64,000 nt of DNA from Prescottella defluvii (GTDB lineage Bacteria > Actinomycetota > Actinomycetes > Mycobacteriales > Mycobacteriaceae): the NCBI RefSeq assembly GCF_000738775.1, contig NZ_JPOC01000037.1:1-64000 (forward strand). Reading direction: 5' to 3'. The notes beneath the pieces are model-generated. The model was not told where the DNA came from. It saw nothing but the letters and a program-made list of their open reading frames with translations, and searched no databases. This document shows, in pieces, positions 1 to 64,000 of this stretch. How positions within the stretch are numbered: the stretch's first letter is position 1; every line of letters starts with the position of its first letter. Position numbers and translations under genes: made by a program.

Positions 1-660
1 GTGCCGGAGCTCGAGATCCTGGGAGTCAACTTCGGTGACAGTGCGCCGTGGCAGGTGCTGGGTGTGCCCTTCGGGGCGGTGGAGAAGCTCTGGCTCCTCG
101 GCATCGTCCTGGTGGTGGTCACCTACATCGCGGCCCGCCGGATCGTCCGGGCCCGGCCCGGGCTGGCGCTGTCGATGGTGCGCGAGAGCGAGGTGGCGGC
201 CTCCTCGATGGGTGTCGACGTGGGCCGGTACAAGGCCGGGGCGTTCTTCGTCGCTGCGGTCTACGCCGGCATCGCAGGCGTCCTCCTCGCGGTGACCGTC
301 CAGTTCATCACCCCGCAGGCGTTCGGGTTCATGCTCTCGACCGACTACCTGGTGATCATCATCATCGGTGGCCTCGGCAGTCTGCGCGGCGCCATCGCCG
401 GTGCCGTGTTCGTCACGGCCCTGCCCCGGCTGCTCGGGCAGTTCGCAGGCAACATCCCGTTTCTCGTACCGGTGGGCCAGGGTGGCATCGACGCCAACGT
501 GATGAGCGTCTTCGTCTACTGCGGCTTGCTGATTCTCGTCATCATGTTTGCCCGCGGCGGGCTGGACCGGGTCCTCGGGTGGATCGCCGGTCCGCAGCGC
601 CGCCCCCGCCCCGCACCCGGGCCCGGTGCCGGAACCGAAGCAGGAGAAGGAGACCGTCTG
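1..660 (+). CDS. Branched-chain amino acid-type ABC transporter permease (LivM-like), 5'-truncated
   Basis: This is the last 200 or so residues of an inner-membrane permease that would import a branched-chain amino acid or small organic acid. The frame is open from base 1, so the gene starts upstream; LivM proteins are usually 300-350 residues. Visible are hydrophobic segments (LWLLGIVLVVVTYIA, YLVIIIIGGLGSL, MSVFVYCGLLILVIM) and the cytoplasmic loop RESEVAASSMGVDVGRYK, which is the ATPase-contact (EAA-like) region of this family. As sequenced, the frame runs without a stop into the ligase at 661. A shift of one base in the C-rich stretch 602-612 would instead give a charged tail ending EPKQEKETV and a TGA at 659-661 overlapping the ligase ATG. 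I therefore treat it as a separate gene with a probable frameshift. The neighbours suggest it imports the substrate activated by the two ligases that follow. Confidence 0.85.
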
Positions 661-2187
661 ATGTACACGTGGCTGCACGTTCTCGACTGGCGTGCTACGT
701 CCGATCCGGACGCCCTCGCGATGAGCGACGATCAGGACCGGCTGACCTACCGGCAGTTTCGGGACCGCGTGGAGGAGTCCGCCGCGAGCTGGTACGCGCT
801 CGGAGTCCGGTCGGAGGACGTCGTCGCGGTGCTCGCCCACAATGGCACCGAGTTCCTCGTCCAGACGCTCGGTCTCATCCGGCTCGGCGCGGTGCCACTG
901 CTGGTGAACTGGCGAATGACCGCGCACGAGATCGATCGGCTGCTCGAGATCACCACTCCGGTCGGCATTTTCGCAGACGAGGCTTGCCGGCACCTGGTCG
1001 GTGATCGCCGCGATCTCGTCCGCGTGGTGGCCGGGCCGGGCGGTGACGGCTGGACCGCGGCCGGCAGTGTCGCCGCTCCGCCCGCGCCGTACCCGTACGA
1101 CCGGCTGCGCAGCGATCAGGTGGCGTTCCTCATGCACACCAGCGGCACCACCGGGTTGCCCAAGGTGATTCCGCTCGACCATGGTTCGCTCGTCCGCGGG
1201 CTCGCCGGGTTCGCGATCGACATCGGCGACCAGCAGCGCGGCAGCCGGCACTTGGTGATGATGCCGCTGTTCCATCTCGCAGGTTTCGCCCAGGCGATGC
1301 AGTGCTTCCTCACCGGGGGAACGCTCTTCATCCACGACGGCGTCGAACTCGACCGCGTCATCGACACGATTGCGCGGGACCGCATCGAGTTCTTCACCGC
1401 CGCCCCGACCATCATCGAGATGCTTGTGGACGCGATGGAGGGACCACGCCGGGGCGAGGACCTGTCGAGCCTGCGTGAGGTGCAGTACGGCGCCGCACCA
1501 ATCGATTCCGAGTTGCTGGAGCGATCGCTACGAGTGGTCTGCCGACGGTTCCGGCAGATCTACGGCAGTACCGAGTTGCAGGGATTCCTGACGGTCCTGC
1601 GACCGGAGGATCACGTACCCGGCAGCCCCCGGCTCGGTTCCGCGGGCCGCGTCTCGCAGGGCTGGGAGGCGCGCATCGTCGGCCCGGCCGGGTCCCCGCA
1701 GCCGGACGGTGAAGCCGGCGAGCTGTGGGTCCGCAGTGAGAACATCATCCGCGAGTACTGGCGCAATCCGGAGGAGACGCGGGCGGCCTTCACCGACGAG
1801 GGCTGGTACCGCACGGGTGACGTGGCGGTGCACGACGAGGACGGATTCCTCCATATCGTCGGGCGCTCCAAGGACATGATCATCAGTGGTGGCGAGAACG
1901 TCTATCCCGCCGAGATCGAGCGCGTGCTGCTCGACCATCCCGCCGTGACCGACGTTGCCGTCGTGGCGCGGCCGCATCCGAAGTGGGGCGAGACCCCGGT
2001 GGCGTTCGTCGTCTGCGCTCCGGGTGCGGACCCGGACGATGGTGAGCTCGCCCGCCACTGCCGGGAGCGGCTGGCTGGTTTCAAGTGCCCGTCCTCGATC
2101 GAGCTCATCGCGGAGTTGCCGCGCAACGCCCTGGGCAAGGTGCGCAAGGTCGAACTGCGCGAACGTTTGGCGACCGGCCTCGTATGA
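661..2187 (+). CDS. AMP-forming acyl-CoA ligase (ANL superfamily), first of two
   Basis: A 508-residue class I adenylate-forming enzyme that should activate a carboxylic acid to its acyl-AMP and then its CoA thioester. Core motifs are present in order: the P-loop MHTSGTTGLPK, the substrate/adenine motif YGSTE, the hinge region WYRTGD followed by GRSKDMIISGGENVYP, and the C-terminal catalytic lysine in LPRNALGKVRK. ATG 661 is preceded by an AAGGAG ribosome site at 646-651, so translation probably starts independently of the permease, although the upstream frame is continuous. The next gene, 36 bases downstream, is a second ligase of the same superfamily. The substrate cannot be read from sequence; context (importer, enolase-superfamily dehydratase) points to a small or medium hydroxylated acid. 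Confidence 0.88.
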   Translation: MYTWLHVLDWRATSDPDALAMSDDQDRLTYRQFRDRVEESAASWYALGVRSEDVVAVLAHNGTEFLVQTLGLIRLGAVPLLVNWRMTAHEIDRLLEITTPVGIFADEACRHLVGDRRDLVRVVAGPGGDGWTAAGSVAAPPAPYPYDRLRSDQVAFLMHTSGTTGLPKVIPLDHGSLVRGLAGFAIDIGDQQRGSRHLVMMPLFHLAGFAQAMQCFLTGGTLFIHDGVELDRVIDTIARDRIEFFTAAPTIIEMLVDAMEGPRRGEDLSSLREVQYGAAPIDSELLERSLRVVCRRFRQIYGSTELQGFLTVLRPEDHVPGSPRLGSAGRVSQGWEARIVGPAGSPQPDGEAGELWVRSENIIREYWRNPEETRAAFTDEGWYRTGDVAVHDEDGFLHIVGRSKDMIISGGENVYPAEIERVLLDHPAVTDVAVVARPHPKWGETPVAFVVCAPGADPDDGELARHCRERLAGFKCPSSIELIAELPRNALGKVRKVELRERLATGLV

Positions 2188-2223
2188 ACGGGCCCCGGCC
2201 AGGAACGAGAGGAGTGAGGGAAC

Positions 2224-3777
2224 ATGCACAACCACTACCGTTCGATCGGGCGGATGCTTCAGCACTGGTCACAGCAGCGCCCGGACTTCCCGGGTATCGC
2301 CGTCGAGGGTGTGGACGAGCGCACTTTCGCCGACTGGTACCGGCGCAGTAGCCGACTCGCGACCGGCCTCGCGGCCCTGGCGCCGGCCGGACTACGAGGC
2401 CGCGGTATCGGATTCGCCGGTAAGAACGCCGTGACGTGGGGCGAGGTGCTGGCCGCGGCGTCGCTCACGAGAGCCTTTGCGGTGCCCCTCAATTGGCGCC
2501 TGAGCCATCGAGAGATGCAGGACATCGTCGCGGACGCGGGTCTGGACGCGATCGTCGTCGAGGCGGAGTTCATGCCGCTGCTGGGGCATCCGGTGCCGGA
2601 GGACGGCCGCACCCGGCTCCTCGTCCCGGGTTCGCCGCCCCAGGACTTCGAAGAGTGGCTGGCGCCGTGGTCGTCGGATCCGATAGCGGCACAACCGGAC
2701 CCGGAAGACATCGCGATCGTCATCTACACCTCGGGGACCTCCGGCCGCCCGAAGGGGGTGCAGTTGTCCAACCGGGCCATTGCCGCCAACCTCGCCTCCG
2801 AACCGCCGTGGCGGATCGATCCGGGCGACGTCGTGATGGTGCCGGCTCCGAACTTCCACATTTCCGGGACGGGATGGATCTTCTACTGTCTGGGCCTGGG
2901 TGCCGGCTCGCACCATGTTCTGGACGTCCGTCCCGAACTGGTGCTGCGTGTCTTCGCCGGCGGTCGGGTCAATCATGCGCTCACCGTGCCGGCCGTGGTG
3001 CAGATGCTGGTCCAGCACGAGGACGCCCGGACATTGACGTACCCGAACCTGGTCACTCTGATCTACGGTGGGTCACCAATGTCGCCGGCCGTCGCAGCGC
3101 GGGCCCAGGAGATCTTCGACTGCGACCTGATGCAGGCCTACGGCATGAGCGAGACGTGTGGGCCGATCACCGTCCTCGACGCCGGCGACCATCGCCGTGG
3201 CGGCGAGCGGCTGGCCTCGGCCGGCCGGCCGGTGCCCGGTGTCGAGATGGGCGTCTTCGACCCCGTGACCGGGGAACGCGCTCCGGCGCGGACCACCGGT
3301 GAGGTCTGGACGCGCAGCGAGATGCTCTTGACGGGGTATCGCAACCAGCCGGACGAACTGGCCGCGGTGCTGCGCCCCGACGGCTGGTTTCGGACCGGTG
3401 ACGCGGGCTACGTCGACGAGGACGGCTACCTGTTCCTCTGCGACCGGGTCAAGGACATGATCGTCTCGGGCGGCGAGAACGTGTATCCGGTCGAGGTGGA
3501 GAACGTGCTCATGTCCCATCCCGGCGTGCGCGACGCCGCCGTCATCGGCGTGCCGCACGAACGCTGGGGCGAGACCGTCAAGGCCGTCGTGGTGCAGGCC
3601 GGTGACGACCTCGACACCGACCACCTGATCGACTATTGCCGGGAACATCTGGCGCACTACAAGTGTCCGACGTCGGTCGACGTGGTGCCGGAACTACCGC
3701 GCAACCCCAGCGGCAAGCTCCTCAAGCGGGAGTTGCGCGGGCCGTATTGGGCGGGACGGGAACGAGGTATTGCGTGA
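2224..3777 (+). CDS. AMP-forming acyl-CoA ligase (ANL superfamily), second of two
   Basis: A 517-residue adenylate-forming acyl-CoA synthetase. Motifs: YTSGTSGRPKG (P-loop), YGMSE, WFRTGD then DRVKDMIVSGGENVYP (hinge), and LPRNPSGKLLKR with the catalytic lysine. ATG 2224 has a strong GAGGAGTGAGG site upstream. It differs enough from its neighbour in the N-terminal substrate domain (MHNHYRSIGRMLQHW start, FHISGTGW pocket region) to suggest a different substrate rather than a simple duplicate. Its stop at 3775-3777 directly abuts the first possible start of the GntR gene, so ligase and regulator are probably co-transcribed. Confidence 0.88.
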   Translation: MHNHYRSIGRMLQHWSQQRPDFPGIAVEGVDERTFADWYRRSSRLATGLAALAPAGLRGRGIGFAGKNAVTWGEVLAAASLTRAFAVPLNWRLSHREMQDIVADAGLDAIVVEAEFMPLLGHPVPEDGRTRLLVPGSPPQDFEEWLAPWSSDPIAAQPDPEDIAIVIYTSGTSGRPKGVQLSNRAIAANLASEPPWRIDPGDVVMVPAPNFHISGTGWIFYCLGLGAGSHHVLDVRPELVLRVFAGGRVNHALTVPAVVQMLVQHEDARTLTYPNLVTLIYGGSPMSPAVAARAQEIFDCDLMQAYGMSETCGPITVLDAGDHRRGGERLASAGRPVPGVEMGVFDPVTGERAPARTTGEVWTRSEMLLTGYRNQPDELAAVLRPDGWFRTGDAGYVDEDGYLFLCDRVKDMIVSGGENVYPVEVENVLMSHPGVRDAAVIGVPHERWGETVKAVVVQAGDDLDTDHLIDYCREHLAHYKCPTSVDVVPELPRNPSGKLLKRELRGPYWAGRERGIA

Positions 3778-3807
3778 GTGTTGTCGGAACAACGGAGAGG
3801 GGCGACC

Positions 3808-4533
3808 GTGGCCGCCCGGTATGAGGAGGTGGCCCGGTCGCTGTCCCAGCGGATCGAGGACGGGTCCTACCCGGTCGGATCGAAACTACCGACCGAGATG
3901 AGGCTCGCGGACAGCTACGCGGTGTCGCGTGCCACGATCCGCTCGGCGCTGGATTCCCTGGAGCGGCTGGGCATGGTGTCGCGGCGGCGCAGGATCGGGA
4001 CGCTGGTGGAGTCGGTGCAACCCACCACCGGATACACGCGCACCGTGACGAACATGAACGACCTGGTGCAGTACTCCGTCGAGACCCGGCGGCTGGTGCT
4101 GTCCCGGGACGACGTGGTCGCCGATCAGGCCCTCGCCGACCGGATCGGAGGCCACGCCGGCGAGGCATGGGCCCGGATCCGCATGTTGCGGCTCGGGGAG
4201 CGGGGGGAGGACCTCCCGGTGTGTCACACCGACGTCTACCTCGACCCCGAGGTTGCCGCGGTCGTGGGGAACCGCCTCGAGCGTCCGGACGGTCTGATCA
4301 ACGAGATCGTCGAGCGGTGCACCGGGCGGCTGACGGATCGTGTGGAGCAGCGTATTCGCGCATGCGCCCTGCCGGAGGGCCTCGCCGACCAATTGCATGC
4401 CGAGGCCGGTTCGCCGTGTCTCGAAATCACTCGCAGATATGTCGAGAGCTCGGGAGCAGTGGCCCAGGTAACCGTGTCGATCCACCCGGGCGATCGCTTC
4501 GATTTCAACGTGGCGATGCAGAGGCAGCGTTGA
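3808..4533 (+). CDS. GntR-family regulator with UTRA ligand domain (HutC type)
   Basis: A DNA-binding repressor expected to sense a pathway intermediate. The N-terminal winged helix is clear (YEEVARSLSQRIEDGSYPVG, then LPTEMRLADSYAVSRATIRSALDSL); the remaining 160 or so residues match the UTRA effector-binding fold, ending in the usual LEITRRYV...GDRFDFNV pattern. I prefer GTG 3808, which has a GGAGAGGGG site at 3794-3802. GTG 3778, in the same frame and flush with the previous stop, would add ten residues (251 total) but lacks a site. It sits inside the operon between the ligases and the enolase-superfamily gene, so it probably controls this operon. Its operator was not identified. Confidence 0.85.
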   Translation: MAARYEEVARSLSQRIEDGSYPVGSKLPTEMRLADSYAVSRATIRSALDSLERLGMVSRRRRIGTLVESVQPTTGYTRTVTNMNDLVQYSVETRRLVLSRDDVVADQALADRIGGHAGEAWARIRMLRLGERGEDLPVCHTDVYLDPEVAAVVGNRLERPDGLINEIVERCTGRLTDRVEQRIRACALPEGLADQLHAEAGSPCLEITRRYVESSGAVAQVTVSIHPGDRFDFNVAMQRQR

Positions 4534-4552
4534 GAAAAGTCATGGAGGAAAT

Positions 4553-5719
4553 TTGAGGATCACCGAGATCCGCGAAATCGATGTGCCGCTGGCCGGTGCC
4601 ATCTCGAACGCGGTCGTCAGCTTCGATCGGCACAAGGTCTCTCTTGTCGCCGTTTTCACCGATATCGTGCGCAACGGGCGGCCGTTGGTGGGTGTCGCCT
4701 TCAACTCGATCGGACGGCACTCCCAGGGCGGCATCCTGCGTGAGCGGATGATCCCGCGGGTGCTCGACGCGGACCCGGACACGCTCCTGTCGTCCGCGAC
4801 CGGGCTGCTGGATCCGGCACTGGTTCTGCGGTGCGCGCTCACCGACGAGAAGCCCGGCGGCCACGGCGACCGCGCAGCGGCCGCGAGTGCGATCGAGTTG
4901 GCCGTCTGGGATCTGCTCGCCAAGTACCACGACGAACCGGCGTACCGGACGATCGCGCGTGCCCACGGACGGACGCCGTTGGTGGACGGGGCGCCGGTCT
5001 ATGCGGCCGGCGGCTACTACCAGGACGTCGACGACCTCGGCCGGCTGCGCACGGAGATCGCGGGCTACCTCGCGGCGGGATACCCGGCCGTCAAGATCAA
5101 GATCGGCGGGCTACCGCTCGACGAGGACCTGCGCCGGCTCGATGCCGCGATCGAGGTCGCCGGGAGCGGACAGCACGTGGCGGTGGATGCGAACGGCCGA
5201 TTCGACCGCAAGCAGGCCCTGGAATATGCCGAGGCGCTCGCCCCGTACGGGCTGCGCTGGTACGAGGAGGCGGTCGACCCGCTCGACTACGCCCTGTACG
5301 GCGAACTCGGTGAGGCCTACGACGGCGTGATCGCGACCGGTGAGAATCTCTTCTCCACACAGGATGTCGGCAACCTCCTGCGATTCGGCGGGTTGCGGCC
5401 GGACCGCGACATCCTCCAGATGGATGCGGGTCTGAGCTACGGGTTGACCGAGTACGCGGCGATGATCGCGCTCATGGAGCAGCACGGTTTCGACCGCACC
5501 GCGGCGATGCCGCACGGCGGGCATCTGGTGAATCTGCACATCGTCGTCGGGCTGGGCCTGGGTGGTTGTGAGGCCTATCCGGGTGTGTTCCAGCCGTTCG
5601 GTGGTTACAGCGCCGACTGCTCCCTGGCCGACGGTCTCATCCGCCCCGCCGACCATCCCGGGTTCGGGCTGGAGGCGAAGGTGGGCCTGGCGGAGCGGAT
5701 CGCGGGGTTGGTGGCATGA
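4553..5719 (+). CDS. Enolase-superfamily dehydratase, D-tartrate dehydratase-like
   Basis: A 388-residue enolase-superfamily enzyme that abstracts the proton alpha to a carboxylate and probably eliminates water from a hydroxy acid. The sequence resembles the Bradyrhizobium D-tartrate dehydratase as I remember it: same length and the same spacing of catalytic residues. These are the KxK base at Lys181/Lys183 (AVKIKIGG), metal ligands Asp212 (VDANGRF), Glu238 (WYEE) and Glu264 (ATGENLF), and His321 (PHGGH). Blocks such as KPGGHGDR and YAAGGYY also match. The start is TTG 4553 with GGAGG at 4544-4548; an ATG at 4542 stops at once. The stop overlaps the next start (ATGA). D-tartrate or a related C4-C6 acid-sugar substrate is likely but unproven. 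Confidence 0.82.
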   Translation: MRITEIREIDVPLAGAISNAVVSFDRHKVSLVAVFTDIVRNGRPLVGVAFNSIGRHSQGGILRERMIPRVLDADPDTLLSSATGLLDPALVLRCALTDEKPGGHGDRAAAASAIELAVWDLLAKYHDEPAYRTIARAHGRTPLVDGAPVYAAGGYYQDVDDLGRLRTEIAGYLAAGYPAVKIKIGGLPLDEDLRRLDAAIEVAGSGQHVAVDANGRFDRKQALEYAEALAPYGLRWYEEAVDPLDYALYGELGEAYDGVIATGENLFSTQDVGNLLRFGGLRPDRDILQMDAGLSYGLTEYAAMIALMEQHGFDRTAAMPHGGHLVNLHIVVGLGLGGCEAYPGVFQPFGGYSADCSLADGLIRPADHPGFGLEAKVGLAERIAGLVA

Positions 5720-6660
5720 CGGCGACACTTCGCATCGCTGTGATGGGCTGCGGTGCAATGGGATCGGTGTACGCGGGTCGACTGTCCGCCGCAGGCCACG
5801 ATGTGCTGGTGGTGGACTCCTGGGCCGATCACGTTCACGCCATCGCAACCTCGGGCCTGCAGGTCTCGGGTCCGGACGGGGACCGGGTGGCGTCGATACG
5901 TGCCTTCCCGACGGCTCCGGACGAGCCGGTCGACCTCGTCGTGCTGGCGGTGAAGGCCGCCGACGTCTCCAGCGCCGCAGCCTCTCTCGGCGGTTTGATC
6001 GGCGCCGACACCGTGGTGCTCACGATCCAGAACGGTTTGGGCTCGGCCGACGAGGTCGCCCGGCACGTCGGGGCGGATCGGCTCGCGGTGGGCATCGCCA
6101 GCGGTTTCGGTGCGTCGTTGGTCGCCCCCGGCCAGGTGCACCACAACGCGATGCGGGCGATGCGCTTCGGGTCCTACGCGGGTCTCGCGTTCGCGGCGGT
6201 GGACCGGGTGGCGGAGGCCTGGCGATCGGCGGGGTTCGACGCCCGGGCCGTCGACGACATCGCTGCCATGCAGTGGGAGAAGCTGATCTGCAACGTCGCC
6301 TACAGTGCGCCGTGCGCGTTGACCGGGCTGACCGTGGGCGAGGTGCTCGACCACGAGGAGATGGGCCCGGTCAGCCGGGCGGCCGCGACGGAGGCCTGGG
6401 AGATCGCCAAGGCCCGTGGAATTGCTGTCGGCGTGGATGATCCGGTCGCGTTCGTGCGCGACTTCGGAGCCCAGATGCCCGCGGCGAAGCCGTCGGCGCT
6501 ACTCGACTACGAGGCCGGGCGGATCGGCGAGATCGCGGTGATCAACGGCGCCGTTCCCAGGGAGGCCGCCAAGGTGGGCCGCCTGGCTCCGGTCAACGCG
6601 ACGCTGGCGGCGTTGGTGCGGACCCGCGAGGCCGGCTTCGGGGGCTGTCCGACCCGCTGA
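5716..6660 (+). CDS. 2-dehydropantoate 2-reductase family dehydrogenase (PanE/ApbA fold)
   Basis: A 314-residue NAD(P)-dependent reductase. The N-terminal Rossmann motif GCGAMGSVYAGRL, the VLAVKAADV strand and the IQNGLG loop are typical of the ketopantoate reductase family, and the C-terminal helical domain (MQWEKLICNVAYSAPCALTG) carries the expected substrate lysine. The start overlaps the preceding stop by four bases, so it is translationally coupled to the enolase-superfamily enzyme. In a catabolic operon it more likely interconverts a 2-oxo acid and a 2-hydroxy acid, for example the oxoacid released by the dehydratase, than makes pantoate. Confidence 0.82.
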   Translation: MTATLRIAVMGCGAMGSVYAGRLSAAGHDVLVVDSWADHVHAIATSGLQVSGPDGDRVASIRAFPTAPDEPVDLVVLAVKAADVSSAAASLGGLIGADTVVLTIQNGLGSADEVARHVGADRLAVGIASGFGASLVAPGQVHHNAMRAMRFGSYAGLAFAAVDRVAEAWRSAGFDARAVDDIAAMQWEKLICNVAYSAPCALTGLTVGEVLDHEEMGPVSRAAATEAWEIAKARGIAVGVDDPVAFVRDFGAQMPAAKPSALLDYEAGRIGEIAVINGAVPREAAKVGRLAPVNATLAALVRTREAGFGGCPTR

Positions 6661-6679
6661 TCCGGGCCGCACGGCCGGC

Positions 6680-8080
6680 TCAGAGGTCTCCGGGACTGCT
6701 GAGCCGGCCGCGGACCGCAGTCATCGCCGCGACGGCGGGGGACACGAGGTGGGTGCGCGCGCCGGAACCCTGACGCCCCTCGAAGTTCCGGTTGGTCGTC
6801 GACGCCGAACGTTGCCCGGGCCCCAGGGCGTCCGGGTTCATCGCGGTGCACATCGAGCAGCCGGACGAGCGCCACTGGAACCCGGCTCGGGTGAAGATCC
6901 GGTCGATCCCTTCGGCCTCGGCTGCGGCCGCGACGGCCTGCGAGCCGGGAACCACGAGGGCCCGGACGCCGGGGGCCACGGTACGGCCGATCAGTACCCG
7001 GGCTGCGGCCCGAAGGTCTTCGAGCCGGCCGTTGGTGCACGAGCCGATGAAGACCGTGTCGATCTCGATGTCGCGGACGGGGGTACCCGGCGCGAGGCCC
7101 ATGTAGGTCAGGGCGCGAGCTGCCACCTCGCGCTCGCCGGGATCGGTGAATGCGTCCGGGGACGGGACGACGCCGTCCAGGGCCACCGAGTGGCTCGGGA
7201 CGGTGCCCCAGGTGACGGTCGGGGAGATGTCTGCGGCGGACAGCGTCCGGGTGCGGTCGAAGTGGGCGCCGTCGTCGGTACGCAGGGTCCGCCAGTACGC
7301 CAGCGCCTCCTCCCACCGAGTTCCTTCGGGAGCGTGGGGGCGGCCGCGCAGGTACGCGAAGGTCACGTCGTCCGGTGCCACCATACCGCCACGTGCGCCG
7401 CATTCGATTGTCATGTTGCACAGCGTCATCCGCTGTTCCATCCCGAGTGCCCGGACCGTGCTGCCGCGATACTCGATGACAGCTCCCGCGCCACCGTTGG
7501 GGCCGAGGCTGCGTACGACGTACAGGGCGAGATCCTTGGCGCTCACACCCGGAGCGAGGTCGCCTTCGATGCGCACCTGCATCGCCTCCGGGCGCTCCAT
7601 CCAGAGCGTCTGCGTCGCCAGGACATGCTCGACCTGGCTGGTCCCGATCCCGAAGGCCAGCGCCCCGAACGCGCCGTGGGTGGAGGTGTGGGAGTCGCCG
7701 CACACGATCGTCAGTCCGGGCTGGGACAGGCCCTGCTCGGGCCCGATGACGTGGACGATGCCATTGCCGGCCGAGCCCATGGGGTGATGTGGCACACCGA
7801 AGTCCGCGCAGTTGCGGCGGACGAGCTCGAGCTGCAGCCGGCTCAACGGATCGGAGACGGGTGAGCCGGGCCCGGTGGTCGGCACATTGTGGTCCTCGGT
7901 GGCCATCGTCAGATCGGGGCGACGGACCTGCCGCCCGGCCGCCCGGAGTCCCTCGAAGGCCTGGGGGGAGGTCATCTCGTGCAGAAGATGCAGGTCGACG
8001 TAGAGCAGGTCCGGGCTGTTGTCGCCGCGGACGACGACGTGCTCGTCCCAGAGTTTTGCGAACAGGGTGCGCGGTGCCAC
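6680..8080 (-). CDS. Aconitase-superfamily large subunit, LeuC-like, with no small subunit nearby
   Basis: A 466-residue hydro-lyase large subunit, the normal LeuC length. It keeps the three [4Fe-4S] cysteine ligands (one in FIGSCTNGR, two in GCSMC), the substrate loop [20 protein letters not shown] and the LeuC-type N-terminus [10 protein letters not shown]. Such subunits need a LeuD-type small subunit for the swivelling domain, and no LeuD-like gene occurs in the flanking 10 kb. The GTG start at 8080 lies 15 bases after the VOC stop, so the two form an operon read away from the TetR gene. In this setting it may hydrate or dehydrate a catabolic diacid (dimethylmaleate- or citramalate-type chemistry) rather than act in leucine synthesis; that is inference. 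Confidence 0.85.
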
Positions 8081-8095
8081 GGCCGGACGTAGTCG

Positions 8096-8662
8096 TCAGT
8101 CGGTGACGGCCACGGGCTTGCGGCGGTCGGCCCCGGTCCGGGGCGTGTGGCTGACGTCCTCCGGACGGAACTCGCGCATCCAGCAGGCGAACTCGAGCAG
8201 GATGTCGTCCGGATCCTGGAAGTAGAACGAGCGGACGTACACGCCGTCGTGCATGGCGGTTGCCACCTGGGACGGGCTGTCGTCGTGGTTCACGATCGGG
8301 CCGACCCGGACACCCGCCTCCTTGAGCTTCTGGCGGTAGTCCTGGAACTTCTCCGGCGGGACGTCGAAGGCGATGTGGTTGAGGGAGCTGACGGCGCTCG
8401 TCCATTCCCCGAAGCCGGGCTTCTCCATGGGGGCCGACAGGCCGGGCACGCCGTCGGGCGCTTCGGCGAACCAGAAGAAGGCCAGGGAGTTGCCGTTGCC
8501 GACGTCGAAGAAGAAGTGCTGGCCGAGATCGTCGGGGAGGTCGACGGTCTTCACCAGGGGGAATCCGAGGATGTTGCTGTAGAAGTCGACGGTGCGTTCC
8601 ATGTCCGAGCAGACGAGGGCGACGTGGTTGAAGCCGCGGATCTCGAATGTGGGTGTGCTCAT
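8096..8662 (-). CDS. VOC-superfamily protein, glyoxalase/extradiol dioxygenase type
   Basis: A 188-residue vicinal-oxygen-chelate metalloprotein with two beta-alpha-beta modules. Likely metal ligands are His in GFNHVALVCSD, His in SLNHIAFDV and Glu in DDILLEFACW. The family includes extradiol ring-cleavage dioxygenases, glyoxalases and epimerases; the C-terminal SFYFQDPDDILLEF pattern is common in dioxygenase-like members. ATG 8662 has GAAAGGA six bases upstream. It is the first gene of the minus-strand operon with the LeuC-like gene and has a probable promoter and inverted repeat at 8684-8707. A nearby alpha/beta hydrolase would fit a cleave-then-hydrolyse pair. Confidence 0.78.
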   Translation of the reverse strand: MSTPTFEIRGFNHVALVCSDMERTVDFYSNILGFPLVKTVDLPDDLGQHFFFDVGNGNSLAFFWFAEAPDGVPGLSAPMEKPGFGEWTSAVSSLNHIAFDVPPEKFQDYRQKLKEAGVRVGPIVNHDDSPSQVATAMHDGVYVRSFYFQDPDDILLEFACWMREFRPEDVSHTPRTGADRRKPVAVTD

Positions 8663-8683
8663 GGGGGATTCCTTTCGAGGTCA

Positions 8684-8707
8684 GAATCTGACTCTAACAT
8701 CAGATTC
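8684..8707. promoter_or_regulatory. Inverted-repeat operator upstream of the VOC-leuC-like operon
   Basis: GAATCTGA (8684-8691) and TCAGATTC (8700-8707) are perfect 8-base inverted arms with an 8-base spacer. On the minus strand a TTGCAA -35 and a TAGAGT -10 sixteen bases apart overlap the repeat, so binding would block the VOC-leuC-like promoter. It also lies about 110 bases before the plus-strand TetR gene, allowing autoregulation. The ATCTGA/TCAGAT half-site recurs at 9472-9489. Confidence 0.65.
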
Positions 8708-8816
8708 ATATGTTGCAACGGTTCCGGCCGGTTGCGGGGAGTGGGCGGGCGGAGGTCCGGTAGAAAGGGCGGCGGAGCGGCAGACGGTCCGAAGATTGCG
8801 ATGGAAGGGTTCACAC

Positions 8817-9434
8817 ATGGCTGGTCCGGCGAAGGGCCGACCGACGAAGCGGGGGCGCGAGACACTGGCGGCGATCGAGGTCGCCGCGCGGAAGGTGATC
8901 GCGGAGAAGGGCTTTCTGAAGATGCGGGTGGCCGACATCCTCGCCGAGGCGGGGAGGTCTCCGGCGTCGTTCTACAACTACTACGAATCCAAGGAGGCTC
9001 TGCTCGAGAGCTGGGCGCGGGCGTTCCAGGACGAGGCTCGGGCGCGTGCGCAGGCGGGCCGTCAGGTGGCCGGCCGTGAACCGCGGGAGCGGGTGGCCGC
9101 GTCCGCGCGGGCGCACTGGGAGACCTATCGGGAGCGGCTTGCGGAGATGGTGGGCGTCTTCCAGCTCGCCATGGTCAACGACGATTTCGCCCGGGTCTGG
9201 GACGAGCTCTGTGCGGAGGCCATTGCCGGGATCACCGAGGAAGTCACTCGTGCGCAGGAGCGGGGTTACTGCCCGGGCGTCGATCCTCGACTCACCGCCA
9301 CGGCGATCGTCGGGATGTTGAACATGTTCAGCTACGAGCAGTTGGCGAACGGGCGCGCGGCCGACGTCGACGACGAGGCCTGCATCGCGACGCTGGCGGA
9401 GATTTGGTACCGCGCCATCTACTGGCGTCCGTGA
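8817..9434 (+). CDS. TetR/AcrR-family regulator
   Basis: A 205-residue repressor. The N-terminal helix-turn-helix is evident (GRETLAAIEVAARKVIAEKG, then MRVADILAEAGRSPASFYNYYESKEAL); the rest is the all-alpha ligand domain. ATG 8817 is chosen because GGAAGGG stands just upstream; the frame stays open further upstream but runs into the intergenic operator. It lies between two operators with the same half-site and probably controls the divergent VOC-leuC-like operon, itself and the downstream hydrolase. Confidence 0.87.
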   Translation: MAGPAKGRPTKRGRETLAAIEVAARKVIAEKGFLKMRVADILAEAGRSPASFYNYYESKEALLESWARAFQDEARARAQAGRQVAGREPRERVAASARAHWETYRERLAEMVGVFQLAMVNDDFARVWDELCAEAIAGITEEVTRAQERGYCPGVDPRLTATAIVGMLNMFSYEQLANGRAADVDDEACIATLAEIWYRAIYWRP

Positions 9435-9471
9435 ATGTGAAGTGTGGACAGCGACTCGGCCCCGTGATACT

Positions 9472-9489
9472 AAATCTGAACTCAGATTT
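9472..9489. promoter_or_regulatory. Inverted-repeat operator upstream of the alpha/beta hydrolase gene
   Basis: AAATCTGA (9472-9479) and TCAGATTT (9482-9489) form a perfect inverted repeat around AC. It shares the ATCTGA/TCAGAT half-site of the 8684-8707 repeat but with a spacer of 2 instead of 8. A TATAAA -10-like hexamer (9489-9494) touches its right edge. Confidence 0.6.
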
Positions 9490-9506
9490 ATAAACTAGGA
9501 GTCGCT

Positions 9507-10628
9507 GTGGCTGTCGAACGCATCTTTGTCGGATTGCCGAGTCTCGGACTGTCCCGTTTCGGTGCCGGCGGACACCCGTGCCAAGGGCTGTACCACCGAC
9601 GGGCGGGCACCCGCCCGAAGACCGCGGTGATCGCAACGCACTACCAGATCGATTTCTCCGAGCACTACATGGCGGACTACCTGGCGGAGCGGGGGATCGG
9701 CTTCCTCGGCTGGAACACCCGGTTCCGTGGCGACGAGGCGCATTTCATCCTCGACTTTGCGCTCAGTGACATCGGGGTGGGGGTCCGCTGGCTCCGCGAG
9801 GAGGCTGGTGTCGAGAACGTCGTGCTGCTCGGCAACTCCGGAGGCGGCTCGCTCATGGCCGCCTACCAGTCGCAGGCAGTGGCACCGAAGCTGACCCCGC
9901 TGCCCGGAATGCGCCTGGCGGCCGGTGTCGAGGACCTGCCGGCCGGTGACGCCTACATCTCGTCGGCGGCTCATCTGGGTCGGCCCGAGGTGCTCACGTC
10001 GTGGATGGACGGTTCGGTCACCGACGAGAACGACCCGCTGGCGACCGATCCGTCCCTCGACCTGTTCAATCCGGACAACGGGCCGTCGTACAGTGCCGAG
10101 TTCGTCGAGCGCTACCGGGCCGCGCAGGTCGCCCGCAACCACCGCATCACCCGATGGGTGAAGGACGAACTCGAGCGGCTGACCGCGGCCGGCTACCACG
10201 ACCGGCCGTTCTCGGTCACCCGCACCTGGGCCGACCCGCGGATGGTCGATCCCACCATCGAGCCCACCGAACGCACACCGAATCTCTGCTACGCCGGTGT
10301 TCCGGAGCGCGCCAACCGATCGGTGTTCGGCATCGCTTCGGCGTGCACGCTGCGGACGTGGCTGTCGCTGTGGAGCCTCGAGGACTCCCAGACTCGGGCG
10401 CGGGCCCACCTGCCCAACATCACCGTCCCCTCACTGGTGGTGAACGCCCTGGCCGATACCGGTGTGTTCCCCAGCGACGCCGCGGCGATCCACGACCTGA
10501 TCGGGGCGGAGGACAAGGAGTTCCAGGAGGTGGTCGCAGATCACTACTTCCTCAACGAGGGCGCCCGTGACGAGCTCGCCGACCTGACCGCGGCCTGGAT
10601 CGAGAAGCGCTTCGGAGTGTCGAAGTAG
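9507..10628 (+). CDS. Alpha/beta-hydrolase fold protein, unknown substrate
   Basis: A 373-residue hydrolase. The nucleophile elbow is GNSGGGS (serine near residue 112), the likely acid is Asp in NALADTGVFP and the likely histidine is in VVADHYFLNEGA near the C-terminus, giving a complete Ser-Asp-His order. GTG 9507 follows an AGGAG site at 9497-9501. The middle section (residues 150-270) is longer than in minimal hydrolases and may form a lid. Its operator half-site is shared with the VOC-leuC-like operon, so it may hydrolyse a ring-cleavage product, an ester or a lactone in the same pathway. No signal peptide is visible, so it should be cytoplasmic. Confidence 0.75.
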   Translation: MAVERIFVGLPSLGLSRFGAGGHPCQGLYHRRAGTRPKTAVIATHYQIDFSEHYMADYLAERGIGFLGWNTRFRGDEAHFILDFALSDIGVGVRWLREEAGVENVVLLGNSGGGSLMAAYQSQAVAPKLTPLPGMRLAAGVEDLPAGDAYISSAAHLGRPEVLTSWMDGSVTDENDPLATDPSLDLFNPDNGPSYSAEFVERYRAAQVARNHRITRWVKDELERLTAAGYHDRPFSVTRTWADPRMVDPTIEPTERTPNLCYAGVPERANRSVFGIASACTLRTWLSLWSLEDSQTRARAHLPNITVPSLVVNALADTGVFPSDAAAIHDLIGAEDKEFQEVVADHYFLNEGARDELADLTAAWIEKRFGVSK

Positions 10629-10644
10629 TCGGTAGCCCCGACCG

Positions 10645-11271
10645 TCACACGCCCACGCGCTGCCCGGCGTGCGCCGAACCCAGCCACGTGTGCGGGTTGC
10701 CGTTCCAGCACCAGCCCAGCTTGGGCTTGCGGTCGCTGATCCACAGGGCCGGCACCCGCTTGTCGCCGCAGCGCGACGCCAGCAGCGAGAAGCACTTGTT
10801 CTTCCGCAGCATGTCGGGGCGTGCGGTGACGAGTGCGATGCCCTCGTCGATGGTCAGGGGGCTGCGACCGTCGGCGGTGATCTGCACCAGCGCGTCCTGC
10901 GGCGTGACGTTCAGGAAGGCGGTGCCGGTGTCGATGTCGAACAGGAGGTAGCCGGGGCCGTCGGGCACCTCGACCCCCTCGATCGGGCGGAACGTGGTGA
11001 GCTCACCGGCCTCGAGGACCGTGAACCCCTGCTGCTTGCCGAGGGCGGTGCGGGCGATCGTCTCCTCGCGGGGCAGCCCGTTCGGAACCAGCAGGAACGG
11101 GATGTGGTCCTCGCCGCGTTCGACGTCGGCGTCCGGGCGGGCGGCGACGACGTCGCGGAGCGGGGCGAACCCGTCGCGGAAGGACGCCTCGGACGTTCCG
11201 GCGAGAGCGGGGTAGCCGAGGGAGACGAGGTGGTCGAGTTGACGGTCGAACTCGATGAGGGCGTCGGACAT
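10645..11271 (-). CDS. DUF5701-like conserved protein
   Basis: A 208-residue soluble protein of unknown function, which I associate with the actinobacterial DUF5701 family. Features visible are a helical N-terminus (MSDALIEFDRQLDHLVSLGYP), an IPFLLVPNGLPREETIARTALGKQQGF block and a C-terminal tryptophan-rich segment (LGWCWNGNPHTWLGSAHAG). ATG 11271 has GAAAGGA upstream. It is convergent with the hydrolase, 16 bases apart, and seems monocistronic. No catalytic motif was recognised. Confidence 0.7.
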   Translation of the reverse strand: MSDALIEFDRQLDHLVSLGYPALAGTSEASFRDGFAPLRDVVAARPDADVERGEDHIPFLLVPNGLPREETIARTALGKQQGFTVLEAGELTTFRPIEGVEVPDGPGYLLFDIDTGTAFLNVTPQDALVQITADGRSPLTIDEGIALVTARPDMLRKNKCFSLLASRCGDKRVPALWISDRKPKLGWCWNGNPHTWLGSAHAGQRVGV

Positions 11272-11393
11272 GAGCGGATCCTTTCGACGGCGGCGGACGG
11301 TTCAACGCGCGCCCGCCGTCTGCGGTTCCCCGCCGACCGGAAAGCTGCCATACTCCGGCCAGGGTCGCCGCGCCGGACGCGGCGGGTTGGAAA

Positions 11394-12719
11394 GTGGTGA
11401 GTGTGATGGCCGCTCCGTCTGTTGTCGACGGAAACGGGTCCCCGACGGTGTCGGTGCATCGGACCGGAGTGCTCGAGGTCTTCCTCCTGGCCCTGGACAT
11501 CGAGGATCTTCCGGCCGACGAATCGGTGGACCGGACCGGGTTCGAGCCGTTCCTGCCGGCGACGCACGTCGACCCGGCCCGCACACACCTGCCGGTTCGA
11601 CTGGCGGCGGCGCGGCGGGAAGTCCCGACCGCTGCGGACGGCCCGCAACTCGTGCTCGGAACGGATTCCGGCGCAATCCATGTCGGACGATCGGCCGACT
11701 GCCTGTCGCTGTGGAGTGTCCCGGGGCACGGGGCGGTGCTGGCGTGCGAGGCGTTGGTTGCCGATGCCGGCGAGGACTGCATCGACTGGCACACCGGCAC
11801 CCTGAACGCGACCGTCGATCGGTTGCTCGCGCCGTTCGGACTCACCACCGCGTCCCGGCTGCACGACCTCTTCCCCGGACTCGATGTCTCGTCGGCGAAC
11901 GTCCCGCTGGCCGGGCTCGTCTGCGGTACCGGACACGATCGGGCCTCCGCCGGAGTGGCGATCGAGGTGACCGGCAACGGCGGCGCCCGGGTGCGGCACC
12001 GGGCCGGTGGGAGCGGAACGGACGCGGCCGGGTGGGCGTGGGAATCGATCGCCCTGGTGGACCGCCCCGTGCGTGACGACGCCGCGATCGCGGTTCGCGA
12101 GGACGCCGGGGCCATCCTGTTCGACCTCGACGCGACCGCCGACGACCACGACCACGACGTGTTCGGGGTGAGCGAGATGATCCGCGCCCTGGTGCCGTGG
12201 GTCGCGGTCCGGGCCCGGCACACCGCGGACTACCGACTGGTGCTCGACCACCTGCGCGACCACGAGACACTCGAGGACGGTCGGTTGCTGGCCGCGCTCG
12301 ACGACGTCGCTGCGGTCCAGGCGCGGCGCATGGAACGCGTCCTGCTGGTCACCGAGGCGCGGCACGACGGTGTGTCGCTGCCCCGGATGTCGCCCGCGCA
12401 GTTGCGGACGGTGCTGGTGCGCCGACTGTCGGACGAGATGACGGTGCTCGACGCCGAACTCGGCGAGGCGACCCGGGTGATCGAACGTGCGTTGCTGCGC
12501 AGTGCCGAGCGTCGCGGGAGTCGGCATTCGCGGATCGCCCAGGCCTGGTCCGTCGCCGCCAGTGCCATCGCGGTGGTCGCGGTGTTCGCCGCGCTGGCCG
12601 CGGTGCCGGCGGTGGAGGAGCCGACACTGTTCGGGCACTGGCTCGAGGCCCTGGTGGCGACGATCGCGATCACCGCCGGCGTCGTCGTGGTCGCGGTCTT
12701 CTGGCGGCGCCCGTCCTGA
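11394..12719 (+). CDS. Unknown protein with two C-terminal transmembrane helices
   Basis: A 441-residue protein I do not recognise. Residues 1-370 are acidic and soluble-looking, with a helical, arginine-rich stretch before the membrane (EATRVIERALLRSAERRGSR). Two hydrophobic helices close the protein: VAASAIAVVAVFAALAAVPA and LEALVATIAITAGVVVVAVF, followed by WRRPS. A large cytoplasmic N-domain with two terminal helices resembles CorA topology, but no GMN motif is present, so a metal channel is not claimed. Starts at GTG 11394, GTG 11403 or ATG 11406 are all possible; a GGAAAG site at 11389 suits the later ones. The gene stands alone. Confidence 0.7.
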   Translation: MVSVMAAPSVVDGNGSPTVSVHRTGVLEVFLLALDIEDLPADESVDRTGFEPFLPATHVDPARTHLPVRLAAARREVPTAADGPQLVLGTDSGAIHVGRSADCLSLWSVPGHGAVLACEALVADAGEDCIDWHTGTLNATVDRLLAPFGLTTASRLHDLFPGLDVSSANVPLAGLVCGTGHDRASAGVAIEVTGNGGARVRHRAGGSGTDAAGWAWESIALVDRPVRDDAAIAVREDAGAILFDLDATADDHDHDVFGVSEMIRALVPWVAVRARHTADYRLVLDHLRDHETLEDGRLLAALDDVAAVQARRMERVLLVTEARHDGVSLPRMSPAQLRTVLVRRLSDEMTVLDAELGEATRVIERALLRSAERRGSRHSRIAQAWSVAASAIAVVAVFAALAAVPAVEEPTLFGHWLEALVATIAITAGVVVVAVFWRRPS

Positions 12720-12771
12720 CCCGACGCGCGGACGGCCCCTGCTGGCGTCGGCGGGATGGCAGGATCGGGGC

Positions 12772-13356
12772 ATGGCACTCACGCTGAACCTTGTCGGTGA
12801 CCCGGCCGCGGATTCGCTGCTGGCGTCGGATCCGCTCGCGCTGCTGATCGGCATGCTGCTCGATCAGCAGGTGCCCATGGAGACGGCGTTCGCGGGGCCG
12901 AAGAAGCTCGACGACCGACTCGGTGGCCTCGACGTCCACAAGATCGCGGAGATGAACCCGGACGACTTCATCGCGGTGTGCGCGCAGCCGCCGGCGGTGC
13001 ACCGGTTCCCCAAGTCGATGGGGGAGCGCATCCAGTCGCTGTGCGGCTACATCGTCGAGCACTACGACGGCGACACCGCCGCCATCTGGACGTCGGGTGA
13101 TCCGGACGGCAAGGAAGTGCTGAAGCGGCTCAAGGCACTTCCCGGCTACGGCGACCAGAAGGCTCGAATCTTCTTGGCGCTCTTGGGCAAGCAGATCGGC
13201 GTGCAGCCGGCCGGCTGGCGTGAGGCCGCCGGATCGTACGGCGACGACGGCTCACGACGGTCCATCGCCGACGTCGTCGACAAGCAGACGCTCCTCGAGG
13301 TGCGCGAGTTCAAGCAGGCCGCCAAGGCCGCGGCGAAGGCGGCGAAGGGGAAGTAG
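12772..13356 (+). CDS. HhH-GPD-type base-excision repair family protein
   Basis: A 194-residue protein resembling the actinobacterial HhH-GPD DNA glycosylase family. The segment LLIGMLLDQQVPMETAFAGPKKL matches the DNA-facing N-terminal helices of glycosylases, and LKALPGYGDQKARIFLALLGKQ is the helix-hairpin-helix. The lysine/alanine tail (KQAAKAAAKAAKGK) could add nonspecific DNA binding. The catalytic Asp of classical glycosylases is not obvious downstream of the hairpin, so activity is uncertain. I start at ATG 12772; the frame is open upstream but overlaps the preceding gene. Confidence 0.75.
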   Translation: MALTLNLVGDPAADSLLASDPLALLIGMLLDQQVPMETAFAGPKKLDDRLGGLDVHKIAEMNPDDFIAVCAQPPAVHRFPKSMGERIQSLCGYIVEHYDGDTAAIWTSGDPDGKEVLKRLKALPGYGDQKARIFLALLGKQIGVQPAGWREAAGSYGDDGSRRSIADVVDKQTLLEVREFKQAAKAAAKAAKGK

Positions 13357-13434
13357 GCCGCTCTCACCGCGTATTCACTTTCCTCGTACTGTTCGTCGGC
13401 GAGCGGTTCGAGCAGTTCCCGTGTCGTCCCTGTC

Positions 13435-13770
13435 GTGGTTACGAGTGCCTACTCGACCATCGTGGCCGTCGGCACCCAGCAATCGATGATGCAGGCCATC
13501 GGTGCGACGCGTCCGGGAGGGCACGTCGGCTACGTCGGCGTCTCCCACGGGGCCGAACTCGACGGCATGGATCTGTTCTTCGCGACCGTGAACCTACTCG
13601 GCGGACCGACGCCCGTGCGTCGCTTCCTGCCCGAGCTGATCCAACTGATCATGAGCGACGCAATCGATCCCGGGGTGGTGTTCGACCTGACCCTTTCCGT
13701 CGACCGGGCGGCCGAGGGCTACCGGACGATGGGCGAGCGCCGCGCCACGAAGGTTCTCCTGACCCTCTGA
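13435..13770 (+). pseudogene. Remnant of a zinc-dependent alcohol dehydrogenase (MDR superfamily)
   Basis: Only the C-terminal 100 or so residues of a medium-chain dehydrogenase remain: VGTQQSMMQAIGATRPGGHV, then LLGGPTPVRRFLPELIQLI and the terminal FDLTLSVDRAAEGYRTMGERR. The catalytic zinc domain and the GxGxxG nucleotide motif, about 200 residues, are missing. The 80 bases before it (13357-13434) show no start signal or dehydrogenase-like frame, so this is a degraded gene left by a deletion. Confidence 0.75.
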
Positions 13771-13870
13771 TGTCGGCCGCTCCGATCGGCGGTGGTGGTG
13801 AAAATGGCTGCGTCCGAGCACCGGTCGTGTGGTACACACCGAAGTCCGTGAACTGCCGAGAGGATCCGTC

Positions 13871-14737
13871 ATGCACATCGCCGATGCCATCGCTGCCAAC
13901 CGTGCGAACTGGAACGAGCGGGCCGACGTCCACGCGTCCTCCCAGATGTACGACGTCGAGGGGTTTCTCGCCGACCCGCAAACTGTTTCGACGGTTGTCC
14001 GAAACGACCTGTCGGTCCTCGAACCGCACCTGCCGGAGACGGGCGTTCGCGGCAAGAGTCTCCTCCACCTGCAGTGTCATATCGGGACCGACACGATCTC
14101 GTGGGCGCGTCTGGGGGCGGTGGACGTGCACGGAGTGGATCTGTCGCCCAACTCGTTGCGACACGCGCGCCGGATCGCGGGTGCGGACGGGCGTGAAATC
14201 CGTTGGGTGGAGGGCGATGTGCGGTTCGCCTCGAGCCTCGTCGACCGTAGCTTCGACATCGTCGTCACGAGCGCGGGCACGATCGTGTGGCTGCCGGAAC
14301 TGGGCGACTGGGCGCGGTCGATTCGCGATCTCCTCGTGCCCGGCGGGGTGTTCATGATCCGCGACGACCACCCGATCCTGGGCGCGATGGACCACGAACC
14401 GTGGTCGATCTGCGACGACTATCTCGGCGGTGACGGGTACCGCAGCTACGACGATTCGGGCTCGTACACCGAGAACTCGGCCGGTCGGATCAGTCAGGTC
14501 ACCAACTACGAATGGCGGCACGACCTCGGCGAGGTCGTCGGCGCGCTGCTCGATGCGGGGCTCGTGATCGAGGCTCTGGCCGAGCTGCCGTACATGGACT
14601 GGCCGGCGTTCGACGATCTCGTGCCCTGTCGACAAGGCTGGGAGCTGCGGCAGGGCGCGCCCCGGATCCCGCTCAACTTCGCCGTTGTGGCGCGCCGTCC
14701 GGCGACCGCCACCGTGGGCGACGACAGCGCAGGATAG
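13871..14737 (+). CDS. Class I SAM-dependent methyltransferase
   Basis: A 288-residue methyltransferase. The SAM-binding motif I is atypical but recognisable (SLLHLQCHIGTDTISWARLG), followed by VDLSPNSLRHARR (acidic motif II) and DIVVTSAGTIVWLPEL (motif IV), as in the class I methyltransferases that start with NRANWNERADVH. The first residues are HIADAIAANR; ATG 13871 has GAGAGGA upstream. The target is unknown. It is followed by a VOC gene after only 5 bases, so the two and the small gene after them probably form an operon. Confidence 0.82.
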   Translation: MHIADAIAANRANWNERADVHASSQMYDVEGFLADPQTVSTVVRNDLSVLEPHLPETGVRGKSLLHLQCHIGTDTISWARLGAVDVHGVDLSPNSLRHARRIAGADGREIRWVEGDVRFASSLVDRSFDIVVTSAGTIVWLPELGDWARSIRDLLVPGGVFMIRDDHPILGAMDHEPWSICDDYLGGDGYRSYDDSGSYTENSAGRISQVTNYEWRHDLGEVVGALLDAGLVIEALAELPYMDWPAFDDLVPCRQGWELRQGAPRIPLNFAVVARRPATATVGDDSAG

Positions 14738-14742
14738 ACGCC

Positions 14743-15183
14743 ATGGCACACGTGCAACGTTTCGACCATGTCGGCATCACCGTCGCCGACCTCGGCGCGG
14801 CGACGGCGTTCTTCGTCGGACTCGGTCTCGAGGTGGAGGGCACCGGGTCCGTGGAGGGCGAGTTCGTGGAGACCGTGTGCGGTATCCCCGGTGCGCACTG
14901 CAACATCGTGATGCTGCGGGCGCCCGGCGGTGGGTCCCGGCTCGAACTCTCGTCCTTCGTCACGCCCGATCACGTGCCCGGATCGCCCACGGCGATGGCC
15001 AACGAGCTCGGGCTGCGCAACGTGTCCTTCGAGGTCGGCGACCTCCTGGCGGCCGTCGACGCGGTCGCTGCGGACGGGTACGGCCTGGTCGGCGGCATCG
15101 GTGAGTACGAGAACAGCGTGCGCATGGCCTACGTGCGTGGGCCCGAGGGGATCATCGTGTCCCTGTTCGAACAGATCGGCTGA
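14743..15183 (+). CDS. VOC-family protein, methylmalonyl-CoA epimerase/glyoxalase type
   Basis: A 146-residue protein with the VOC beta-alpha-beta repeat. Metal-ligand candidates are His in RFDHVGITVADL, a second position in LRNVSFEV (Asn instead of the common His) and Glu in GIIVSLFEQIG. The short length fits single-subunit epimerases and lyases of the family. Metal binding may be altered because the second His is replaced. Start ATG 14743 lies 5 bases after the methyltransferase stop. Confidence 0.75.
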   Translation: MAHVQRFDHVGITVADLGAATAFFVGLGLEVEGTGSVEGEFVETVCGIPGAHCNIVMLRAPGGGSRLELSSFVTPDHVPGSPTAMANELGLRNVSFEVGDLLAAVDAVAADGYGLVGGIGEYENSVRMAYVRGPEGIIVSLFEQIG

Positions 15184-15196
15184 CGGCGTGACGGGC

Positions 15197-15748
15197 ATGA
15201 CCGAGACCGCCGAGGCCGAGACGAGGATGCGAGAGGCGCTGGACGCCCTCGGCCACAGCTTTCCCGAGCGGGCCGTCGAGGTGCGCCGACTGCTGGAGCA
15301 AGGTGGCTTCACCGCGGAGGAGGCCGCGAGGTCCGTGCGGTTCGGGTGGGGCAGGCCCGGTGGCGTCCCGGACGGGTATCCGACGTTCGGGGGAACGGCG
15401 CGCCCGTTGTCACCGTTGCTGAGCGCGCGGTTCCGGCTGGCCGGGACACTGAACGATCTGGCGTGGAAGTTCCCGACGGCCGCACGGGTGGGTTCGGTGC
15501 ATCGGTCGCGGGCCGTCCGCGACGCCTACCGTGCGCACGCCGAGAATTGGGCGGGTTCGGCGCCGATGCGACTGTCGGCCGACCGACTCTCGATCGCCGC
15601 GATCATCAGCGCCGAGGACGGCAGCGTCGCCTACTTCGTGTGGTCCGACGCCATCGAACCGGAGGTGCTCGCCTACGCCGAGGGACACGAGCGGCGACAC
15701 CGCGACCTCGCGGCATTCCTCGAATGGCTCGGTGGACCTCAGGAGTGA
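15197..15748 (+). CDS. Conserved hypothetical protein
   Basis: A 183-residue protein I do not recognise. The N-terminal 55 residues are helical (ETRMREALDALGHSFPERAV, EVRRLLEQGGFTAEEAARSVR). The C-terminal half (LSIAAIISAEDGSVAYFVWS to the end) looks like an alpha/beta domain with a histidine-rich helix (EGHERRHRDLAAFLEWLG). ATG 15197 and GTG 15188 are both possible starts. It is close to the VOC gene (13 bases) and probably co-transcribed with it. Confidence 0.6.
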   Translation: MTETAEAETRMREALDALGHSFPERAVEVRRLLEQGGFTAEEAARSVRFGWGRPGGVPDGYPTFGGTARPLSPLLSARFRLAGTLNDLAWKFPTAARVGSVHRSRAVRDAYRAHAENWAGSAPMRLSADRLSIAAIISAEDGSVAYFVWSDAIEPEVLAYAEGHERRHRDLAAFLEWLGGPQE

Positions 15749-15755
15749 CGAGGGG

Positions 15756-16154
15756 TCACCCGGGCGGCGCGAAGAACTCGAGTGCGATGTTGTCGGGATC
15801 GCGGAAGGACAGGCCGGAACCGTAACTCGCGGTCTTGATCCCGCCGTGCGGGATGCCCAGTTCGTCGAGTCTGTCCCGCCAGAACTCGAGTTCGCCTGGG
15901 GTGCAGGCGAAAGCGATGTGGTCGAGACCGACTCTCCGTTCGTCGAACGCGGTGTCCGGACGCCCACCGGTGTGGGTGTGCACGCCGAACATCGTGCCGC
16001 CGCCGAGCACGAAGACGGCGTGATGGAAGGCGCCGGACTCCTCGTCCTCGTCGAGCACCGGTGGTGATCCGAACAGGCGGGTGTACCACTCGGTGCTGAC
16101 GGCCATGTCGGACACGGTGACCGCGATGTGGGTGAGGGCTGGGAACGGCGCCAC
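15756..16154 (-). CDS. VOC-family protein (glyoxalase/bleomycin-resistance type)
   Basis: A 132-residue single-module VOC metalloprotein. Ligand candidates are His in ALTHIAVTVSDM, His in GLDHIAFACTP and Glu in DNIALEFFAPPG, a complete set. The reaction is unknown. It is convergent with the preceding gene, separated by 7 bases. The 266 bases upstream (16155-16420) hold no gene I can support; they probably contain its promoter and the end of the TetR transcript. Confidence 0.78.
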   Translation of the reverse strand: MAPFPALTHIAVTVSDMAVSTEWYTRLFGSPPVLDEDEESGAFHHAVFVLGGGTMFGVHTHTGGRPDTAFDERRVGLDHIAFACTPGELEFWRDRLDELGIPHGGIKTASYGSGLSFRDPDNIALEFFAPPG

Positions 16155-16420
16155 GGTGGACCCCTTCCTCCGGGTGCGTTGATGTTGGAAATCCTATCGC
16201 CGACGGGTGGCGGCCGGGGCGGTGTTGGCCCACCCGAATCCCTCGAGTCAGGTCAGCGTCAACTAACTTCCTGGGAAGGTTTGGTGCCGTGACCGTTCGC
16301 CGGCGTTCGCTCGCCCGGTGACCATCGAACACACCTACGGGGCGACGACCGGGTTCTCGAGGTTCGCGGTACCGCCCGCCTGACCGCCGACCGGCATGCC
16401 GCGGCATTGCTTCGGGTGGT

Positions 16421-17032
16421 TCAGCGAGATGTCCCCGGGCTCGACAGATGGGACTCGAGCAGTCGAATCATCGAGTCCCGCAGGGTGACGCGACTCAATG
16501 GATCGCCCGGCCGGGCGATCTCGTGCAGCGTGAAACCGTCTATCAGGGCGACGAACTGGCGGGCCGGTAGCTCGGGATTGTCGACACCGAACAACTCCAG
16601 GGCGCGTTCGGTGGCCTCCTCGATCACGCCCATGATGCGTTGGACCGGCTCGGCGAGTTCGGGTCGCCGTCGCACAGCGAGGTATGCCTCGAACTGCGCG
16701 ACGGAATCGTCGTTGTCCTGCCCCGTGACAAGTTCCACCAGGGCCTCGGTCAGTTCGTCCCGGCCGACTGTCTCGGACCGGGCTTCGGTGAGCAGCTTGC
16801 CCACCTTGTCGGTGACCGCGTCCGCAATCTGCGTGATCGCCGCATCGATCACATCGGGGACCGATTCGAAGAAGTAGCTGGTCGTGGAGGCGGGAAACCC
16901 TGCACGGTCGGCGACAGCCCGGAATGTGACTCGCTCGAGCCCCTTCTCGGCGATCACCGCGATTGCCGCAGCGACGAGTTCGGTGCGCCGTTCGCGTCCG
17001 CGTGCGTAGTGCGACCGAGGTGAGGGATTCAT
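16421..17032 (-). CDS. TetR-family regulator of the amine oxidase operon
   Basis: A 203-residue repressor with a clear helix-turn-helix (ELVAAAIAVIAEKGLERVT, then FRAVADRAGFPASTTSYFFES). ATG 17032 is chosen because a longer version from TTG 17056 would start inside the 28-bp palindrome at 17054-17081. The ligand domain ends with LPARQFVALIDGFTLHEIAR, typical of TetR dimerisation helices. It is divergent from the amine oxidase gene and should repress both promoters through the palindrome. Confidence 0.87.
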   Translation of the reverse strand: MNPSPRSHYARGRERRTELVAAAIAVIAEKGLERVTFRAVADRAGFPASTTSYFFESVPDVIDAAITQIADAVTDKVGKLLTEARSETVGRDELTEALVELVTGQDNDDSVAQFEAYLAVRRRPELAEPVQRIMGVIEEATERALELFGVDNPELPARQFVALIDGFTLHEIARPGDPLSRVTLRDSMIRLLESHLSSPGTSR

Positions 17033-17053
17033 GGATCGAGAATACTGATCCAC

Positions 17054-17081
17054 CAAAGTCTGGCCATTTGGCCAGACTTTG
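17054..17081. promoter_or_regulatory. 28-bp perfect palindromic operator
   Basis: CAAAGTCTGGCCA (17054-17066) and TGGCCAGACTTTG (17069-17081) are perfect 13-base arms around TT. The site sits between the divergent TetR and amine oxidase genes, 22 bases from the TetR start codon, as expected for a TetR operator. Confidence 0.8.
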
Positions 17082-17188
17082 TTCTAACGTGTCTCCACGC
17101 GACGGTCGGTCGGTGGGGCATCGGTCCGGTCTCGACGTTCTGCGGGACGAGTGCGAGTTGTTCAGAGTCGAGGATCGGAGAAGTGACC

Positions 17189-18568
17189 ATGGCATCGACA
17201 ACCGATGTGATCGTGGTCGGTGCAGGGTTGGCGGGGCTGACGGCGGCCCGCCGACTCGTGGACGCAGGGCTGACCGTGCAGGTCGTCGAGGCGCGTGACC
17301 GGGTCGGAGGCCGCACGCTCAATCACGACCTGGGCGACGGCCGGATCGTCGACTCCGGCGGCCAGTTCGTCGGCCCGACCCAGGACCGGGTCCTGGCGCT
17401 GGCCAAGGAACTCGAGGTCGAGACCTTCTCGACTTTCGCTCAGGGGCTGAGCACCTACGTCAAGAACGGCACGGCCCGGACGTTCTCCGGTGACGTTCCG
17501 CCGGACCCGGCCGCGCTGGCCGACGTGGGCGCGCTGATCCTCCGGGTGAACCGGGCCGCCAGGTCCATCCCGGTCGACGAGCCGTGGAACGCGCGCGGGG
17601 CGAGCGCTCTCGACTCGCAGTCGTTGACGAGTTGGATCCGGCGGGGCGCGGTCACCGACGGCGGACTGGACCTGCTCAACGTCCTGCTGGGATCGGCGTT
17701 CGGTGGGACCGCCACCGACGCGTCCGCACTGTTCGGCCTGTGGTACGTCGCCGGTGCGGGCAACGAGTACACCCCGGGCACCGTCGAGCGGATGATCGGA
17801 GTGCTTGGGGCAGCGCAGGATTCGCGGTTCCACGGTGGCGCCCAGATGCTCTCGCTGCGGCTCGCCGACGAGCTCGGGGATGCGGTGGCGCTCGGCGAGC
17901 CGGTGCGGAGGATCGAGCAGGACTCTCGTGGCGTGCGGGTGTTCAGCGACAACCGCCAATGGGCCGCGAGTCGGGTGATCGTCGCCGTGCCTCCCGTGCT
18001 GGCCAGCAGAATCTCGTGGGATCCGCTGCTCCCGGCCCAGCAGGACGCACTCTTCTCACGCATGGCACTCGGCACGCTCTGCAAGATCGAGGCCGTCTAT
18101 CCGGAACCGTTCTGGCGCAAGGAAGGACTGTCGGGTCAGGGCGTCTTCCGGGATCCGGCCTCGCCGGTGTGCTCGATGTTCGACAACTCCCCACCGGACG
18201 GTGGCCCCGGCATCCTGATGGGCTTCGTCGGCGGCGCCCAGTGGCGGCGGTGGGTGTCGCTCCCCGCCGGTCAGCGCCGGGGAGCGGTGCTCCGGGCCTT
18301 CGCCACGGTCGTCGGGACGCAGGCGCTCACACCCGTCGAGTGGATCGAACAGGACTGGACCAAGGAAGAGTGGACGCGCGGCGGCCCGACGTCGGTGCTC
18401 GCGCCCGGCGTGGTCACCGAACTGGGGATGTGGCGGGACGTGCCCTTCCAGCGAGTGCACTGGGCCGGGGCCGAGCACTCGCCGTACTGGAACGGGTACC
18501 TCGACGGTGCCGTCCGTTCCGGTGAATCATCTGCAGCCGAAGTCATTGCGGCCGAAGGAGAAATGTGA
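17189..18568 (+). CDS. Flavin-containing amine oxidase
   Basis: A 459-residue FAD enzyme of the monoamine/putrescine oxidase family that would oxidise an amine to an aldehyde with release of ammonia and peroxide. The dinucleotide motif VVGAGLAGLTAARRL, the EARDRVGGRT motif and the C-terminal FAD block WAGAEHSPYWNGYLDGAVRSG are all present. ATG 17189 follows GGAGAAG at 17177-17183; GTG 17183 is a weaker option. It is the first gene of a four-gene operon (SRPBCC, PfkB kinase, class II aldolase). The substrate is unknown; an amino sugar or amino polyol would let the later genes act on the product. Confidence 0.87.
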   Translation: MASTTDVIVVGAGLAGLTAARRLVDAGLTVQVVEARDRVGGRTLNHDLGDGRIVDSGGQFVGPTQDRVLALAKELEVETFSTFAQGLSTYVKNGTARTFSGDVPPDPAALADVGALILRVNRAARSIPVDEPWNARGASALDSQSLTSWIRRGAVTDGGLDLLNVLLGSAFGGTATDASALFGLWYVAGAGNEYTPGTVERMIGVLGAAQDSRFHGGAQMLSLRLADELGDAVALGEPVRRIEQDSRGVRVFSDNRQWAASRVIVAVPPVLASRISWDPLLPAQQDALFSRMALGTLCKIEAVYPEPFWRKEGLSGQGVFRDPASPVCSMFDNSPPDGGPGILMGFVGGAQWRRWVSLPAGQRRGAVLRAFATVVGTQALTPVEWIEQDWTKEEWTRGGPTSVLAPGVVTELGMWRDVPFQRVHWAGAEHSPYWNGYLDGAVRSGESSAAEVIAAEGEM

Positions 18569-18570
18569 TC

Positions 18571-19071
18571 ATGTCCAATCGTTTCGTGATCAGCGCGCAG
18601 CGCGTTCTCGCCGCCACGCTCGACGAGGTGTGGGAGCTGACATCGGACACCGGGCGCTACGGCGACTGGGTGGTGAGCGTCCGGGAGGTGACCGCGCACC
18701 ACGGTCCCGCGACCGTCGGCAAGTCGTACCGCGAGCGGGTCACGTCGGTCGGGCCACTGACGTCGCGAGCGGAGTGGACCGTTCGCACCCTCGAACCCAA
18801 GACGCTCCGAATCGACTCCGGGGTCGGCCTTGCACCGCTGCGCGACGTCGTCAACATTTTCCGGTTCGCGCCGGTCGGCGACGCCGCCACCTCGATGACC
18901 TACGAGTTCCACTTCACGCTGGGGCCGGCACCGCTCGGCGCCCTCGTCCACAAGATCCTCGGTTCCTCGATGGCCGCCGATTTCGACGAGTCGATGCGCA
19001 AACTCGAGACGGTCATCGTGTCCGAACGTCCGACACAGCACGAACTACGGGAAAGGGACGAAGTCCGATGA
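18571..19071 (+). CDS. SRPBCC (START/Bet v 1-like) protein
   Basis: A 166-residue protein with the family pattern: an N-terminal strand (RFVISAQRVLAATLDEVWEL), the WVVSVREVTA strand, central beta-sheet, and the long C-terminal helix (SSMAADFDESMRKLETVI). The fold binds hydrophobic ligands in a cavity; some members are cyclases or hydrolases. ATG 18571 is two bases after the amine oxidase stop with AAGGAG upstream. The last bases overlap the kinase start (ATGA). Confidence 0.78.
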   Translation: MSNRFVISAQRVLAATLDEVWELTSDTGRYGDWVVSVREVTAHHGPATVGKSYRERVTSVGPLTSRAEWTVRTLEPKTLRIDSGVGLAPLRDVVNIFRFAPVGDAATSMTYEFHFTLGPAPLGALVHKILGSSMAADFDESMRKLETVIVSERPTQHELRERDEVR

Positions 19072-20030
19072 CGACAACGAAGGCGACGGATTCCGTGCAG
19101 GCGATGATGTTGGGCGTGCATGTGCTCGACACCCTGGTGCGTCCGGTGGAGACCATTCCCGAGGGACAGGACGGCGCACTCGTCGAACAGATCGCCATCT
19201 CGCCGGCCGGAACGGCGGGTGGGACGGGCCTCGTCCTGGCACGTCTGGGAGCGCAGGTTCGCGCCGCCGGCGCGATCGGCGACGATGTAGTGGGGGAGAT
19301 GCTCACCATGCTCCTGGAACGTGAGGGCGTCGACACGTCGCTGCTGCACAAGGTTGCCGGTGCGCAGACCTCGGCCTCGGTTCTTCCCATCCGTCCGGAC
19401 GGCTCGCGGCCGGCACTGCACGTGGTGGGCGCGAATCAGTTCCTCGGCGAGCATGTTCCGTGGGACGAACTGGCGGGTGCCGACTTCGTGCACCTGGGGG
19501 CGGTGGAGTTCTACGGCGGCGACCTCGGTGCGCAGATCCTCGAGCGGGCACACGAGCACGGTGCGATCACGTCGGCGGACAGCCTGGCGCAGGGCCTGCC
19601 CGGGGTCCTCGACTACATCCGGGCGGCGCTGCCGCACATCGACTATCTGCTGCCGAACGACGAGCAGGTGATCGGCTGGACCGAGGCGTCGTCGTTGCGT
19701 GAGGGGTGCGAGCGGCTGCTCGAACTGGGCGCGCGGTGCGTGGTCGCCACGGCGGGAGCGGAGCCGACGATGGTCGCGACCACGGACGGCATCACCGAGG
19801 TGCCGGCGTTCCCGGTCGACGTCGTCGACACCAGCGGGTGCGGTGACGCGTTCTCGGCCGGATTCCTGCGCGGCATCTCCCTCGGCCTGGACGTCGTCGC
19901 CGCCGCCGAGTTCGGCAACGCCACCGCCGCGCAGACCGCGCAGGGGCTCGGCAGCGCTTACGGGACATACGACGCGGACACGGTGCGCGAGTTCATTGCG
20001 GCCCGCCGCTCGGTCGGGGATCTCGTATGA
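19068..20030 (+). CDS. PfkB-family sugar kinase
   Basis: A 320-residue ATP-dependent carbohydrate kinase. The C-terminal signature VDTSGCGDAFSAGFLRG contains the catalytic Asp and anion hole; the N-terminal PAGTAGGTGLVLARLGAQV matches the substrate-binding GG motif of ribokinase-like enzymes. Overlap with SRPBCC upstream and aldolase downstream (ATGA at both ends) indicates translational coupling. It probably phosphorylates the sugar-like product that the downstream aldolase cleaves. Confidence 0.85.
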   Translation: MTTTKATDSVQAMMLGVHVLDTLVRPVETIPEGQDGALVEQIAISPAGTAGGTGLVLARLGAQVRAAGAIGDDVVGEMLTMLLEREGVDTSLLHKVAGAQTSASVLPIRPDGSRPALHVVGANQFLGEHVPWDELAGADFVHLGAVEFYGGDLGAQILERAHEHGAITSADSLAQGLPGVLDYIRAALPHIDYLLPNDEQVIGWTEASSLREGCERLLELGARCVVATAGAEPTMVATTDGITEVPAFPVDVVDTSGCGDAFSAGFLRGISLGLDVVAAAEFGNATAAQTAQGLGSAYGTYDADTVREFIAARRSVGDLV

Positions 20031-20686
20031 CGAGTGCCGGAGATTTCACCGAGTTGCGTGCGTCGGTCGCCGAGACCGCGCGTCAGGTCGCCGCGCGCGG
20101 ACTGGTGCTCGGGAGCGCCGGCAACGTCAGTGCTCGCGACGGCGACGCGGTCGCGGTCACCGCGAGCGGGGTGCACCTGAGCGACGCGACCGTCGACGAC
20201 GTCACCGTCGTGGACCTGGACGGCCACGTGATCAAGGGCGCGTTGCGCCCGACGACCGAACTCGAGATGCACCTCGGCATCTACCGATCGACCTCGAACA
20301 GCAGTGTGGTGCATGCCCATTCGATGTCGACCGTCGCGCTGTCGTTAGTGGCCGACGAGCTACCCCCGGTGCACTACCAGCAGCTGCTGCTCGGTGGTGC
20401 CATTCCGGTGGTGCCGTTCGCGGCGTTCGGGAGCGAGCAACTCGCCACGTCGACGGTCGCCGCCCTGGCGCACCACAACGCGGTGATCCTGGCCCATCAC
20501 GGCTCCGTGACGGTGGGTCAGTCGCCCACCGAGGCGCTCGACCGGATCGTGCTGCTGGAGTGGTTGTGCGAGGTCTATCTCCGCGCCGCGGCGGTGCAGC
20601 AGCCACGCGCGCTCACGCCCGCCGACCTACAGGCCGTGATCGAGATGGCGATCGCGACGCAGTACGGGGAGACGCGCCGCGTGTGA
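20027..20686 (+). CDS. Class II aldolase/adducin family protein
   Basis: A 219-residue zinc aldolase of the fuculose-/ribulose-phosphate type. Visible motifs are GSAGNVSAR (phosphate/substrate loop), TASGVHLS, the catalytic TELEMHLGIY glutamate, the zinc HxH in VVHAHSMS and a third histidine in LAHHGSVT. It should split or epimerise a phosphorylated ketose, usually yielding dihydroxyacetone phosphate and an aldehyde. It ends the amine oxidase operon. Confidence 0.85.
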   Translation: MTSAGDFTELRASVAETARQVAARGLVLGSAGNVSARDGDAVAVTASGVHLSDATVDDVTVVDLDGHVIKGALRPTTELEMHLGIYRSTSNSSVVHAHSMSTVALSLVADELPPVHYQQLLLGGAIPVVPFAAFGSEQLATSTVAALAHHNAVILAHHGSVTVGQSPTEALDRIVLLEWLCEVYLRAAAVQQPRALTPADLQAVIEMAIATQYGETRRV

Positions 20687-20874
20687 GTAGCGAGCCCGGC
20701 GCCGAGTCGCCAGCGAAGCCGCAACGGCGACGCCGGTCGGGGGACTGCGACGATCAGCTGTCGATGTGTGCTGTTAAACCTGTTGTCTACCAAACTAAAT
20801 GGCATAGTCTTGGCTATCGGCAAGTGGCGATGGCTGATTTGGGTGTTCGCCGGACCCCGCGTACTCGAACTGGT

Positions 20875-20912
20875 GCGTGTGGCCCCGCCCGTCACCGGGC
20901 GGGGCCACACGC
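20875..20912. terminator. Bidirectional hairpin terminator
   Basis: A perfect 17-base stem (20875-20891 with 20896-20912) closes a TCAC loop. It lies 8 bases past the stop of the MFS gene on the minus strand and 189 bases after the aldolase on the plus strand, between convergent operons. No strong T-tract follows. The rest of 20687-20874 shows only an AT-richer patch (20760-20820) and no gene. Confidence 0.75.
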
Positions 20913-20920
20913 ATTGCGCA

Positions 20921-22375
20921 TCAGTGGGCGTAGACCTCGGCGTCGTCGCCGTCCCATTGCGGCATGAGCTCGTCTTTGGTTCCGCGGATGAGCGCGAAGC
21001 CGATCGCTGCGGCCGACACCATCGCGATTCCGGATGCGAGGAACGCCGCGGAGTAGCCGTCGGTGAAAGCCGCGATCTCGGTGCTGCCGGCGTCGAGGGC
21101 GTCTGCGGTGGTGTTCGCGTAGATGACGGTGAAGACGGCCAGTCCGATCGAGCCACCGATATGGAACGTGGAGTTGACCGTTGCCGAGGCAACACCGGCG
21201 TCATCGGTGTCGACGCCGATGAGGGCGAGGTTCTGCACCGGTACGAACAGCATCGACAGCCCGATACCGAGCAGAACCAGTCCGGGGAGAACCTCGGTCC
21301 AGTAGTTGCCCTCGGGGGTGATGCCGATCAGGTAGAACAGCCCTGCCGCTCCGAACAGGGGCCCGATGACCATCATGTGGCGCGGACCGAACGCGTTGAG
21401 CGCCTTGGTGACAAACGGGCTGCATGCCATGATGACGACGGTCATCAGGACATTGGCGGCGCCGGAGACCAGCGGGCTCATGCCCATCACGATCTGGAAG
21501 TAGAACGTGAGGTACAGCATCGCGCCGATCATGACCGCGCCGACGACGGCCTGGATCAGGAAGGCGCCACCGCGGACCTTGTCGAGGACGACCCTCAGTG
21601 GCAGCAGGGGCTGCTCGACGCGGGTTTCGATCCACACGAATGCCGCCAGCAGCACGACACCGATGGCCAGGAAGGCGACCGTGTCGGTCGATCCCCAGCC
21701 GTGCTCGGCTCGCGTGAATCCGTAGACCAGTGATCCCAGACCGAATGTGACCGTCACGGCCCCGCCGATGTCGTAGCGGTTGTTGTCTCCACCGGCTTTG
21801 CTCTCGTCCAGCAGCAGGGCGCCGCCGATGATGCCGATGACCACGAAGATCACGTTCACGAGCAGGCACCAGCGCCAGTTCGTGTACTCGGTCAGGACTC
21901 CACCGAGGACGAGGCCGATCGCGGCGCCGGTGCCGGCGACGGTTCCGAAGATGGCGAACGCGATGTTGCGTTCGCGGCCGTGAGAGAACGTCACCGTCAC
22001 CATCGCCAAGGCTGCGGGTGCCAGCAGCGCGGCGAACGCGCCCTGGACACCGCGGGCGATGATGAGCTCGATGCCGCCCTGGGCCAGGCCGCCCCAGGCC
22101 GAGGCGGCACCGAAACCGACCATCCCGAGCATGAATGTGCGTTTGCGGCCCCAGTAGTCGGAGATCCGGCCGCCGAGCAGCAGGAGCGATCCGAAGGCGA
22201 GAGCGTAGGCGGTGACCACCCACTGGCGTTGGTCGTCGCTGAGTCCGATGTCGAGTTGGGCCTGAGGTAGCGCGATCGTGACGATCGTCGTGTCGAGGAC
22301 CACGACCAATTCGGTGAGCGCGAGTACCGCCAGAGCCCACCAGCGCATCGCCGGTTTGTTCAGAACTGCGGGCAT
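20921..22375 (-). CDS. MFS drug exporter, DHA2 (EmrB/QacA) family
   Basis: A 484-residue membrane protein with about 14 hydrophobic segments. The family motif C/D region DTTIVTIALPQAQ in helix 1 and the loop motif A GGRISDYWGRKR between helices 2 and 3 identify DHA2 proton antiporters. ATG 22375 is chosen; it has GGAGG at 22385-22389 (minus strand), inside a leader hairpin. The frame is open upstream, but that part crosses the divergent promoter region. The divergent TetR gene and the inverted repeat at 22498-22525 suggest substrate-induced efflux of a toxic compound. Confidence 0.87.
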   Translation of the reverse strand: MPAVLNKPAMRWWALAVLALTELVVVLDTTIVTIALPQAQLDIGLSDDQRQWVVTAYALAFGSLLLLGGRISDYWGRKRTFMLGMVGFGAASAWGGLAQGGIELIIARGVQGAFAALLAPAALAMVTVTFSHGRERNIAFAIFGTVAGTGAAIGLVLGGVLTEYTNWRWCLLVNVIFVVIGIIGGALLLDESKAGGDNNRYDIGGAVTVTFGLGSLVYGFTRAEHGWGSTDTVAFLAIGVVLLAAFVWIETRVEQPLLPLRVVLDKVRGGAFLIQAVVGAVMIGAMLYLTFYFQIVMGMSPLVSGAANVLMTVVIMACSPFVTKALNAFGPRHMMVIGPLFGAAGLFYLIGITPEGNYWTEVLPGLVLLGIGLSMLFVPVQNLALIGVDTDDAGVASATVNSTFHIGGSIGLAVFTVIYANTTADALDAGSTEIAAFTDGYSAAFLASGIAMVSAAAIGFALIRGTKDELMPQWDGDDAEVYAH

Positions 22376-22384
22376 AGAGGAAGG

Positions 22385-22417
22385 CCTCCAGGCTTCTTGA
22401 AATGAAGTCGCTGGAGG
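22385..22417 (-). promoter_or_regulatory. Leader hairpin covering the MFS ribosome-binding site
   Basis: In the minus-strand leader, CCTCCAG and CTGGAGG arms plus an inner CTTC/GAAG pair can fold, with one strand carrying the GGAGG of the MFS gene. Folding would hide the ribosome site, so translation could be conditional. Confidence 0.45.
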
Positions 22418-22497
22418 TTTCAAGCCTCGGATCGACAGCTGCGCAGCGCACGCCCGACCGCCCCGGCCACGTAGCCGGGCAGATCCTGAGAATAACA

Positions 22498-22525
22498 TAA
22501 CTTTACATTCATGCATGTATAGTTA
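22498..22525. promoter_or_regulatory. Imperfect inverted-repeat operator between MFS and TetR genes
   Basis: TAACTTTACAT (22498-22508) and ATGTATAGTTA (22515-22525) match as inverted arms at 10 of 11 positions with a 6-base spacer, in the AT-rich divergent promoter region. The expected ligand is the TetR protein encoded at 22564. Confidence 0.65.
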
Positions 22526-22563
22526 CGCAGGTCGGAGGCCTTTCTGTCTATTGAGGAGTGATC

Positions 22564-23115
22564 GTGCGACCGAACAATCGGGAGAAGATCCTCGACGCCG
22601 CGGTGCGCGTCGCTGAACGCGACGGCGCTCGTCGACTGACCCTCGAGGCGACCGCCGAAGAAGCGGGATTGACCCGCGGCGGGATGATGTACCACTTCCG
22701 CGACCGCGACGCGCTTTCCCTGGCGATGCAGGAGCACCTCGCACGGCGATGGGAGGCGCGCCTGATCGAGGCCGCGGGCAAGCCCGCTGCCGAGGCGACG
22801 CCGATCGAGCGGGTCAGGGCCTATGTCACCGTGGCCACCACGTCGGCCACCGCCGGTGAACTCGACCTCATCCACGACACCGGACACGATGCGGCGCTGC
22901 ACGAACCCTGGGCCCGCGTGCTGAGCGAATGGACGCCCTCACCGCACGATGCCACTGACGACGCGACGACGATGCGCCTGTTCATCGCCTGCCTCGCCGC
23001 CGACGGTCTGTGGTCCTACGACTCGCTCGGTGCGCGTGATCTGCCCGCCGCCACCCGACGTGCACTCGCGCAACACATCATCGACCTCGCTGGACCGCCG
23101 GACGCCTCCACGTGA
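22564..23115 (+). CDS. TetR-family regulator, coupled to ruvB
   Basis: A 183-residue repressor. The helix-turn-helix is [20 protein letters not shown], then [27 protein letters not shown] 22564 is preferred over GTG 22558, which lies inside the GAGGAG ribosome site. The stop overlaps the ruvB start by four bases (GTGA), an odd partner for a drug-efflux regulator. It probably controls the divergent MFS gene through the 22498-22525 repeat. Confidence 0.85.
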
Positions 23116-24161
23116 ACACCGACATGACCCGTGCGCCCACCAGCGCCGCCCATTCTCACGCTGGCGTCATCGACACCGATCCCGATGAGACCGGCCTTCG
23201 CCCACGCGATCTCGATGCCTTCATCGGTCAACAACAGGTCCGGGAACAACTGCAACTGGTCCTGCGCGCGGCCGAACTTCGAGGGGACTCGCCCGATTAC
23301 ATCCTGATGGCGGGCCCGCCCGGGCTGGGCAAGACGAGCATGGCCATGATCATTGCCCGTGAACTCGGTGCCGCGCTGCACCTGACGTCCGGGCCGGCCA
23401 TCGTGCGCCCGGGCGACCTGGCGGCGATCCTGAGCAACCTCGTCGAAGGTGACGTCTTGTTCATCGACGAAATCCACCGAGTGGCGCGCCCGGCCGAGGA
23501 AATGCTCTATCTGGCGATGGAGGACTTCCGCGTCGACGTCGTTGTCGGAAAGGGCCCCGGCGCGATGGCTATCCCGTTGGAGATCGCACCGTTCACGCTG
23601 GTCGGTGCCACCACCCGATCCGGTGCACTCACCGGGCCCCTCCGAGACCGATTCGGATTCGTGGGACGTATGGACTTCTACGAACCTTCGGAGCTTGACC
23701 AGATCGTCCGCCGCTCCGCAGCCATCCTCGACATCACGATCGATGACAGTGCCAGCAAGGAAGTCGCCGTCCGATCCCGCGGAACACCCCGAATCGCCAA
23801 CCGGTTGCTGCGACGCGTCCGTGACTACGCCCAGGTGCGGGGCAACGGTACCGTTGATCACGCCACCGCCGTTGCCGCCCTGGCGATCTACGATGTCGAT
23901 AGCCTCGGTATGGACCGGCTCGACCGGGCCGTCCTTAGCGCTCTGATTCGCAACTTCAATGGCGGCCCCGTCGGCGTCTCCACCCTCGCAGTCGCCGTCG
24001 GCGAAGAAACCGCCACCATCGAAGAAGTTTGCGAACCCTTTCTCATCCGGGTGGGAATGATGGCCCGCACCACCCGCGGACGAATCGCCACCCACGCCGC
24101 ATGGCAACACCTCGGACTGACACCACCACTGTCCTGTGAACCAAGTGCGCCGGATACGTGA
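23112..24161 (+). CDS. ruvB: RuvB Holliday-junction branch-migration ATPase, stand-alone copy
   Basis: A 349-residue, full-length RuvB. Walker A is GPPGLGKTS (residues 68-76), Walker B is DEIH (119-122), the sensor/arginine-finger region is [18 protein letters not shown], and the C-terminal winged helix has [19 protein letters not shown]. The TSGPA block after Walker A is also conserved. In actinobacteria ruvB normally sits in ruvC-ruvA-ruvB; here neither partner is nearby and the gene is coupled to a TetR regulator. It is either a second copy acquired with this accessory region or a relocated gene. Key residues look intact, so it may be active with a RuvA encoded elsewhere. Confidence 0.87.
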
Positions 24162-24377
24162 ACCCCTCGCTGTTGCTCAGTACGGGGAGACAAAGCCTCG
24201 GCTCGAAGACTCAACGCGCGCGTCACAGTTGAATACGTCGTGTTGCCAACAAGTTCGGATGGATCGGAAGGCGCAGCAAGTTTCACGGTCCTGGCGGCTT
24301 TGTCGGCTCACGAACCGTCGGCGCGTGGCTCGGCCACGAAGTCACACAACTGCTTACGAGTGGTGTATGCGCTGCGC
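24162..24377. other. Intergenic region, no gene seen
   Basis: These 216 bases between convergent genes look less GC-rich than the flanks and contain no convincing coding frame, hairpin or mobile-element end. They may hold weak terminators of both genes. Confidence 0.5.
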
Positions 24378-25442
24378 TTACTTGGCGTGTGGACGGCGTG
24401 TTTCCGGTTCGGCGGCACCGGCTTCAGGGTGGTGCGCCACTGCCGCGAAAGCGGCTTTGGGTTCCCATTCCATGTCCGGGTAGGTCTGTCCCCGGCGTCC
24501 TTCGAGGAGTTTGACGATGCCCAAGCTCGCCCGATCCAAGTCGTCCCTGGGGTCACCGTCGGGGCGGTGTGGGTAGCCGGGCAGGGCGAACAAGTACACG
24601 AAGGCGCTGTCCACACCTTCGGTCTCGAAGACCTCCAGCAGTTCGCTCAGGTATGTGGCCTGGCCGGCCTCGTCACGCTCGTATACGCCCTTCAGCCGTA
24701 TGGGGGCCTTGGTTTCCGGGTCGTGCTCGACCACTTCCAGTACCCGCCCGCCGCGGTCACCCGCACCGCGATAGGCCGCGGTGCCGAACCCGGTGATGGC
24801 GAGCGGCTTCGGGCCTCGGGCCAGGGTGCGCACCGCGTCCCGGAACTGGTCGGCGACCTCGGCGGAGCGGATCAGCTCGAACGTCATCATGTCGAAGGGC
24901 GTCCAGTCGACCTGCTCGAATTGGATGGCCGCGTAGGTGAGTGTGCCGTGGAAGCGTTCGCGGACCGTGGCCGCGGCGTCGCGGAGGAACGCGTTGATGC
25001 GCACGCCGAGTTCACGTATCGCTTCGTCCCGCTGCCCGGGTCGGGCCATCAGATGCCCAACCCGTTCCTCAGGGGTCTCTCCGGGCAGGAATCCGCGGTT
25101 CATCACGCTCAGTTCGACCCCTGCGACGAATACGACCGTGGCCCCCTGCTGCCGGAGCCGTTCTGCTCGCTCGGCGCAATCGCGGAAGAGGCCGACGATC
25201 TGCTCAGGATGCAGTTCCAGCGGATAGGGCGAGAACCAGACTTCCAGGCCGAGTTCAGCGGCGGCACGGCCGGCCAACTCGAGTCGTTCCGGGTCGCCGC
25301 CGATGATCTGGATCGCGTTGCAGTGCAGGTCGTCGCGGATGATGGCCAGCTCGCGTCGGACCACCGCGGGGTCGAAGTGTTCGCGAGATGACTGGCCGTG
25401 CACGACGAATCCGGTGTCGTAGGTCATTCCTTTTGCTCGCAT
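24378..25442 (-). CDS. Conserved protein of unknown function, TIM-barrel glycosidase-like
   Basis: A 354-residue soluble protein. Its beginning (RAKGMTYDTGFVVHGQSSREHF, read in two parts) and blocks such as IIRDDLHCNAIQIIGGDPERL and GLEVWFSPYPLELHPEQIV alternate strands and helices as in an (alpha/beta)8 barrel. Acidic residues at strand ends (VAGVELSVMNRGF, AAIQFEQVDW) could be catalytic. Streptomyces relatives are, as I recall, sometimes labelled abortive infection protein without support. ATG 25442 has GAAAGGA upstream. It is divergent from a TetR gene across three tandem operators and so is probably inducible. Confidence 0.6.
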   Translation of the reverse strand: MRAKGMTYDTGFVVHGQSSREHFDPAVVRRELAIIRDDLHCNAIQIIGGDPERLELAGRAAAELGLEVWFSPYPLELHPEQIVGLFRDCAERAERLRQQGATVVFVAGVELSVMNRGFLPGETPEERVGHLMARPGQRDEAIRELGVRINAFLRDAAATVRERFHGTLTYAAIQFEQVDWTPFDMMTFELIRSAEVADQFRDAVRTLARGPKPLAITGFGTAAYRGAGDRGGRVLEVVEHDPETKAPIRLKGVYERDEAGQATYLSELLEVFETEGVDSAFVYLFALPGYPHRPDGDPRDDLDRASLGIVKLLEGRRGQTYPDMEWEPKAAFAAVAHHPEAGAAEPETRRPHAK

Positions 25443-25480
25443 GGTGGCGTCCTTTCTTCCGCGTCGAGACTGACACCAAA

Positions 25481-25528
25481 CTTGCGTGCGCGCAAGGTTG
25501 CGCTCACGCAACTTTGCGTGCGCGCAGT
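25481..25528. promoter_or_regulatory. Three tandem 16-bp operators
   Basis: Three units follow one another every 16 bases: CTTGCG-TGCG-CGCAAG (25481-25496), GTTGCG-CTCA-CGCAAC (25497-25512) and TTTGCG-TGCG-CGCAGT (25513-25528). The first two are perfect inverted repeats; the third is imperfect on its right arm. They fill the region between the divergent unknown gene and TetR gene. Confidence 0.8.
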
Positions 25529-25549
25529 CCTGTGTGGAACGCTGTCTCC

Positions 25550-26203
25550 GTGACAACCCATCGACCAGGGCTGCGGGAGCGGAAGAAACAGGCCACGCGT
25601 GAGGCGCTACGAGAGGCCGCCCTGCGTCTGGCCGTGGAGCGCGGACCGGGCCAGGTTCGGGTCGAGGACATCGCCGAAGCAGCCGGGGTTTCGCCGCGTA
25701 CTTACAACAACTACTTCGCCAGCCGAGAGCAGGCGATCGTCTCCGCTGTCACCGAAGACCGGGAGGCGCGCATCGCGGCGGCGGTCGCGGCTCACCCCGC
25801 AGGAGTCCGCCTGGCTGACGCCGTCACCGAAGCCGTGATCGAGCAATACGCGAGCACCGGCGAGCGTGATCACGAGGCGCTGCTGCTGATCACCACCCAG
25901 ACCGCACTGCGCGACGCCTTCCTCGACGCCACCGCCGGCATCGAGCCCCCGCTCACGGTGGTGATCGCCGAACGCCTGGACGACCCCGAAGCGCACACGG
26001 CCCGCGTCCTCGCAGCAAGCGTGGCCGCGGCAGTTCGCATCGCTCTGGAGAGCTGGCTCCAGCCGGCCGGAAACGCGGGGGTTGCCGAGACCTTCACTGC
26101 CGGAGGACTGGTTGTGCCCTCCGGCTCGCTGCCCGACCAGCTCCGTGCGGCGCTGGCGCCGCTTGCGCCCGCGTTCGACGCCGCCGAGAAACACGCCTCA
26201 TAG
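25550..26203 (+). CDS. TetR-family regulator
   Basis: A 217-residue repressor. The helix-turn-helix is TREALREAALRLAVERG, then VRVEDIAEAAGVSPRTYNNYFASREQA, as in the AcrR-type actinobacterial group. GTG 25550 directly follows the tandem operators, leaving little leader, which suggests tight autorepression. It is divergent from the TIM-barrel-like gene, its likely target. Confidence 0.87.
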   Translation: MTTHRPGLRERKKQATREALREAALRLAVERGPGQVRVEDIAEAAGVSPRTYNNYFASREQAIVSAVTEDREARIAAAVAAHPAGVRLADAVTEAVIEQYASTGERDHEALLLITTQTALRDAFLDATAGIEPPLTVVIAERLDDPEAHTARVLAASVAAAVRIALESWLQPAGNAGVAETFTAGGLVVPSGSLPDQLRAALAPLAPAFDAAEKHAS

Positions 26204-26225
26204 ACAAGGTTCGGGCCGCGACGAA

Positions 26226-26250
26226 GAACCGATCCACAGCGATTCGGTTC
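26226..26250. terminator. Small hairpin between TetR and amt
   Basis: GAACCGA (26226-26232) and TCGGTTC (26244-26250) form a 7-base stem in the 55-base gap between convergent genes, a plausible but weak terminator. Confidence 0.4.
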
Positions 26251-26258
26251 AACTGCCG

Positions 26259-27575
26259 TCAGACCGCGTCGGCCTCCGGCTCGGGGCGCTGCCGCGGCCG
26301 TTCGTGTTCCCGGGCGAACGGCCCGTTCGGTGCGCCGTGGGCGAGGACGGCGTGTTCGTAGGCCGACTCGGCGTGCAGTGCGAGGTCGATGCCCGATGTC
26401 TCCTGTTCGGCAGTGATGCGGAATCCGACGAGCCGGTCGATGAGCTTGCCGAGGCCGTACGTGACACCGAACGCGTAGAGGCCGACGACGGCGACCGCGA
26501 GGACCTGCTTGCCGAGCTGGGCGAACCCGCCGCCGAAGAACAGGCCCTCGACACCGCCGGTCATGACCTCCGAGGCGAGCAGGCCGATGAGCACGGTGCC
26601 GACGATGCCGCCGACGAGGTGGACGCCGACGACGTCGAGGGAGTCGTCGTAGCCGAAGCGGAACTTCCAGCCCACCGCGAACGAGCAGACGGCGCCGGCG
26701 ACGACACCGATGACCGAGGCGCCGACCATGCCGACCCACCCGCAGGACGGGGTGATCGCGACGAGGCCGGCGACGACACCGGACGCGGCACCGAACGTGG
26801 TGGGGTGGCCGTCACGCTTCTGCTCGACGACCAACCAACCCAGCAGGCCGGTGCAGCCGGCGACCAGGGTATTGAGGAACACCGCGGCGGCGGTGCCGTC
26901 GGCGGCCATCGCCGAGCCGGCGTTGAAGCCGAACCAGCCGAACCACAGCAGCCCGACACCGAGCAGCACCATCGGCAGGTTGTGCGGGCGCATCGGCTCG
27001 TTGCGGAAGCCGATCCGCGGGCCGAGCACCAGGGCGAGGGCCAGCGCGGACGCACCGGAGACGATCTCGACCACCAGGCCGCCGGCGAAGTCGAGCGCGC
27101 CGAGCTTCGAGATCCAGCCATCCGGCCCCCACACCCAGTGCGCGACCGGCACGTAGACCAGCAGCGCCCACACCGGGACGAAGAACATCCACGACGAGAA
27201 CTTGGCGCGGTCGGCGATCGCGCCGCTGATCAGTGCCGCGGTGAGGATTGCGAAGGTCAGCTGGAACGTCGCGAACAGGAACTCCGGTACCCCGGACCGC
27301 GCGGTGTCCGGGTCGATCCCGGCCATGCCGAAGTGCTCGAGCCCACCGATGAGTCCGCCGCCGACATCGTCACCGAAGGCCAGGCTGTAGCCGACGACCA
27401 GCCACACCACCGTGACCAGCGCGATCGAGACGAAACTCATCAGGATCATGTTGAGGACGCCCTTGGAGCGGACCATGCCGCCGTAGAACAGTGCCAGGCC
27501 TGGCGTCATCAGCAGAACCAGCGCGGTGCTGACCAGCAGCCACGCGGTGGTAGCGGGATCGATCGTCTCGAGCAT
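26259..27575 (-). CDS. amt: Ammonium transporter (Amt family)
   Basis: A 438-residue membrane channel with about 11 helices that imports ammonium. The N-terminus WLLVSTALVLLMTPGLALFYGGM and VRSKGVLNMILMSF match helix 1 and 2 of Amt proteins; GNEPMRPHNLPMVLLGVGLL-type and CGWVGMVGASVIGVVAG blocks follow. ATG 27575 has a GAGGAGAAG site. Rhodococci often carry amt with glnB and glnD; here no PII gene follows, so this is a stand-alone copy next to dnaX. GlnR control is likely in this group, but I could not align a convincing GlnR box. Confidence 0.9.
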   Translation of the reverse strand: MLETIDPATTAWLLVSTALVLLMTPGLALFYGGMVRSKGVLNMILMSFVSIALVTVVWLVVGYSLAFGDDVGGGLIGGLEHFGMAGIDPDTARSGVPEFLFATFQLTFAILTAALISGAIADRAKFSSWMFFVPVWALLVYVPVAHWVWGPDGWISKLGALDFAGGLVVEIVSGASALALALVLGPRIGFRNEPMRPHNLPMVLLGVGLLWFGWFGFNAGSAMAADGTAAAVFLNTLVAGCTGLLGWLVVEQKRDGHPTTFGAASGVVAGLVAITPSCGWVGMVGASVIGVVAGAVCSFAVGWKFRFGYDDSLDVVGVHLVGGIVGTVLIGLLASEVMTGGVEGLFFGGGFAQLGKQVLAVAVVGLYAFGVTYGLGKLIDRLVGFRITAEQETSGIDLALHAESAYEHAVLAHGAPNGPFAREHERPRQRPEPEADAV

Positions 27576-27761
27576 GTGAACTTCTCCTCACCGGCGGTGT
27601 GTCACCGCACGCGAGAAATGACGATCGCTTCCCGCCGTTTCCGGGGCGGGGCGCCCGTGTTGCTTCTGTGTTTCGGAAATCTCTTCGTGCCCGCCGGGTC
27701 CGATTCGAGTGGGGTGTCACTCCTGCGACGAACTGTCGCAGGACGCCGGTAGTCTTTCGCC

Positions 27762-29936
27762 GTGGCCCTGTACCGGAAATATCGACCAGCTTCGTTCGCG
27801 GAGGTGGTGGGTCAGGAGCACGTCACCGAGCCCCTGAGCACCGCACTCGACGCCGGACGTATCAACCACGCCTACCTGTTCTCGGGTCCGCGCGGCTGCG
27901 GCAAGACGTCGTCGGCGCGCATCCTGGCGAGGTCGCTCAACTGCGTCCAGGGGCCCACGTCCCGGCCGTGCGGCGAATGCTCGTCGTGCATCGCGCTCGG
28001 CCCCGGCGGCCCCGGCAACCTCGACGTCATCGAACTCGACGCCGCCAGCCACGGCGGCGTGGAGGACACCCGCGAGCTGCGTGACCGCGCGTTCTACGCG
28101 CCGGCCGAGTCGCGGTACCGGGTGTTCATCGTCGACGAGGCCCACATGGTCACCACCGCGGGCTTCAACGCGCTGCTCAAGATCGTCGAGGAGCCGCCGG
28201 AGCACCTCATCTTCATCTTCGCCACCACCGAGCCCGAGAAGGTGCTGCCGACCATCCGGTCGCGCACCCATCACTACCCGTTCCGGTTGTTGGCGCCCAA
28301 CACCATGCGCGGGCTGCTCGAGAAGATCTGCGCGCAGGAACACGTCACGGTCGAGGATGCGGTGTACCCACTGGTCATCCGCGCCGGCGGCGGTTCGCCC
28401 CGTGACTCGCTGAGCGTGCTCGACCAGCTCCTGGCCGGTGCCGGGGAGGAGGGCGTCCGGTACTCGCGGGCGCTCGCGTTGCTCGGCGTCACCGATGTCG
28501 CGCTCATCGACGAGGCCGTGGACGCGCTCGCCGCGAGCGACGGCGCCGCCCTGTTCGGCACCGTCGACAAGGTGATGGACGCCGGTCACGACCCGCGCCG
28601 GTTCGCCGTCGACCTGCTCGAGCGGCTGCGCGACCTCATCCTCATGCGCGCGGTGCCCGACGCCGCGGAGCGCGGTCTGGTCGACGCCCCCGGCGACGTC
28701 CTCGAACGCATGCGTGAGGAGGCCGAGCGGATCGGCCCCGCCACCCTGGCCCGCTACGCAGAACTTGTGCACGACGGCCTCGGCGAGATGCGCGGTGCGA
28801 CGGCGCCGCGGCTGCTGCTCGAGGTGATGTGTGCCCGGATGCTGCTGCCGTCCGCGACGGACGCGGAATCAGCTGTGCTGCAACGGCTCGAGCGGATCGA
28901 ACAGGGGGCAGTGATTCCCGCTGCCAACGGCGTCGCTGCCGTTGCCGCCGCACCCGCGCCGGTACCTGCGGCCGCGCCGCGCCCGGCCGCGGTCGAGCCG
29001 CCGCCGTCGGGTCCGGTCTACCAGCGTCCGTCGCAGCGCCGCGAGGCACCTGCTGCGGCAACGGAACCGGAGCCGCAGCGTCCACCGGAACCGCAGCGTC
29101 CACCGGAACCGGTCCGTCCACCGGAGCCGCAACGTCCACCGGAACCGGTCCGTTCGCCCGAACCGGTGCAAAAGTTGGAGCCGGTCCGCCAGGCGGAGCC
29201 TGCGCGCGAACCGGAGCCCGTGCCCGTGCCCGTGGCCGCCGTCGCACCCGAGCCGGAGCCCGTTGCACCCGCCCCGGAGCCCGTGGCGCCCGCACCGGTC
29301 CCGGAACCTGTTCCGGCGGTGTCGGATCGTCCGGACGCCGCCGGGGTCCGGGCGGTGTGGTCGGAGGTGCGGGCGAAGGTGCGCGACCGCAGTCGGACCG
29401 TCGAGGTGATGCTGTCCGGCGCCACCGTCCGGTCGGTGGACGGCGCACGTCTGGTGCTCAGTCACGACTCCGCACCGCTGGCCAAGCGTCTCGTCGAGCC
29501 GCGCAACACCGACGTGATCGGTGCCGCGATGCGCGATGTGTTCGGCGGCGACTGGGAGGTCACGTGCGAGCACGGCACCGCGCCGGCACAGCAGGCGGCT
29601 CCGGCCAGTGCGCAGCAGACGAAAGCTCCTGCAGCACCGCGTTTCTCCCGTCCCAGCCAGGGTCGGGCTGCCGTGGCGCCCCCGCCGTCGGCACCCCGCT
29701 CGGCCGCGTCGGACCTCGACGACATTCCGCCGCCCGAGGCCCCGGACTACCCGGACGATCCCGGTCCGCCGCCCGTCGACTACGAGGCCACACCTCCTCC
29801 CAGCACCCCTGAGGACGAGGCGGAGATGATGGCCGAGGCGGCCGTTCCGGTGGACCAGGCGAGCCGCCGTGATCCGGACGACATCGCGGAGGAGTTCCTC
29901 GGCGAGATTCTCGGCGCGCGCAGGATCGACGGCTAG
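27762..29936 (+). CDS. dnaX: DNA polymerase III subunits gamma and tau
   Basis: A 724-residue clamp-loader ATPase of the replisome. Walker A is GPRGCGKT (42-49), the zinc module uses Cys61, Cys70, Cys73 and Cys76, Walker B is VDEAHM, and LLKIVEEPPEHLIFIFATTE is the family signature. Domain III ends near residue 365. A proline/glutamate-rich linker (about 395-525) made of EPQRPPEP-type repeats joins a C-terminal domain (AVWSEVRAKVRDRSRTVEVM) and another acidic, proline-rich tail. GTG 27762 gives the usual ALYRKYRP start. The stop overlaps that of the convergent TetR gene (CTAG). Confidence 0.95.
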   Translation: MALYRKYRPASFAEVVGQEHVTEPLSTALDAGRINHAYLFSGPRGCGKTSSARILARSLNCVQGPTSRPCGECSSCIALGPGGPGNLDVIELDAASHGGVEDTRELRDRAFYAPAESRYRVFIVDEAHMVTTAGFNALLKIVEEPPEHLIFIFATTEPEKVLPTIRSRTHHYPFRLLAPNTMRGLLEKICAQEHVTVEDAVYPLVIRAGGGSPRDSLSVLDQLLAGAGEEGVRYSRALALLGVTDVALIDEAVDALAASDGAALFGTVDKVMDAGHDPRRFAVDLLERLRDLILMRAVPDAAERGLVDAPGDVLERMREEAERIGPATLARYAELVHDGLGEMRGATAPRLLLEVMCARMLLPSATDAESAVLQRLERIEQGAVIPAANGVAAVAAAPAPVPAAAPRPAAVEPPPSGPVYQRPSQRREAPAAATEPEPQRPPEPQRPPEPVRPPEPQRPPEPVRSPEPVQKLEPVRQAEPAREPEPVPVPVAAVAPEPEPVAPAPEPVAPAPVPEPVPAVSDRPDAAGVRAVWSEVRAKVRDRSRTVEVMLSGATVRSVDGARLVLSHDSAPLAKRLVEPRNTDVIGAAMRDVFGGDWEVTCEHGTAPAQQAAPASAQQTKAPAAPRFSRPSQGRAAVAPPPSAPRSAASDLDDIPPPEAPDYPDDPGPPPVDYEATPPPSTPEDEAEMMAEAAVPVDQASRRDPDDIAEEFLGEILGARRIDG
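29065..29310 (+). repeat. Proline/glutamate repeat within dnaX
   Basis: Short in-frame direct repeats related to CAGCGTCCACCGGAACCG encode PEPQRPPEP/PEPVRPPEP units, then drift to VAPAPEP units. They form the flexible linker of tau and are likely to vary in number between strains. Confidence 0.75.
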
Positions 29937-30493
29937 AGCGCGGGAGCGGGGCGGGCGGCGACCGTGGGCCAGAACGTCGCGAACAGTCGTTCACGCCAGT
30001 CGTCGACATTCCCGAGGCGCGCCTGCTCGGCCACGTAGGCGCCGACGATCGCGTCAATCAGCGCGTCGTTGTCCAGGTCGGCGCGGAACTCGCCGGCCTC
30101 CTTCGCCTCGTCGATCACCTCGGAGACCTGTCGGCGGTAGCTGGCGAGGATCGACCGGAACGACCGACTGAATTCGACGTCCTCGTCGGTGAGGAGAGCG
30201 GCCATGCCGCCGAAGCCGATGCCGTGTTCGACTGAGGCGACGGCGCGTTCGATGACCCAGTGCAGTCGCTGCCGGGCATCGAGCGCCGGATGGGCCTGCG
30301 GTGGGGTCGCCAGTGGCGACAGCGCTGCCGTCAGCATCTCGCGACGATCCGCATACCGCCGGTAGATCGTCGTCTTCGCGACTCCGGACAGGGCCGCCAC
30401 CGATTCGACCGTGACGGCTCCCGGTCCTCGGGAGCGCAGGATCTCCAGCACTGCTGCGACGATCCGGGCATTGGCATTTTCGGAAAGGGGCAT
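29933..30493 (-). CDS. TetR-family regulator
   Basis: A 186-residue repressor: ANARIVAAVLEILRSRG, then VTVESVAALSGVAKTTIYRRYADRREML is the DNA-binding domain. It is convergent with dnaX, sharing four bases at the stops, and divergent from a small membrane protein gene, its probable target through the repeat at 30564-30587. Confidence 0.87.
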   Translation of the reverse strand: MPLSENANARIVAAVLEILRSRGPGAVTVESVAALSGVAKTTIYRRYADRREMLTAALSPLATPPQAHPALDARQRLHWVIERAVASVEHGIGFGGMAALLTDEDVEFSRSFRSILASYRRQVSEVIDEAKEAGEFRADLDNDALIDAIVGAYVAEQARLGNVDDWRERLFATFWPTVAARPAPAL

Positions 30494-30563
30494 CGCTCTC
30501 CTCGCGGTCCGTCGATTTCGTGGTTCGCGGGCGCGATTCTTTCACGTGCTACGGTGGGCGTAG

Positions 30564-30587
30564 CGATACGATTCGCGTAGCGTATCG
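30564..30587. promoter_or_regulatory. Inverted-repeat operator, TetR/small membrane protein
   Basis: CGATACG (30564-30570) and CGTATCG (30581-30587) are perfect inverted arms with a 10-base spacer. The right arm touches the GGAGAGGG ribosome site of the plus-strand gene, so bound repressor would block it. Confidence 0.65.
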
Positions 30588-30602
30588 GAGAGGGTGTTTG
30601 AC

Positions 30603-30911
30603 GTGCAGAGTGTTCGTCGAGTCGTCCGTGCCATCCCGTTTCCCTTCGTGGGGTACATGCTCGGGCTGGTCGGATTCGTGTGCCTGGGCGGCTTCGTGGC
30701 GGCCCTCGCCGGAGGTCATTCGTTCGCTCCGGCGCTGGGTGGCGCGGTCGTCGTCGCCTTCGTCGCGATGGTCCTGTGCTTCCGGGTCCGGTCCTTCGCG
30801 ATCGCGCAACCGGTCGGAGACGGAGTCGAGCTCAGTTCGGATCTGATGGTCGACGCCGCGGAGCAGGGGGCGGCCGAGCGCTACCTCGCGAGGTACCGCC
30901 CGGCGGAATGA
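30603..30911 (+). CDS. Small two-helix membrane protein
   Basis: A 102-residue protein with two hydrophobic helices (FVGYMLGLVGFVCLGGFVAAL and LGGAVVVAFVAMVLCF) and a cytosolic tail ending AAERYLARYRPAE. I do not recognise the family. GTG 30603 is preferred; GTG 30594 overlaps the ribosome site GGAGAGGG. It is divergent from, and probably repressed by, the adjacent TetR. Confidence 0.65.
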   Translation: MQSVRRVVRAIPFPFVGYMLGLVGFVCLGGFVAALAGGHSFAPALGGAVVVAFVAMVLCFRVRSFAIAQPVGDGVELSSDLMVDAAEQGAAERYLARYRPAE

Positions 30912-30928
30912 TCCCCGGAATCCGAGGG

Positions 30929-32635
30929 TCAGATCTCCGCGGTCGACAGCGTCGGTAGGAAGTGGAACCCGAATCCGACGTTGGTGGTGTTGGTGGGGTC
31001 GGGGCCCGGGCCGGGAGTGGTGACCCGGGACTGCGGGATCTGCCGCGGCGCCGGTGCCACCGTCGGCGCCTCGGTCCAATCAGGCTGCGCCGCTTGCAGT
31101 TCCAGAGCGATCTCGATCAGTGCAGTCTCGTCCCACGGGCGCCCACCGATCTGGACCCCGAACGGTAGACCCGTCACCGAGGAGCGTCCGGCCGGCGTGC
31201 AGACCACCGGCGCACCGGTGAGGTTGGCCCAGCGCACGTCCCCGGTCACGCCGTCGAACACCGAGATGCCGGCGACCTCGACTCGCTTGGACCCGTCCAC
31301 TCTCGAGCCCGGTACCAGGACGGCATCGAGGTCGCTGTCGGCGAACATCCGGTTGTACTCGTGCTGGTACATCAGCCGATTGCGGGCGGTGGTCATGTAG
31401 TCGATCGACGGGACGGCGAGAGCGGCGACTCCGCTCGACGCGACTACGGCGTACTTCGGTCGGTACAACGCGATGTCTTCCACGAATTGCTTGTGGTAGC
31501 TGCCCATTTCGGCCGAATCGCCGGTGAGCAGGTCGGGTGCCGGGACCGGCATCGAGATGTCGACGACGGTGCCGCCGAGGCGCCGGACGAGATCGAGGTA
31601 CTCCGCGAACAGCGTGCCGAGGGGTGCGGGCAGGGCGTCGGCGCTGCGGCGGGCCACGCCGAAACGCTTGCCCGCCAACGGCGTCGCGCCACCCTTCGCG
31701 GCGAGCGGGTAGCCGTCTGCCGGTGGGGGCGGGCCGGCGTACGTGGTGGGGGAGTCCGGGTCGGTGCCCGCCATGTAGCCGAGCAGGAGGGCGGCGTCGG
31801 CGACGCTGCGGGCCATCGGCCCCACGTGGTCGCGGGTCCAGGTCAGCGGGATCACGCCGTAGGTGCTGCAGCGGCCGAACGTCGGCTTGATCGACGTGAT
31901 GCCGCACGCGCTCGCTGGGAGACGCAGCGAGCCGCCGGTGTCGGTACCCGTCGCGAGCGGCGCGAAACGCGCCGCGAGGACGGCGGCGCTGCCACCGGAC
32001 GAACCGCCGGGCGAGTACGCGGTGTTCCACGGGTTGCCCACCTGCTCGGTCGCGATGCCGATCGCGAACTCGTCGGTGTGGGCGTGTCCCATCAGTACCG
32101 TGCCGGCATCGCGCAGCCGGCGCCACACGGTGGAGTCGCCCGCCGCGATGTTGCCCTCGAGGACCCGGCTCGACGCGGTCAACGGCAGGCCCGACACCGC
32201 GAAAAGATCCTTGAGCGCCAAGGGGATTCCGCACACGAGCGGGGCGTCCCCGTCGGTGCTGCGGCCCTTCGCGGAGAGCCGTCGTGCGGCGGCGTCTGCG
32301 GCCTCGTAGGCCATCTCCGGGTAGATCCGGCTCCAGCCGCCGATCTCGCCGTCGAGGGCCGAACTGCGGGACAGGCAGGCGTCGAGCAGCTCCCGGGGGT
32401 GCAGGCGTCCGGACTGCAGCAGGCTCGCGGCCTCGACCGCGCCGAGGAACGCGGGATCGGTGACCGTGATCGAGTCGGGCGAGGGCAGGCCCCGTGTCGC
32501 GGTCGTGCGGCGCTCGGCAGGGCGCGCGGTCGCGGTACCGCTCGTGCCCAGGGTCGCGGCTCCGGCCGCGCCGAACGCGGCTGCACCCAGGAATCCCCGT
32601 CGCGTCAGTCCGCTGCGCGGGCCGAGCTCACCCAT
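30929..32635 (-). CDS. Tat-exported amidase (amidase signature family)
   Basis: A 568-residue amidase. The N-terminus has a twin-arginine signal (LTRRGFLGAAAFGAAGAATLG) ending near ATARP, so the enzyme is folded and then exported. The Ser-cisSer-Lys triad is visible: Lys in PLALKDLFAV and serines in GGSSGGSAA and GTDTGGSLRLPA. It should hydrolyse an amide in the envelope or outside. ATG 32635 has GGGAGGGG upstream; ATG 32656, seven residues longer, has AGGGG and is possible. It stands alone, 17 bases from the small membrane gene on the other strand. Confidence 0.87.
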   Translation of the reverse strand: MGELGPRSGLTRRGFLGAAAFGAAGAATLGTSGTATARPAERRTTATRGLPSPDSITVTDPAFLGAVEAASLLQSGRLHPRELLDACLSRSSALDGEIGGWSRIYPEMAYEAADAAARRLSAKGRSTDGDAPLVCGIPLALKDLFAVSGLPLTASSRVLEGNIAAGDSTVWRRLRDAGTVLMGHAHTDEFAIGIATEQVGNPWNTAYSPGGSSGGSAAVLAARFAPLATGTDTGGSLRLPASACGITSIKPTFGRCSTYGVIPLTWTRDHVGPMARSVADAALLLGYMAGTDPDSPTTYAGPPPPADGYPLAAKGGATPLAGKRFGVARRSADALPAPLGTLFAEYLDLVRRLGGTVVDISMPVPAPDLLTGDSAEMGSYHKQFVEDIALYRPKYAVVASSGVAALAVPSIDYMTTARNRLMYQHEYNRMFADSDLDAVLVPGSRVDGSKRVEVAGISVFDGVTGDVRWANLTGAPVVCTPAGRSSVTGLPFGVQIGGRPWDETALIEIALELQAAQPDWTEAPTVAPAPRQIPQSRVTTPGPGPDPTNTTNVGFGFHFLPTLSTAEI

Positions 32636-32874
32636 CCGAACACCCCTCCCGAGCATGTTTCCCCTGCGGGAGGTTATCGGTCGTCCGGTCGGTGCCCCAC
32701 CGGCAGGGTCGTGTTCCGCGGGCGGTCGTGATCGCCTCGGTCACAGACCGGGATCGCTTCGGTCCTTCCCGCTAACTGGAACACGTTCTAAGGTGAACGC
32801 AGCCGAGGTCTGTGCCTCGTATGGGCAGGTCGCTGCGGCGGCACGCAGACGTGAACAGGAAGGAACACCTCACA

Positions 32875-34089
<1,215 letters not shown>

Positions 34090-34120
34090 CGCTCACGGAC
34101 CAAGCAGGAGAAACGAAACA

Positions 34121-36262
34121 GTGAGCGATCAGAACATCATCAACTGGGAGCAGGACGCCGACGGCATCGTCGTGCTGACCATCGACGACCCCAACCAGGG
34201 CGCGAACACCATGAACGACCGGTACATCTCGTCGATGAAGGCGACGGTCGACCGGTTGTACGCGGAGAAGGACTCGATCACCGGTGTCGTGCTGACGTCG
34301 GGCAAGAAGACGTTCTTCGCGGGCGGCGACCTGAAGAACATGATCAAGGTCGGCCCCGAGGACGCCGAGCAGATCTACAACCACAGCCTCACCCTCAAGG
34401 CCGACCTGCGTCGCCTCGAGACCCTCGGCAAGCCCGTCGTCACGTGCATCAACGGTGCCGCCCTCGGTGGCGGCCTGGAGATCGCGCTCGCGACGCACCA
34501 CCGCATCGCCGCCGACGTCAAGGGCGTCAAGATCGGTCTGCCCGAGGCCACCCTCGGGCTGCTGCCCGGTGGCGGCGGCATCGTCCGCACCGTCCGCATG
34601 TTCGGCATCATGACCGCGCTGACTCAGATGCTGCTGCAGGGGCAGCAGCGCGGCCCGCAGCAGGCCAAGGAGGTCGGCCTGGTCGACGAGGTGGTCTCCT
34701 CCGTCGAGGAACTGGTCCCGGCCGCGAAGGCGTGGATCAAGGCCAATCCCGAGTCGGGCGTGCAGCCGTGGGACGTCAAGGGCTACAAGATTCCCGGCGG
34801 TACCCCCGCCACCCCGGCCTTCGCCGCGAACCTGCCGGCGATCCCGGCGAACCTGCGCAAGCAGCTCAAGGGCTCGCCGATGGAGGCGCCGCGCGCGATC
34901 ATGGCCGCCGCCGTCGAGGGCAGCCAGGTCGACGTCGACAATGCACTGCTCATCGAGTCGCGCTACTTCACCAACCTGGTCACCGGCCGCGTCGCGAAGA
35001 ACATGATCCAGGCGTTCTTCTTCGACATGCAGGCCATCGGTTCGGGTGCCTCGCGTCCCAAGGACATTCCCAAGCGCGAGATCAAGAAGGTCGGTGTCCT
35101 CGGTGCCGGCATGATGGGCGCCGGCATCGCGTACGTGTGCGCCAAGGCCGGAATCCCGGTGGTGCTCAAGGACGTCACGATCGAGGCCGCCGAGAAGGGC
35201 AAGGCGTACTCCGAGAAGATCGAGGCCAAGGCGCTCTCGCGCGGCAAGACCACCGAGGAGAAGTCGAAGGCCCTCCTCGCGCTGATCACGCCCACCGCGG
35301 ACCCGGCCGACTTCGCGGGCGTCGACTTCGTCGTCGAGGCCGTCTTCGAGTCGCCCGACCTGAAGAGGAAGGTGTTCCAGGAGATCGAGGACATCGTCGA
35401 GCCCGACGCCCTCCTCGGCTCCAACACCTCGACACTGCCGATCACCGATCTCGCGACCGGCGTCAAGCGGGCCGAGGACTTCATCGGCATCCACTTCTTC
35501 TCGCCCGTCGACAAGATGCCGCTGGTGGAGATCATCCGCGGTGAGAAGACCTCGGACGAGTCGCTGGCCCGGGTGTTCGACTTCGTGCAGGCGATCCGCA
35601 AGACCCCGATCGTCGTCAACGACTCGCGCGGCTTCTTCACCTCGCGCGTGATCGGCACGTTCGTCAACGAGGCCATCGGCATGGTCGCCGAGGGCATCGA
35701 GCCCGCCACCATCGAGCAGGCGGGCATGCAGGCCGGCTACCCGGCGGCACCGTTGCAGCTGTCGGACGAGCTGAACCTGACGCTCATGCAGAAGATCCGC
35801 GCCGAGTCGAAGGCCGCCGCCATCGCCGAGGGCAAGGAACTGCCGGCCGACCCGGCCGGTGACGTCATCAACTACCTCGTCGAGGGCAACGACCGCAAGG
35901 GACGCCTCGGCGGCGCGGGCTTCTACGACTACGCGGACGGCAAGCGCACCGGCCTGTGGCAGGGCCTGCGGGATCACTTCGATTCCGGATCGAACCAGGC
36001 TCCGATCCAGGACCTGATCGACCGGATGCTGTTCATCGAGGCCATCGAGACGGTCAAGTGCTTCGACGAGGGCGTCATCACGTCCACCGCCGACGCCAAC
36101 ATCGGCTCGATCATGGGCATCGGCTACCCGGCCTGGACCGGTGGCGTCAGCCAGTTCGTCGCCGGCTACCCCGGCGGTACGGCCGGATTCGTCGCTCGTG
36201 CAGAGGAACTCGCCGCCAAGTACGGTGAGCGCTTCACCCCGCCGGCGTCGCTGAAGGACTAG
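34121..36262 (+). CDS. fadB: Multifunctional 3-hydroxyacyl-CoA dehydrogenase/enoyl-CoA hydratase
   Basis: A 713-residue beta-oxidation enzyme. The N-terminal crotonase half has the oxyanion blocks FAGGDLKN and [13 protein letters not shown] and the acidic residue region [15 protein letters not shown]. The NAD domain begins [21 protein letters not shown], followed by SNTSTLPIT and [14 protein letters not shown]. The C-terminal HAD domain follows. GTG 34121 is preceded by AGGAG. It works as a complex with FadA to process medium/long acyl-CoAs. A strong hairpin ends the operon. Confidence 0.94.
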
Positions 36263-36276
36263 TCACGCAGCTCCAC

Positions 36277-36316
36277 CCACGACACCCCCGTCCGGTCTAC
36301 CGGGCGGGGGTGTCGT
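36277..36316 (+). terminator. Terminator of fadA-fadB
   Basis: CACGACACCCCCG (36277-36289) and CGGGGGTGTCGTG (36304-36316) form a perfect 13-base stem, extended by an inner CCGG pair, 15 bases after the fadB stop. It also faces the convergent IclR gene. Confidence 0.8.
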
Positions 36317-36336
36317 GTTCGTGCGCGCCGCGCGGG

Positions 36337-37131
36337 CTACTCGCCCGCTGCGTGAGCGGCGCGGCGTCGGGCACCCGACGCTTCCAGATGCGCAGTGATG
36401 GCGCACGCGGCATCCGCGACGAGTACAGTGTGCCGGATCTCCGGGTTTCCCGCTCGCCCACCGAGGGAGACCGCGGCGACGGGCACTCCGGTGACGTCGA
36501 CGACCGCCGCCACGTGCGGCGCGCTGCCCGGATCGTGACCGACCCGCGCGGCGAGGATCCCGTCGTTCCTGCGGATGTTCGCCAGGTCGCTCTCGAGCCG
36601 TGCGTGCGCAGCCCCGCAGCCGGCGCATCGTCGTTCGCGGGTGTGCAGAAGTTGGGTGAGAGCCTCGGGCGACAGCACCGACAGCAGCGTGCGTCCGGAC
36701 ACCGTGGCGCACGGGCAGTTCCGGTCGCCGACCGTCGTCGACGGCGTCGCCGACCACCGGCCGCTGAGCTGGTCGAGGATCAGCTCGTCCGCCCCGTCGA
36801 GGATGGTGAGGCGGACGACCATGCCGGTGCGGAGCATGAGTGAGTGGAGGTGGCGGGAGGACGCGGCGCGCAGCTCCCGGTGACTCGACCGCGGGTTGAC
36901 GAGAAGTGAGAGCGCTCGGGGACCGAGACGGTACCCGCAGCGGAGCCGGACGATCCAGTCCGAATCGACCAATTGCGTGACGATGCGGTGTGACGACGAG
37001 CTCGGCAGGCCGGTTCTCTCCATCACGTCGATGAGGCTCAGCACCTCGTGAGGCGAATCGAACGAGTCGATGATCAGGGTTGCTCGTGCCACGATGCTCC
37101 TCGGCGGAGTCCCTCCGCGATACGACGGCAT
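36337..37131 (-). CDS. IclR-family regulator
   Basis: A 264-residue regulator. The winged helix is VARATLIIDSFDSPHEVLSL, then DVMERTGLPSSSSHRIVTQLVDSDWI; the C-terminal ligand domain contains MLRTGMVVRLTILDGADELI and CPCATVSGRTLLSVL. A CAGCGAAH segment after the helix is cysteine-rich and may bind a metal. ATG 37131 gives the shortest sensible start. It is downstream of, and on the same strand as, the propeller-SDR-ALDH operon, whose regulation it may serve. Confidence 0.85.
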   Translation of the reverse strand: MPSYRGGTPPRSIVARATLIIDSFDSPHEVLSLIDVMERTGLPSSSSHRIVTQLVDSDWIVRLRCGYRLGPRALSLLVNPRSSHRELRAASSRHLHSLMLRTGMVVRLTILDGADELILDQLSGRWSATPSTTVGDRNCPCATVSGRTLLSVLSPEALTQLLHTRERRCAGCGAAHARLESDLANIRRNDGILAARVGHDPGSAPHVAAVVDVTGVPVAAVSLGGRAGNPEIRHTVLVADAACAITAHLEASGARRRAAHAAGE

Positions 37132-37232
37132 CGTCAGCGCAGTCCCCTTCTCGCGCAGGGATGTACGGCTTCGTGCTTCGCTCGTCGAGTGTTCATGTCG
37201 CCTTGTGTGGATGGAAGACCTGGGGCCGACGG

Positions 37233-37272
37233 GTGTGGGCGGTGATTCCTCGCGGGGACGCACCGCCCACAC
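37233..37272 (-). terminator. Terminator of the propeller-SDR-ALDH operon
   Basis: GTGTGGGCGGTG (37233-37244) and CACCGCCCACAC (37261-37272) form a perfect 12-base stem, 7 bases past the aldehyde dehydrogenase stop on the minus strand. Confidence 0.75.
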
Positions 37273-37279
37273 TCGGTCG

Positions 37280-38650
37280 TCAGTACTTGATGCTGATCAC
37301 GCGGGCGTCGAGGAAGTCATGGACGCCGGCGTGGCCGCCCTCGCGGCCGAAGCCGCTGGACTTGACGCCGCCGAAGGGGAGTTCCACCTCGAGTGCGTTG
37401 TGCTGGTTGATCCATACCTGGCCGGCGTCGATCCGGTCGGCGACCTTCTCGGCGTTCTCGACACTGCCCCAGACGGAGGCGCCGAGGCCGAAGTCCTGGT
37501 CGTCGAGGGTGCTGAGGACGTCTTCGATGTCGGTGTAGGCGACGACCGGAAAGACGGGCCCGAACTGCTCGAGCGCGACGATCTCGGCGGTGTCGTCGAC
37601 GTCGCGGACGAGGGTGGGCTCGAGGAAGTAGCCAGGCAGATCGGTGCCACGTCCGCCGCCCTTGACGACGGTGCCGCCGCCGGCAACGGCCTTGTCGAGC
37701 AGGCCCTGCACGAAAGTGAGCTGGGCCTCGTTGTGCAGCGGACCCACCTTCGTGCCGGGAGCGAGTCCGTAGCCGACGGGAAGGGTGTCCATGGCGGCGG
37801 CGAAGGTCGCGCAGAACTCGTCGAGCTTGTCTGCGGGGACGTACGCGCGTTTCGGGGCGACGCACATCTGGCCGGAATTGAAGAAGGCGCTCTTGGCGAG
37901 AAATGCTGCCGCATAGCCGATGTCGGCGTCGTCGAGGAGGATCGCGGGGTCGTTGCCACCCAACTCGAGGGTGACCGGGGTGACGGTGTCCGCGGCCTGA
38001 CGCATGATCTGCTTGCCGACTCCGGTGGAGCCGGTGAACGAGACCTTGCGGATCCGGCGGTGCTCGACGAGGGCCCGACCGACCTCGGGGCCGCCGTACA
38101 CGACGTCGAGGACGCCCTCGGGAAGAACACCCTTCAGTAGGTCGACGACCTTGCCGACGACGAGGGACACCGACTCGGCGGGCTTGACGATCACAGTGTT
38201 GCCGGCGGCCAGTGCGGGGGCGATCTTCGCCATCATGAGGAAGATCGGAAAGTTCCACGGCACGATGGCCGCAACGACACCGAGCGGCCGGTGTTCGATG
38301 CGGGCGGTGCGGCCGGCGACGGCGGGGGCGTCGGTGACGTCGTCCCAGTCGATGCGGGCGTGGTGGGCGAGAGACTTGGCGGAGATCCAGATCTCCCCGC
38401 CGGCGTCCTCTGCGGTCTTTCCCTGCTCCATCGACAGCAGCGGGACGAGTTCGGGGGTCTTGCGCATCAGCTCGTACGAGCACGCGGCGAGCAGTCCCTG
38501 GCGGTAGGCGCGGTCGGTGCGCCAGCGCGCGAACGCGCGGTGCGCGGACGTGATCCGGGCGTCGAGGTCCGCGATGGTGGTGACCGGTGTACGGCCCACC
38601 TCCTGCAGCGTCGCCGGGTCGATCGAGACGAGTTCGGTGATGTCGGACAT
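37280..38650 (-). CDS. Aldehyde dehydrogenase
   Basis: A 456-residue NAD(P)-dependent enzyme that oxidises an aldehyde to an acid. Catalytic Cys is in FNSGQMCVAPKR and the general base Glu in VTLELGGNDP; the cofactor loop is SFTGSTGVGKQI and the N-terminal IVPWNFPIFL block is conserved. It is slightly short at the N-terminus compared with 480-500-residue relatives, which fits the succinate-semialdehyde-type subgroup. It is 15 bases after the SDR gene in the operon and could oxidise the SDR product. Confidence 0.88.
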   Translation of the reverse strand: MSDITELVSIDPATLQEVGRTPVTTIADLDARITSAHRAFARWRTDRAYRQGLLAACSYELMRKTPELVPLLSMEQGKTAEDAGGEIWISAKSLAHHARIDWDDVTDAPAVAGRTARIEHRPLGVVAAIVPWNFPIFLMMAKIAPALAAGNTVIVKPAESVSLVVGKVVDLLKGVLPEGVLDVVYGGPEVGRALVEHRRIRKVSFTGSTGVGKQIMRQAADTVTPVTLELGGNDPAILLDDADIGYAAAFLAKSAFFNSGQMCVAPKRAYVPADKLDEFCATFAAAMDTLPVGYGLAPGTKVGPLHNEAQLTFVQGLLDKAVAGGGTVVKGGGRGTDLPGYFLEPTLVRDVDDTAEIVALEQFGPVFPVVAYTDIEDVLSTLDDQDFGLGASVWGSVENAEKVADRIDAGQVWINQHNALEVELPFGGVKSSGFGREGGHAGVHDFLDARVISIKY

Positions 38651-38665
38651 GGTGGTGTTCCCTCC

Positions 38666-39475
38666 CTACTGTGCCGCCGCGGCCATGGCCGGCGCGATGT
38701 AGTTGCGGAAGACCATCGAACTCAGTCCGCCGTCGAGCGGGAGGTCGGCGCCACTGATCCACGATGCCTCGGAGGAGGCAAGGAACAGCAGGGCGTCGGC
38801 GATCTCCTCGGCGCGGGCGTGGCGACCGGCCCAGATCGCGGCGCCTTCGATGTTCTCGGCGCCCATGGTGGCGGTGAAGTCCTTCAGTAGCGGCGTTCCG
38901 ATCGTGCCGGGCGAGGCGCTGTTCGACCGCAGGCCGATGTGCTTGCCGTCGACCGCGAGGTTGCCGGAGTTGATGATCGCGGCTTCCTTGGACAGGTTGT
39001 AGCAGACGGTGTCGATGTCCGGGAAGTCCGCGAGCGAGTCGAGGGCGGCATCCCAATCATCGATCGCGAGAAAGGCGTTGAGTCGAGCGAAGTTCTGCTG
39101 CCACATGAATCCGGCCTGCGAGGCAGTCGTCACCACGACAGGTTCGGGCCCGAACTTCGGCAGCAGTGCCCGGGTCAGGTCCCGGGGTGCGAGGGTGTTG
39201 ATCGAGAGAACCGTCCGCCACGGCAGCGTCGCCGCGACACCGGCGTTGTTGATCAGGACGTCGATCGGGCCGTCGATCCGGTCGGCGATCGCGAGGACCC
39301 CGGCATGAGTGGACAGGTCACCCACCACCATTCGTGCGACGGCGGAGTCGGTGCTGGCAACGCGGTCGACACCGATCACGGTGGCGCCCTGGGCGGCAAG
39401 TTTGGTGACGGCGGCGGCACCGACACCGGAGGAACAGCCCGTGACGACGACTGTCTTGGACGAGAAATCAGGCAT
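38666..39475 (-). CDS. Short-chain dehydrogenase/reductase (hydroxysteroid dehydrogenase-like)
   Basis: A 269-residue classical SDR. The cofactor motif is VVVTGCSSGVGAAA, the structural motif NNAG, and the catalytic pair YNLSK. The long insert between NNAG and YxxxK (FMWQQNFARLNAFLAIDDWD) and the start resemble 3-alpha-hydroxysteroid dehydrogenase-type SDRs. ATG 39475 has AAGGAG 11 bases upstream; TTG 39484 is less likely. It is the middle gene of the operon. Confidence 0.85.
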   Translation of the reverse strand: MPDFSSKTVVVTGCSSGVGAAAVTKLAAQGATVIGVDRVASTDSAVARMVVGDLSTHAGVLAIADRIDGPIDVLINNAGVAATLPWRTVLSINTLAPRDLTRALLPKFGPEPVVVTTASQAGFMWQQNFARLNAFLAIDDWDAALDSLADFPDIDTVCYNLSKEAAIINSGNLAVDGKHIGLRSNSASPGTIGTPLLKDFTATMGAENIEGAAIWAGRHARAEEIADALLFLASSEASWISGADLPLDGGLSSMVFRNYIAPAMAAAAQ

Positions 39476-39544
39476 GGAAGTCAAAACTCCTTGGAGACGA
39501 GGACATCAGGGGTTTGCACACCCGGTGAGACGGACAGCGGCGCG

Positions 39545-41185
39545 TCACCGGGCCGGCAGGAAGCCGTCCAGGCCGCCCTGCGGACGCATCACCTCGAGCC
39601 CCGCAGGCAGATTCGCGTTCACCATCGGCGCGAGAGGCTCGACGGCCGTAGATGTCATCGAACCGAGCGACGAGAACATGCGTCCGTCGGGCGTGACGGC
39701 GAGCAGTCCCTCGGTCGTGTCGGTCACGGAGGTGACGTTGCGTCGCGCGACGCCGGTTGCCGGGTCGAGTTCGACGATCGCGGCCTTGACCGGAACGGAC
39801 ACCGGGTGTCCCTGCACCGGGACGTCGTAGCCGTAGAAGACCTCCATCAGGATGGCGCCGTCGACCACGGTCGGATTCCCGTTGCCTCGTACGATGGGCG
39901 CGCCGTACACGGCATTCACCGGCAGGGCCTCGTCGGTGACTGCGGTGAGGTCGGCGTCCCAGAGCTTGTCGCCGGACGCGCTGAAGGCCGAGGCGACACC
40001 GGGATTGGTGAGGGTGTAGATGGTGCCGGCAGCGTCCACGGCCACGGCGGCCGCGGCGGCGTTCGACTGCGCATTCCACTTCAGCGCGCCGCTATTGCTG
40101 TCGAATGCGTAGAGCATGCCCTCGTCGTCACACGTGTAGACCGTCCGCCCGTCGGGGGACAGGACCGGGCTCGATCCACTGCCCGGACCCATCTGGGCCG
40201 CGAACGCAATCGAAACCGAACCGAGTCTGCCGCCACGCGGGGATGTCACGTCCAAGCCGTAGAGAGCGCCCTTGTCCGCCTGCGCGTCGGTCGCCGCCAC
40301 GAAGACCCGCCCCGTCTCCGGATCGACCGCGGGGGTGTTGGCGCTCTGCACGATGCCGCCCATGAGGATCTGGAAGATCGGATCCTTGATAGCTGGATCC
40401 ATGATTCCGTCGGACCACATGCTCGGCGACATCGGCGTTGCAGTGTGGCGCTTCGCCAACGTGCCCGGCAGTTGCAGAATCGGCGCGCGAAGTGCGCCGG
40501 TTGCACGGTCGACGACCACGACCTGGCCGAAGGCTGTCGTGCCCAGCACCGCGCCGTCCTTGGTGAATACGGCCGTGACGAACGGGTTGATCGCGCGTGA
40601 TCCGTCGGCGAACGGATTGGGCGTCGGCGCGGACGGCAGGTCGATCACCCACCGCAACCGGCCGTCACTCGTGTAGGACCAGAACTGGTCGCCGTCACCG
40701 ATGAAGATGTTGCCGTCCGTGTCGACGATGGGGGAGGAGATGACGGCACCGGAGTCGACGCCGTCCTTGCCGCTCCATTTCGGCGATTCCCAGACGGTGT
40801 TGCCCATACGGTCGAGCACGTGGAGGTTCGCGTGCCCCTCGGCCTTGCCTGTAGCCGCCGCGAGATTGCCGTTCGGCAGCAGCACCGGAAGCGTGAGGAG
40901 GGAGGCGCCTTCGAGCGCCGTCCAGCGCGTGTACTCCGCGGATGGCGTCACACCTAACTGCTGCTTGCGATTGGCGGAGTCGCCGTGGAGCGTGACCCAG
41001 CCGGTGTTCGCGTACGGCAGTGCACCACCCTGATCAGCGCTCCCGGTGCCGAGGCTACCGAAGCCGCCGATGCCGAGGCTTCCCGTATCTGCTTGTGCGC
41101 CTGCGGTACCGACGAGTGTGGTAGCGGCGACAGCCGCTGTGGACACCAGGAGTCGACCGACTTTGCGGGTCGTGATGGAAGTCAT
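39545..41185 (-). CDS. Secreted PQQ-type beta-propeller protein
   Basis: A 546-residue exported protein. The N-terminus has a Sec signal (KVGRLLVSTAAVAATTLVG, cleavage near AQADTG). The mature part holds repeated propeller blades with the pattern SSPIVDTDGNIFIGDGDQFW, SSPVLSPDGRTVYTCDDEGM and APIVRGNGNPTVVDGAIL, ending each blade with a tryptophan. Such folds bind PQQ in alcohol dehydrogenases or serve as scaffolds; no quinoprotein signature with the Cys-Cys disulfide or calcium ligands was identified, so a binding role is as likely as catalysis. It is divergent from a TetR gene and heads the operon with SDR and ALDH. Confidence 0.78.
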   Translation of the reverse strand: MTSITTRKVGRLLVSTAAVAATTLVGTAGAQADTGSLGIGGFGSLGTGSADQGGALPYANTGWVTLHGDSANRKQQLGVTPSAEYTRWTALEGASLLTLPVLLPNGNLAAATGKAEGHANLHVLDRMGNTVWESPKWSGKDGVDSGAVISSPIVDTDGNIFIGDGDQFWSYTSDGRLRWVIDLPSAPTPNPFADGSRAINPFVTAVFTKDGAVLGTTAFGQVVVVDRATGALRAPILQLPGTLAKRHTATPMSPSMWSDGIMDPAIKDPIFQILMGGIVQSANTPAVDPETGRVFVAATDAQADKGALYGLDVTSPRGGRLGSVSIAFAAQMGPGSGSSPVLSPDGRTVYTCDDEGMLYAFDSNSGALKWNAQSNAAAAAVAVDAAGTIYTLTNPGVASAFSASGDKLWDADLTAVTDEALPVNAVYGAPIVRGNGNPTVVDGAILMEVFYGYDVPVQGHPVSVPVKAAIVELDPATGVARRNVTSVTDTTEGLLAVTPDGRMFSSLGSMTSTAVEPLAPMVNANLPAGLEVMRPQGGLDGFLPAR

Positions 41186-41230
41186 AATTAATACTCCTTA
41201 TTAGTAGTAGGTGGAAGGTACACTACGGCC

Positions 41231-41851
41231 ATGAGCCAGGGAACCCCCTCGACCAAGCAGAAGCTCCTCGAAGTTGCCGAGGAGCTGTTTGCCGCCAGGG
41301 GTGTGGAGGCCACGCTGATCGGCGATATCGTCCAAGGCGCAGGTCAACGCAACCCCTCCGCTCTGCGGTACCACTTCGGGTCCCGTGAAGGCGTGCTGCA
41401 GGCGATTCGCGAGAAGTACCTCGCGCAGCTGGAGCAGCGCCGCGCCGAACTCCTCGAGAAGTGGCCCGCCCCGGGCCCGTCGACGCCTCGTGATGCCGTC
41501 ACGATCGTGGTCGCTCCGCTGGTGGAGTTGCTACGCGACGAGGGGGGCCGCAGGTATCTGCGGATCCTCGGTCAGACGTTGTTCGAGCTGAACACCGATC
41601 AGATGGTCGGTGTGGACCGGTATCCCAGTCTTGCAAGGTCTTTCGATCTCATGCGCGCCGGGATGGAGCACGTCCCCGACAATCTGGTCGAGGACCGTGT
41701 CAAGGGGGTACTGACCCTGGTCTCCGCGGCGCTCGCGACACGCGCTCGGGACGCGGCGACCGGCCGTCGGATGCCGAATTCCATCCCCGACTTCAAGGCG
41801 AACGTGATCGCCATGGCCACAGCCGTCCTTACCGCACCCATCGACGTATAG
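41231..41851 (+). CDS. TetR-family regulator
   Basis: A 206-residue repressor. The DNA-binding part is TKQKLLEVAEELFAARGVEA, then LIGDIVQGAGQRNPSALRYHFGSRE. The 45 bases to the divergent propeller gene are AT-rich and contain that gene's AAGGAG site and probably both promoters; a clear palindrome was not found. It likely controls the propeller operon and possibly the P450 operon downstream. Confidence 0.86.
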   Translation: MSQGTPSTKQKLLEVAEELFAARGVEATLIGDIVQGAGQRNPSALRYHFGSREGVLQAIREKYLAQLEQRRAELLEKWPAPGPSTPRDAVTIVVAPLVELLRDEGGRRYLRILGQTLFELNTDQMVGVDRYPSLARSFDLMRAGMEHVPDNLVEDRVKGVLTLVSAALATRARDAATGRRMPNSIPDFKANVIAMATAVLTAPIDV

Positions 41852-41860
41852 ATCTGGCAC

Positions 41861-41907
41861 GCAACGAGCGTCACTTCCGGCGGGCTGTCGGACTTGACGC
41901 TCGTTGC
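41861..41907. terminator. Inverted repeat after the TetR gene
   Basis: GCAACGAGCGTCA (41861-41873) and TGACGCTCGTTGC (41895-41907) are perfect 13-base arms around a 21-base loop, just after the TetR stop. The rest of the gap before the P450 gene holds direct repeats near 41924-41952 (CGTAATTACA and CGTATTACAG, 14 bases apart) that may be a regulator site. Confidence 0.6.
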
Positions 41908-42121
41908 TGTCATCCGATGCGAAAGCGTAATTACAACAGCGTATTACAGTTGCATCTGCCGATACCACTCAGTGGGACTGAGTATTTCGATCTCCCTGTT
42001 CTCGTGTTGACTCGACCGCGTCGAGCGAATCCGCATCCGGACCGCCGCTCCCTCACTTGCGCGTATCCGCGACCTTCTTCTCCGCCCTGCCCTTCGGCGA
42101 CACCTACGCAAAGGACCTGAC

Positions 42122-43351
42122 ATGGACAGCACAGCTCTCCGCCCCGAGGCCATCGACACTGCGTTCCCCTGGCCGCGCCCGCCGATCGACCCGCCGGCCG
42201 CCTACGACTGGCTGCGGGACAACGAACCCATCAGTCAGGTCACGACCGCCGGTGGCGGCAAGGCGTGGCTGGTCACCCGATACGACGACGTTCGCGCACT
42301 CCTGTCCGACCGGCGGGTGAGTAGCGATTCCCAGAATCGCGGATTCCCGCACTTCGGCGCGCAGCCCGAACCTGCGGATCAGCAACTGTTCCTTCGCATG
42401 GACGCGCCGCAGCACACGATCTTCCGCAACCTGCTGTCGAAGAACTTCACGCTCAGCGCGATCAACAAGATGCGCCCCGCGATCCAGGAACTGGTCGACA
42501 AGACCATCGACGAGATGCTTGCGCGCCCGGATCGCAAGGCGGATTTCGTCGAGGCGCTCGCCCTACCGGTACCGAGCACGGTCCTGAGTTGGCTGCTCGG
42601 GGTGAAGGCGGAGGATCGTGCCTTCTTCAACGACGCGGCCGATCGGTCCCTCGCATCCACCGATCCCACCAACCCCGAGGCGCTGACCATTGCCATCGAG
42701 GCGATGCAGGAACTGCGTGGGTACATTCGCTCGATCTCGGAAGAACGTGCTGCACAGGATGATCCGGGTGAGGACATCATGGGTCAGCTCGTCGGTGCGG
42801 TGCGCCGTGGTGAGATCACCATGATGGATGTGGAGAACTCCGGCTTCCTACTGATCATTGCCGGGCACGACACCACCACGAACATGACGGCCCTCGGTAC
42901 CTACACCCTGCTCGAACACCGCGACCAGTGGGACGAGATGCGCGGCAACCCCGCGCTCATCCGCAACGCCGTCGAAGAACTGCTCCGGTACCTGACCGTC
43001 GTCCATCTCGTGATCCTGCGGGTGGCGAGCGAGGACATCGAGATCGGCGGAGTGACGATCAAGGCCGGCGACTCGATCATCCCGCTCAACCTGTCGGCGA
43101 ATCGTGACGACGCGCATTTCCCGGGAGCCGGTCAGCTCGACATCCATCGGAAGGCTCGCGACCACTTCGCCTTCGGGTACGGCGTCCACCAGTGCATCGG
43201 ACAGGGCCTCGCTCGCCTCGAACTGCAGGTGATCTTCGAAACCCTCACCCGTCGGGTCCCGACCCTCAGACTCGACACCGACCCCGCGGACCTGCCGTTC
43301 AAGCGGTGGTCGGGTATCAACGGGCTGTTCTCCCTGCCCGTCACCTGGTGA
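42122..43351 (+). CDS. Cytochrome P450
   Basis: A 409-residue soluble bacterial P450. The I-helix oxygen motif is AGHDTT, the ExxR motif is EELLR, and the heme loop is FGYGVHQCIGQG with the proximal cysteine. Length and motifs are complete. It hydroxylates a hydrophobic substrate using electrons from a ferredoxin that is not encoded nearby. It precedes an acyl-CoA ligase by 46 bases, so hydroxylation and CoA activation probably belong to one pathway. ATG 42122 starts the protein. Confidence 0.92.
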   Translation: MDSTALRPEAIDTAFPWPRPPIDPPAAYDWLRDNEPISQVTTAGGGKAWLVTRYDDVRALLSDRRVSSDSQNRGFPHFGAQPEPADQQLFLRMDAPQHTIFRNLLSKNFTLSAINKMRPAIQELVDKTIDEMLARPDRKADFVEALALPVPSTVLSWLLGVKAEDRAFFNDAADRSLASTDPTNPEALTIAIEAMQELRGYIRSISEERAAQDDPGEDIMGQLVGAVRRGEITMMDVENSGFLLIIAGHDTTTNMTALGTYTLLEHRDQWDEMRGNPALIRNAVEELLRYLTVVHLVILRVASEDIEIGGVTIKAGDSIIPLNLSANRDDAHFPGAGQLDIHRKARDHFAFGYGVHQCIGQGLARLELQVIFETLTRRVPTLRLDTDPADLPFKRWSGINGLFSLPVTW

Positions 43352-43397
43352 CCTCCGCTCAGTTGCAGATCCTTCCCGGTAGAGAAGAAGGCCTCCG

Positions 43398-45035
43398 TTG
43401 ACCACCATTGCCGAACTCCTGCTCCGTCGAGCCCACGACGACGGTGTCGCCCTGTACGAGGGCGAGCAGGCGTGGACGTACCGCGAGTTCGTCGGACTGT
43501 GCGCCGCGCGCGCCGCCTACCTGCTCGACCGACGACGACCCGGCCCGTTCCACGTCGGCGTGCTACTCGACAACCGTGTCGACTTTCCGCTGTGGATCGG
43601 GGCCTGTGCGCTCGCCGGTGCAACGTTCGTGGGCCTCAACGGAACACGTCGAGGTCGGGACCTTGCCCGGGACGTCGAGCACAGCGATTGTCAGATCGTG
43701 ATCACCGAAGGCCGATACGTCGAGGAACTGAGCGCACTCGACGACAGCCGGTGCGGCGATCGTGTTCTCGACGTGGACACCAGCCACCACGACGACGCAC
43801 TCGCTCCTTATCTCGGCGTCGCGGCCCCGCAGGTTGACGTTCGGCCCGGCGACACTGCGATGCTCATCTTCACCTCGGGGTCGACCAGCGCCCCGAAGGC
43901 GTGCATCTGCTCGCACCGCCGGCTCGTCGGGACGGCGGAGGCCGTCGCGTCGTACTTCGGTCACTCGCGGGAGACAGTGAGTCTGGTGAGCATGCCGTGG
44001 TTCCACACGGCGGCGATCGTGCAGGGCTGGCTACCGGCACTGTCCGTCGGCGCGGCGTCCGTGATCGCGAAGTTCTCGGTGTCGCAGTTCTTTCCGACCG
44101 TCGAGAAGTTCGGTGTCACGCACTTCAACTACGTCGGGAAGCCCCTCGCGTACCTCCTCACCGCTCCGGCCACACCCCGCGACCGTTCGACGACGCTGCG
44201 CATGGTGATGGGCAACGAGGCGGCGCCGGGTGACGTCGAGGAGTTCGCTGCTCGGTACGACTGCACTGTCGTCGACGGATACGGTTCGACCGAGGGCGGC
44301 ATTACCTTCGCGCGAACACCCGACGCACCCGCGGGCAGCCTCGGGATGCCGGCATCCGACGGAATCAAGATCTTGAACGCCGAGACCTTGTCGGAGTGTC
44401 CGCGCGCGGAGATCGATGCGAACGGTGTGTTGTCGAACCCCAACGAGGCGATCGGCGAACTCGTGAACACTGAGGGTGCAGCGGGATTCGAGGGCTACTG
44501 GAACAATCCGGAGGCCTCGGAGAAGCGGGTGCGACACGGAATCCTGTGGACCGGCGACCTCGCCTACCGGGACACCCGAGGTTTCTTCTGGTTCGCGGGA
44601 CGGGACGACAACTGGATTCGGGTCGACGGTGAGAACATCGCGTCCACCCAGATCGAGGACGCGATCGGCCGGCACCCCGATATCGCGCTCGTCGGGGCGT
44701 ACCCCGTTCCCGACGACACCGTGGGGGACCGGGTGATGGTGGCAGTCCAGCTGCGACCGGACGCCGTGTTCGACGCCGGTGCCTTCGACACCTTCCTGCG
44801 TACGCTGGACGACTTCTCGCCGAAGTGGCTCCCGAGCTTCGTCCGGATCTGCGACCGGATCCCGACGACCGCGACCACCAAGGTGCTCCGGCGCCGGCTG
44901 CGCTCCGAACGGTGGCGGACCGAGGACCCGGTTTGGTGGCGTCCCGAGCGGCAGGGTCCCCTGGAGGCAATGACCCCGACGGTGATCGATGAGTACGAGC
45001 GGTCCCTGGAACCGAGAGCGCTCGAGGGCATCTGA
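43398..45035 (+). CDS. Acyl-CoA ligase, FadD17-like (ANL superfamily)
   Basis: A 545-residue adenylate-forming ligase. Motifs: FTSGSTSAPKACICSH (P-loop), GYGSTEGG, WTGDLAYRD and GRDDNWIRVDGENI. The usual C-terminal catalytic lysine region reads TTATTKVLRRRL. The overall pattern (GNEAAPGDVEEF, SMPWFHTAA) resembles the FadD17 subgroup that activates steroid side-chain acids in mycobacteria, as far as I remember. The TTG start at 43398 follows an AGAAGG site. Co-transcribed with the P450. Confidence 0.84.
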   Translation: MTTIAELLLRRAHDDGVALYEGEQAWTYREFVGLCAARAAYLLDRRRPGPFHVGVLLDNRVDFPLWIGACALAGATFVGLNGTRRGRDLARDVEHSDCQIVITEGRYVEELSALDDSRCGDRVLDVDTSHHDDALAPYLGVAAPQVDVRPGDTAMLIFTSGSTSAPKACICSHRRLVGTAEAVASYFGHSRETVSLVSMPWFHTAAIVQGWLPALSVGAASVIAKFSVSQFFPTVEKFGVTHFNYVGKPLAYLLTAPATPRDRSTTLRMVMGNEAAPGDVEEFAARYDCTVVDGYGSTEGGITFARTPDAPAGSLGMPASDGIKILNAETLSECPRAEIDANGVLSNPNEAIGELVNTEGAAGFEGYWNNPEASEKRVRHGILWTGDLAYRDTRGFFWFAGRDDNWIRVDGENIASTQIEDAIGRHPDIALVGAYPVPDDTVGDRVMVAVQLRPDAVFDAGAFDTFLRTLDDFSPKWLPSFVRICDRIPTTATTKVLRRRLRSERWRTEDPVWWRPERQGPLEAMTPTVIDEYERSLEPRALEGI

Positions 45036-45058
45036 CGCCGGAAGGGACCGGTGATGCC

Positions 45059-45093
45059 GGGGCCGTGCACACCGATCCGGTGTGCACGGCCCC
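45059..45093. terminator. Bidirectional terminator between ligase and Rieske-DUF1214 gene
   Basis: GGGGCCGTGCACACCG (45059-45074) and its exact complement (45078-45093) form a 16-base stem around ATC in the 75-base gap between convergent genes. Confidence 0.85.
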
Positions 45094-45110
45094 CAGCAAG
45101 CTGTGCCGAA

Positions 45111-47594
45111 CTAGCCGAGGAGGCGCTCGTTGTAGGCCGCGGCGCGATCCTCGAGCTGAACGACTCGCGCGGCCGGGGTGACCCGGGTGATGCCGGCGGG
45201 GAGTGCCGAATCGAGATCGGCGATGTCGACCAACCGAGCCGAGCGAACCGTCCGGGACAGGTCGACGTCCGAGGGGACGGACTGCCAGCGGATCGCGTAC
45301 ATGCCACTGTCGATACCGCTGGTGTCCAACCAGTTCCAGGTACCGGGATCCTCGGCGGAGACGACATAGGTGATCGTGCCGTCCGCGTCGGGTCGGGCCT
45401 GCGCCTGATTGAGGCTGCCCGATCGATCGACGTACTCACGCGCGACGCCCCACGGATCGGTCAGCTCGAACCCGAGGTACCGGGCGCCGACCGGATCGAG
45501 TGTGACCACGAGCGCCTGCTTCGGGCCAAGGGCGAAGTGTCCGCTCGTCGCGAACCCGAAACCGGACCCGCGTGGCGCCGTCGGAGCCTGGACGTCGTTG
45601 GGCGCCTTCGTGTAGATGAAGGTGTTGTCCCAGTCGAGCCAGTACCGGCCGATCGTGCGAAGGAGATCGGCGGTCTGCGTCGCCAGTTGCTCGCGACTGC
45701 GGGGTGCGGGCGCGTCAGGTCCGGCCGTGCGGTCGATCTCCAGATGCGACGGTCGTTCTCCCGCCCAGTTGTTCAGCGAGTCGCGCGCAATGAGGAGCCG
45801 AGCGGCAGCCGTGGTGCGAATGTGGTTCGGGCGGCCGTCGGCGGGCTCTGGGTCGACGGTGATCGTGAACGATCCGTCGGGATCGATCTGCATACGATCC
45901 GAGGTGAGGGACGCCAGGACCGGGGCGCCTTCTTTCGTCACCGCCCCGGTGCCGGGAAGCTCGCCGTAGAGGACGAAGGACAATTGGGCCGGCCGCCGTT
46001 CCGGCATGCGTCCCCGAATCACGAAGGTCGACTCTCCGTCGACGGCAGCGTGCCGATGTACGTTGTCGGGGTTGTCGATTCCGTAGCCCGAACGGTCCAC
46101 GTCGAGGCCGTGCCAGCAGTGGGGAGCCGTGACGACCCAGTTGAAGTGTGGTGCCGAGGAGTCGTCGGTGACCACGGTCTGGGCCGCTGCCGCCGCAATG
46201 GAGTCGACCGCTGCGTGAAGAGTGTCTCGTCCGGCTCGGGTGGCACCCTGGGGATCTGCACGGTACATCGCCGCGACGTCGGCCTTCGCTGCGCGCACCA
46301 GTGGGTCCGCCGCGACCGCCGCAACAGTCTTCTCGAAATCCAGCTGGGCTGGGGAGTCGAGGGCGCCGCCGGGGGCGAAGGCGCGATCGCAGTCGCCGTC
46401 GGAGCTACCCCCGGAAAGGCTCCCGGTCGGGGAGGACCCCAGTGGGCCTGCGGCGACAGGCACAGCGCGCTTGGCGATGTTGTCCTGAACTTCGGCTCGC
46501 CACTTGCTGTTCGGTGCGGTGGTGTCGATCTCGAACTCGTACCGGTTGATCATCTCGGGGCGAACGTCCACCGCATCGACGTAGAACTGTTCGTACCAGC
46601 GTCGCAGCTGGTACACCGGACCGTCCTCCTCGCACAGGAGCGGATTGTCGATGCGGGCCTTGTTCTTCCAGATCACGACGTCCTGTTCGAACCCGAGGCG
46701 CACGAAGTCGCCGATCTTCCGGGCGAGGGCGGCGGACTCGGCGTCGTCTCGGCCCGGGAACTTCTTGACGATGACGCCGTACTGCAGCTCGAACGAGTTG
46801 GCGTCGATCGGGTAGTGGCAGTTGATCAGCACGATCGGCAGGTCTGCCTCGTCGTAGTGGTACACGAGGTCGTCGATCATGAAGGACGGCCCGTGGTACG
46901 CCGCGACTGAGGTGTTTCCGCGGGAGACCGGAACTCCCGGAACGGGTTTGCGGGGGGCGACATCCTCGCGTCCGACACCGGTCATGAACTGTGTCGCGGT
47001 GTGGCCTTCGAAGATCGTCTTGAAATACGTCGGGAAGGCGAGATGAATGTAGAAGAAGTGGGCCATGTCGACGACGTTGTCGATGACTTCACGGCAATTG
47101 ACGCCCTCGATCGTCGTCGAATACCAGATCCAGTCGGTGTATTCGGGGTCGCCGTAGCCGGCGATACGCGGAATCGTCACGTCCGCGGGTGGCGGGTTGC
47201 CCTCGGGGTCGTTCCAGACGAACAGCAGTCCGTCCTGCACCATCGTCGGCCACGTGGTGGTACGGGCGAGCGGCGGGACACGGCGCGCGTACGGGATGTT
47301 CTTGCAGCGCCCGTCGCCGCCCCACCGCCAATCGTGGAACGGGCAGGCGATCTCGTTCCCCTTGACGGTTCCCTGCGAGAGGTCGCCGCCCATGTGCCGG
47401 CAGTACGCGTCGAGCACGTTGATGCGCTGGTCCTGCCCGGCGAAGACGACGAGCTTCCGGCCGAATGCGTTGATCTGATGCGGATTTCCGTCGAGGAACG
47501 TGCGTTCCAGGCCCAGGCAATGCCATCCGCGCGCGAACCGTCTCGGTGGCGCTTGGGCGGTGATCTCGCGGACCGGCGCGTCGTTGTCGTTCAT
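45111..47594 (-). CDS. KshA-like Rieske oxygenase fused to a DUF1214-like domain
   Basis: An 827-residue protein with two halves. Residues 1-375 match the oxygenase of 3-ketosteroid 9-alpha-hydroxylase almost block for block: the Rieske ligands are Cys65, His67, Cys84 and His87, and the mononuclear iron ligands His179, His184 (DMAHFFYIH) and Asp305 (FEQDVVIWKNK). LLCEEDGPVYQLRRWYEQFY near 320-340 is also KshA-like. A Gly/Ser linker (about 376-415) leads to residues 416-827, which resemble DUF1214 proteins (DRMQIDPDGSFTITV, then LLIARDSLNNWAGERPSHLEI, and a C-terminal MYAIRWQ). Plain KshA is about 390 residues, so this is an unusual fusion. A KshB-type reductase is not nearby. ATG 47594 has GGAG upstream. 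Confidence 0.87.
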   Translation of the reverse strand: MNDNDAPVREITAQAPPRRFARGWHCLGLERTFLDGNPHQINAFGRKLVVFAGQDQRINVLDAYCRHMGGDLSQGTVKGNEIACPFHDWRWGGDGRCKNIPYARRVPPLARTTTWPTMVQDGLLFVWNDPEGNPPPADVTIPRIAGYGDPEYTDWIWYSTTIEGVNCREVIDNVVDMAHFFYIHLAFPTYFKTIFEGHTATQFMTGVGREDVAPRKPVPGVPVSRGNTSVAAYHGPSFMIDDLVYHYDEADLPIVLINCHYPIDANSFELQYGVIVKKFPGRDDAESAALARKIGDFVRLGFEQDVVIWKNKARIDNPLLCEEDGPVYQLRRWYEQFYVDAVDVRPEMINRYEFEIDTTAPNSKWRAEVQDNIAKRAVPVAAGPLGSSPTGSLSGGSSDGDCDRAFAPGGALDSPAQLDFEKTVAAVAADPLVRAAKADVAAMYRADPQGATRAGRDTLHAAVDSIAAAAAQTVVTDDSSAPHFNWVVTAPHCWHGLDVDRSGYGIDNPDNVHRHAAVDGESTFVIRGRMPERRPAQLSFVLYGELPGTGAVTKEGAPVLASLTSDRMQIDPDGSFTITVDPEPADGRPNHIRTTAAARLLIARDSLNNWAGERPSHLEIDRTAGPDAPAPRSREQLATQTADLLRTIGRYWLDWDNTFIYTKAPNDVQAPTAPRGSGFGFATSGHFALGPKQALVVTLDPVGARYLGFELTDPWGVAREYVDRSGSLNQAQARPDADGTITYVVSAEDPGTWNWLDTSGIDSGMYAIRWQSVPSDVDLSRTVRSARLVDIADLDSALPAGITRVTPAARVVQLEDRAAAYNERLLG

Positions 47595-47622
47595 CTTTCC
47601 TCCGTGCTGTGGGTCGCGTCCT

Positions 47623-47649
47623 CGGGGTATCTGTGTGTCGGATACCCCG
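47623..47649. promoter_or_regulatory. Inverted repeat upstream of the Rieske-DUF1214 gene
   Basis: CGGGGTATC (47623-47631) and GATACCCCG (47641-47649) are perfect 9-base arms with a 9-base spacer, 29 bases before the ATG. It may be an operator or a leader hairpin. Confidence 0.6.
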
Positions 47650-47757
47650 AAAGTGGGGGGCAGGCTGCGAGCGAACGGGTTCGGGCCACCAGGTCAGGTC
47701 TGCGACCAGTGACTGCCGGGGCGCAGGATCAACGCCGCGTGATGGTTGATTTCACAT

Positions 47758-47771
47758 TAGACGACCGTCTA
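47758..47771. promoter_or_regulatory. Short palindromic operator before the TetR gene
   Basis: TAGACG (47758-47763) and CGTCTA (47766-47771) form a perfect palindrome around AC, ten bases before the GTG of the TetR gene. Confidence 0.55.
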
Positions 47772-47781
47772 CTGTCAAGGG

Positions 47782-48363
47782 GTGAATGAAGCGCAGGCGG
47801 CCGACAAGGCCTGGGGCAGAGACGAAGTGCGCAGAACCGTGCGGATGGCTGCGCGCAAGTTGCTCGCCGAGAAGGGGCTGTCCTTCAGTATGCGTGAACT
47901 CGCCGCCGATGCCGGTGTCAACCTCGGCCTGATCCACAAGCACGTCGGCAACAAGGACGATGTCGTGCGGGCGGTGCTCGCGCGCAGTCACGAGAAGTCG
48001 GCGGCGATCGTCGAGTCCGTGGATTCGCTCCCGGAGGCGGTACGCGCGTTGTTCATGGTCGGAGTCGCCGATCCCGAGTACGTGCGGATCGTGGCGTGGC
48101 TGAATCTGCACGGTCGTTCGGATCTGATTCCGAACGAGGACATGGACGCACTCGAGGCGGTCACCCGGAGATCGCCGGTTTCCGTCGATGATCGGGTCCG
48201 GAAGATGGCCGTGCTCGCCGCGATCTCCGGGTGGTCGCTGTTCGGGAGCGGAATCCTGCAGGCGTCGGAGATACCCGACGACGAACGCGAGCAGTACGAG
48301 GCCCGGATCGCGGATCTGCTGGCGGCCATCGTGAAGGGGGTCGGCTCGGGAACGGAGGCCTGA
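47782..48363 (+). CDS. TetR-family regulator
   Basis: A 193-residue repressor: VRRTVRMAARKLLAEKGLSF, then SMRELAADAGVNLGLIHKHVGNKDDVV. GTG 47782 is preceded by AAGGG. It is divergent from the Rieske-DUF1214 gene and is its most likely controller, with candidate operators at 47623-47649 and 47758-47771. Confidence 0.85.
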   Translation: MNEAQAADKAWGRDEVRRTVRMAARKLLAEKGLSFSMRELAADAGVNLGLIHKHVGNKDDVVRAVLARSHEKSAAIVESVDSLPEAVRALFMVGVADPEYVRIVAWLNLHGRSDLIPNEDMDALEAVTRRSPVSVDDRVRKMAVLAAISGWSLFGSGILQASEIPDDEREQYEARIADLLAAIVKGVGSGTEA

Positions 48364-48462
48364 CGCCGGGTGCCCGGGCGCGCCAACTATATTACGGGGC
48401 GGTGGGTCTCGGTGCCGGGTGGATTCGGCGCCCGACCCGCTCCAGTAGAGAGGACGCGGCCG

Positions 48463-49230
48463 TTGTCGGATGACCGGGGACAGGCCCCCGCCACGTCGAT
48501 GCTCGATCGGATCGAGCTGGTGCTCGAGGCGCTCGACGACAACGGCTACCTGACGCTGAGCGAGACTGCGCGGCTCACCGGAATCCCCAGTTCGTCGGCG
48601 CATCGACTGCTCGAGCGGATGGTGTCGATGCGCTGGCTCCATCGCGACGGGTCGCGGTACGAGCTGGGGGTTCGCCTGTTCGAACTGGGATCGCGGGCAG
48701 TGCGCAACCACTGGTTCCATCGGACGGCGTTGCCGATCCTCCAGGATCTGCACCGGTCCACCGGTATGGTCGTCCACCTCGCGGTCCTCGACGGTGCCGA
48801 CACGATCTACTGGGAGAAGCTCTCGGGCAGCTTCGGTGCGAACGTCCCGTCCCGCCTGGGCGGACGGTACCCGGCGCACCGCTCGGCGGTCGGGAAGGCG
48901 CTGCTCATGAGGTTGCCGCGTGAACACCTCGACCAGCCGACATTCGCGCACCTCGAGGCCGGCGTCGTGGGTGGGCGGAAGGCACTCGAAGCCGAACTGG
49001 ATCTAGCCCTAGCCGAGGGCATCACCTACGACCGGGGCACGTCGGTTCCGGATCTCGGCTGTCTCGGTGCGTCGATATCGCGGGGCATCCCCAAGCCGGC
49101 CGCGATCTCGATCTGTGGTCCGCTCGACCGGATCGTGAACGACCGCAGGATGGCCGAGGCGGTGCAACGTGCGGCCGCGGCGATCGAGCGCGCGGCGCGT
49201 CGGGCAGATGCGGCGGCGCGCACCACGTGA
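48463..49230 (+). CDS. IclR-family regulator
   Basis: A 255-residue regulator. The winged helix is MLDRIELVLEALDDNGYLTL, then SETARLTGIPSSSAHRLLERMVSMRWL; the IclR ligand domain holds GGRYPAHRSAVGKALLM and GITYDRGTSVPDLGCLGA. TTG 48463 with GAGAGGA upstream is chosen. GTG 48370 would add 31 residues but precedes a TATATT -10-like box near 48392. It probably co-regulates the steroid-like genes with the TetR before it. Confidence 0.84.
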   Translation: MSDDRGQAPATSMLDRIELVLEALDDNGYLTLSETARLTGIPSSSAHRLLERMVSMRWLHRDGSRYELGVRLFELGSRAVRNHWFHRTALPILQDLHRSTGMVVHLAVLDGADTIYWEKLSGSFGANVPSRLGGRYPAHRSAVGKALLMRLPREHLDQPTFAHLEAGVVGGRKALEAELDLALAEGITYDRGTSVPDLGCLGASISRGIPKPAAISICGPLDRIVNDRRMAEAVQRAAAAIERAARRADAAARTT

Positions 49231-49266
49231 CGATGCCCGTCGTCCGGGGTCGGACGACGGGCATCG
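49231..49266. terminator. Bidirectional terminator, IclR/tmsB-like
   Basis: CGATGCCCGTCGTCCG (49231-49246) and its exact complement (49251-49266) form a 16-base stem with a GGGT loop directly after the IclR stop, between convergent genes. Confidence 0.85.
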
Positions 49267-49287
49267 GCGGCATCGATGGGGTGCCGA

Positions 49288-50586
49288 TCAGCCCCGCCAC
49301 CACGGACGCAGCGGCACGTCCGCCTCGCCGTGGGGGCCCAGCTTGACCGCGAGTACCTGGTGCAGCTGAACGACGTTGCGTTCGAAGCCGAGTCGCGACC
49401 CGGCCATGTACAGCCCCCACACTTTCGCGGTGCCTTCGCCGACCTCGGCGACGCACGCGTCCCAGTTCTCGACCAGGTTCCGGCACCAACCGGCGAGGGT
49501 CAGCGCGTAGTGCTCGCGCAGATTCTCCTCGTGCCGCACCTCGAGGCCGATGTTCTGGATCTCACTGATGATCCGGCCCGAGCCGGTGAGCTCGCCGTCC
49601 GGGAAGATGTACCGGTCGATGAAGTAGCCGGCCTTGGCGCCGCTGCGGTTGCCGGGCCGGGTGATGCAGTGGTTCAGCAGCCTTCCGCCCTCGCGCAGCT
49701 TCTCCTTCATGAAGCCGAAGTACGCCGGGTAGTTGTGGACACCGATGTGCTCGGTGAGGCCGATCGACGAGATGGCGTCGAATCCGGTCTCCGGGACGTC
49801 CCGGTAGTCCGAGAACCGCACCTCGGCCAGTTCGGACAGGCCCTGCTCGGCAATCGCCTTCTGCGCCCAGTCGGCCTGCTCCCGGGAGAGCGTCGCGCCG
49901 ATGACCTTGACGCCGCGACGAGCGGCGTAGCGGACCATTCCGCCCCAGCCGCAACCGATGTCGAGCAGGCGATCGCCTTCCTTCAGCCCCAGCTTCTCGA
50001 ACACCAACCGGTACTTGTTCTCCTGGGCGTCCTCGAGGCTCTGGTCGGCGGACTCGTACGCGGCGCACGTGTACGTCATGGACGGCCCCAGCACGTACTC
50101 GTAGAAGGTGTTGGACACGTCGTAGTGGTGATGGATCACCTCGGCATCGCGGGTCTTGGAGTGCCGCAATCCCTCCGCGAACCGTCGCCACCGCGGCAGG
50201 TGTTCCTGCGGCGGCGGTGCGATCGGACGCAGGTTGTCCCAGCCGATCGACCGCGTGATGGCGGCCAGTTCCTTCGCCGACGGGCGATGGAAGTGGATGT
50301 CGGTCATCGCCTTCAGGATCTCGTACGGGTCACCGGGGTGCACGCCGATCGCCTCGAGGTCGCCGGAGACGTAGGCTCGAGCCATCCCGAGATCGCCCGG
50401 TGCGGTCGCCAGGTAGGTGGTGCCGCGGGTCGAGTTGAGGTGCAGGCCGTACGACGCATCCTCCGGGCCGGTCGCGCTGCCGTCGTAGGCAGTGAAACGC
50501 AGAGGGATCCGGCCGTCGGACACGGTATCGACAATCTCCGCGATCGTGAGCTTCTGCGGATCGGATGTTGTTCTGAGCGTCGTCAC
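49288..50586 (-). CDS. tmsB: SAM-dependent fatty-acyl phospholipid methyltransferase (CFA/TmsB-like)
   Basis: A 432-residue cyclopropane-synthase-family enzyme that transfers a methyl(ene) group from SAM to oleoyl chains in membrane lipids. The SAM motif is RLLDIGCGWGGMVRYAARRG; SREQADWAQK, SSIGLTEHIG and the HHHYDVSNTFYEYVLGPSM substrate-side block are conserved. It is the counterpart of Rv3720/MSMEG_6284 by position (between dnaX and recR) and of BfaB/TmsB in 10-methylstearate (tuberculostearate) synthesis. GTG 50586 overlaps the stop of the FAD reductase gene (GTGA), so the two are coupled. Confidence 0.86.
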   Translation of the reverse strand: MTTLRTTSDPQKLTIAEIVDTVSDGRIPLRFTAYDGSATGPEDASYGLHLNSTRGTTYLATAPGDLGMARAYVSGDLEAIGVHPGDPYEILKAMTDIHFHRPSAKELAAITRSIGWDNLRPIAPPPQEHLPRWRRFAEGLRHSKTRDAEVIHHHYDVSNTFYEYVLGPSMTYTCAAYESADQSLEDAQENKYRLVFEKLGLKEGDRLLDIGCGWGGMVRYAARRGVKVIGATLSREQADWAQKAIAEQGLSELAEVRFSDYRDVPETGFDAISSIGLTEHIGVHNYPAYFGFMKEKLREGGRLLNHCITRPGNRSGAKAGYFIDRYIFPDGELTGSGRIISEIQNIGLEVRHEENLREHYALTLAGWCRNLVENWDACVAEVGEGTAKVWGLYMAGSRLGFERNVVQLHQVLAVKLGPHGEADVPLRPWWRG

Positions 50587-52013
50587 TTTCGTTGCACCGC
50601 CTTCGAATAGAGGTCGAGGAAACGCGAATCGGGGTCGTATCGCTTCTTGATCTGGGTGTAGTGGTCGCCGCCGTACATCAGCGCGAAGTCGTCCTCGTCG
50701 TAGAACGACTCGGAGTACAGGGATTTGTGGCCGTCGAGTTCGCTGACCTTCTTCTCGATCAGGCGGTTCGCCGCACCGAGGGGTGCACCGGGAACGATCG
50801 GCACCGACGACCAGAACCCGATGTTGACGTACGTGCGGTGCGGCTCGAGGGGGTACAGGGGCCACGGGCGGTGAGTATCCAGCGAGGGATGCGCCGGCTC
50901 TCGAAGGCGCAACGGGCACAGCCACAGCGGTTCGATCGGAATCTCGTCGAGGAACCAGCGGAGGAAGTCCGTGCAGTGCTCGATGGGTACCTCGACGTCC
51001 TGCACGACGCGTTCCCGTGGCGGCAGACCCTTGCGGGCCTCGAGTCGGTCGCCGATGTCGTACTTCTGGTCGAGGCCGATGAGCTTCCAGTAGAAGCTGC
51101 TGCGGCGGTAGCGCTTCGGCCAGAATCGCCGGATCTTCGGATTCTGGGTACCGAACGCGCGGGAGCACCAGAACCAGTCGGTGTCCCAGCGCCACAGGTA
51201 GTCGTGGATGGTGAGCCGGTCGGTCTTGGGGTGATTGACCGACTCGTGCTGGATGGACCGGTAGTAGATGTCCATGTCGGTGTAGTCGCTCACCGGCCCG
51301 GGCTCGTCGGTCTGCACGCCCAGTGTCAGGTAGGCCTCGGTCGGGGTGAAGACGGTGCCGTCGAGATAGTCGACGTCGATGCCGTTCCAGGTCCGTTCGG
51401 TGACGATGCGGGCCATCGTGGACTCGAGCTGCTCCAGGTCCGTGAAGCGCAGGTGTCGCAGCGCGACGAACGGCTTCACCGGCTCGAGTTCGATGCGGAT
51501 GCGTGTCGAATAGCCGAGGGTTCCATACGAGTTGGGGAAGGATCGGAACAGATCGGAGTGCTCGTTGTCGGGCGTCGCGGTGACGATGTCGCCGCTGCCG
51601 GTGAGGATGTCGATCTCGAGCACGGACTCGTGCGGAAGGCCGTTGCGGAACGACGTGGACTCGATGCCGAGGCCGGTGACCGCGCCGCCTAGGGTGATGG
51701 TCTTCAACTGCGGCACCACGAACGGTGCGAGCCCGTAGGGGAGTGTCGCGGCCACCAGGTTCTCGTACGTGCACATGCCCTGGACGTCGGCCGTGCGGGC
51801 GATGGGATCCACCGAGACGACGGCGCCGAGTCCGGACACGTCCAGTCCGGGGGCGCTGCTCTTCGCTCGAGCCCGGAACAGGTTGGACGTCTTCTTCGCC
51901 AGGCGCACGTTGGCGTCCGGAGGGATCGCCCGGTAGCTGGCCAGCAGGCGCTGGACTCCCGCACGATGCGCGGCAAGCCCGATTTCGCGGATACCACTCT
52001 TGGAGTCGACCAC
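50583..52013 (-). CDS. tmsA: FAD-binding oxidoreductase (TmsA/BfaA-like)
   Basis: A 476-residue enzyme of the PCMH/DHCR24-type FAD family. The FAD domain contains VVSVDPIARTADVQGMCTYE and TLGGAVTGLGIESTSFRNG; the C-terminal half has YGTLGYSTRIRIEL and the terminal YTQIKKRYDPDSRFLDLYSKA. With TmsB it is expected to reduce a 10-methylene intermediate to the 10-methyl acyl chain. It matches Rv3719 by order. GTG 52013 is the start; the AT-rich bases 52040-52085 upstream probably hold the promoter. Confidence 0.84.
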   Translation of the reverse strand: MVDSKSGIREIGLAAHRAGVQRLLASYRAIPPDANVRLAKKTSNLFRARAKSSAPGLDVSGLGAVVSVDPIARTADVQGMCTYENLVAATLPYGLAPFVVPQLKTITLGGAVTGLGIESTSFRNGLPHESVLEIDILTGSGDIVTATPDNEHSDLFRSFPNSYGTLGYSTRIRIELEPVKPFVALRHLRFTDLEQLESTMARIVTERTWNGIDVDYLDGTVFTPTEAYLTLGVQTDEPGPVSDYTDMDIYYRSIQHESVNHPKTDRLTIHDYLWRWDTDWFWCSRAFGTQNPKIRRFWPKRYRRSSFYWKLIGLDQKYDIGDRLEARKGLPPRERVVQDVEVPIEHCTDFLRWFLDEIPIEPLWLCPLRLREPAHPSLDTHRPWPLYPLEPHRTYVNIGFWSSVPIVPGAPLGAANRLIEKKVSELDGHKSLYSESFYDEDDFALMYGGDHYTQIKKRYDPDSRFLDLYSKAVQRK

Positions 52014-52094
52014 GCCCTGACGCTATCGCTAGTCGGGTCGGTCGGCTATCGATATCCCGGCCAGTCGGATATTTTTAGCTATGCTAATAAACGC

Positions 52095-52130
52095 CGACGC
52101 CCCGGCACGCGGGTGCGTGCCGGGGCGTCG
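52095..52130 (-). terminator. Terminator of the peptide-binding lipoprotein gene
   Basis: A perfect 16-base stem (52095-52110 with 52115-52130) around GGGT, followed on the minus strand by GCGTTTATT, a fair T-rich tail, 21 bases past the lipoprotein gene stop. Confidence 0.85.
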
Positions 52131-52151
52131 GGGACTGTCGTCAGGCCGGTG

Positions 52152-53753
52152 TCACGGGGTGACCCACGCCCCGTCGAACAGCATGATGTTGTCCACGCTG
52201 CGCTTGACGCCGTGGATGTTGTTGTCCCACGCGATGAAGATCTTGGTCGGACCCCACACCGCGTACGGGGCAGTCTCGTTGGCGCGAGCCTGGACCTTGG
52301 CGATCGCGTCCTTCTTGGCATCGTCGGTGGTCGCGGTCTTCACGTCGACGAGGAGCGCGTCCATCTGCGGATCGGCGAAGCCGGCCGCGTTGTTGCGCGA
52401 GTCGCTGCCCAGGCCGCCGTACAGGCGCAGGTAGGGCGACTCGTCCATGAAGGCGTATGCCGAGCGCGTCATGTCGAAGTCGTTCTCGACGTACAGCTTG
52501 CGGACGAGGTCCGTCACGCTGTTGACGTAGTCGATCTTCACGTCGAAGCCGATCGAGTTCAGCGACGCCTGTGTGGCGAGCGCGGCTGCCTCGGCGCTCT
52601 TCTCGCTGTTCGTGAGGTAGGTCAGCTTGCCGTTGTAGCCGTCAGCCTTGGCCTCGTCGAGCAACTGCTTGGCCTTCTCCGGGTCGAACTGCACACCCTC
52701 GGCGCCGGAGTACCAGCGCGAGCTCTCCGGGACGAGCGCCGAGTCGGCGATTCCGAGCCCCTCGTTGCTGCGGGCGTTGATCGCCTCCGGGTCGACGCCC
52801 AGCACGATCGCCTGACGCACCCGCAGGTCGGCGCCCGGCCGGCCCTCACGATTGTTGATCATGCCGAGCGCGCCGAGCCCCTGCACCGAGAGCCAACCGC
52901 TGTAGTCGGCGGCGAGGGTGTCCTTGATCGCGGCCTCGTCACGGAAGACGAACGCCATGTTCAGCTGGCCCGCCTGCAGCGACTCGAACTGGCCGCGAGC
53001 ACCGTTCGTCGGGACGAAGCGCACCTTGTCGAGGTTCGGACGGCCGTTCCAGTAGTCCTCGCGCGCGGTGAGCAGGAGCTCCTCGTTCGGCGCGAACCGG
53101 GTGAGCGTGAACGGACCGGCGCCGATCGGCGTGAACTTGCCGTCGACCTCGGAGGCCTTGGAGACGATCATGCCCGGCCCCATCCCCAGGAGCACCGGGA
53201 AACGGTCCCACGGCGTGTTCAGCGTGAACGTCACCGTCTTGGGGTCGGGGGTCTCGATCGAGGTCACCGAGTTGGCCCACACCTGGGCGACGTCGGCCTT
53301 GGCGGCGACGAAACGGTCGATGCTCCACTTGACGGCCTCGGCGTCGAGGGGGCTGCCGTCGCTGAACGTGACACCGTCGCGCAACTTCAGCGTGAACTGG
53401 GTGTACTCGGCGTTGTTCTCCACCGACTCGGCGAGCTGCGGCACGAAGTCGCCGGTCTCGGAGTCGGCGCGCAGCAGAGTGTCGTAGAGCGCCGCCATCT
53501 CGGTGCCGCCGGTGGAACCTGCGGCCTGAGTCTTGGTCGGGTCGAGCGAGTTGGGGAAGGAGTACGACCCGAACGTCACCGCGCCGCCGCGGACGGGGTC
53601 GCCCGGGTCGGCGGAGACGTTGACCGGGCCGATGTCGACGGACGCGCCGTCACCCGACTCGCTGTTGGCGGTTGCACACCCGCCGACGAGCAGGGCTGCG
53701 GCAGCGCCGAGTGCCGCGAGTCGGATGCCCGACCGGTACCAAGTGTTCTTCAA
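52152..53753 (-). CDS. ABC transporter substrate-binding lipoprotein (peptide/nickel family, SBP_bac_5)
   Basis: A 533-residue exported solute-binding protein. The signal peptide RLAALGAAAALLVGGCATAN ends in a lipobox with the lipidated Cys at residue 26 or so, anchoring it outside the membrane. Family features include FPNSLDPTK, ALYDTLLRAD, LRDGVTFSDGSPLDAEAVKW and RQAIVLGVDPEAI. No permease or ATPase gene accompanies it, so it is an orphan or shares an importer encoded elsewhere. It interrupts the order seen in mycobacteria between the tmsA-like gene and the SRPBCC gene. Confidence 0.87.
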   Translation of the reverse strand: MKNTWYRSGIRLAALGAAAALLVGGCATANSESGDGASVDIGPVNVSADPGDPVRGGAVTFGSYSFPNSLDPTKTQAAGSTGGTEMAALYDTLLRADSETGDFVPQLAESVENNAEYTQFTLKLRDGVTFSDGSPLDAEAVKWSIDRFVAAKADVAQVWANSVTSIETPDPKTVTFTLNTPWDRFPVLLGMGPGMIVSKASEVDGKFTPIGAGPFTLTRFAPNEELLLTAREDYWNGRPNLDKVRFVPTNGARGQFESLQAGQLNMAFVFRDEAAIKDTLAADYSGWLSVQGLGALGMINNREGRPGADLRVRQAIVLGVDPEAINARSNEGLGIADSALVPESSRWYSGAEGVQFDPEKAKQLLDEAKADGYNGKLTYLTNSEKSAEAAALATQASLNSIGFDVKIDYVNSVTDLVRKLYVENDFDMTRSAYAFMDESPYLRLYGGLGSDSRNNAAGFADPQMDALLVDVKTATTDDAKKDAIAKVQARANETAPYAVWGPTKIFIAWDNNIHGVKRSVDNIMLFDGAWVTP

Positions 53754-53929
53754 GGCTCACCTCATTGTTTCGTCGTGCTTCACGGCGCACAGTAAGAAGC
53801 CTCCTTACTTCGATGTGATGCAAGTCCCAGTGAGTGGAAACTCGTGCTGTCGGTCACTCGAGCAGCGGTGGCTGTGCGTCCGTCGACCCGGCAGGATGAA
53901 GGAAACTCTCGAGCAAGGAGGCCCATCCC

Positions 53930-54364
53930 GTGGCACAGGTCAGCGCCAGCAGTTCGATCACCGTCACCGCCACCCCCGAGCAGACGCTCGCCGCGCTCGC
54001 GGACTACGAGACGGTCCGCCCGCGGATCCTGCCCCCGCAGTACCGGGACTACGAGGTCGTCGAGGGCGGACAGGGCGACGGGACCGTCGCGAAGTGGACG
54101 CTGCAGGCCACCGAGAGCCGCTCCCGCAACGTCAAGGCGTCGGTGACCGTCTCGGGGAACACCGTCACCGAGCGTGACGCGAACTCGTCGATGGTCACGA
54201 CCTGGGAGGTCGCGTCGGCGGGGGCCGGTTCGACGATCACCACGACGACGCAGTGGAAGGGCGCCGGCGGCATCGGCGGCTTCTTCGAGCGCACCTTCGC
54301 CCCGCTCGGCCTGCGCAAGATCCAGGAGAAGACCCTCTCGAACCTGGCGCGCGAACTGGGCTGA
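53930..54364 (+). CDS. SRPBCC-family protein (Rv3718c-like)
   Basis: A 144-residue Bet v 1/polyketide-cyclase fold protein: [40 protein letters not shown] and the C-terminal helix [20 protein letters not shown]. Its place before ybaB and recR is as in mycobacteria. Function is unknown; the fold binds lipids or other hydrophobic ligands. GTG 53930 has AGGAGG upstream. Confidence 0.82.
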
Positions 54365-54414
54365 CGCCCCGGACGGACTACGCTGGCGACGCGACTTCAG
54401 AAAGGACCATTCAG

Positions 54415-54738
54415 GTGCAACCAGGTGGACAGCCCGACATGCAGCAGCTCATCGCTCAGGCGCAGCAGATGCAGCAGCAGTTGATGGCCGCGCAGGCGGA
54501 AATGGCACAGGCCGAGGTGACCGGTCAGGCCGGTGGCGGTCTGGTGACCGCGACGGTCAAGGGCACCGGTGAGGTCGTCGGCCTCGCGATCGACCCCAAG
54601 GTCGTCGACCCCGAGGACGTCGAGACGCTGCAGGACCTCGTGATCGGTGCGATCGCCGACGCGTCGAACAAGGCGCAGGAGATCGCGGCCAGCAAGCTCG
54701 GTCCGCTGGCCGGCGGTCTGCCCGGACTCCCCTTCTAG
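54415..54738 (+). CDS. YbaB/EbfC nucleoid-associated protein
   Basis: A 107-residue DNA-binding protein. The glutamine-rich helix [19 protein letters not shown], the [21 protein letters not shown] sheet and the acidic [16 protein letters not shown] helix are typical. It is encoded just before recR as in most bacteria, 9 bases apart, and may help recombination repair or nucleoid organisation. GTG 54415 is the start. Confidence 0.92.
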
Positions 54739-54747
54739 AGGCGCGCC

Positions 54748-55356
54748 TTGTACGAAGGTCCCGTCCAGGACTTGATCGACGAGCTGGGCAAGCTGCCCGG
54801 CATCGGGCCCAAGAGCGCCCAGCGCATCGCGTTCCACCTGCTGACGGTCGAGCCGCCGGAGATCGACCGGTTGCAGGCCGTGCTGCAGAAGGTGCGTGAC
54901 GGCGTCCAGTTCTGCGTCGTGTGCGGCACCGTCTCCGAAGAGGAGAAGTGCCGCATCTGCTCCGACCCGCGGAGAGACCGGACGATGGTGTGCGTCGTCG
55001 AGGAGCCCAAGGACGTGCAGGCGATCGAGCGCACCCGCGAGTTCCGGGGGCGCTACCACGTTCTCGGTGGCGCGCTCGACCCGCTCAGCGGCATCGGCCC
55101 GGACCAACTGCGGATCCGGGAGTTGTTGACCCGCATCGGCAATCAGGAGGACGGCGTCGACGTCGCCGAGGTGATCATCGCGACCGACCCCAACACCGAG
55201 GGCGAGGCGACGGCGACGTACCTGGTGCGGATGCTGCGGGACTTCCCGGGCCTGACGGTGTCCCGGCTCGCGTCGGGGCTGCCGATGGGTGGCGATCTCG
55301 AATTCGCCGACGAGCTCACGCTCGGCCGCGCCCTGTCGGGGCGCCGCACGCTGTAG
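54748..55356 (+). CDS. recR: Recombination mediator RecR
   Basis: A 202-residue protein acting with RecF and RecO to load RecA at gaps. The helix-hairpin-helix is [19 protein letters not shown], the zinc finger [16 protein letters not shown], and the Toprim domain begins [16 protein letters not shown] with [19 protein letters not shown] 54748 is the start, 9 bases after ybaB. The hairpin at 55379-55413 ends the transcript. Confidence 0.95.
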
Positions 55357-55362
55357 TCCCGG

Positions 55363-56298
55363 CTACCGGGGCTGCGCTGTGCCCCCGAGTCCGGGACCCG
55401 GACTCGGGGGCACACTGCTCTGTCCGGTCACCGTCATCCGCAGTGACTCGACCAGGTCCGTCAGGCCGGGACCCGTGCCTGCGCCGGTGCGAACGATCCC
55501 GTTGACGGGCACACGTAGGCGGTTGCGGGCTTCGCGCATGACGCACAGTCCGGTGCGGGGCGCCTCGGCGACGGTGCTCGCGTACAGCACCGTCCACGCC
55601 CGGGGATTGGTGATGACGTCGAGGATCGCGGTGTGATCACGCGCGATCGGCGGCCCCAGTTGCACCCGCCGGCCGACCTCCCGGAACGCGTCCTCGACGA
55701 CCGTGTGGATCAGGATCTGGCTCGACCGCGGGGGCAGCAACAAGGGATAGGGGGCGAGTTCCCCCAGTTCGACGGTCGAGAACGCGGACACCGGATGCTG
55801 GCTCGACGTCGCGATCATCAGGTCCTCGACGCCCAGTTCCAGCGTCTCGAGGCCGGGGCGGTCGACCTCCCCGCGGATCAGTGCGATGTCGGCGTCCCCC
55901 GACGACACCGCGTCGATGCGGTCGGTGAAATTCTTGATCACGAACTCGATGTCCAGATCCGGGTGGCGCCGGCGGACGCGGGCGATGGCGTCGAGGCTCT
56001 GCGGCGCGAAACTCATGCTCGCGGTGATTCGGATCCGGTCGCGCGGTCCCTTCGCGACGGCGAGGGCTTTGGTCTCGAGGCTGAGCACTTCCTGCGCGAT
56101 CGGTACGAGCCGGGTTCCGGCGGGGCTCAGGCGCACGACGCGGGTCGACCGTTCGAACAGCGGCGCGCCGAGTTCCTGCTCGAGTTTGGTGATCTGGTGG
56201 CTGATGGCGGACTGTGAGATGAAGCAGCGCTCGGCCGCACGGCTGAAACTCAGTTCCTCACTGACCGCGAGGAAGTAGCGCAGCTGACGGAAGTCCAT
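55363..56298 (-). CDS. LysR-family regulator
   Basis: A 311-residue regulator. The N-terminal helix-turn-helix is DFRQLRYFLAVSEELSFSRA, then AERCFISQSAISHQITKLEQ; the co-inducer domain starts at RIRITASMSFAPQSL. The last residues (VPPSPGPGLGGTAQPR) are coded by the recR terminator hairpin, so the C-terminus is probably a read-through extension. It is divergent from ndh, 118 bases apart, but that may be coincidental. Confidence 0.87.
   Translation of the reverse strand: MDFRQLRYFLAVSEELSFSRAAERCFISQSAISHQITKLEQELGAPLFERSTRVVRLSPAGTRLVPIAQEVLSLETKALAVAKGPRDRIRITASMSFAPQSLDAIARVRRRHPDLDIEFVIKNFTDRIDAVSSGDADIALIRGEVDRPGLETLELGVEDLMIATSSQHPVSAFSTVELGELAPYPLLLPPRSSQILIHTVVEDAFREVGRRVQLGPPIARDHTAILDVITNPRAWTVLYASTVAEAPRTGLCVMREARNRLRVPVNGIVRTGAGTGPGLTDLVESLRMTVTGQSSVPPSPGPGLGGTAQPR
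55379..55413. terminator. Hairpin terminator of recR inside the LysR 3' end
   Basis: GTGCCCCCGAGTCCGGG (55379-55395) and its exact complement (55397-55413) pair around a single A, so the loop opens a few bases. It lies 22 bases after recR and is also coding for the last residues of the convergent LysR protein. Confidence 0.85.
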
Positions 56299-56416
56299 GA
56301 CGCCATACTACTTATGAGCAATCCAGATAACTGTTTTCCGAATATCCCTGATTACTGGCGTAAACGTCGTTAGCGCTCCTACGGTGTTCCTCATACATCT
56401 CGATGAGGAGGTACCC

Positions 56417-57754
56417 GTGAGCGAAGTAGCAGTCGACCGGACCGAAGTAGTGATCGTTGGTTCCGGATTCGGTGCCCTCGCCACGGCGAAGAAGCTGGCC
56501 AAGGCCGGTAAGCCGTTCGTTCTGATCTCGGAGACCACCGAGCATCTGTTCCAGCCTCTGCTCTACCAGGTGGCGACGGGTGTCCTCGCGGCCGGTGAGA
56601 TCGCCCCGTCGATCCGCGCGATCCTCGCGAAGTACCCCAACGCCGACGTCCGCCTCGGCCGCGTCGTCGACGTGCACCCGGACCAGAAGGAACTCGTCTA
56701 CGAGGCCGCCGGCCAGCGGCACACGCTCGGCTACGACTCGCTCGTCGCCGCGACCGGTGCCCGGCAGTCGTACTTCGGCCGCGACGAGTTCGCGAAGGTC
56801 ACCTTCGCCCTCAAGACCGTCGACGACGCCGAGCGTCTGCGCGCCCAGATCGTGCGTTGCTTCGAGGAAGCACACACCACCAGCGACGCCGAACGCCGCA
56901 AGAACCTGCTCAGCTTCATCGTGATCGGCGCCGGAGCCACCGGCATCGAGCTGGCCGGCCAGATCAAGGAACTCGCGGGCCGCTACTTCGAGCAGTCGAT
57001 CCGCGGCATCACCGCCGACGACGTCACCGTCACGCTCGTCGAGGGCGCCGGTGTCGCGATGCCCGCGTACGGCGGCAAGCTCAGCGAATACATGAAGGAC
57101 TCGCTCGAGAAGTCGGGTGTCGAGGTAGTCCTCAACACCCTCGTCACCGACATCGACGAGCACGGCGCCACCTTCAAGGCCCACGGCAGCGAGACCGGGG
57201 AGCGTCGCACCGCCGAGACCATCGTCTGGTCGGCGGGCGTGCAGGCCAACGACTTCGCGGGCGTGCTCGCCGAGCGCACCGGCTGCGACACCGACCGGGC
57301 CGGGCGTCTGCTCGTCAACCCCGATCTCACCGTCGGCGGCCGCGCCGACATCTTCGCGGTCGGTGACATGACGTCGCTGAACAACCTGCCCGGCCAGTCG
57401 CCCGTCGCGATGCAGGGCGGCCGGCACGTCGCCGCCACCATCCTCGGCAAGACCAAGCGCGGGACCCCGTTCAAGTTCCGCGACAAGGGTTCGATGGCGA
57501 TCGTCAACCGTTTCTCCGCCGTCACCAAGGTGAAGAGCATCGAGCTCACCGGCTTCATCGCGTGGGTGGTGTGGCTCGCGGTGCACATGGTGTACCTCGT
57601 CGGCTTCCGCAACCGCTACGTCGCGGTGATGTCGTGGTTCGGTTCGTTCCTCGGCCACCGTCGCCCGCACTTCTACTACGCGCAGGAGATCGGGCCGATC
57701 GAAGCGCCCGACGTGCGGATGTCCGACGACGAACCCGTCCAGGCCGCCGCCTGA
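56417..57754 (+). CDS. ndh: Type II NADH:quinone dehydrogenase
   Basis: A 445-residue non-pumping respiratory NADH dehydrogenase. The FAD motif is VIVGSGFGALATAKKLAKAG, the NADH motif VIGAGATGIELAGQI, the quinone-side block LFQPLLYQVATGVLAAGEI, and the FAD-closing ADIFAVGDMTSL. A C-terminal hydrophobic stretch (FIAWVVWLAVHMVYLVGF) anchors it to the membrane. GTG 56417 has GAGGAGG six bases upstream. Confidence 0.9.
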   Translation: MSEVAVDRTEVVIVGSGFGALATAKKLAKAGKPFVLISETTEHLFQPLLYQVATGVLAAGEIAPSIRAILAKYPNADVRLGRVVDVHPDQKELVYEAAGQRHTLGYDSLVAATGARQSYFGRDEFAKVTFALKTVDDAERLRAQIVRCFEEAHTTSDAERRKNLLSFIVIGAGATGIELAGQIKELAGRYFEQSIRGITADDVTVTLVEGAGVAMPAYGGKLSEYMKDSLEKSGVEVVLNTLVTDIDEHGATFKAHGSETGERRTAETIVWSAGVQANDFAGVLAERTGCDTDRAGRLLVNPDLTVGGRADIFAVGDMTSLNNLPGQSPVAMQGGRHVAATILGKTKRGTPFKFRDKGSMAIVNRFSAVTKVKSIELTGFIAWVVWLAVHMVYLVGFRNRYVAVMSWFGSFLGHRRPHFYYAQEIGPIEAPDVRMSDDEPVQAAA

Positions 57755-57766
57755 TCCATCGACTGC

Positions 57767-57813
57767 GGGCGGTTACTGCACCATCGGCTGAGAGCCGGGC
57801 GCAGTAACCGCCC
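57767..57813. repeat. 47-bp palindromic repeat, copy 1
   Basis: GGGCGGTTACTGC (57767-57779) and GCAGTAACCGCCC (57801-57813) are perfect 13-base arms around 21 bases, with an inner GGCT/AGCC pair. It stands between convergent ndh and DUF559-like genes and may act as a terminator. A diverged copy lies at 58758-58804. Confidence 0.75.
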
Positions 57814-57816
57814 TCG

Positions 57817-58671
57817 TCATACCCGGGCACCTGCCGCACGCAGCTTCTCTCGGACGCGGCGGACCAACTCCCCGGGGCGGTCGTAGAGGAGCGCCGAGTC
57901 GACCTTCACGATCGTCCACCCCAGTTCCTCGAGGCGGGCAGCGCGCTCGATGTCCCATGCGCGTTGCCGCCGGTCGGTCCAGTGATGGGCGCCGTCGTAC
58001 TCGACCAGGAGTCGCCACCGCTGCCAGCCCAGGTCGGAGCGGGCGAACTCCCGGCCGCCCCGTTCGTGCACGATCTGGGTCTCCGGCCACGGCAGCCCGG
58101 CGTCCACGAGCACCAGGCGGGTGTGCGTCTCCGGGGGCGACTCGGCGCCGGGGTCCACGAGCGGTAGCCGATCCAGCAGTTGCCGCCTGCCCGGGGTGTG
58201 CGGGTGGCACTTGGCGACCACTGCGATGTCCTCGCCCGAGACTCCGGTCGTGCGGCGCAGGTCGTCGAGCGCGGCGACGGCGTCGCGACGTGGCAGCCGT
58301 CGTCCCAGGTCGAAGGCGGTTCGCGCGGCCGTCGCGACCCGCATCCCGTCGATCGTGCAGACTTCGTCGGGCCGTAGCGCGCAGTTGTGGACGAGCATCC
58401 CCGGCGGTGAACGCCGATGACCGGGACGGATCACCTCGGCGGGAGTGTGGGCGTCCACCCACTTCGCGCCGTGCAGCGCGGCCGCCGACCAGCCGGTGAG
58501 GACGGCGTCCGGCCCCGCGAACAGCCATGCGGCGCGGGCCCGGATCGTTGGGGTGACCACGGTGTGGCGCGGCACGTAGACGTCGCGGAATACGCGGGTG
58601 AAGTCGTGGCGCAGACGGTGGACGGTCATGGTGCCGGCGGTGACGGCGTCGGATCCCCGGAACGGTTGCAT
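57817..58671 (-). CDS. AbiEi-like/DUF559 endonuclease-fold protein
   Basis: A 284-residue protein common in mycobacteria and rhodococci. The N-terminal part (RLRHDFTRVFRDVYVPRHTV, LTGWSAAALHGAKWVD) resembles the AbiEi antitoxin winged-helix region. The C-terminal part is a DUF559/Vsr-like restriction fold: ETHTRLVLVDAGLPWPETQ, SDLGWQRWRLLVEYDG and RLEELGWTIVKV, with acidic residues in ETHTR, SDLGW and EYDG as possible metal ligands. A partner toxin was not seen. It is flanked by the two copies of the 47-bp repeat. Confidence 0.78.
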   Translation of the reverse strand: MQPFRGSDAVTAGTMTVHRLRHDFTRVFRDVYVPRHTVVTPTIRARAAWLFAGPDAVLTGWSAAALHGAKWVDAHTPAEVIRPGHRRSPPGMLVHNCALRPDEVCTIDGMRVATAARTAFDLGRRLPRRDAVAALDDLRRTTGVSGEDIAVVAKCHPHTPGRRQLLDRLPLVDPGAESPPETHTRLVLVDAGLPWPETQIVHERGGREFARSDLGWQRWRLLVEYDGAHHWTDRRQRAWDIERAARLEELGWTIVKVDSALLYDRPGELVRRVREKLRAAGARV

Positions 58672-58715
58672 GAGTGCAGGATCGGCGAGGAATCACTCCC
58701 GTGGAGTGGCCGACC

Positions 58716-58754
58716 GCGATCTGTGGACAACCGATTTCGTCATCCACAGATCGC
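58716..58754. terminator. Hairpin upstream of the DUF559-like gene
   Basis: GCGATCTGTGGA (58716-58727) and TCCACAGATCGC (58743-58754) form a perfect 12-base stem with a 15-base loop, just 9 bases from the EamA stop on the minus strand; it is probably that gene's terminator. Confidence 0.65.
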
Positions 58755-58757
58755 CGA

Positions 58758-58804
58758 GGGCGGTTACTGCACCATCGCCCGAGAGTCGTCCGCAGCAACA
58801 GCCC
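58758..58804. repeat. 47-bp palindromic repeat, copy 2
   Basis: It matches copy 1 (57767-57813) at about 40 of 47 positions, with identical left arm and equal spacer length; the right arm reads GCAGCAACAGCCC and pairs less well. It overlaps the last codons of the EamA gene (MVQ and stop). Confidence 0.75.
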
Positions 58805-59705
58805 GCGTCGGGGCGGTGGGCGGTCGGGACGCGACGAACCAGGCGGTCGCGACGACGGTCGCGCAGCCGACGAGTTGCAGGGCCGTGGGGCGTTCGCCGA
58901 GCGCGACGATCGCGGCGGCGACGGCGAGGACGGGTTGCAGGAGCAGCAGCGTGGCGCCGACCTCCGGGGCCAGACGGGGGAGCGAGCGGCCGAGGAGGAT
59001 CCAGCCCACGAACTGGGCCGAGAGGGCAAGGGCCGCAAGCCAGCCGAACGACGCCCAGCCGGGTGTCAGGTCGATCGGACCCCACCACGATCCCAGGGCC
59101 GATCCGGCCACACCGGCCGCCGCGGTCGACACCAGGACCTGGGTGGCCGCGGTGTCGGCGGATCCGCGGCCGCCGACGATGAAGATGTACACCGCGTACG
59201 CGACACCCGACAAAAGCGCCAGGAAGGTTCCCCACCACAGGTCCGGGCCCGCCGCTGCGCCGCTGCCGATGCCTCCGGTCAACGCGATGCCCGCGAACAG
59301 GACCGGCACCGCGCAGACGAAGCGCACCGGAATCTTGGTCCGGAAGACCAGGAACGACAGCAGCGGAACGACGACCACCTGGACGTTGACGAGAACCGTC
59401 GAGATCCCGGCGCCGATGAGCATGATCGCCTGCGACCACAGCGCGAAGTCGACGCCGAGCATCACGCCGGCGACGACGTAGCGCCCCGCGTCCCCGCGGG
59501 TGATGCGGTTGCCGCGCCGGTGCTCGAACCACGCGAGCAGGCCCAGCGGCGGCAGCGCGAGCAGGCACCGGTAGAACACCGATGTCGCGGGGGAGACGTC
59601 GGCCAGGCGGATGAACACCGCCGTCAGGGAGATCGCGAGGGCGCCGGAGACTGCGAGGAGGCGGGGATCGGCCACACGGGCACGGCGGAACTCGGTGATC
59701 TGCAC
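58764..59705 (-). CDS. EamA/DMT-family transporter
   Basis: A 313-residue inner-membrane exporter with about ten helices in two EamA repeats (LAVSGALAISLTAVFIRLAD and GTFLALLSGVAYAVYIFIVG mark their starts). Such proteins export amino acids or metabolites. GTG 59705 is preferred; ATG 59762 would leave only 17 bases to the divergent LysR start. The divergent LysR and its repeats suggest induction by the exported compound. Confidence 0.84.
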   Translation of the reverse strand: MQITEFRRARVADPRLLAVSGALAISLTAVFIRLADVSPATSVFYRCLLALPPLGLLAWFEHRRGNRITRGDAGRYVVAGVMLGVDFALWSQAIMLIGAGISTVLVNVQVVVVPLLSFLVFRTKIPVRFVCAVPVLFAGIALTGGIGSGAAAGPDLWWGTFLALLSGVAYAVYIFIVGGRGSADTAATQVLVSTAAAGVAGSALGSWWGPIDLTPGWASFGWLAALALSAQFVGWILLGRSLPRLAPEVGATLLLLQPVLAVAAAIVALGERPTALQLVGCATVVATAWFVASRPPTAPTRAVAADDSRAMVQ

Positions 59706-59741
59706 TTGATCAATAGTGGGATCTACCAGCGGAAACGGCAA

Positions 59742-59759
59742 GTAAGAAATAGCTCTTAC
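59742..59759. promoter_or_regulatory. Inverted repeat, candidate LysR site 1
   Basis: GTAAGA (59742-59747) and TCTTAC (59754-59759) are perfect 6-base arms with a 6-base spacer between the divergent EamA and LysR genes. Confidence 0.55.
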
Positions 59760-59763
59760 CATT

Positions 59764-59780
59764 CGGTAGTGTTTCTACCG
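59764..59780. promoter_or_regulatory. Inverted repeat, candidate LysR site 2
   Basis: CGGTAG (59764-59769) and CTACCG (59775-59780) are perfect arms with a 5-base spacer; the last base is the first base of the LysR start codon, suggesting autorepression. Confidence 0.55.
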
Positions 59781-60697
59781 TGTTGAACCTCGATCGAGTA
59801 CGTGCGCTGTGCGTCGTCGCGCAGGCCGGATCGGTGGCGGCGGCCGCCCGCATCCTGCACGTGACGCCCTCGGGGGTGTCCCAGCAGCTCGCCAAGCTCG
59901 AACGCGAGGTGGGTGCGGCACTGCTCGAGCCGGCGGGCCGGGGTATTCGGCTGACCCCGGCCGGCGAACTTCTCGCCCGCCGCGGCGACCAGTTGCTGTC
60001 CCACGCCTCCGGGATCGAGGCCGAGATCGCGGCGATGCGCAGTGAGGTCGTCGGCCCGATCCGGTTCGGTGCGTTCGTCACCGCCTCACGGGTGGTGCTG
60101 CCGGGTGCGGTGAACTCCCTGCTGTCCCGGTACCCCGTCCACGTCACGGTGACCGAGGCCGAAACCGAGGTGACGCTCGAGTCCGTCGCCCGGGGCCGTA
60201 TCGACATCGGTGTCGTCGACAGTTGGGAGTCCGCGCCCGTCGAGATCCCGACGACGCTGGAAACGCGACTGATTCACCGGGACACCGCCGACGTCGCCCT
60301 TCCCACGGATCATCCGTTCGCGGAGAGCGCCGTGGTTCCGTTGGCCGCACTGTCGGACATGCGGTGGGTGGCGTGGGGTGCGGGGACCGACTTCCACGCG
60401 TGGCTGGTGCGGACGCTGCGGCGGCAGGGGTTCGAGCCCCGGGTGGACTTCGAGGCCTCCGACATCTCGACGCATCTCGCCTTCGCCGCCGCCGGGCTCG
60501 CGGCGGCGCTGGTGCCCCGACTGGCGGTGGATCGACCGCCGGACGGGGTGAGGCTGGTGCCCACCGAGCCCCGCCTGCACCGTGACATCTACGCGGTGTG
60601 GCGGGCCGACACCGCCGGGCCCGCGGTGCGCGCCGGGGTCGATGCCGTGGAAGCTGCGTTCGGGGGCAGGAGAATTCAGGGCTCGTACGACACGTGA
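59780..60697 (+). CDS. LysR-family regulator (ArgP/IciA-like)
   Basis: A 305-residue regulator. The helix-turn-helix is LNLDRVRALCVVAQAGSVAA, then AARILHVTPSGVSQQLAKLERE. The pairing with a divergent exporter recalls ArgP/LysG-type regulation, though here the exporter is EamA rather than LysE. The 3' end overlaps the convergent MpaB-like gene by 22 bases. GTG 59780 starts with almost no leader. Confidence 0.85.
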   Translation: MLNLDRVRALCVVAQAGSVAAAARILHVTPSGVSQQLAKLEREVGAALLEPAGRGIRLTPAGELLARRGDQLLSHASGIEAEIAAMRSEVVGPIRFGAFVTASRVVLPGAVNSLLSRYPVHVTVTEAETEVTLESVARGRIDIGVVDSWESAPVEIPTTLETRLIHRDTADVALPTDHPFAESAVVPLAALSDMRWVAWGAGTDFHAWLVRTLRRQGFEPRVDFEASDISTHLAFAAAGLAAALVPRLAVDRPPDGVRLVPTEPRLHRDIYAVWRADTAGPAVRAGVDAVEAAFGGRRIQGSYDT

Positions 60698-61620
60698 TCC
60701 TGTGCAACGCCCAGATCCCGCGGGCAGTAGCCCGCCGGGTATCCGGGGTAGGTGCGGTTGTGTGGGTCGCGCGCCGACACCGACGCCCGACGCTTCGGGA
60801 GCAGTCGCACCACCGCGGACCGGGAGCGCAGCCCGGCCTCGGCGGCGGCCCGCACCCGGGGCGAGCCCTTGGGGAACCCGAACGCGACGGACATGCGGTC
60901 GTCGATCAATGCGTAGACGGCCGCCGCGACGGGGCGGGCCAGGGCCTTCGGGTACCACGACTGGAACAGACCGAGCGTGTAGGTGCCGATCCGGTGGTTG
61001 TCCGCGCTGTAGACGAAGTGGTCGCGCTCGTAGTCCATCTTGAAGCGCTGGAAGTCCTGGTACGACTCGGGAATATCCTTGATTCCCATCCGAATTCCCA
61101 CTTGACGGTAGAAGTGGAACGACGCCAGCCGCTCGTGTGGATGCATCCTGCGCCAGCCGTACCGGTCGATCCAGTCGATCGGGTCGTACACGAACGTCGA
61201 CAGCACGTACAGCATGTCGTCGTTCGAGATCGCGTAGCGGCCGTGCATGCGGTTGATGTTCCGCAGAGACTCCCGGCCGCGCGGCGAATCGTAGCCGTGC
61301 TCGACGAGTTCGGCCATCAGCAGCGCGGTGTCGTCGTACCGCTTCTGTGGACGTTTCTCGAACTCGCCCGTGCGGGAAAGTAGTTCCGAGATCGTCGGAA
61401 CGCAGTACGTGCGGAACAGGGCGAACTCGAGGGAACGTTGGTAGTCCCACGGGAATTCGTAGCCGGCGGTGATCCGCAGGATGTCCTGGTGCCGGGTTGC
61501 CGGGTCCAGTCGCTCGATCGTCTCGACCCATCCCTGCCGGCCCCGACCGGGCCGGGGGGCGCGGTCGGGTGGCGGGAAGGTGCCGGCGCGGCGTGAGGGG
61601 GTGAGGGTCATCGTGGTCAC
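60676..61620 (-). CDS. MpaB/DUF2236-family oxygenase-like protein
   Basis: A 314-residue protein of the DUF2236 family, which includes rubber oxygenase (Lcp) and fungal MpaB oxygenases. Characteristic pieces are FPWDYQRSLEFALFRTYCVP, the INRMHGRYAISNDDMLYVLS helix with a candidate heme/metal His, and FVYDPIDWIDRYGWRRMHPHE. No signal peptide is visible. GTG 61620 overlaps the aldehyde dehydrogenase stop (GTGA), so the pair is translationally coupled. It may cleave or oxidise an unsaturated or isoprenoid-like substrate to aldehydes handled by its partner. Confidence 0.82.
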   Translation of the reverse strand: MTTMTLTPSRRAGTFPPPDRAPRPGRGRQGWVETIERLDPATRHQDILRITAGYEFPWDYQRSLEFALFRTYCVPTISELLSRTGEFEKRPQKRYDDTALLMAELVEHGYDSPRGRESLRNINRMHGRYAISNDDMLYVLSTFVYDPIDWIDRYGWRRMHPHERLASFHFYRQVGIRMGIKDIPESYQDFQRFKMDYERDHFVYSADNHRIGTYTLGLFQSWYPKALARPVAAAVYALIDDRMSVAFGFPKGSPRVRAAAEAGLRSRSAVVRLLPKRRASVSARDPHNRTYPGYPAGYCPRDLGVAQDHVSYEP

Positions 61621-63149
61621 CGGCCGTGCCGGGCCTTGAGCATCCATGCGGAGATCTTCATGTCCCGCGCGGATCGCTCGAGGGTCATCAGATTCAGTGG
61701 GGCCGAGAATTTCTGGACGGTGACGGCCTTGGGTCGGCTGAACTCTCGGAGGCCGTCGGCGCCGTGGATGCGGCCGAACCCGGACTCGCCGATGCCGCCG
61801 AAGGGCAGCGACGGGATGCCCGCGAACCCGAGCACCGAGTTCACCGACACCATCCCGGTACGTAGCCGATCCGCGATGTCCTTGCCCCGGGCGCGGTTTG
61901 CGGTGAAGACCGAGGCTCCGAGGCCGTAGGACGTGGCGTTGGCGCGCTCGATGCCCTCCTCGAGATCGCGCACCTTGTTGACCACGACGGTGGGCCCGAA
62001 CGTCTCCTCGCAGACGGCGGACGAGGACTCGGGGACGTCGGTGAGGATCACCGGATCGACGAATCGTTCGTGCACGGAGTCGATTCCGCCGATCACGGCG
62101 CGGGCGCCCTTGCCAAGGGCGTCGGCGATGTGGCCGCGTACGACATCGACCTGGCGGGGCAGGGTCATCGGGCCGTAGGTGTCGGCGTCCGTGCCCCCCG
62201 GCCGGACCCGCTCGACGGCGGCGGTGAACTTGTCGAGGAACTGCCGGTACACCGGTTCGGCGACGTAGATACGTTCGACGCCCGCGCAGGTCTGGCCGGC
62301 ATTGCCGAACGCGCCGAAGGCGGCGAACTCGACGGCCTTGTCCAGGTCGGCATCCTCGGCGACCAGCATCGCGTCCTTGCCGCCGCACTCGGCGACCAGA
62401 GGGGTCAACGTCTCCGCGCACACCGCCATGACCTTGCGCGCCGTCGGCCCCGATCCGGTGAACGCGATCTTGTCGGCTCCGGCACGGCACAGGTCTGCGC
62501 CCGTGGCGCCGAGTCCCGTGATCACCTGCAGCACGGGCTGGGTCGGGGCGAGCGAGTTCCATTTGGCCTCGAGCCACTTGCCGACACCCGGGGTGAGCTC
62601 GCTGGGCTTGAACACGATGGCGTTGCCGGCGGCGAGGGCATACGAGATCGAGCCCATCGGTGTGTAGACGGGGTAGTTCCAGGGACCGATGACCCCGACC
62701 ACGCCCATCGGCTTGTAGCCCAGGGTCGCCGACTGGTTGGCGCTGACCAGTCCGGACGGCACACGCCGCGGCTTGAGGACCTTCTTGGCGTTGCGGGCGG
62801 CCCAGTCGAGATGTTCGACCGCGAGCATGACCTCGAGCAGGGCGTCGTCGTGCGGCTTGCCGGTCTCGGCCGACATCACCCGCGCCAGGTCGTCGGCGTC
62901 CGAGGCGATGGCCTTCTTGAACTCGAGGAGCCAGTCTCGGCGTCCGCGGAAGCCCTGAGCGTCCCACCAGCGGGCGGCGCCGCGGGCCCGTTCGACGGCG
63001 GCCGACACGTCGGATGCGGTCGCGATCGGGTAGTCGGCGAGGACGGCGCCGGTGCGGGGGTCGAGGCTCGCGAAGGTGGTGTCGCCGTCGGGGGTCGGTG
63101 AGGTGGACAAGCCGGGTGCCGCGTCGCTCGAAGACAGTTCTCGGGTCAT
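61617..63149 (-). CDS. Aldehyde dehydrogenase (succinate-semialdehyde dehydrogenase type)
   Basis: A 510-residue NAD(P)-dependent enzyme. Catalytic Cys is in GNAGQTCAGVER, Glu in LVAECGGKDAM, and the cofactor loop is AFTGSGPTARKV; IGPWNYPVYTPMGSI is the conserved N-terminal block. It is the first gene of the pair with the MpaB-like oxygenase. ATG 63149 has GGAGGAAG eight bases upstream. An 18-bp palindrome at 63173-63190 probably controls it. Confidence 0.88.
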   Translation of the reverse strand: MTRELSSSDAAPGLSTSPTPDGDTTFASLDPRTGAVLADYPIATASDVSAAVERARGAARWWDAQGFRGRRDWLLEFKKAIASDADDLARVMSAETGKPHDDALLEVMLAVEHLDWAARNAKKVLKPRRVPSGLVSANQSATLGYKPMGVVGVIGPWNYPVYTPMGSISYALAAGNAIVFKPSELTPGVGKWLEAKWNSLAPTQPVLQVITGLGATGADLCRAGADKIAFTGSGPTARKVMAVCAETLTPLVAECGGKDAMLVAEDADLDKAVEFAAFGAFGNAGQTCAGVERIYVAEPVYRQFLDKFTAAVERVRPGGTDADTYGPMTLPRQVDVVRGHIADALGKGARAVIGGIDSVHERFVDPVILTDVPESSSAVCEETFGPTVVVNKVRDLEEGIERANATSYGLGASVFTANRARGKDIADRLRTGMVSVNSVLGFAGIPSLPFGGIGESGFGRIHGADGLREFSRPKAVTVQKFSAPLNLMTLERSARDMKISAWMLKARHGR

Positions 63150-63172
63150 GTCGGGCTTCCTCCATGGGACCG

Positions 63173-63190
63173 CATCAAATATATTTGATG
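63173..63190. promoter_or_regulatory. 18-bp perfect palindromic operator
   Basis: CATCAAATA (63173-63181) and TATTTGATG (63182-63190) form an uninterrupted palindrome 23 bases before the aldehyde dehydrogenase start and 130 before the divergent acyl-CoA dehydrogenase. AT-rich palindromes of this kind suit TetR or FadR-type lipid regulators; no regulator gene is adjacent within the window. Confidence 0.75.
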
Positions 63191-63320
63191 TGATTTACTG
63201 TGGTGACGCTCACACTATTCGGCCCGGCGGATGTGGACAACCCCCACGAGCGGTGGCTGGCGCCGGTCCCGGCCCTCACGAAGACAGGCTCTCGATTCCT
63301 CGCAGGCAGGAGCACCTTCC

Positions 63321-64000
63321 ATGACGATCGACTTCACCTCCGAACAGCGGGACTTCGCGCAGGCGGTGGCCGCCTTCTTCCGCAAGGAGTGCGGCACGCG
63401 GGAGCAGCGCGACGCCCTCACCGGTCGCGGCGAGCACCACCACAACGAGGGCCTCTACCTGAAGATGGCGGCGCTGGGCTGGCTGGGGATCACGGTGCCC
63501 GAGGAGTACGGCGGCTCGGCGGGAACGGCCGTCGACATGTGCATCCTGCTCGAGCAGGCCGCGCGCGGCATGGCGCCGATCGGGGGTATCGGACCGACCC
63601 TCATCACCGGCGCGGCGTACGAGAAGTTCGGCACCGACGCGCAGAAGGAGGCGGTGCTCGGCGGCATCGTCCGCGGGGCGTCCGAGTCGATCTCGATGTC
63701 CGAGCCCGAGGCGGGCTCCGACGTCGGCAATCTCAGTTGCAGGGCCGAGAAGGTCTCCGACGGTTGGCTGATCAACGGTCAGAAGACGTGGTGCTCGAGC
63801 GCGCACTTCGCCGAGAACATCCTGCTGGTGGCCCGCACCGATCGCAGCGGGTCCAAGCACGAGGGCCTCACGATGTTCCATCTACCGACCGACACACCCG
63901 GGCTGAAGATCAGCGGCATCGACACCATGGGTGGCAAGGAGGTCAACGACCTCTACCTCACCGACGTCCTGCTCCCCGACGACGCGGTGGTGGGCGAGGT
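63321..64000 (+). CDS. Acyl-CoA dehydrogenase, 3'-truncated by the window
   Basis: The first 226 residues of a flavin acyl-CoA dehydrogenase, open to the last base. The protein begins MTIDFTSEQRDFAQAVAAFF; the FAD/substrate signature SMSEPEAGSDVGN and the WLINGQKTWCSSAH block of the middle beta-domain are present. The catalytic Glu would lie beyond the window. ATG 63321 has AGGAG nine bases upstream. It would introduce the alpha-beta double bond in an acyl-CoA; the shared operator suggests co-regulation with the aldehyde dehydrogenase pair. Confidence 0.9.
   Translation, partial: MTIDFTSEQRDFAQAVAAFFRKECGTREQRDALTGRGEHHHNEGLYLKMAALGWLGITVPEEYGGSAGTAVDMCILLEQAARGMAPIGGIGPTLITGAAYEKFGTDAQKEAVLGGIVRGASESISMSEPEAGSDVGNLSCRAEKVSDGWLINGQKTWCSSAHFAENILLVARTDRSGSKHEGLTMFHLPTDTPGLKISGIDTMGGKEVNDLYLTDVLLPDDAVVGE

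Follow-up and report, generated by a model that had tools for sequence, protein, structure and literature searches.

The window analysed here, a 64,000-nucleotide stretch of DNA, contains a reading frame in which a 3-ketosteroid 9alpha-hydroxylase-type oxygenase subunit (KshA) is joined to a protein of the DUF1214 type. The question raised by this locus is whether the joined gene encodes an established two-domain enzyme or is a young merger of two neighbouring genes. The initial annotation had described an uninterrupted frame of 827 codons. The ORF list upheld this description, with an ATG start and a frame open throughout, but placed the gene on the minus strand; when the same coordinates (45111-47594) are read on the plus strand there is a stop inside. 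Neither a stop nor a frameshift was found between residues 375 and 415 of the window frame. In addition, a whole-genome search of the source genome returned a single full-length match to the fused gene with 0 internal stops. The fused frame is confirmed as real, and because homology spans both halves its architecture is not a product of chance. None of the NCBIfam models scored over its own cut-off for the 827-residue protein, the best being 4beta-methylsterol monooxygenase with 52.8 of the 600 bits needed.

Features of the fused gene and its neighbours in the window
Feature	Coordinates	Strand	Evidence
Fused CDS, 827 aa, KshA + mature DUF1214-type protein	45111..47594	-	ORF list; full-length match without internal stop
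KshA half, residues 1-380, 3-ketosteroid 9alpha-hydroxylase-type oxygenase subunit	46455..47594	-	Pfam; PDB 4qdf/4qdc/2zyl; 93-95% identity to separate congener kshA (3); tree
Rieske [2Fe-2S] domain, residues 24-107	47274..47525	-	PF00355 E 3.6e-20; C65 H67 C84 H87
KshA_C catalytic domain, residues 126-338	46581..47219	-	PF19298 E 2.9e-86; H179 H184 D305
Linker, residues 378-411, pLDDT <50	46362..46463	-	Full-length structure model
Deletion junction, A381/A382	46449..46454	-	DNA alignment with relatives; 159/166/173 bp vs L037/L117/L118
Mature part of DUF1214-type protein, residues 382-827	45114..46451	-	
Pfam DUF1214 stretch, residues 517-596	45807..46046	-	Pfam
Acyl-CoA ligase, nearest model steroid-22-oyl-CoA synthetase CasI	43398..45035	+	557 bits, under cut-off 900
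Cytochrome P450	42122..43351	+	
Divergent TetR-family regulator beside fused gene	47782..48363	+	Also by locus in G003, G004, G006, G010 (83-90% identity)

The first half proved to be a complete KshA-type oxygenase with all of its iron ligands, as had been proposed; Pfam, the PDB search and the alignment agreed on this point. The best match in the PDB sequence search was 4qdf (E 2.9e-176), and when this half was compared with the Rieske proteins in the PDB the top three were KshA sequences (4qdf, 4qdc and 2zyl; E 1e-147 or lower), with the next Rieske protein at E 1.3e-16. KshA is therefore the closest of the Rieske oxygenases. The Rieske residues C65, H67, C84 and H87, the mononuclear iron residues H179, H184 and D305 and the bridging D176, which we take to be the ligand and bridging positions on the basis of KshA structures, were identical in 33/33 rows of the KshA alignment, the window counted. 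These residues form the C-x-H and C-x2-H Rieske ligand pattern and the 2-His-1-Asp iron site. The assignment agrees with the two-Cys two-His Rieske site and the two-His one-Asp iron site described for KshA in a review (PMC4064121). The one departure was in length, as the usual KshA is a chain of ~390 residues with no further domain and the window protein has 827 residues. The source genome contains 8 further long KshA-like matches besides the fused gene. So many matches in one genome are a lot, yet not out of keeping with this group, the same review giving seven kshA homologues for R. equi (PMC4064121).

The second half was also found to be complete, as the initial annotation had held, with a Pfam match that was marginal. 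The DUF1214 score was 25.6 bits in the whole protein and 27.5 bits in the half alone, against a cut-off of 25, and the PDB sequence search recovered the uncharacterised protein 6ans (E 1.3e-22, residues 501-788). Residues ~382-827 make up an entire DUF1214-type protein with the 6ans fold, including the layout of a helical N-terminal part followed by two beta-rich bodies. Pfam lists DUF1214 as a family of unknown function. The full-length structure model consisted of two folded bodies and a disordered joint of ~34 residues (pLDDT <50), and its pTM of 0.56 suggests that the halves would have no fixed mutual contact. Several separate DUF1214-like matches occur elsewhere in the source genome, among them three tandem DUF1214-like stretches (25-42% identity) at positions 4278-9708 of L123 (G000:C22).

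The view that the gene encodes an established multidomain enzyme was not supported by comparison with relatives. Fourteen genomes of the genus, the source genome counted, were searched at E 1e-30. Both halves were present at the locus in 4 of the 14, namely the source genome, G004 (Rhodococcus hoagii AcN21-7, locus L037), G006 (locus L117) and G010 (Prescottella sp. R16, locus L118). In all three of the other genomes the halves are two adjacent genes, an arrangement that the initial annotation had itself regarded as incompatible with its reading. The separate genes are 93-95% identical to the window in KshA and 84-88% identical in DUF1214, and the distance from the KshA stop to the DUF1214 start is 75 bases in L037, 67 in L117 and 71 in L118. 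In L037 the two genes share a reading frame, with two stops between them. The 38,480-base plasmid record of R16 (L125, NZ_CP130944.1) annotates the pair as separate coding sequences, one of 388 residues and one of 473.

Two further observations concern these relatives. The R16 record (L125, 1-38480) contains two oppositely oriented copies of the kshA-DUF1214 region, which is also found in the chromosome (G010 434000-453500). The record may be a fold-back assembly product instead of a true plasmid; one of the three DUF1214 copies of this genome is broken, with 2 TGA codons and fragments in the annotation. In G003, DUF1214 and TetR genes occupy the locus with no kshA between them (L120 8949-11163), meaning that kshA was lost here or had not yet arrived.

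Alignment of the DNA identified what separates the fused from the unfused arrangement. The window is shorter than L037 by 159 bp, than G006 by 166 bp and than G010 by 173 bp. We set the junction by eye between A381 and A382, with an uncertainty of ~15 bases on the KshA side. Within the missing stretch lie the last KshA residues (1 relative to L037, 6 to G006 and 7 to G010), the stop codon, the intergenic bases and the DUF1214 leader. This leader follows the pattern M-x-(V/I)-(R/H)-R-R-(I/F)-L-x-A-G-L-M-A-x-A-V-T-V-L-L-P-x-M-S-G-A in the locus genes of four congeners, G003 without kshA counted; a charged start is followed by a hydrophobic core, and S-G-A precedes G-P-L. The best 16-residue hydropathy was 1.85-2.11 in the leaders versus 0.93 in residues 360-440 of the window. 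Thus, by eye and by hydropathy, a signal-peptide-like leader is present in the four congeners and absent from the window. Signal-peptidase sites follow the -3/-1 rule, under which S-G-A is a likely cleavage site. The window picks up at A-G-P-L, with the end of the deletion almost exactly at this predicted site. The fused protein would consist of KshA and the mature part of its neighbour, which the leader prediction marks as normally exported.

These results also bear on two other proposals for the joint. A Gly/Ser linker had been described, and a Gly/Ser-rich linker is indeed present, but most of it is the low-complexity start of the mature neighbour protein. The idea that the second domain evolved for delivery of substrate to KshA finds no backing in the relatives, where the leader would place the protein outside the cytoplasm. 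Leader-less DUF1214 genes do occur elsewhere in congener genomes (G004:C4, 67%; G009, 61%), showing that a DUF1214 domain can live in the cytoplasm.

To establish the direction of change we used a KshA tree of 38 rows, including 7 of the 8 other KshA genes of the source genome. The four Prescottella KshA sequences formed one clade (100/100), in which the window paired with the unfused gene of R. hoagii (99/87). Because the window KshA nests in this clade beside an unfused gene, the fusion is the derived state and, from this position, postdates the divergence from R. hoagii AcN21-7. An ancestral fusion that was later split in the relatives is contradicted by the tree, by the leader in four congeners and by the stop-gap-start arrangement in three. 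The Prescottella clade itself falls among Nocardioidaceae (9-row group, 100/98), well separated from the other seven source-genome KshA genes in the tree; the window kshA (46455-47594) was perhaps acquired by horizontal transfer from Nocardioides-like bacteria.

We also compared substitution patterns. For KshA, dN/dS was 0.07-0.09 in pairs containing the window and 0.05-0.07 in other pairs, while for the DUF1214 half the values were 0.11-0.18 and 0.12-0.17. The window had 8 unique substitutions in KshA as against 4, 6 and 4 in the other sequences, three of them near the end of the window KshA (349, 352 and 363), and 11 in the DUF1214 half as against 9, 13, 18 and 14. The fused gene carries no clear sign of decay, although a young fusion would be expected to show none. 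Separately, dS of the DUF1214 half was 0.47 between G003 and G004 and 0.75 between the window and G004, and dS of the KshA half was 0.34 for the latter pair; this contrast among G003 (L120), G004 (L037) and the window may be a trace of recombination within the DUF1214 gene.

The fusion was the only one that we encountered. At the family level this type of DUF1214 protein was found in 12/251 genomes, the source genome counted (E <= 1e-60): one is fused (the window), three adjoin kshA, one lies at the locus without kshA, and seven had no KshA in the 15-20 kb stretches examined. There was no second fused frame in the 14 genus genomes (E 1e-30) or in the plasmid collection, nor among the 80 top-ranked contig stretches from a candidate set of at least 592. 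The same was true of 251 family genomes (DUF1214 half, E 1e-60), 397 order genomes (E 1e-60) and 296 phylum genomes (whole protein, E 1e-165; DUF1214 half, E 1e-25), in searches with strict thresholds that scored 3 to 7 of the candidates per genome and that distant fusions would escape. Literature on DUF1214, and on DUF1214 with ketosteroid, yielded no enzyme of this architecture, and within that literature the earlier remark that no described Rieske plus DUF1214 enzyme was known is correct. A second case of linkage between KshA and DUF1214 genes was observed in Nocardioides sp. Root140 (L041, 5413-9110), in which a KshA gene (75%) and a DUF1214 gene (46%) run in opposite directions ~1.4 kb apart. 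In L114, L107 and L068 an unfused DUF1214-like stretch (27-32%) lies 1.4-5.3 kb from KshA.

In addition to the genes given in the table, the neighbourhood of the fused gene includes an IclR regulator, an SDR, an aldehyde dehydrogenase and a PQQ_2-type beta-propeller protein in which we recognised a leader by eye. The locus could plausibly act on a steroid or sterol-like compound, and our working guess is that the DUF1214 protein binds a ligand in the cell envelope as part of this catabolic locus. A TetR gene also accompanies DUF1214 genes in places that have no kshA, being adjacent in G243 (TetR 51%, DUF1214 46%) and ~3 kb away in G185 (TetR 56%).

The analysis establishes the domains, their encoding by separate genes in relatives, the stretch that the window lacks and the direction of change. 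From these data we consider it likely that the gene is a lineage-specific young fusion produced by deletion, in which KshA is still a KshB-dependent enzyme, with the DUF1214 half carried along as a displaced passenger. In this lineage, ~160-175 bp would have been deleted between the same-strand neighbours kshA and the gene for the exported DUF1214 protein, a single deletion being the simplest reading. The event would have removed the last KshA codons with the stop, together with the leader and the intergenic region that carries the ribosome-binding site, while leaving the frame open. As a result, the mature part of the neighbour would hang off the KshA C-terminus on a flexible linker, and since the signal peptide is gone the fused protein would stay in the cytoplasm. 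Judging from its sequence, the KshA part should keep its trimer, accept electrons from KshB and hydroxylate a 3-ketosteroid-like substrate. The DUF1214 part presumably folds and does no work at the cell surface, so that the exported function would be lost from this copy. Separate production of the DUF1214 half from an internal start is unlikely, because the start region of the relatives is missing in the window.

Other readings were weighed against this one. We think it unlikely that the fusion marks early gene loss, with a dispensable kshA-DUF1214 pair for which fusion is one of several routes of decay. The 8 further KshA-like matches in the source genome would fit such dispensability, as would G003 and the broken DUF1214 copy in G010; however, G003 may equally show a state before kshA, and the broken copy is on a record that is possibly a fold-back assembly. 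Moreover, the window copy contains no stop, frameshift or lost ligand, and dN/dS is low in both halves.

The intact halves and low dN/dS would also suit a functional two-domain enzyme, in which a cytoplasmic DUF1214 half binds steroid, a conjugate or a partner and the tether aids catalysis or alters the substrate range. The same-order neighbours in three congeners, the linkage in Nocardioides sp. Root140 and the existence of leader-less relatives point in this direction. Nevertheless, we judge such an enzyme quite improbable. The closest DUF1214 genes, in four congeners, carry the leader, which implies that the partners would normally be in different compartments. Furthermore, G003 and 7/12 family genomes have DUF1214 without KshA at the locus or in the examined 15-20 kb, respectively, no second fused case appeared among the candidates scored, and the pTM suggests no fixed contact of the halves. 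Equally improbable is the idea that a beta-rich protein, once secreted, now serves KshA in the cytoplasm as a tethered arm for binding substrate or conjugate, its signal peptide having been excised near the cleavage site by one deletion. The near-exact end at the predicted cleavage site, with frames and folds kept, could alternatively reflect selection for a useful fusion. Finally, it is scarcely credible that the draft assembly (265 contigs, in a comparison with one genome per species) dropped ~160 bases between two real genes, since the longest exact word common to the flanks is <6 (L037), 7 (L117) and 7 (L118) bases, a repeat search found no repeat joining the two ends, the stretch is not bracketed by direct repeats of the kind that normally make an assembly collapse, and the frame is open with no other fault across 827 codons within a 72-kb contig.

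If the fusion arose by chance, this locus provides a clean example of neighbouring bacterial genes merging, with an exported protein drawn into the cell, and it cautions against taking a long frame in one genome as a new enzyme. If instead the fusion is functional, it would suggest that DUF1214-type proteins take part in steroid degradation, which is directly testable, and should KshA have captured a binding arm, this would be a natural and very young case of a domain switching cell compartment through gene fusion.

Compared with known systems, the window protein resembles KshA (4qdf, 4qdc and 2zyl) in that residues 5-378 align with 4qdf and the iron ligands and bridging Asp are kept; the KshA chains among the PDB matches have 386-394 residues, whereas the window protein adds ~445 after the KshA part. 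Its second half is 22-23% identical to 6ans from Burkholderia cenocepacia, an uncharacterised protein that differs in being an unfused 390-residue chain, and 10-12% identical to the Vibrio proteins VPA0735, which we take to be a DUF1254/DUF1214 protein, and VPA0106 (2p3y, 3vb9 and 3u07). The nearest counterparts are the separate genes of L037, R16 (L125, G010) and G006, which have the same order, strand and divergent TetR gene. L037 also has the same ligase-to-ALDH stretch, its gene order being that of the window from TetR to ALDH. In G006 and G010 an alpha/beta hydrolase gene follows the DUF1214 gene, and in G003 one likewise takes the place held by the ligase in the window. The fused gene differs from its counterparts in L037, G006 and G010 in that these have a stop and 67-75 bases between the two genes, and the DUF1214 gene has a leader of its own.
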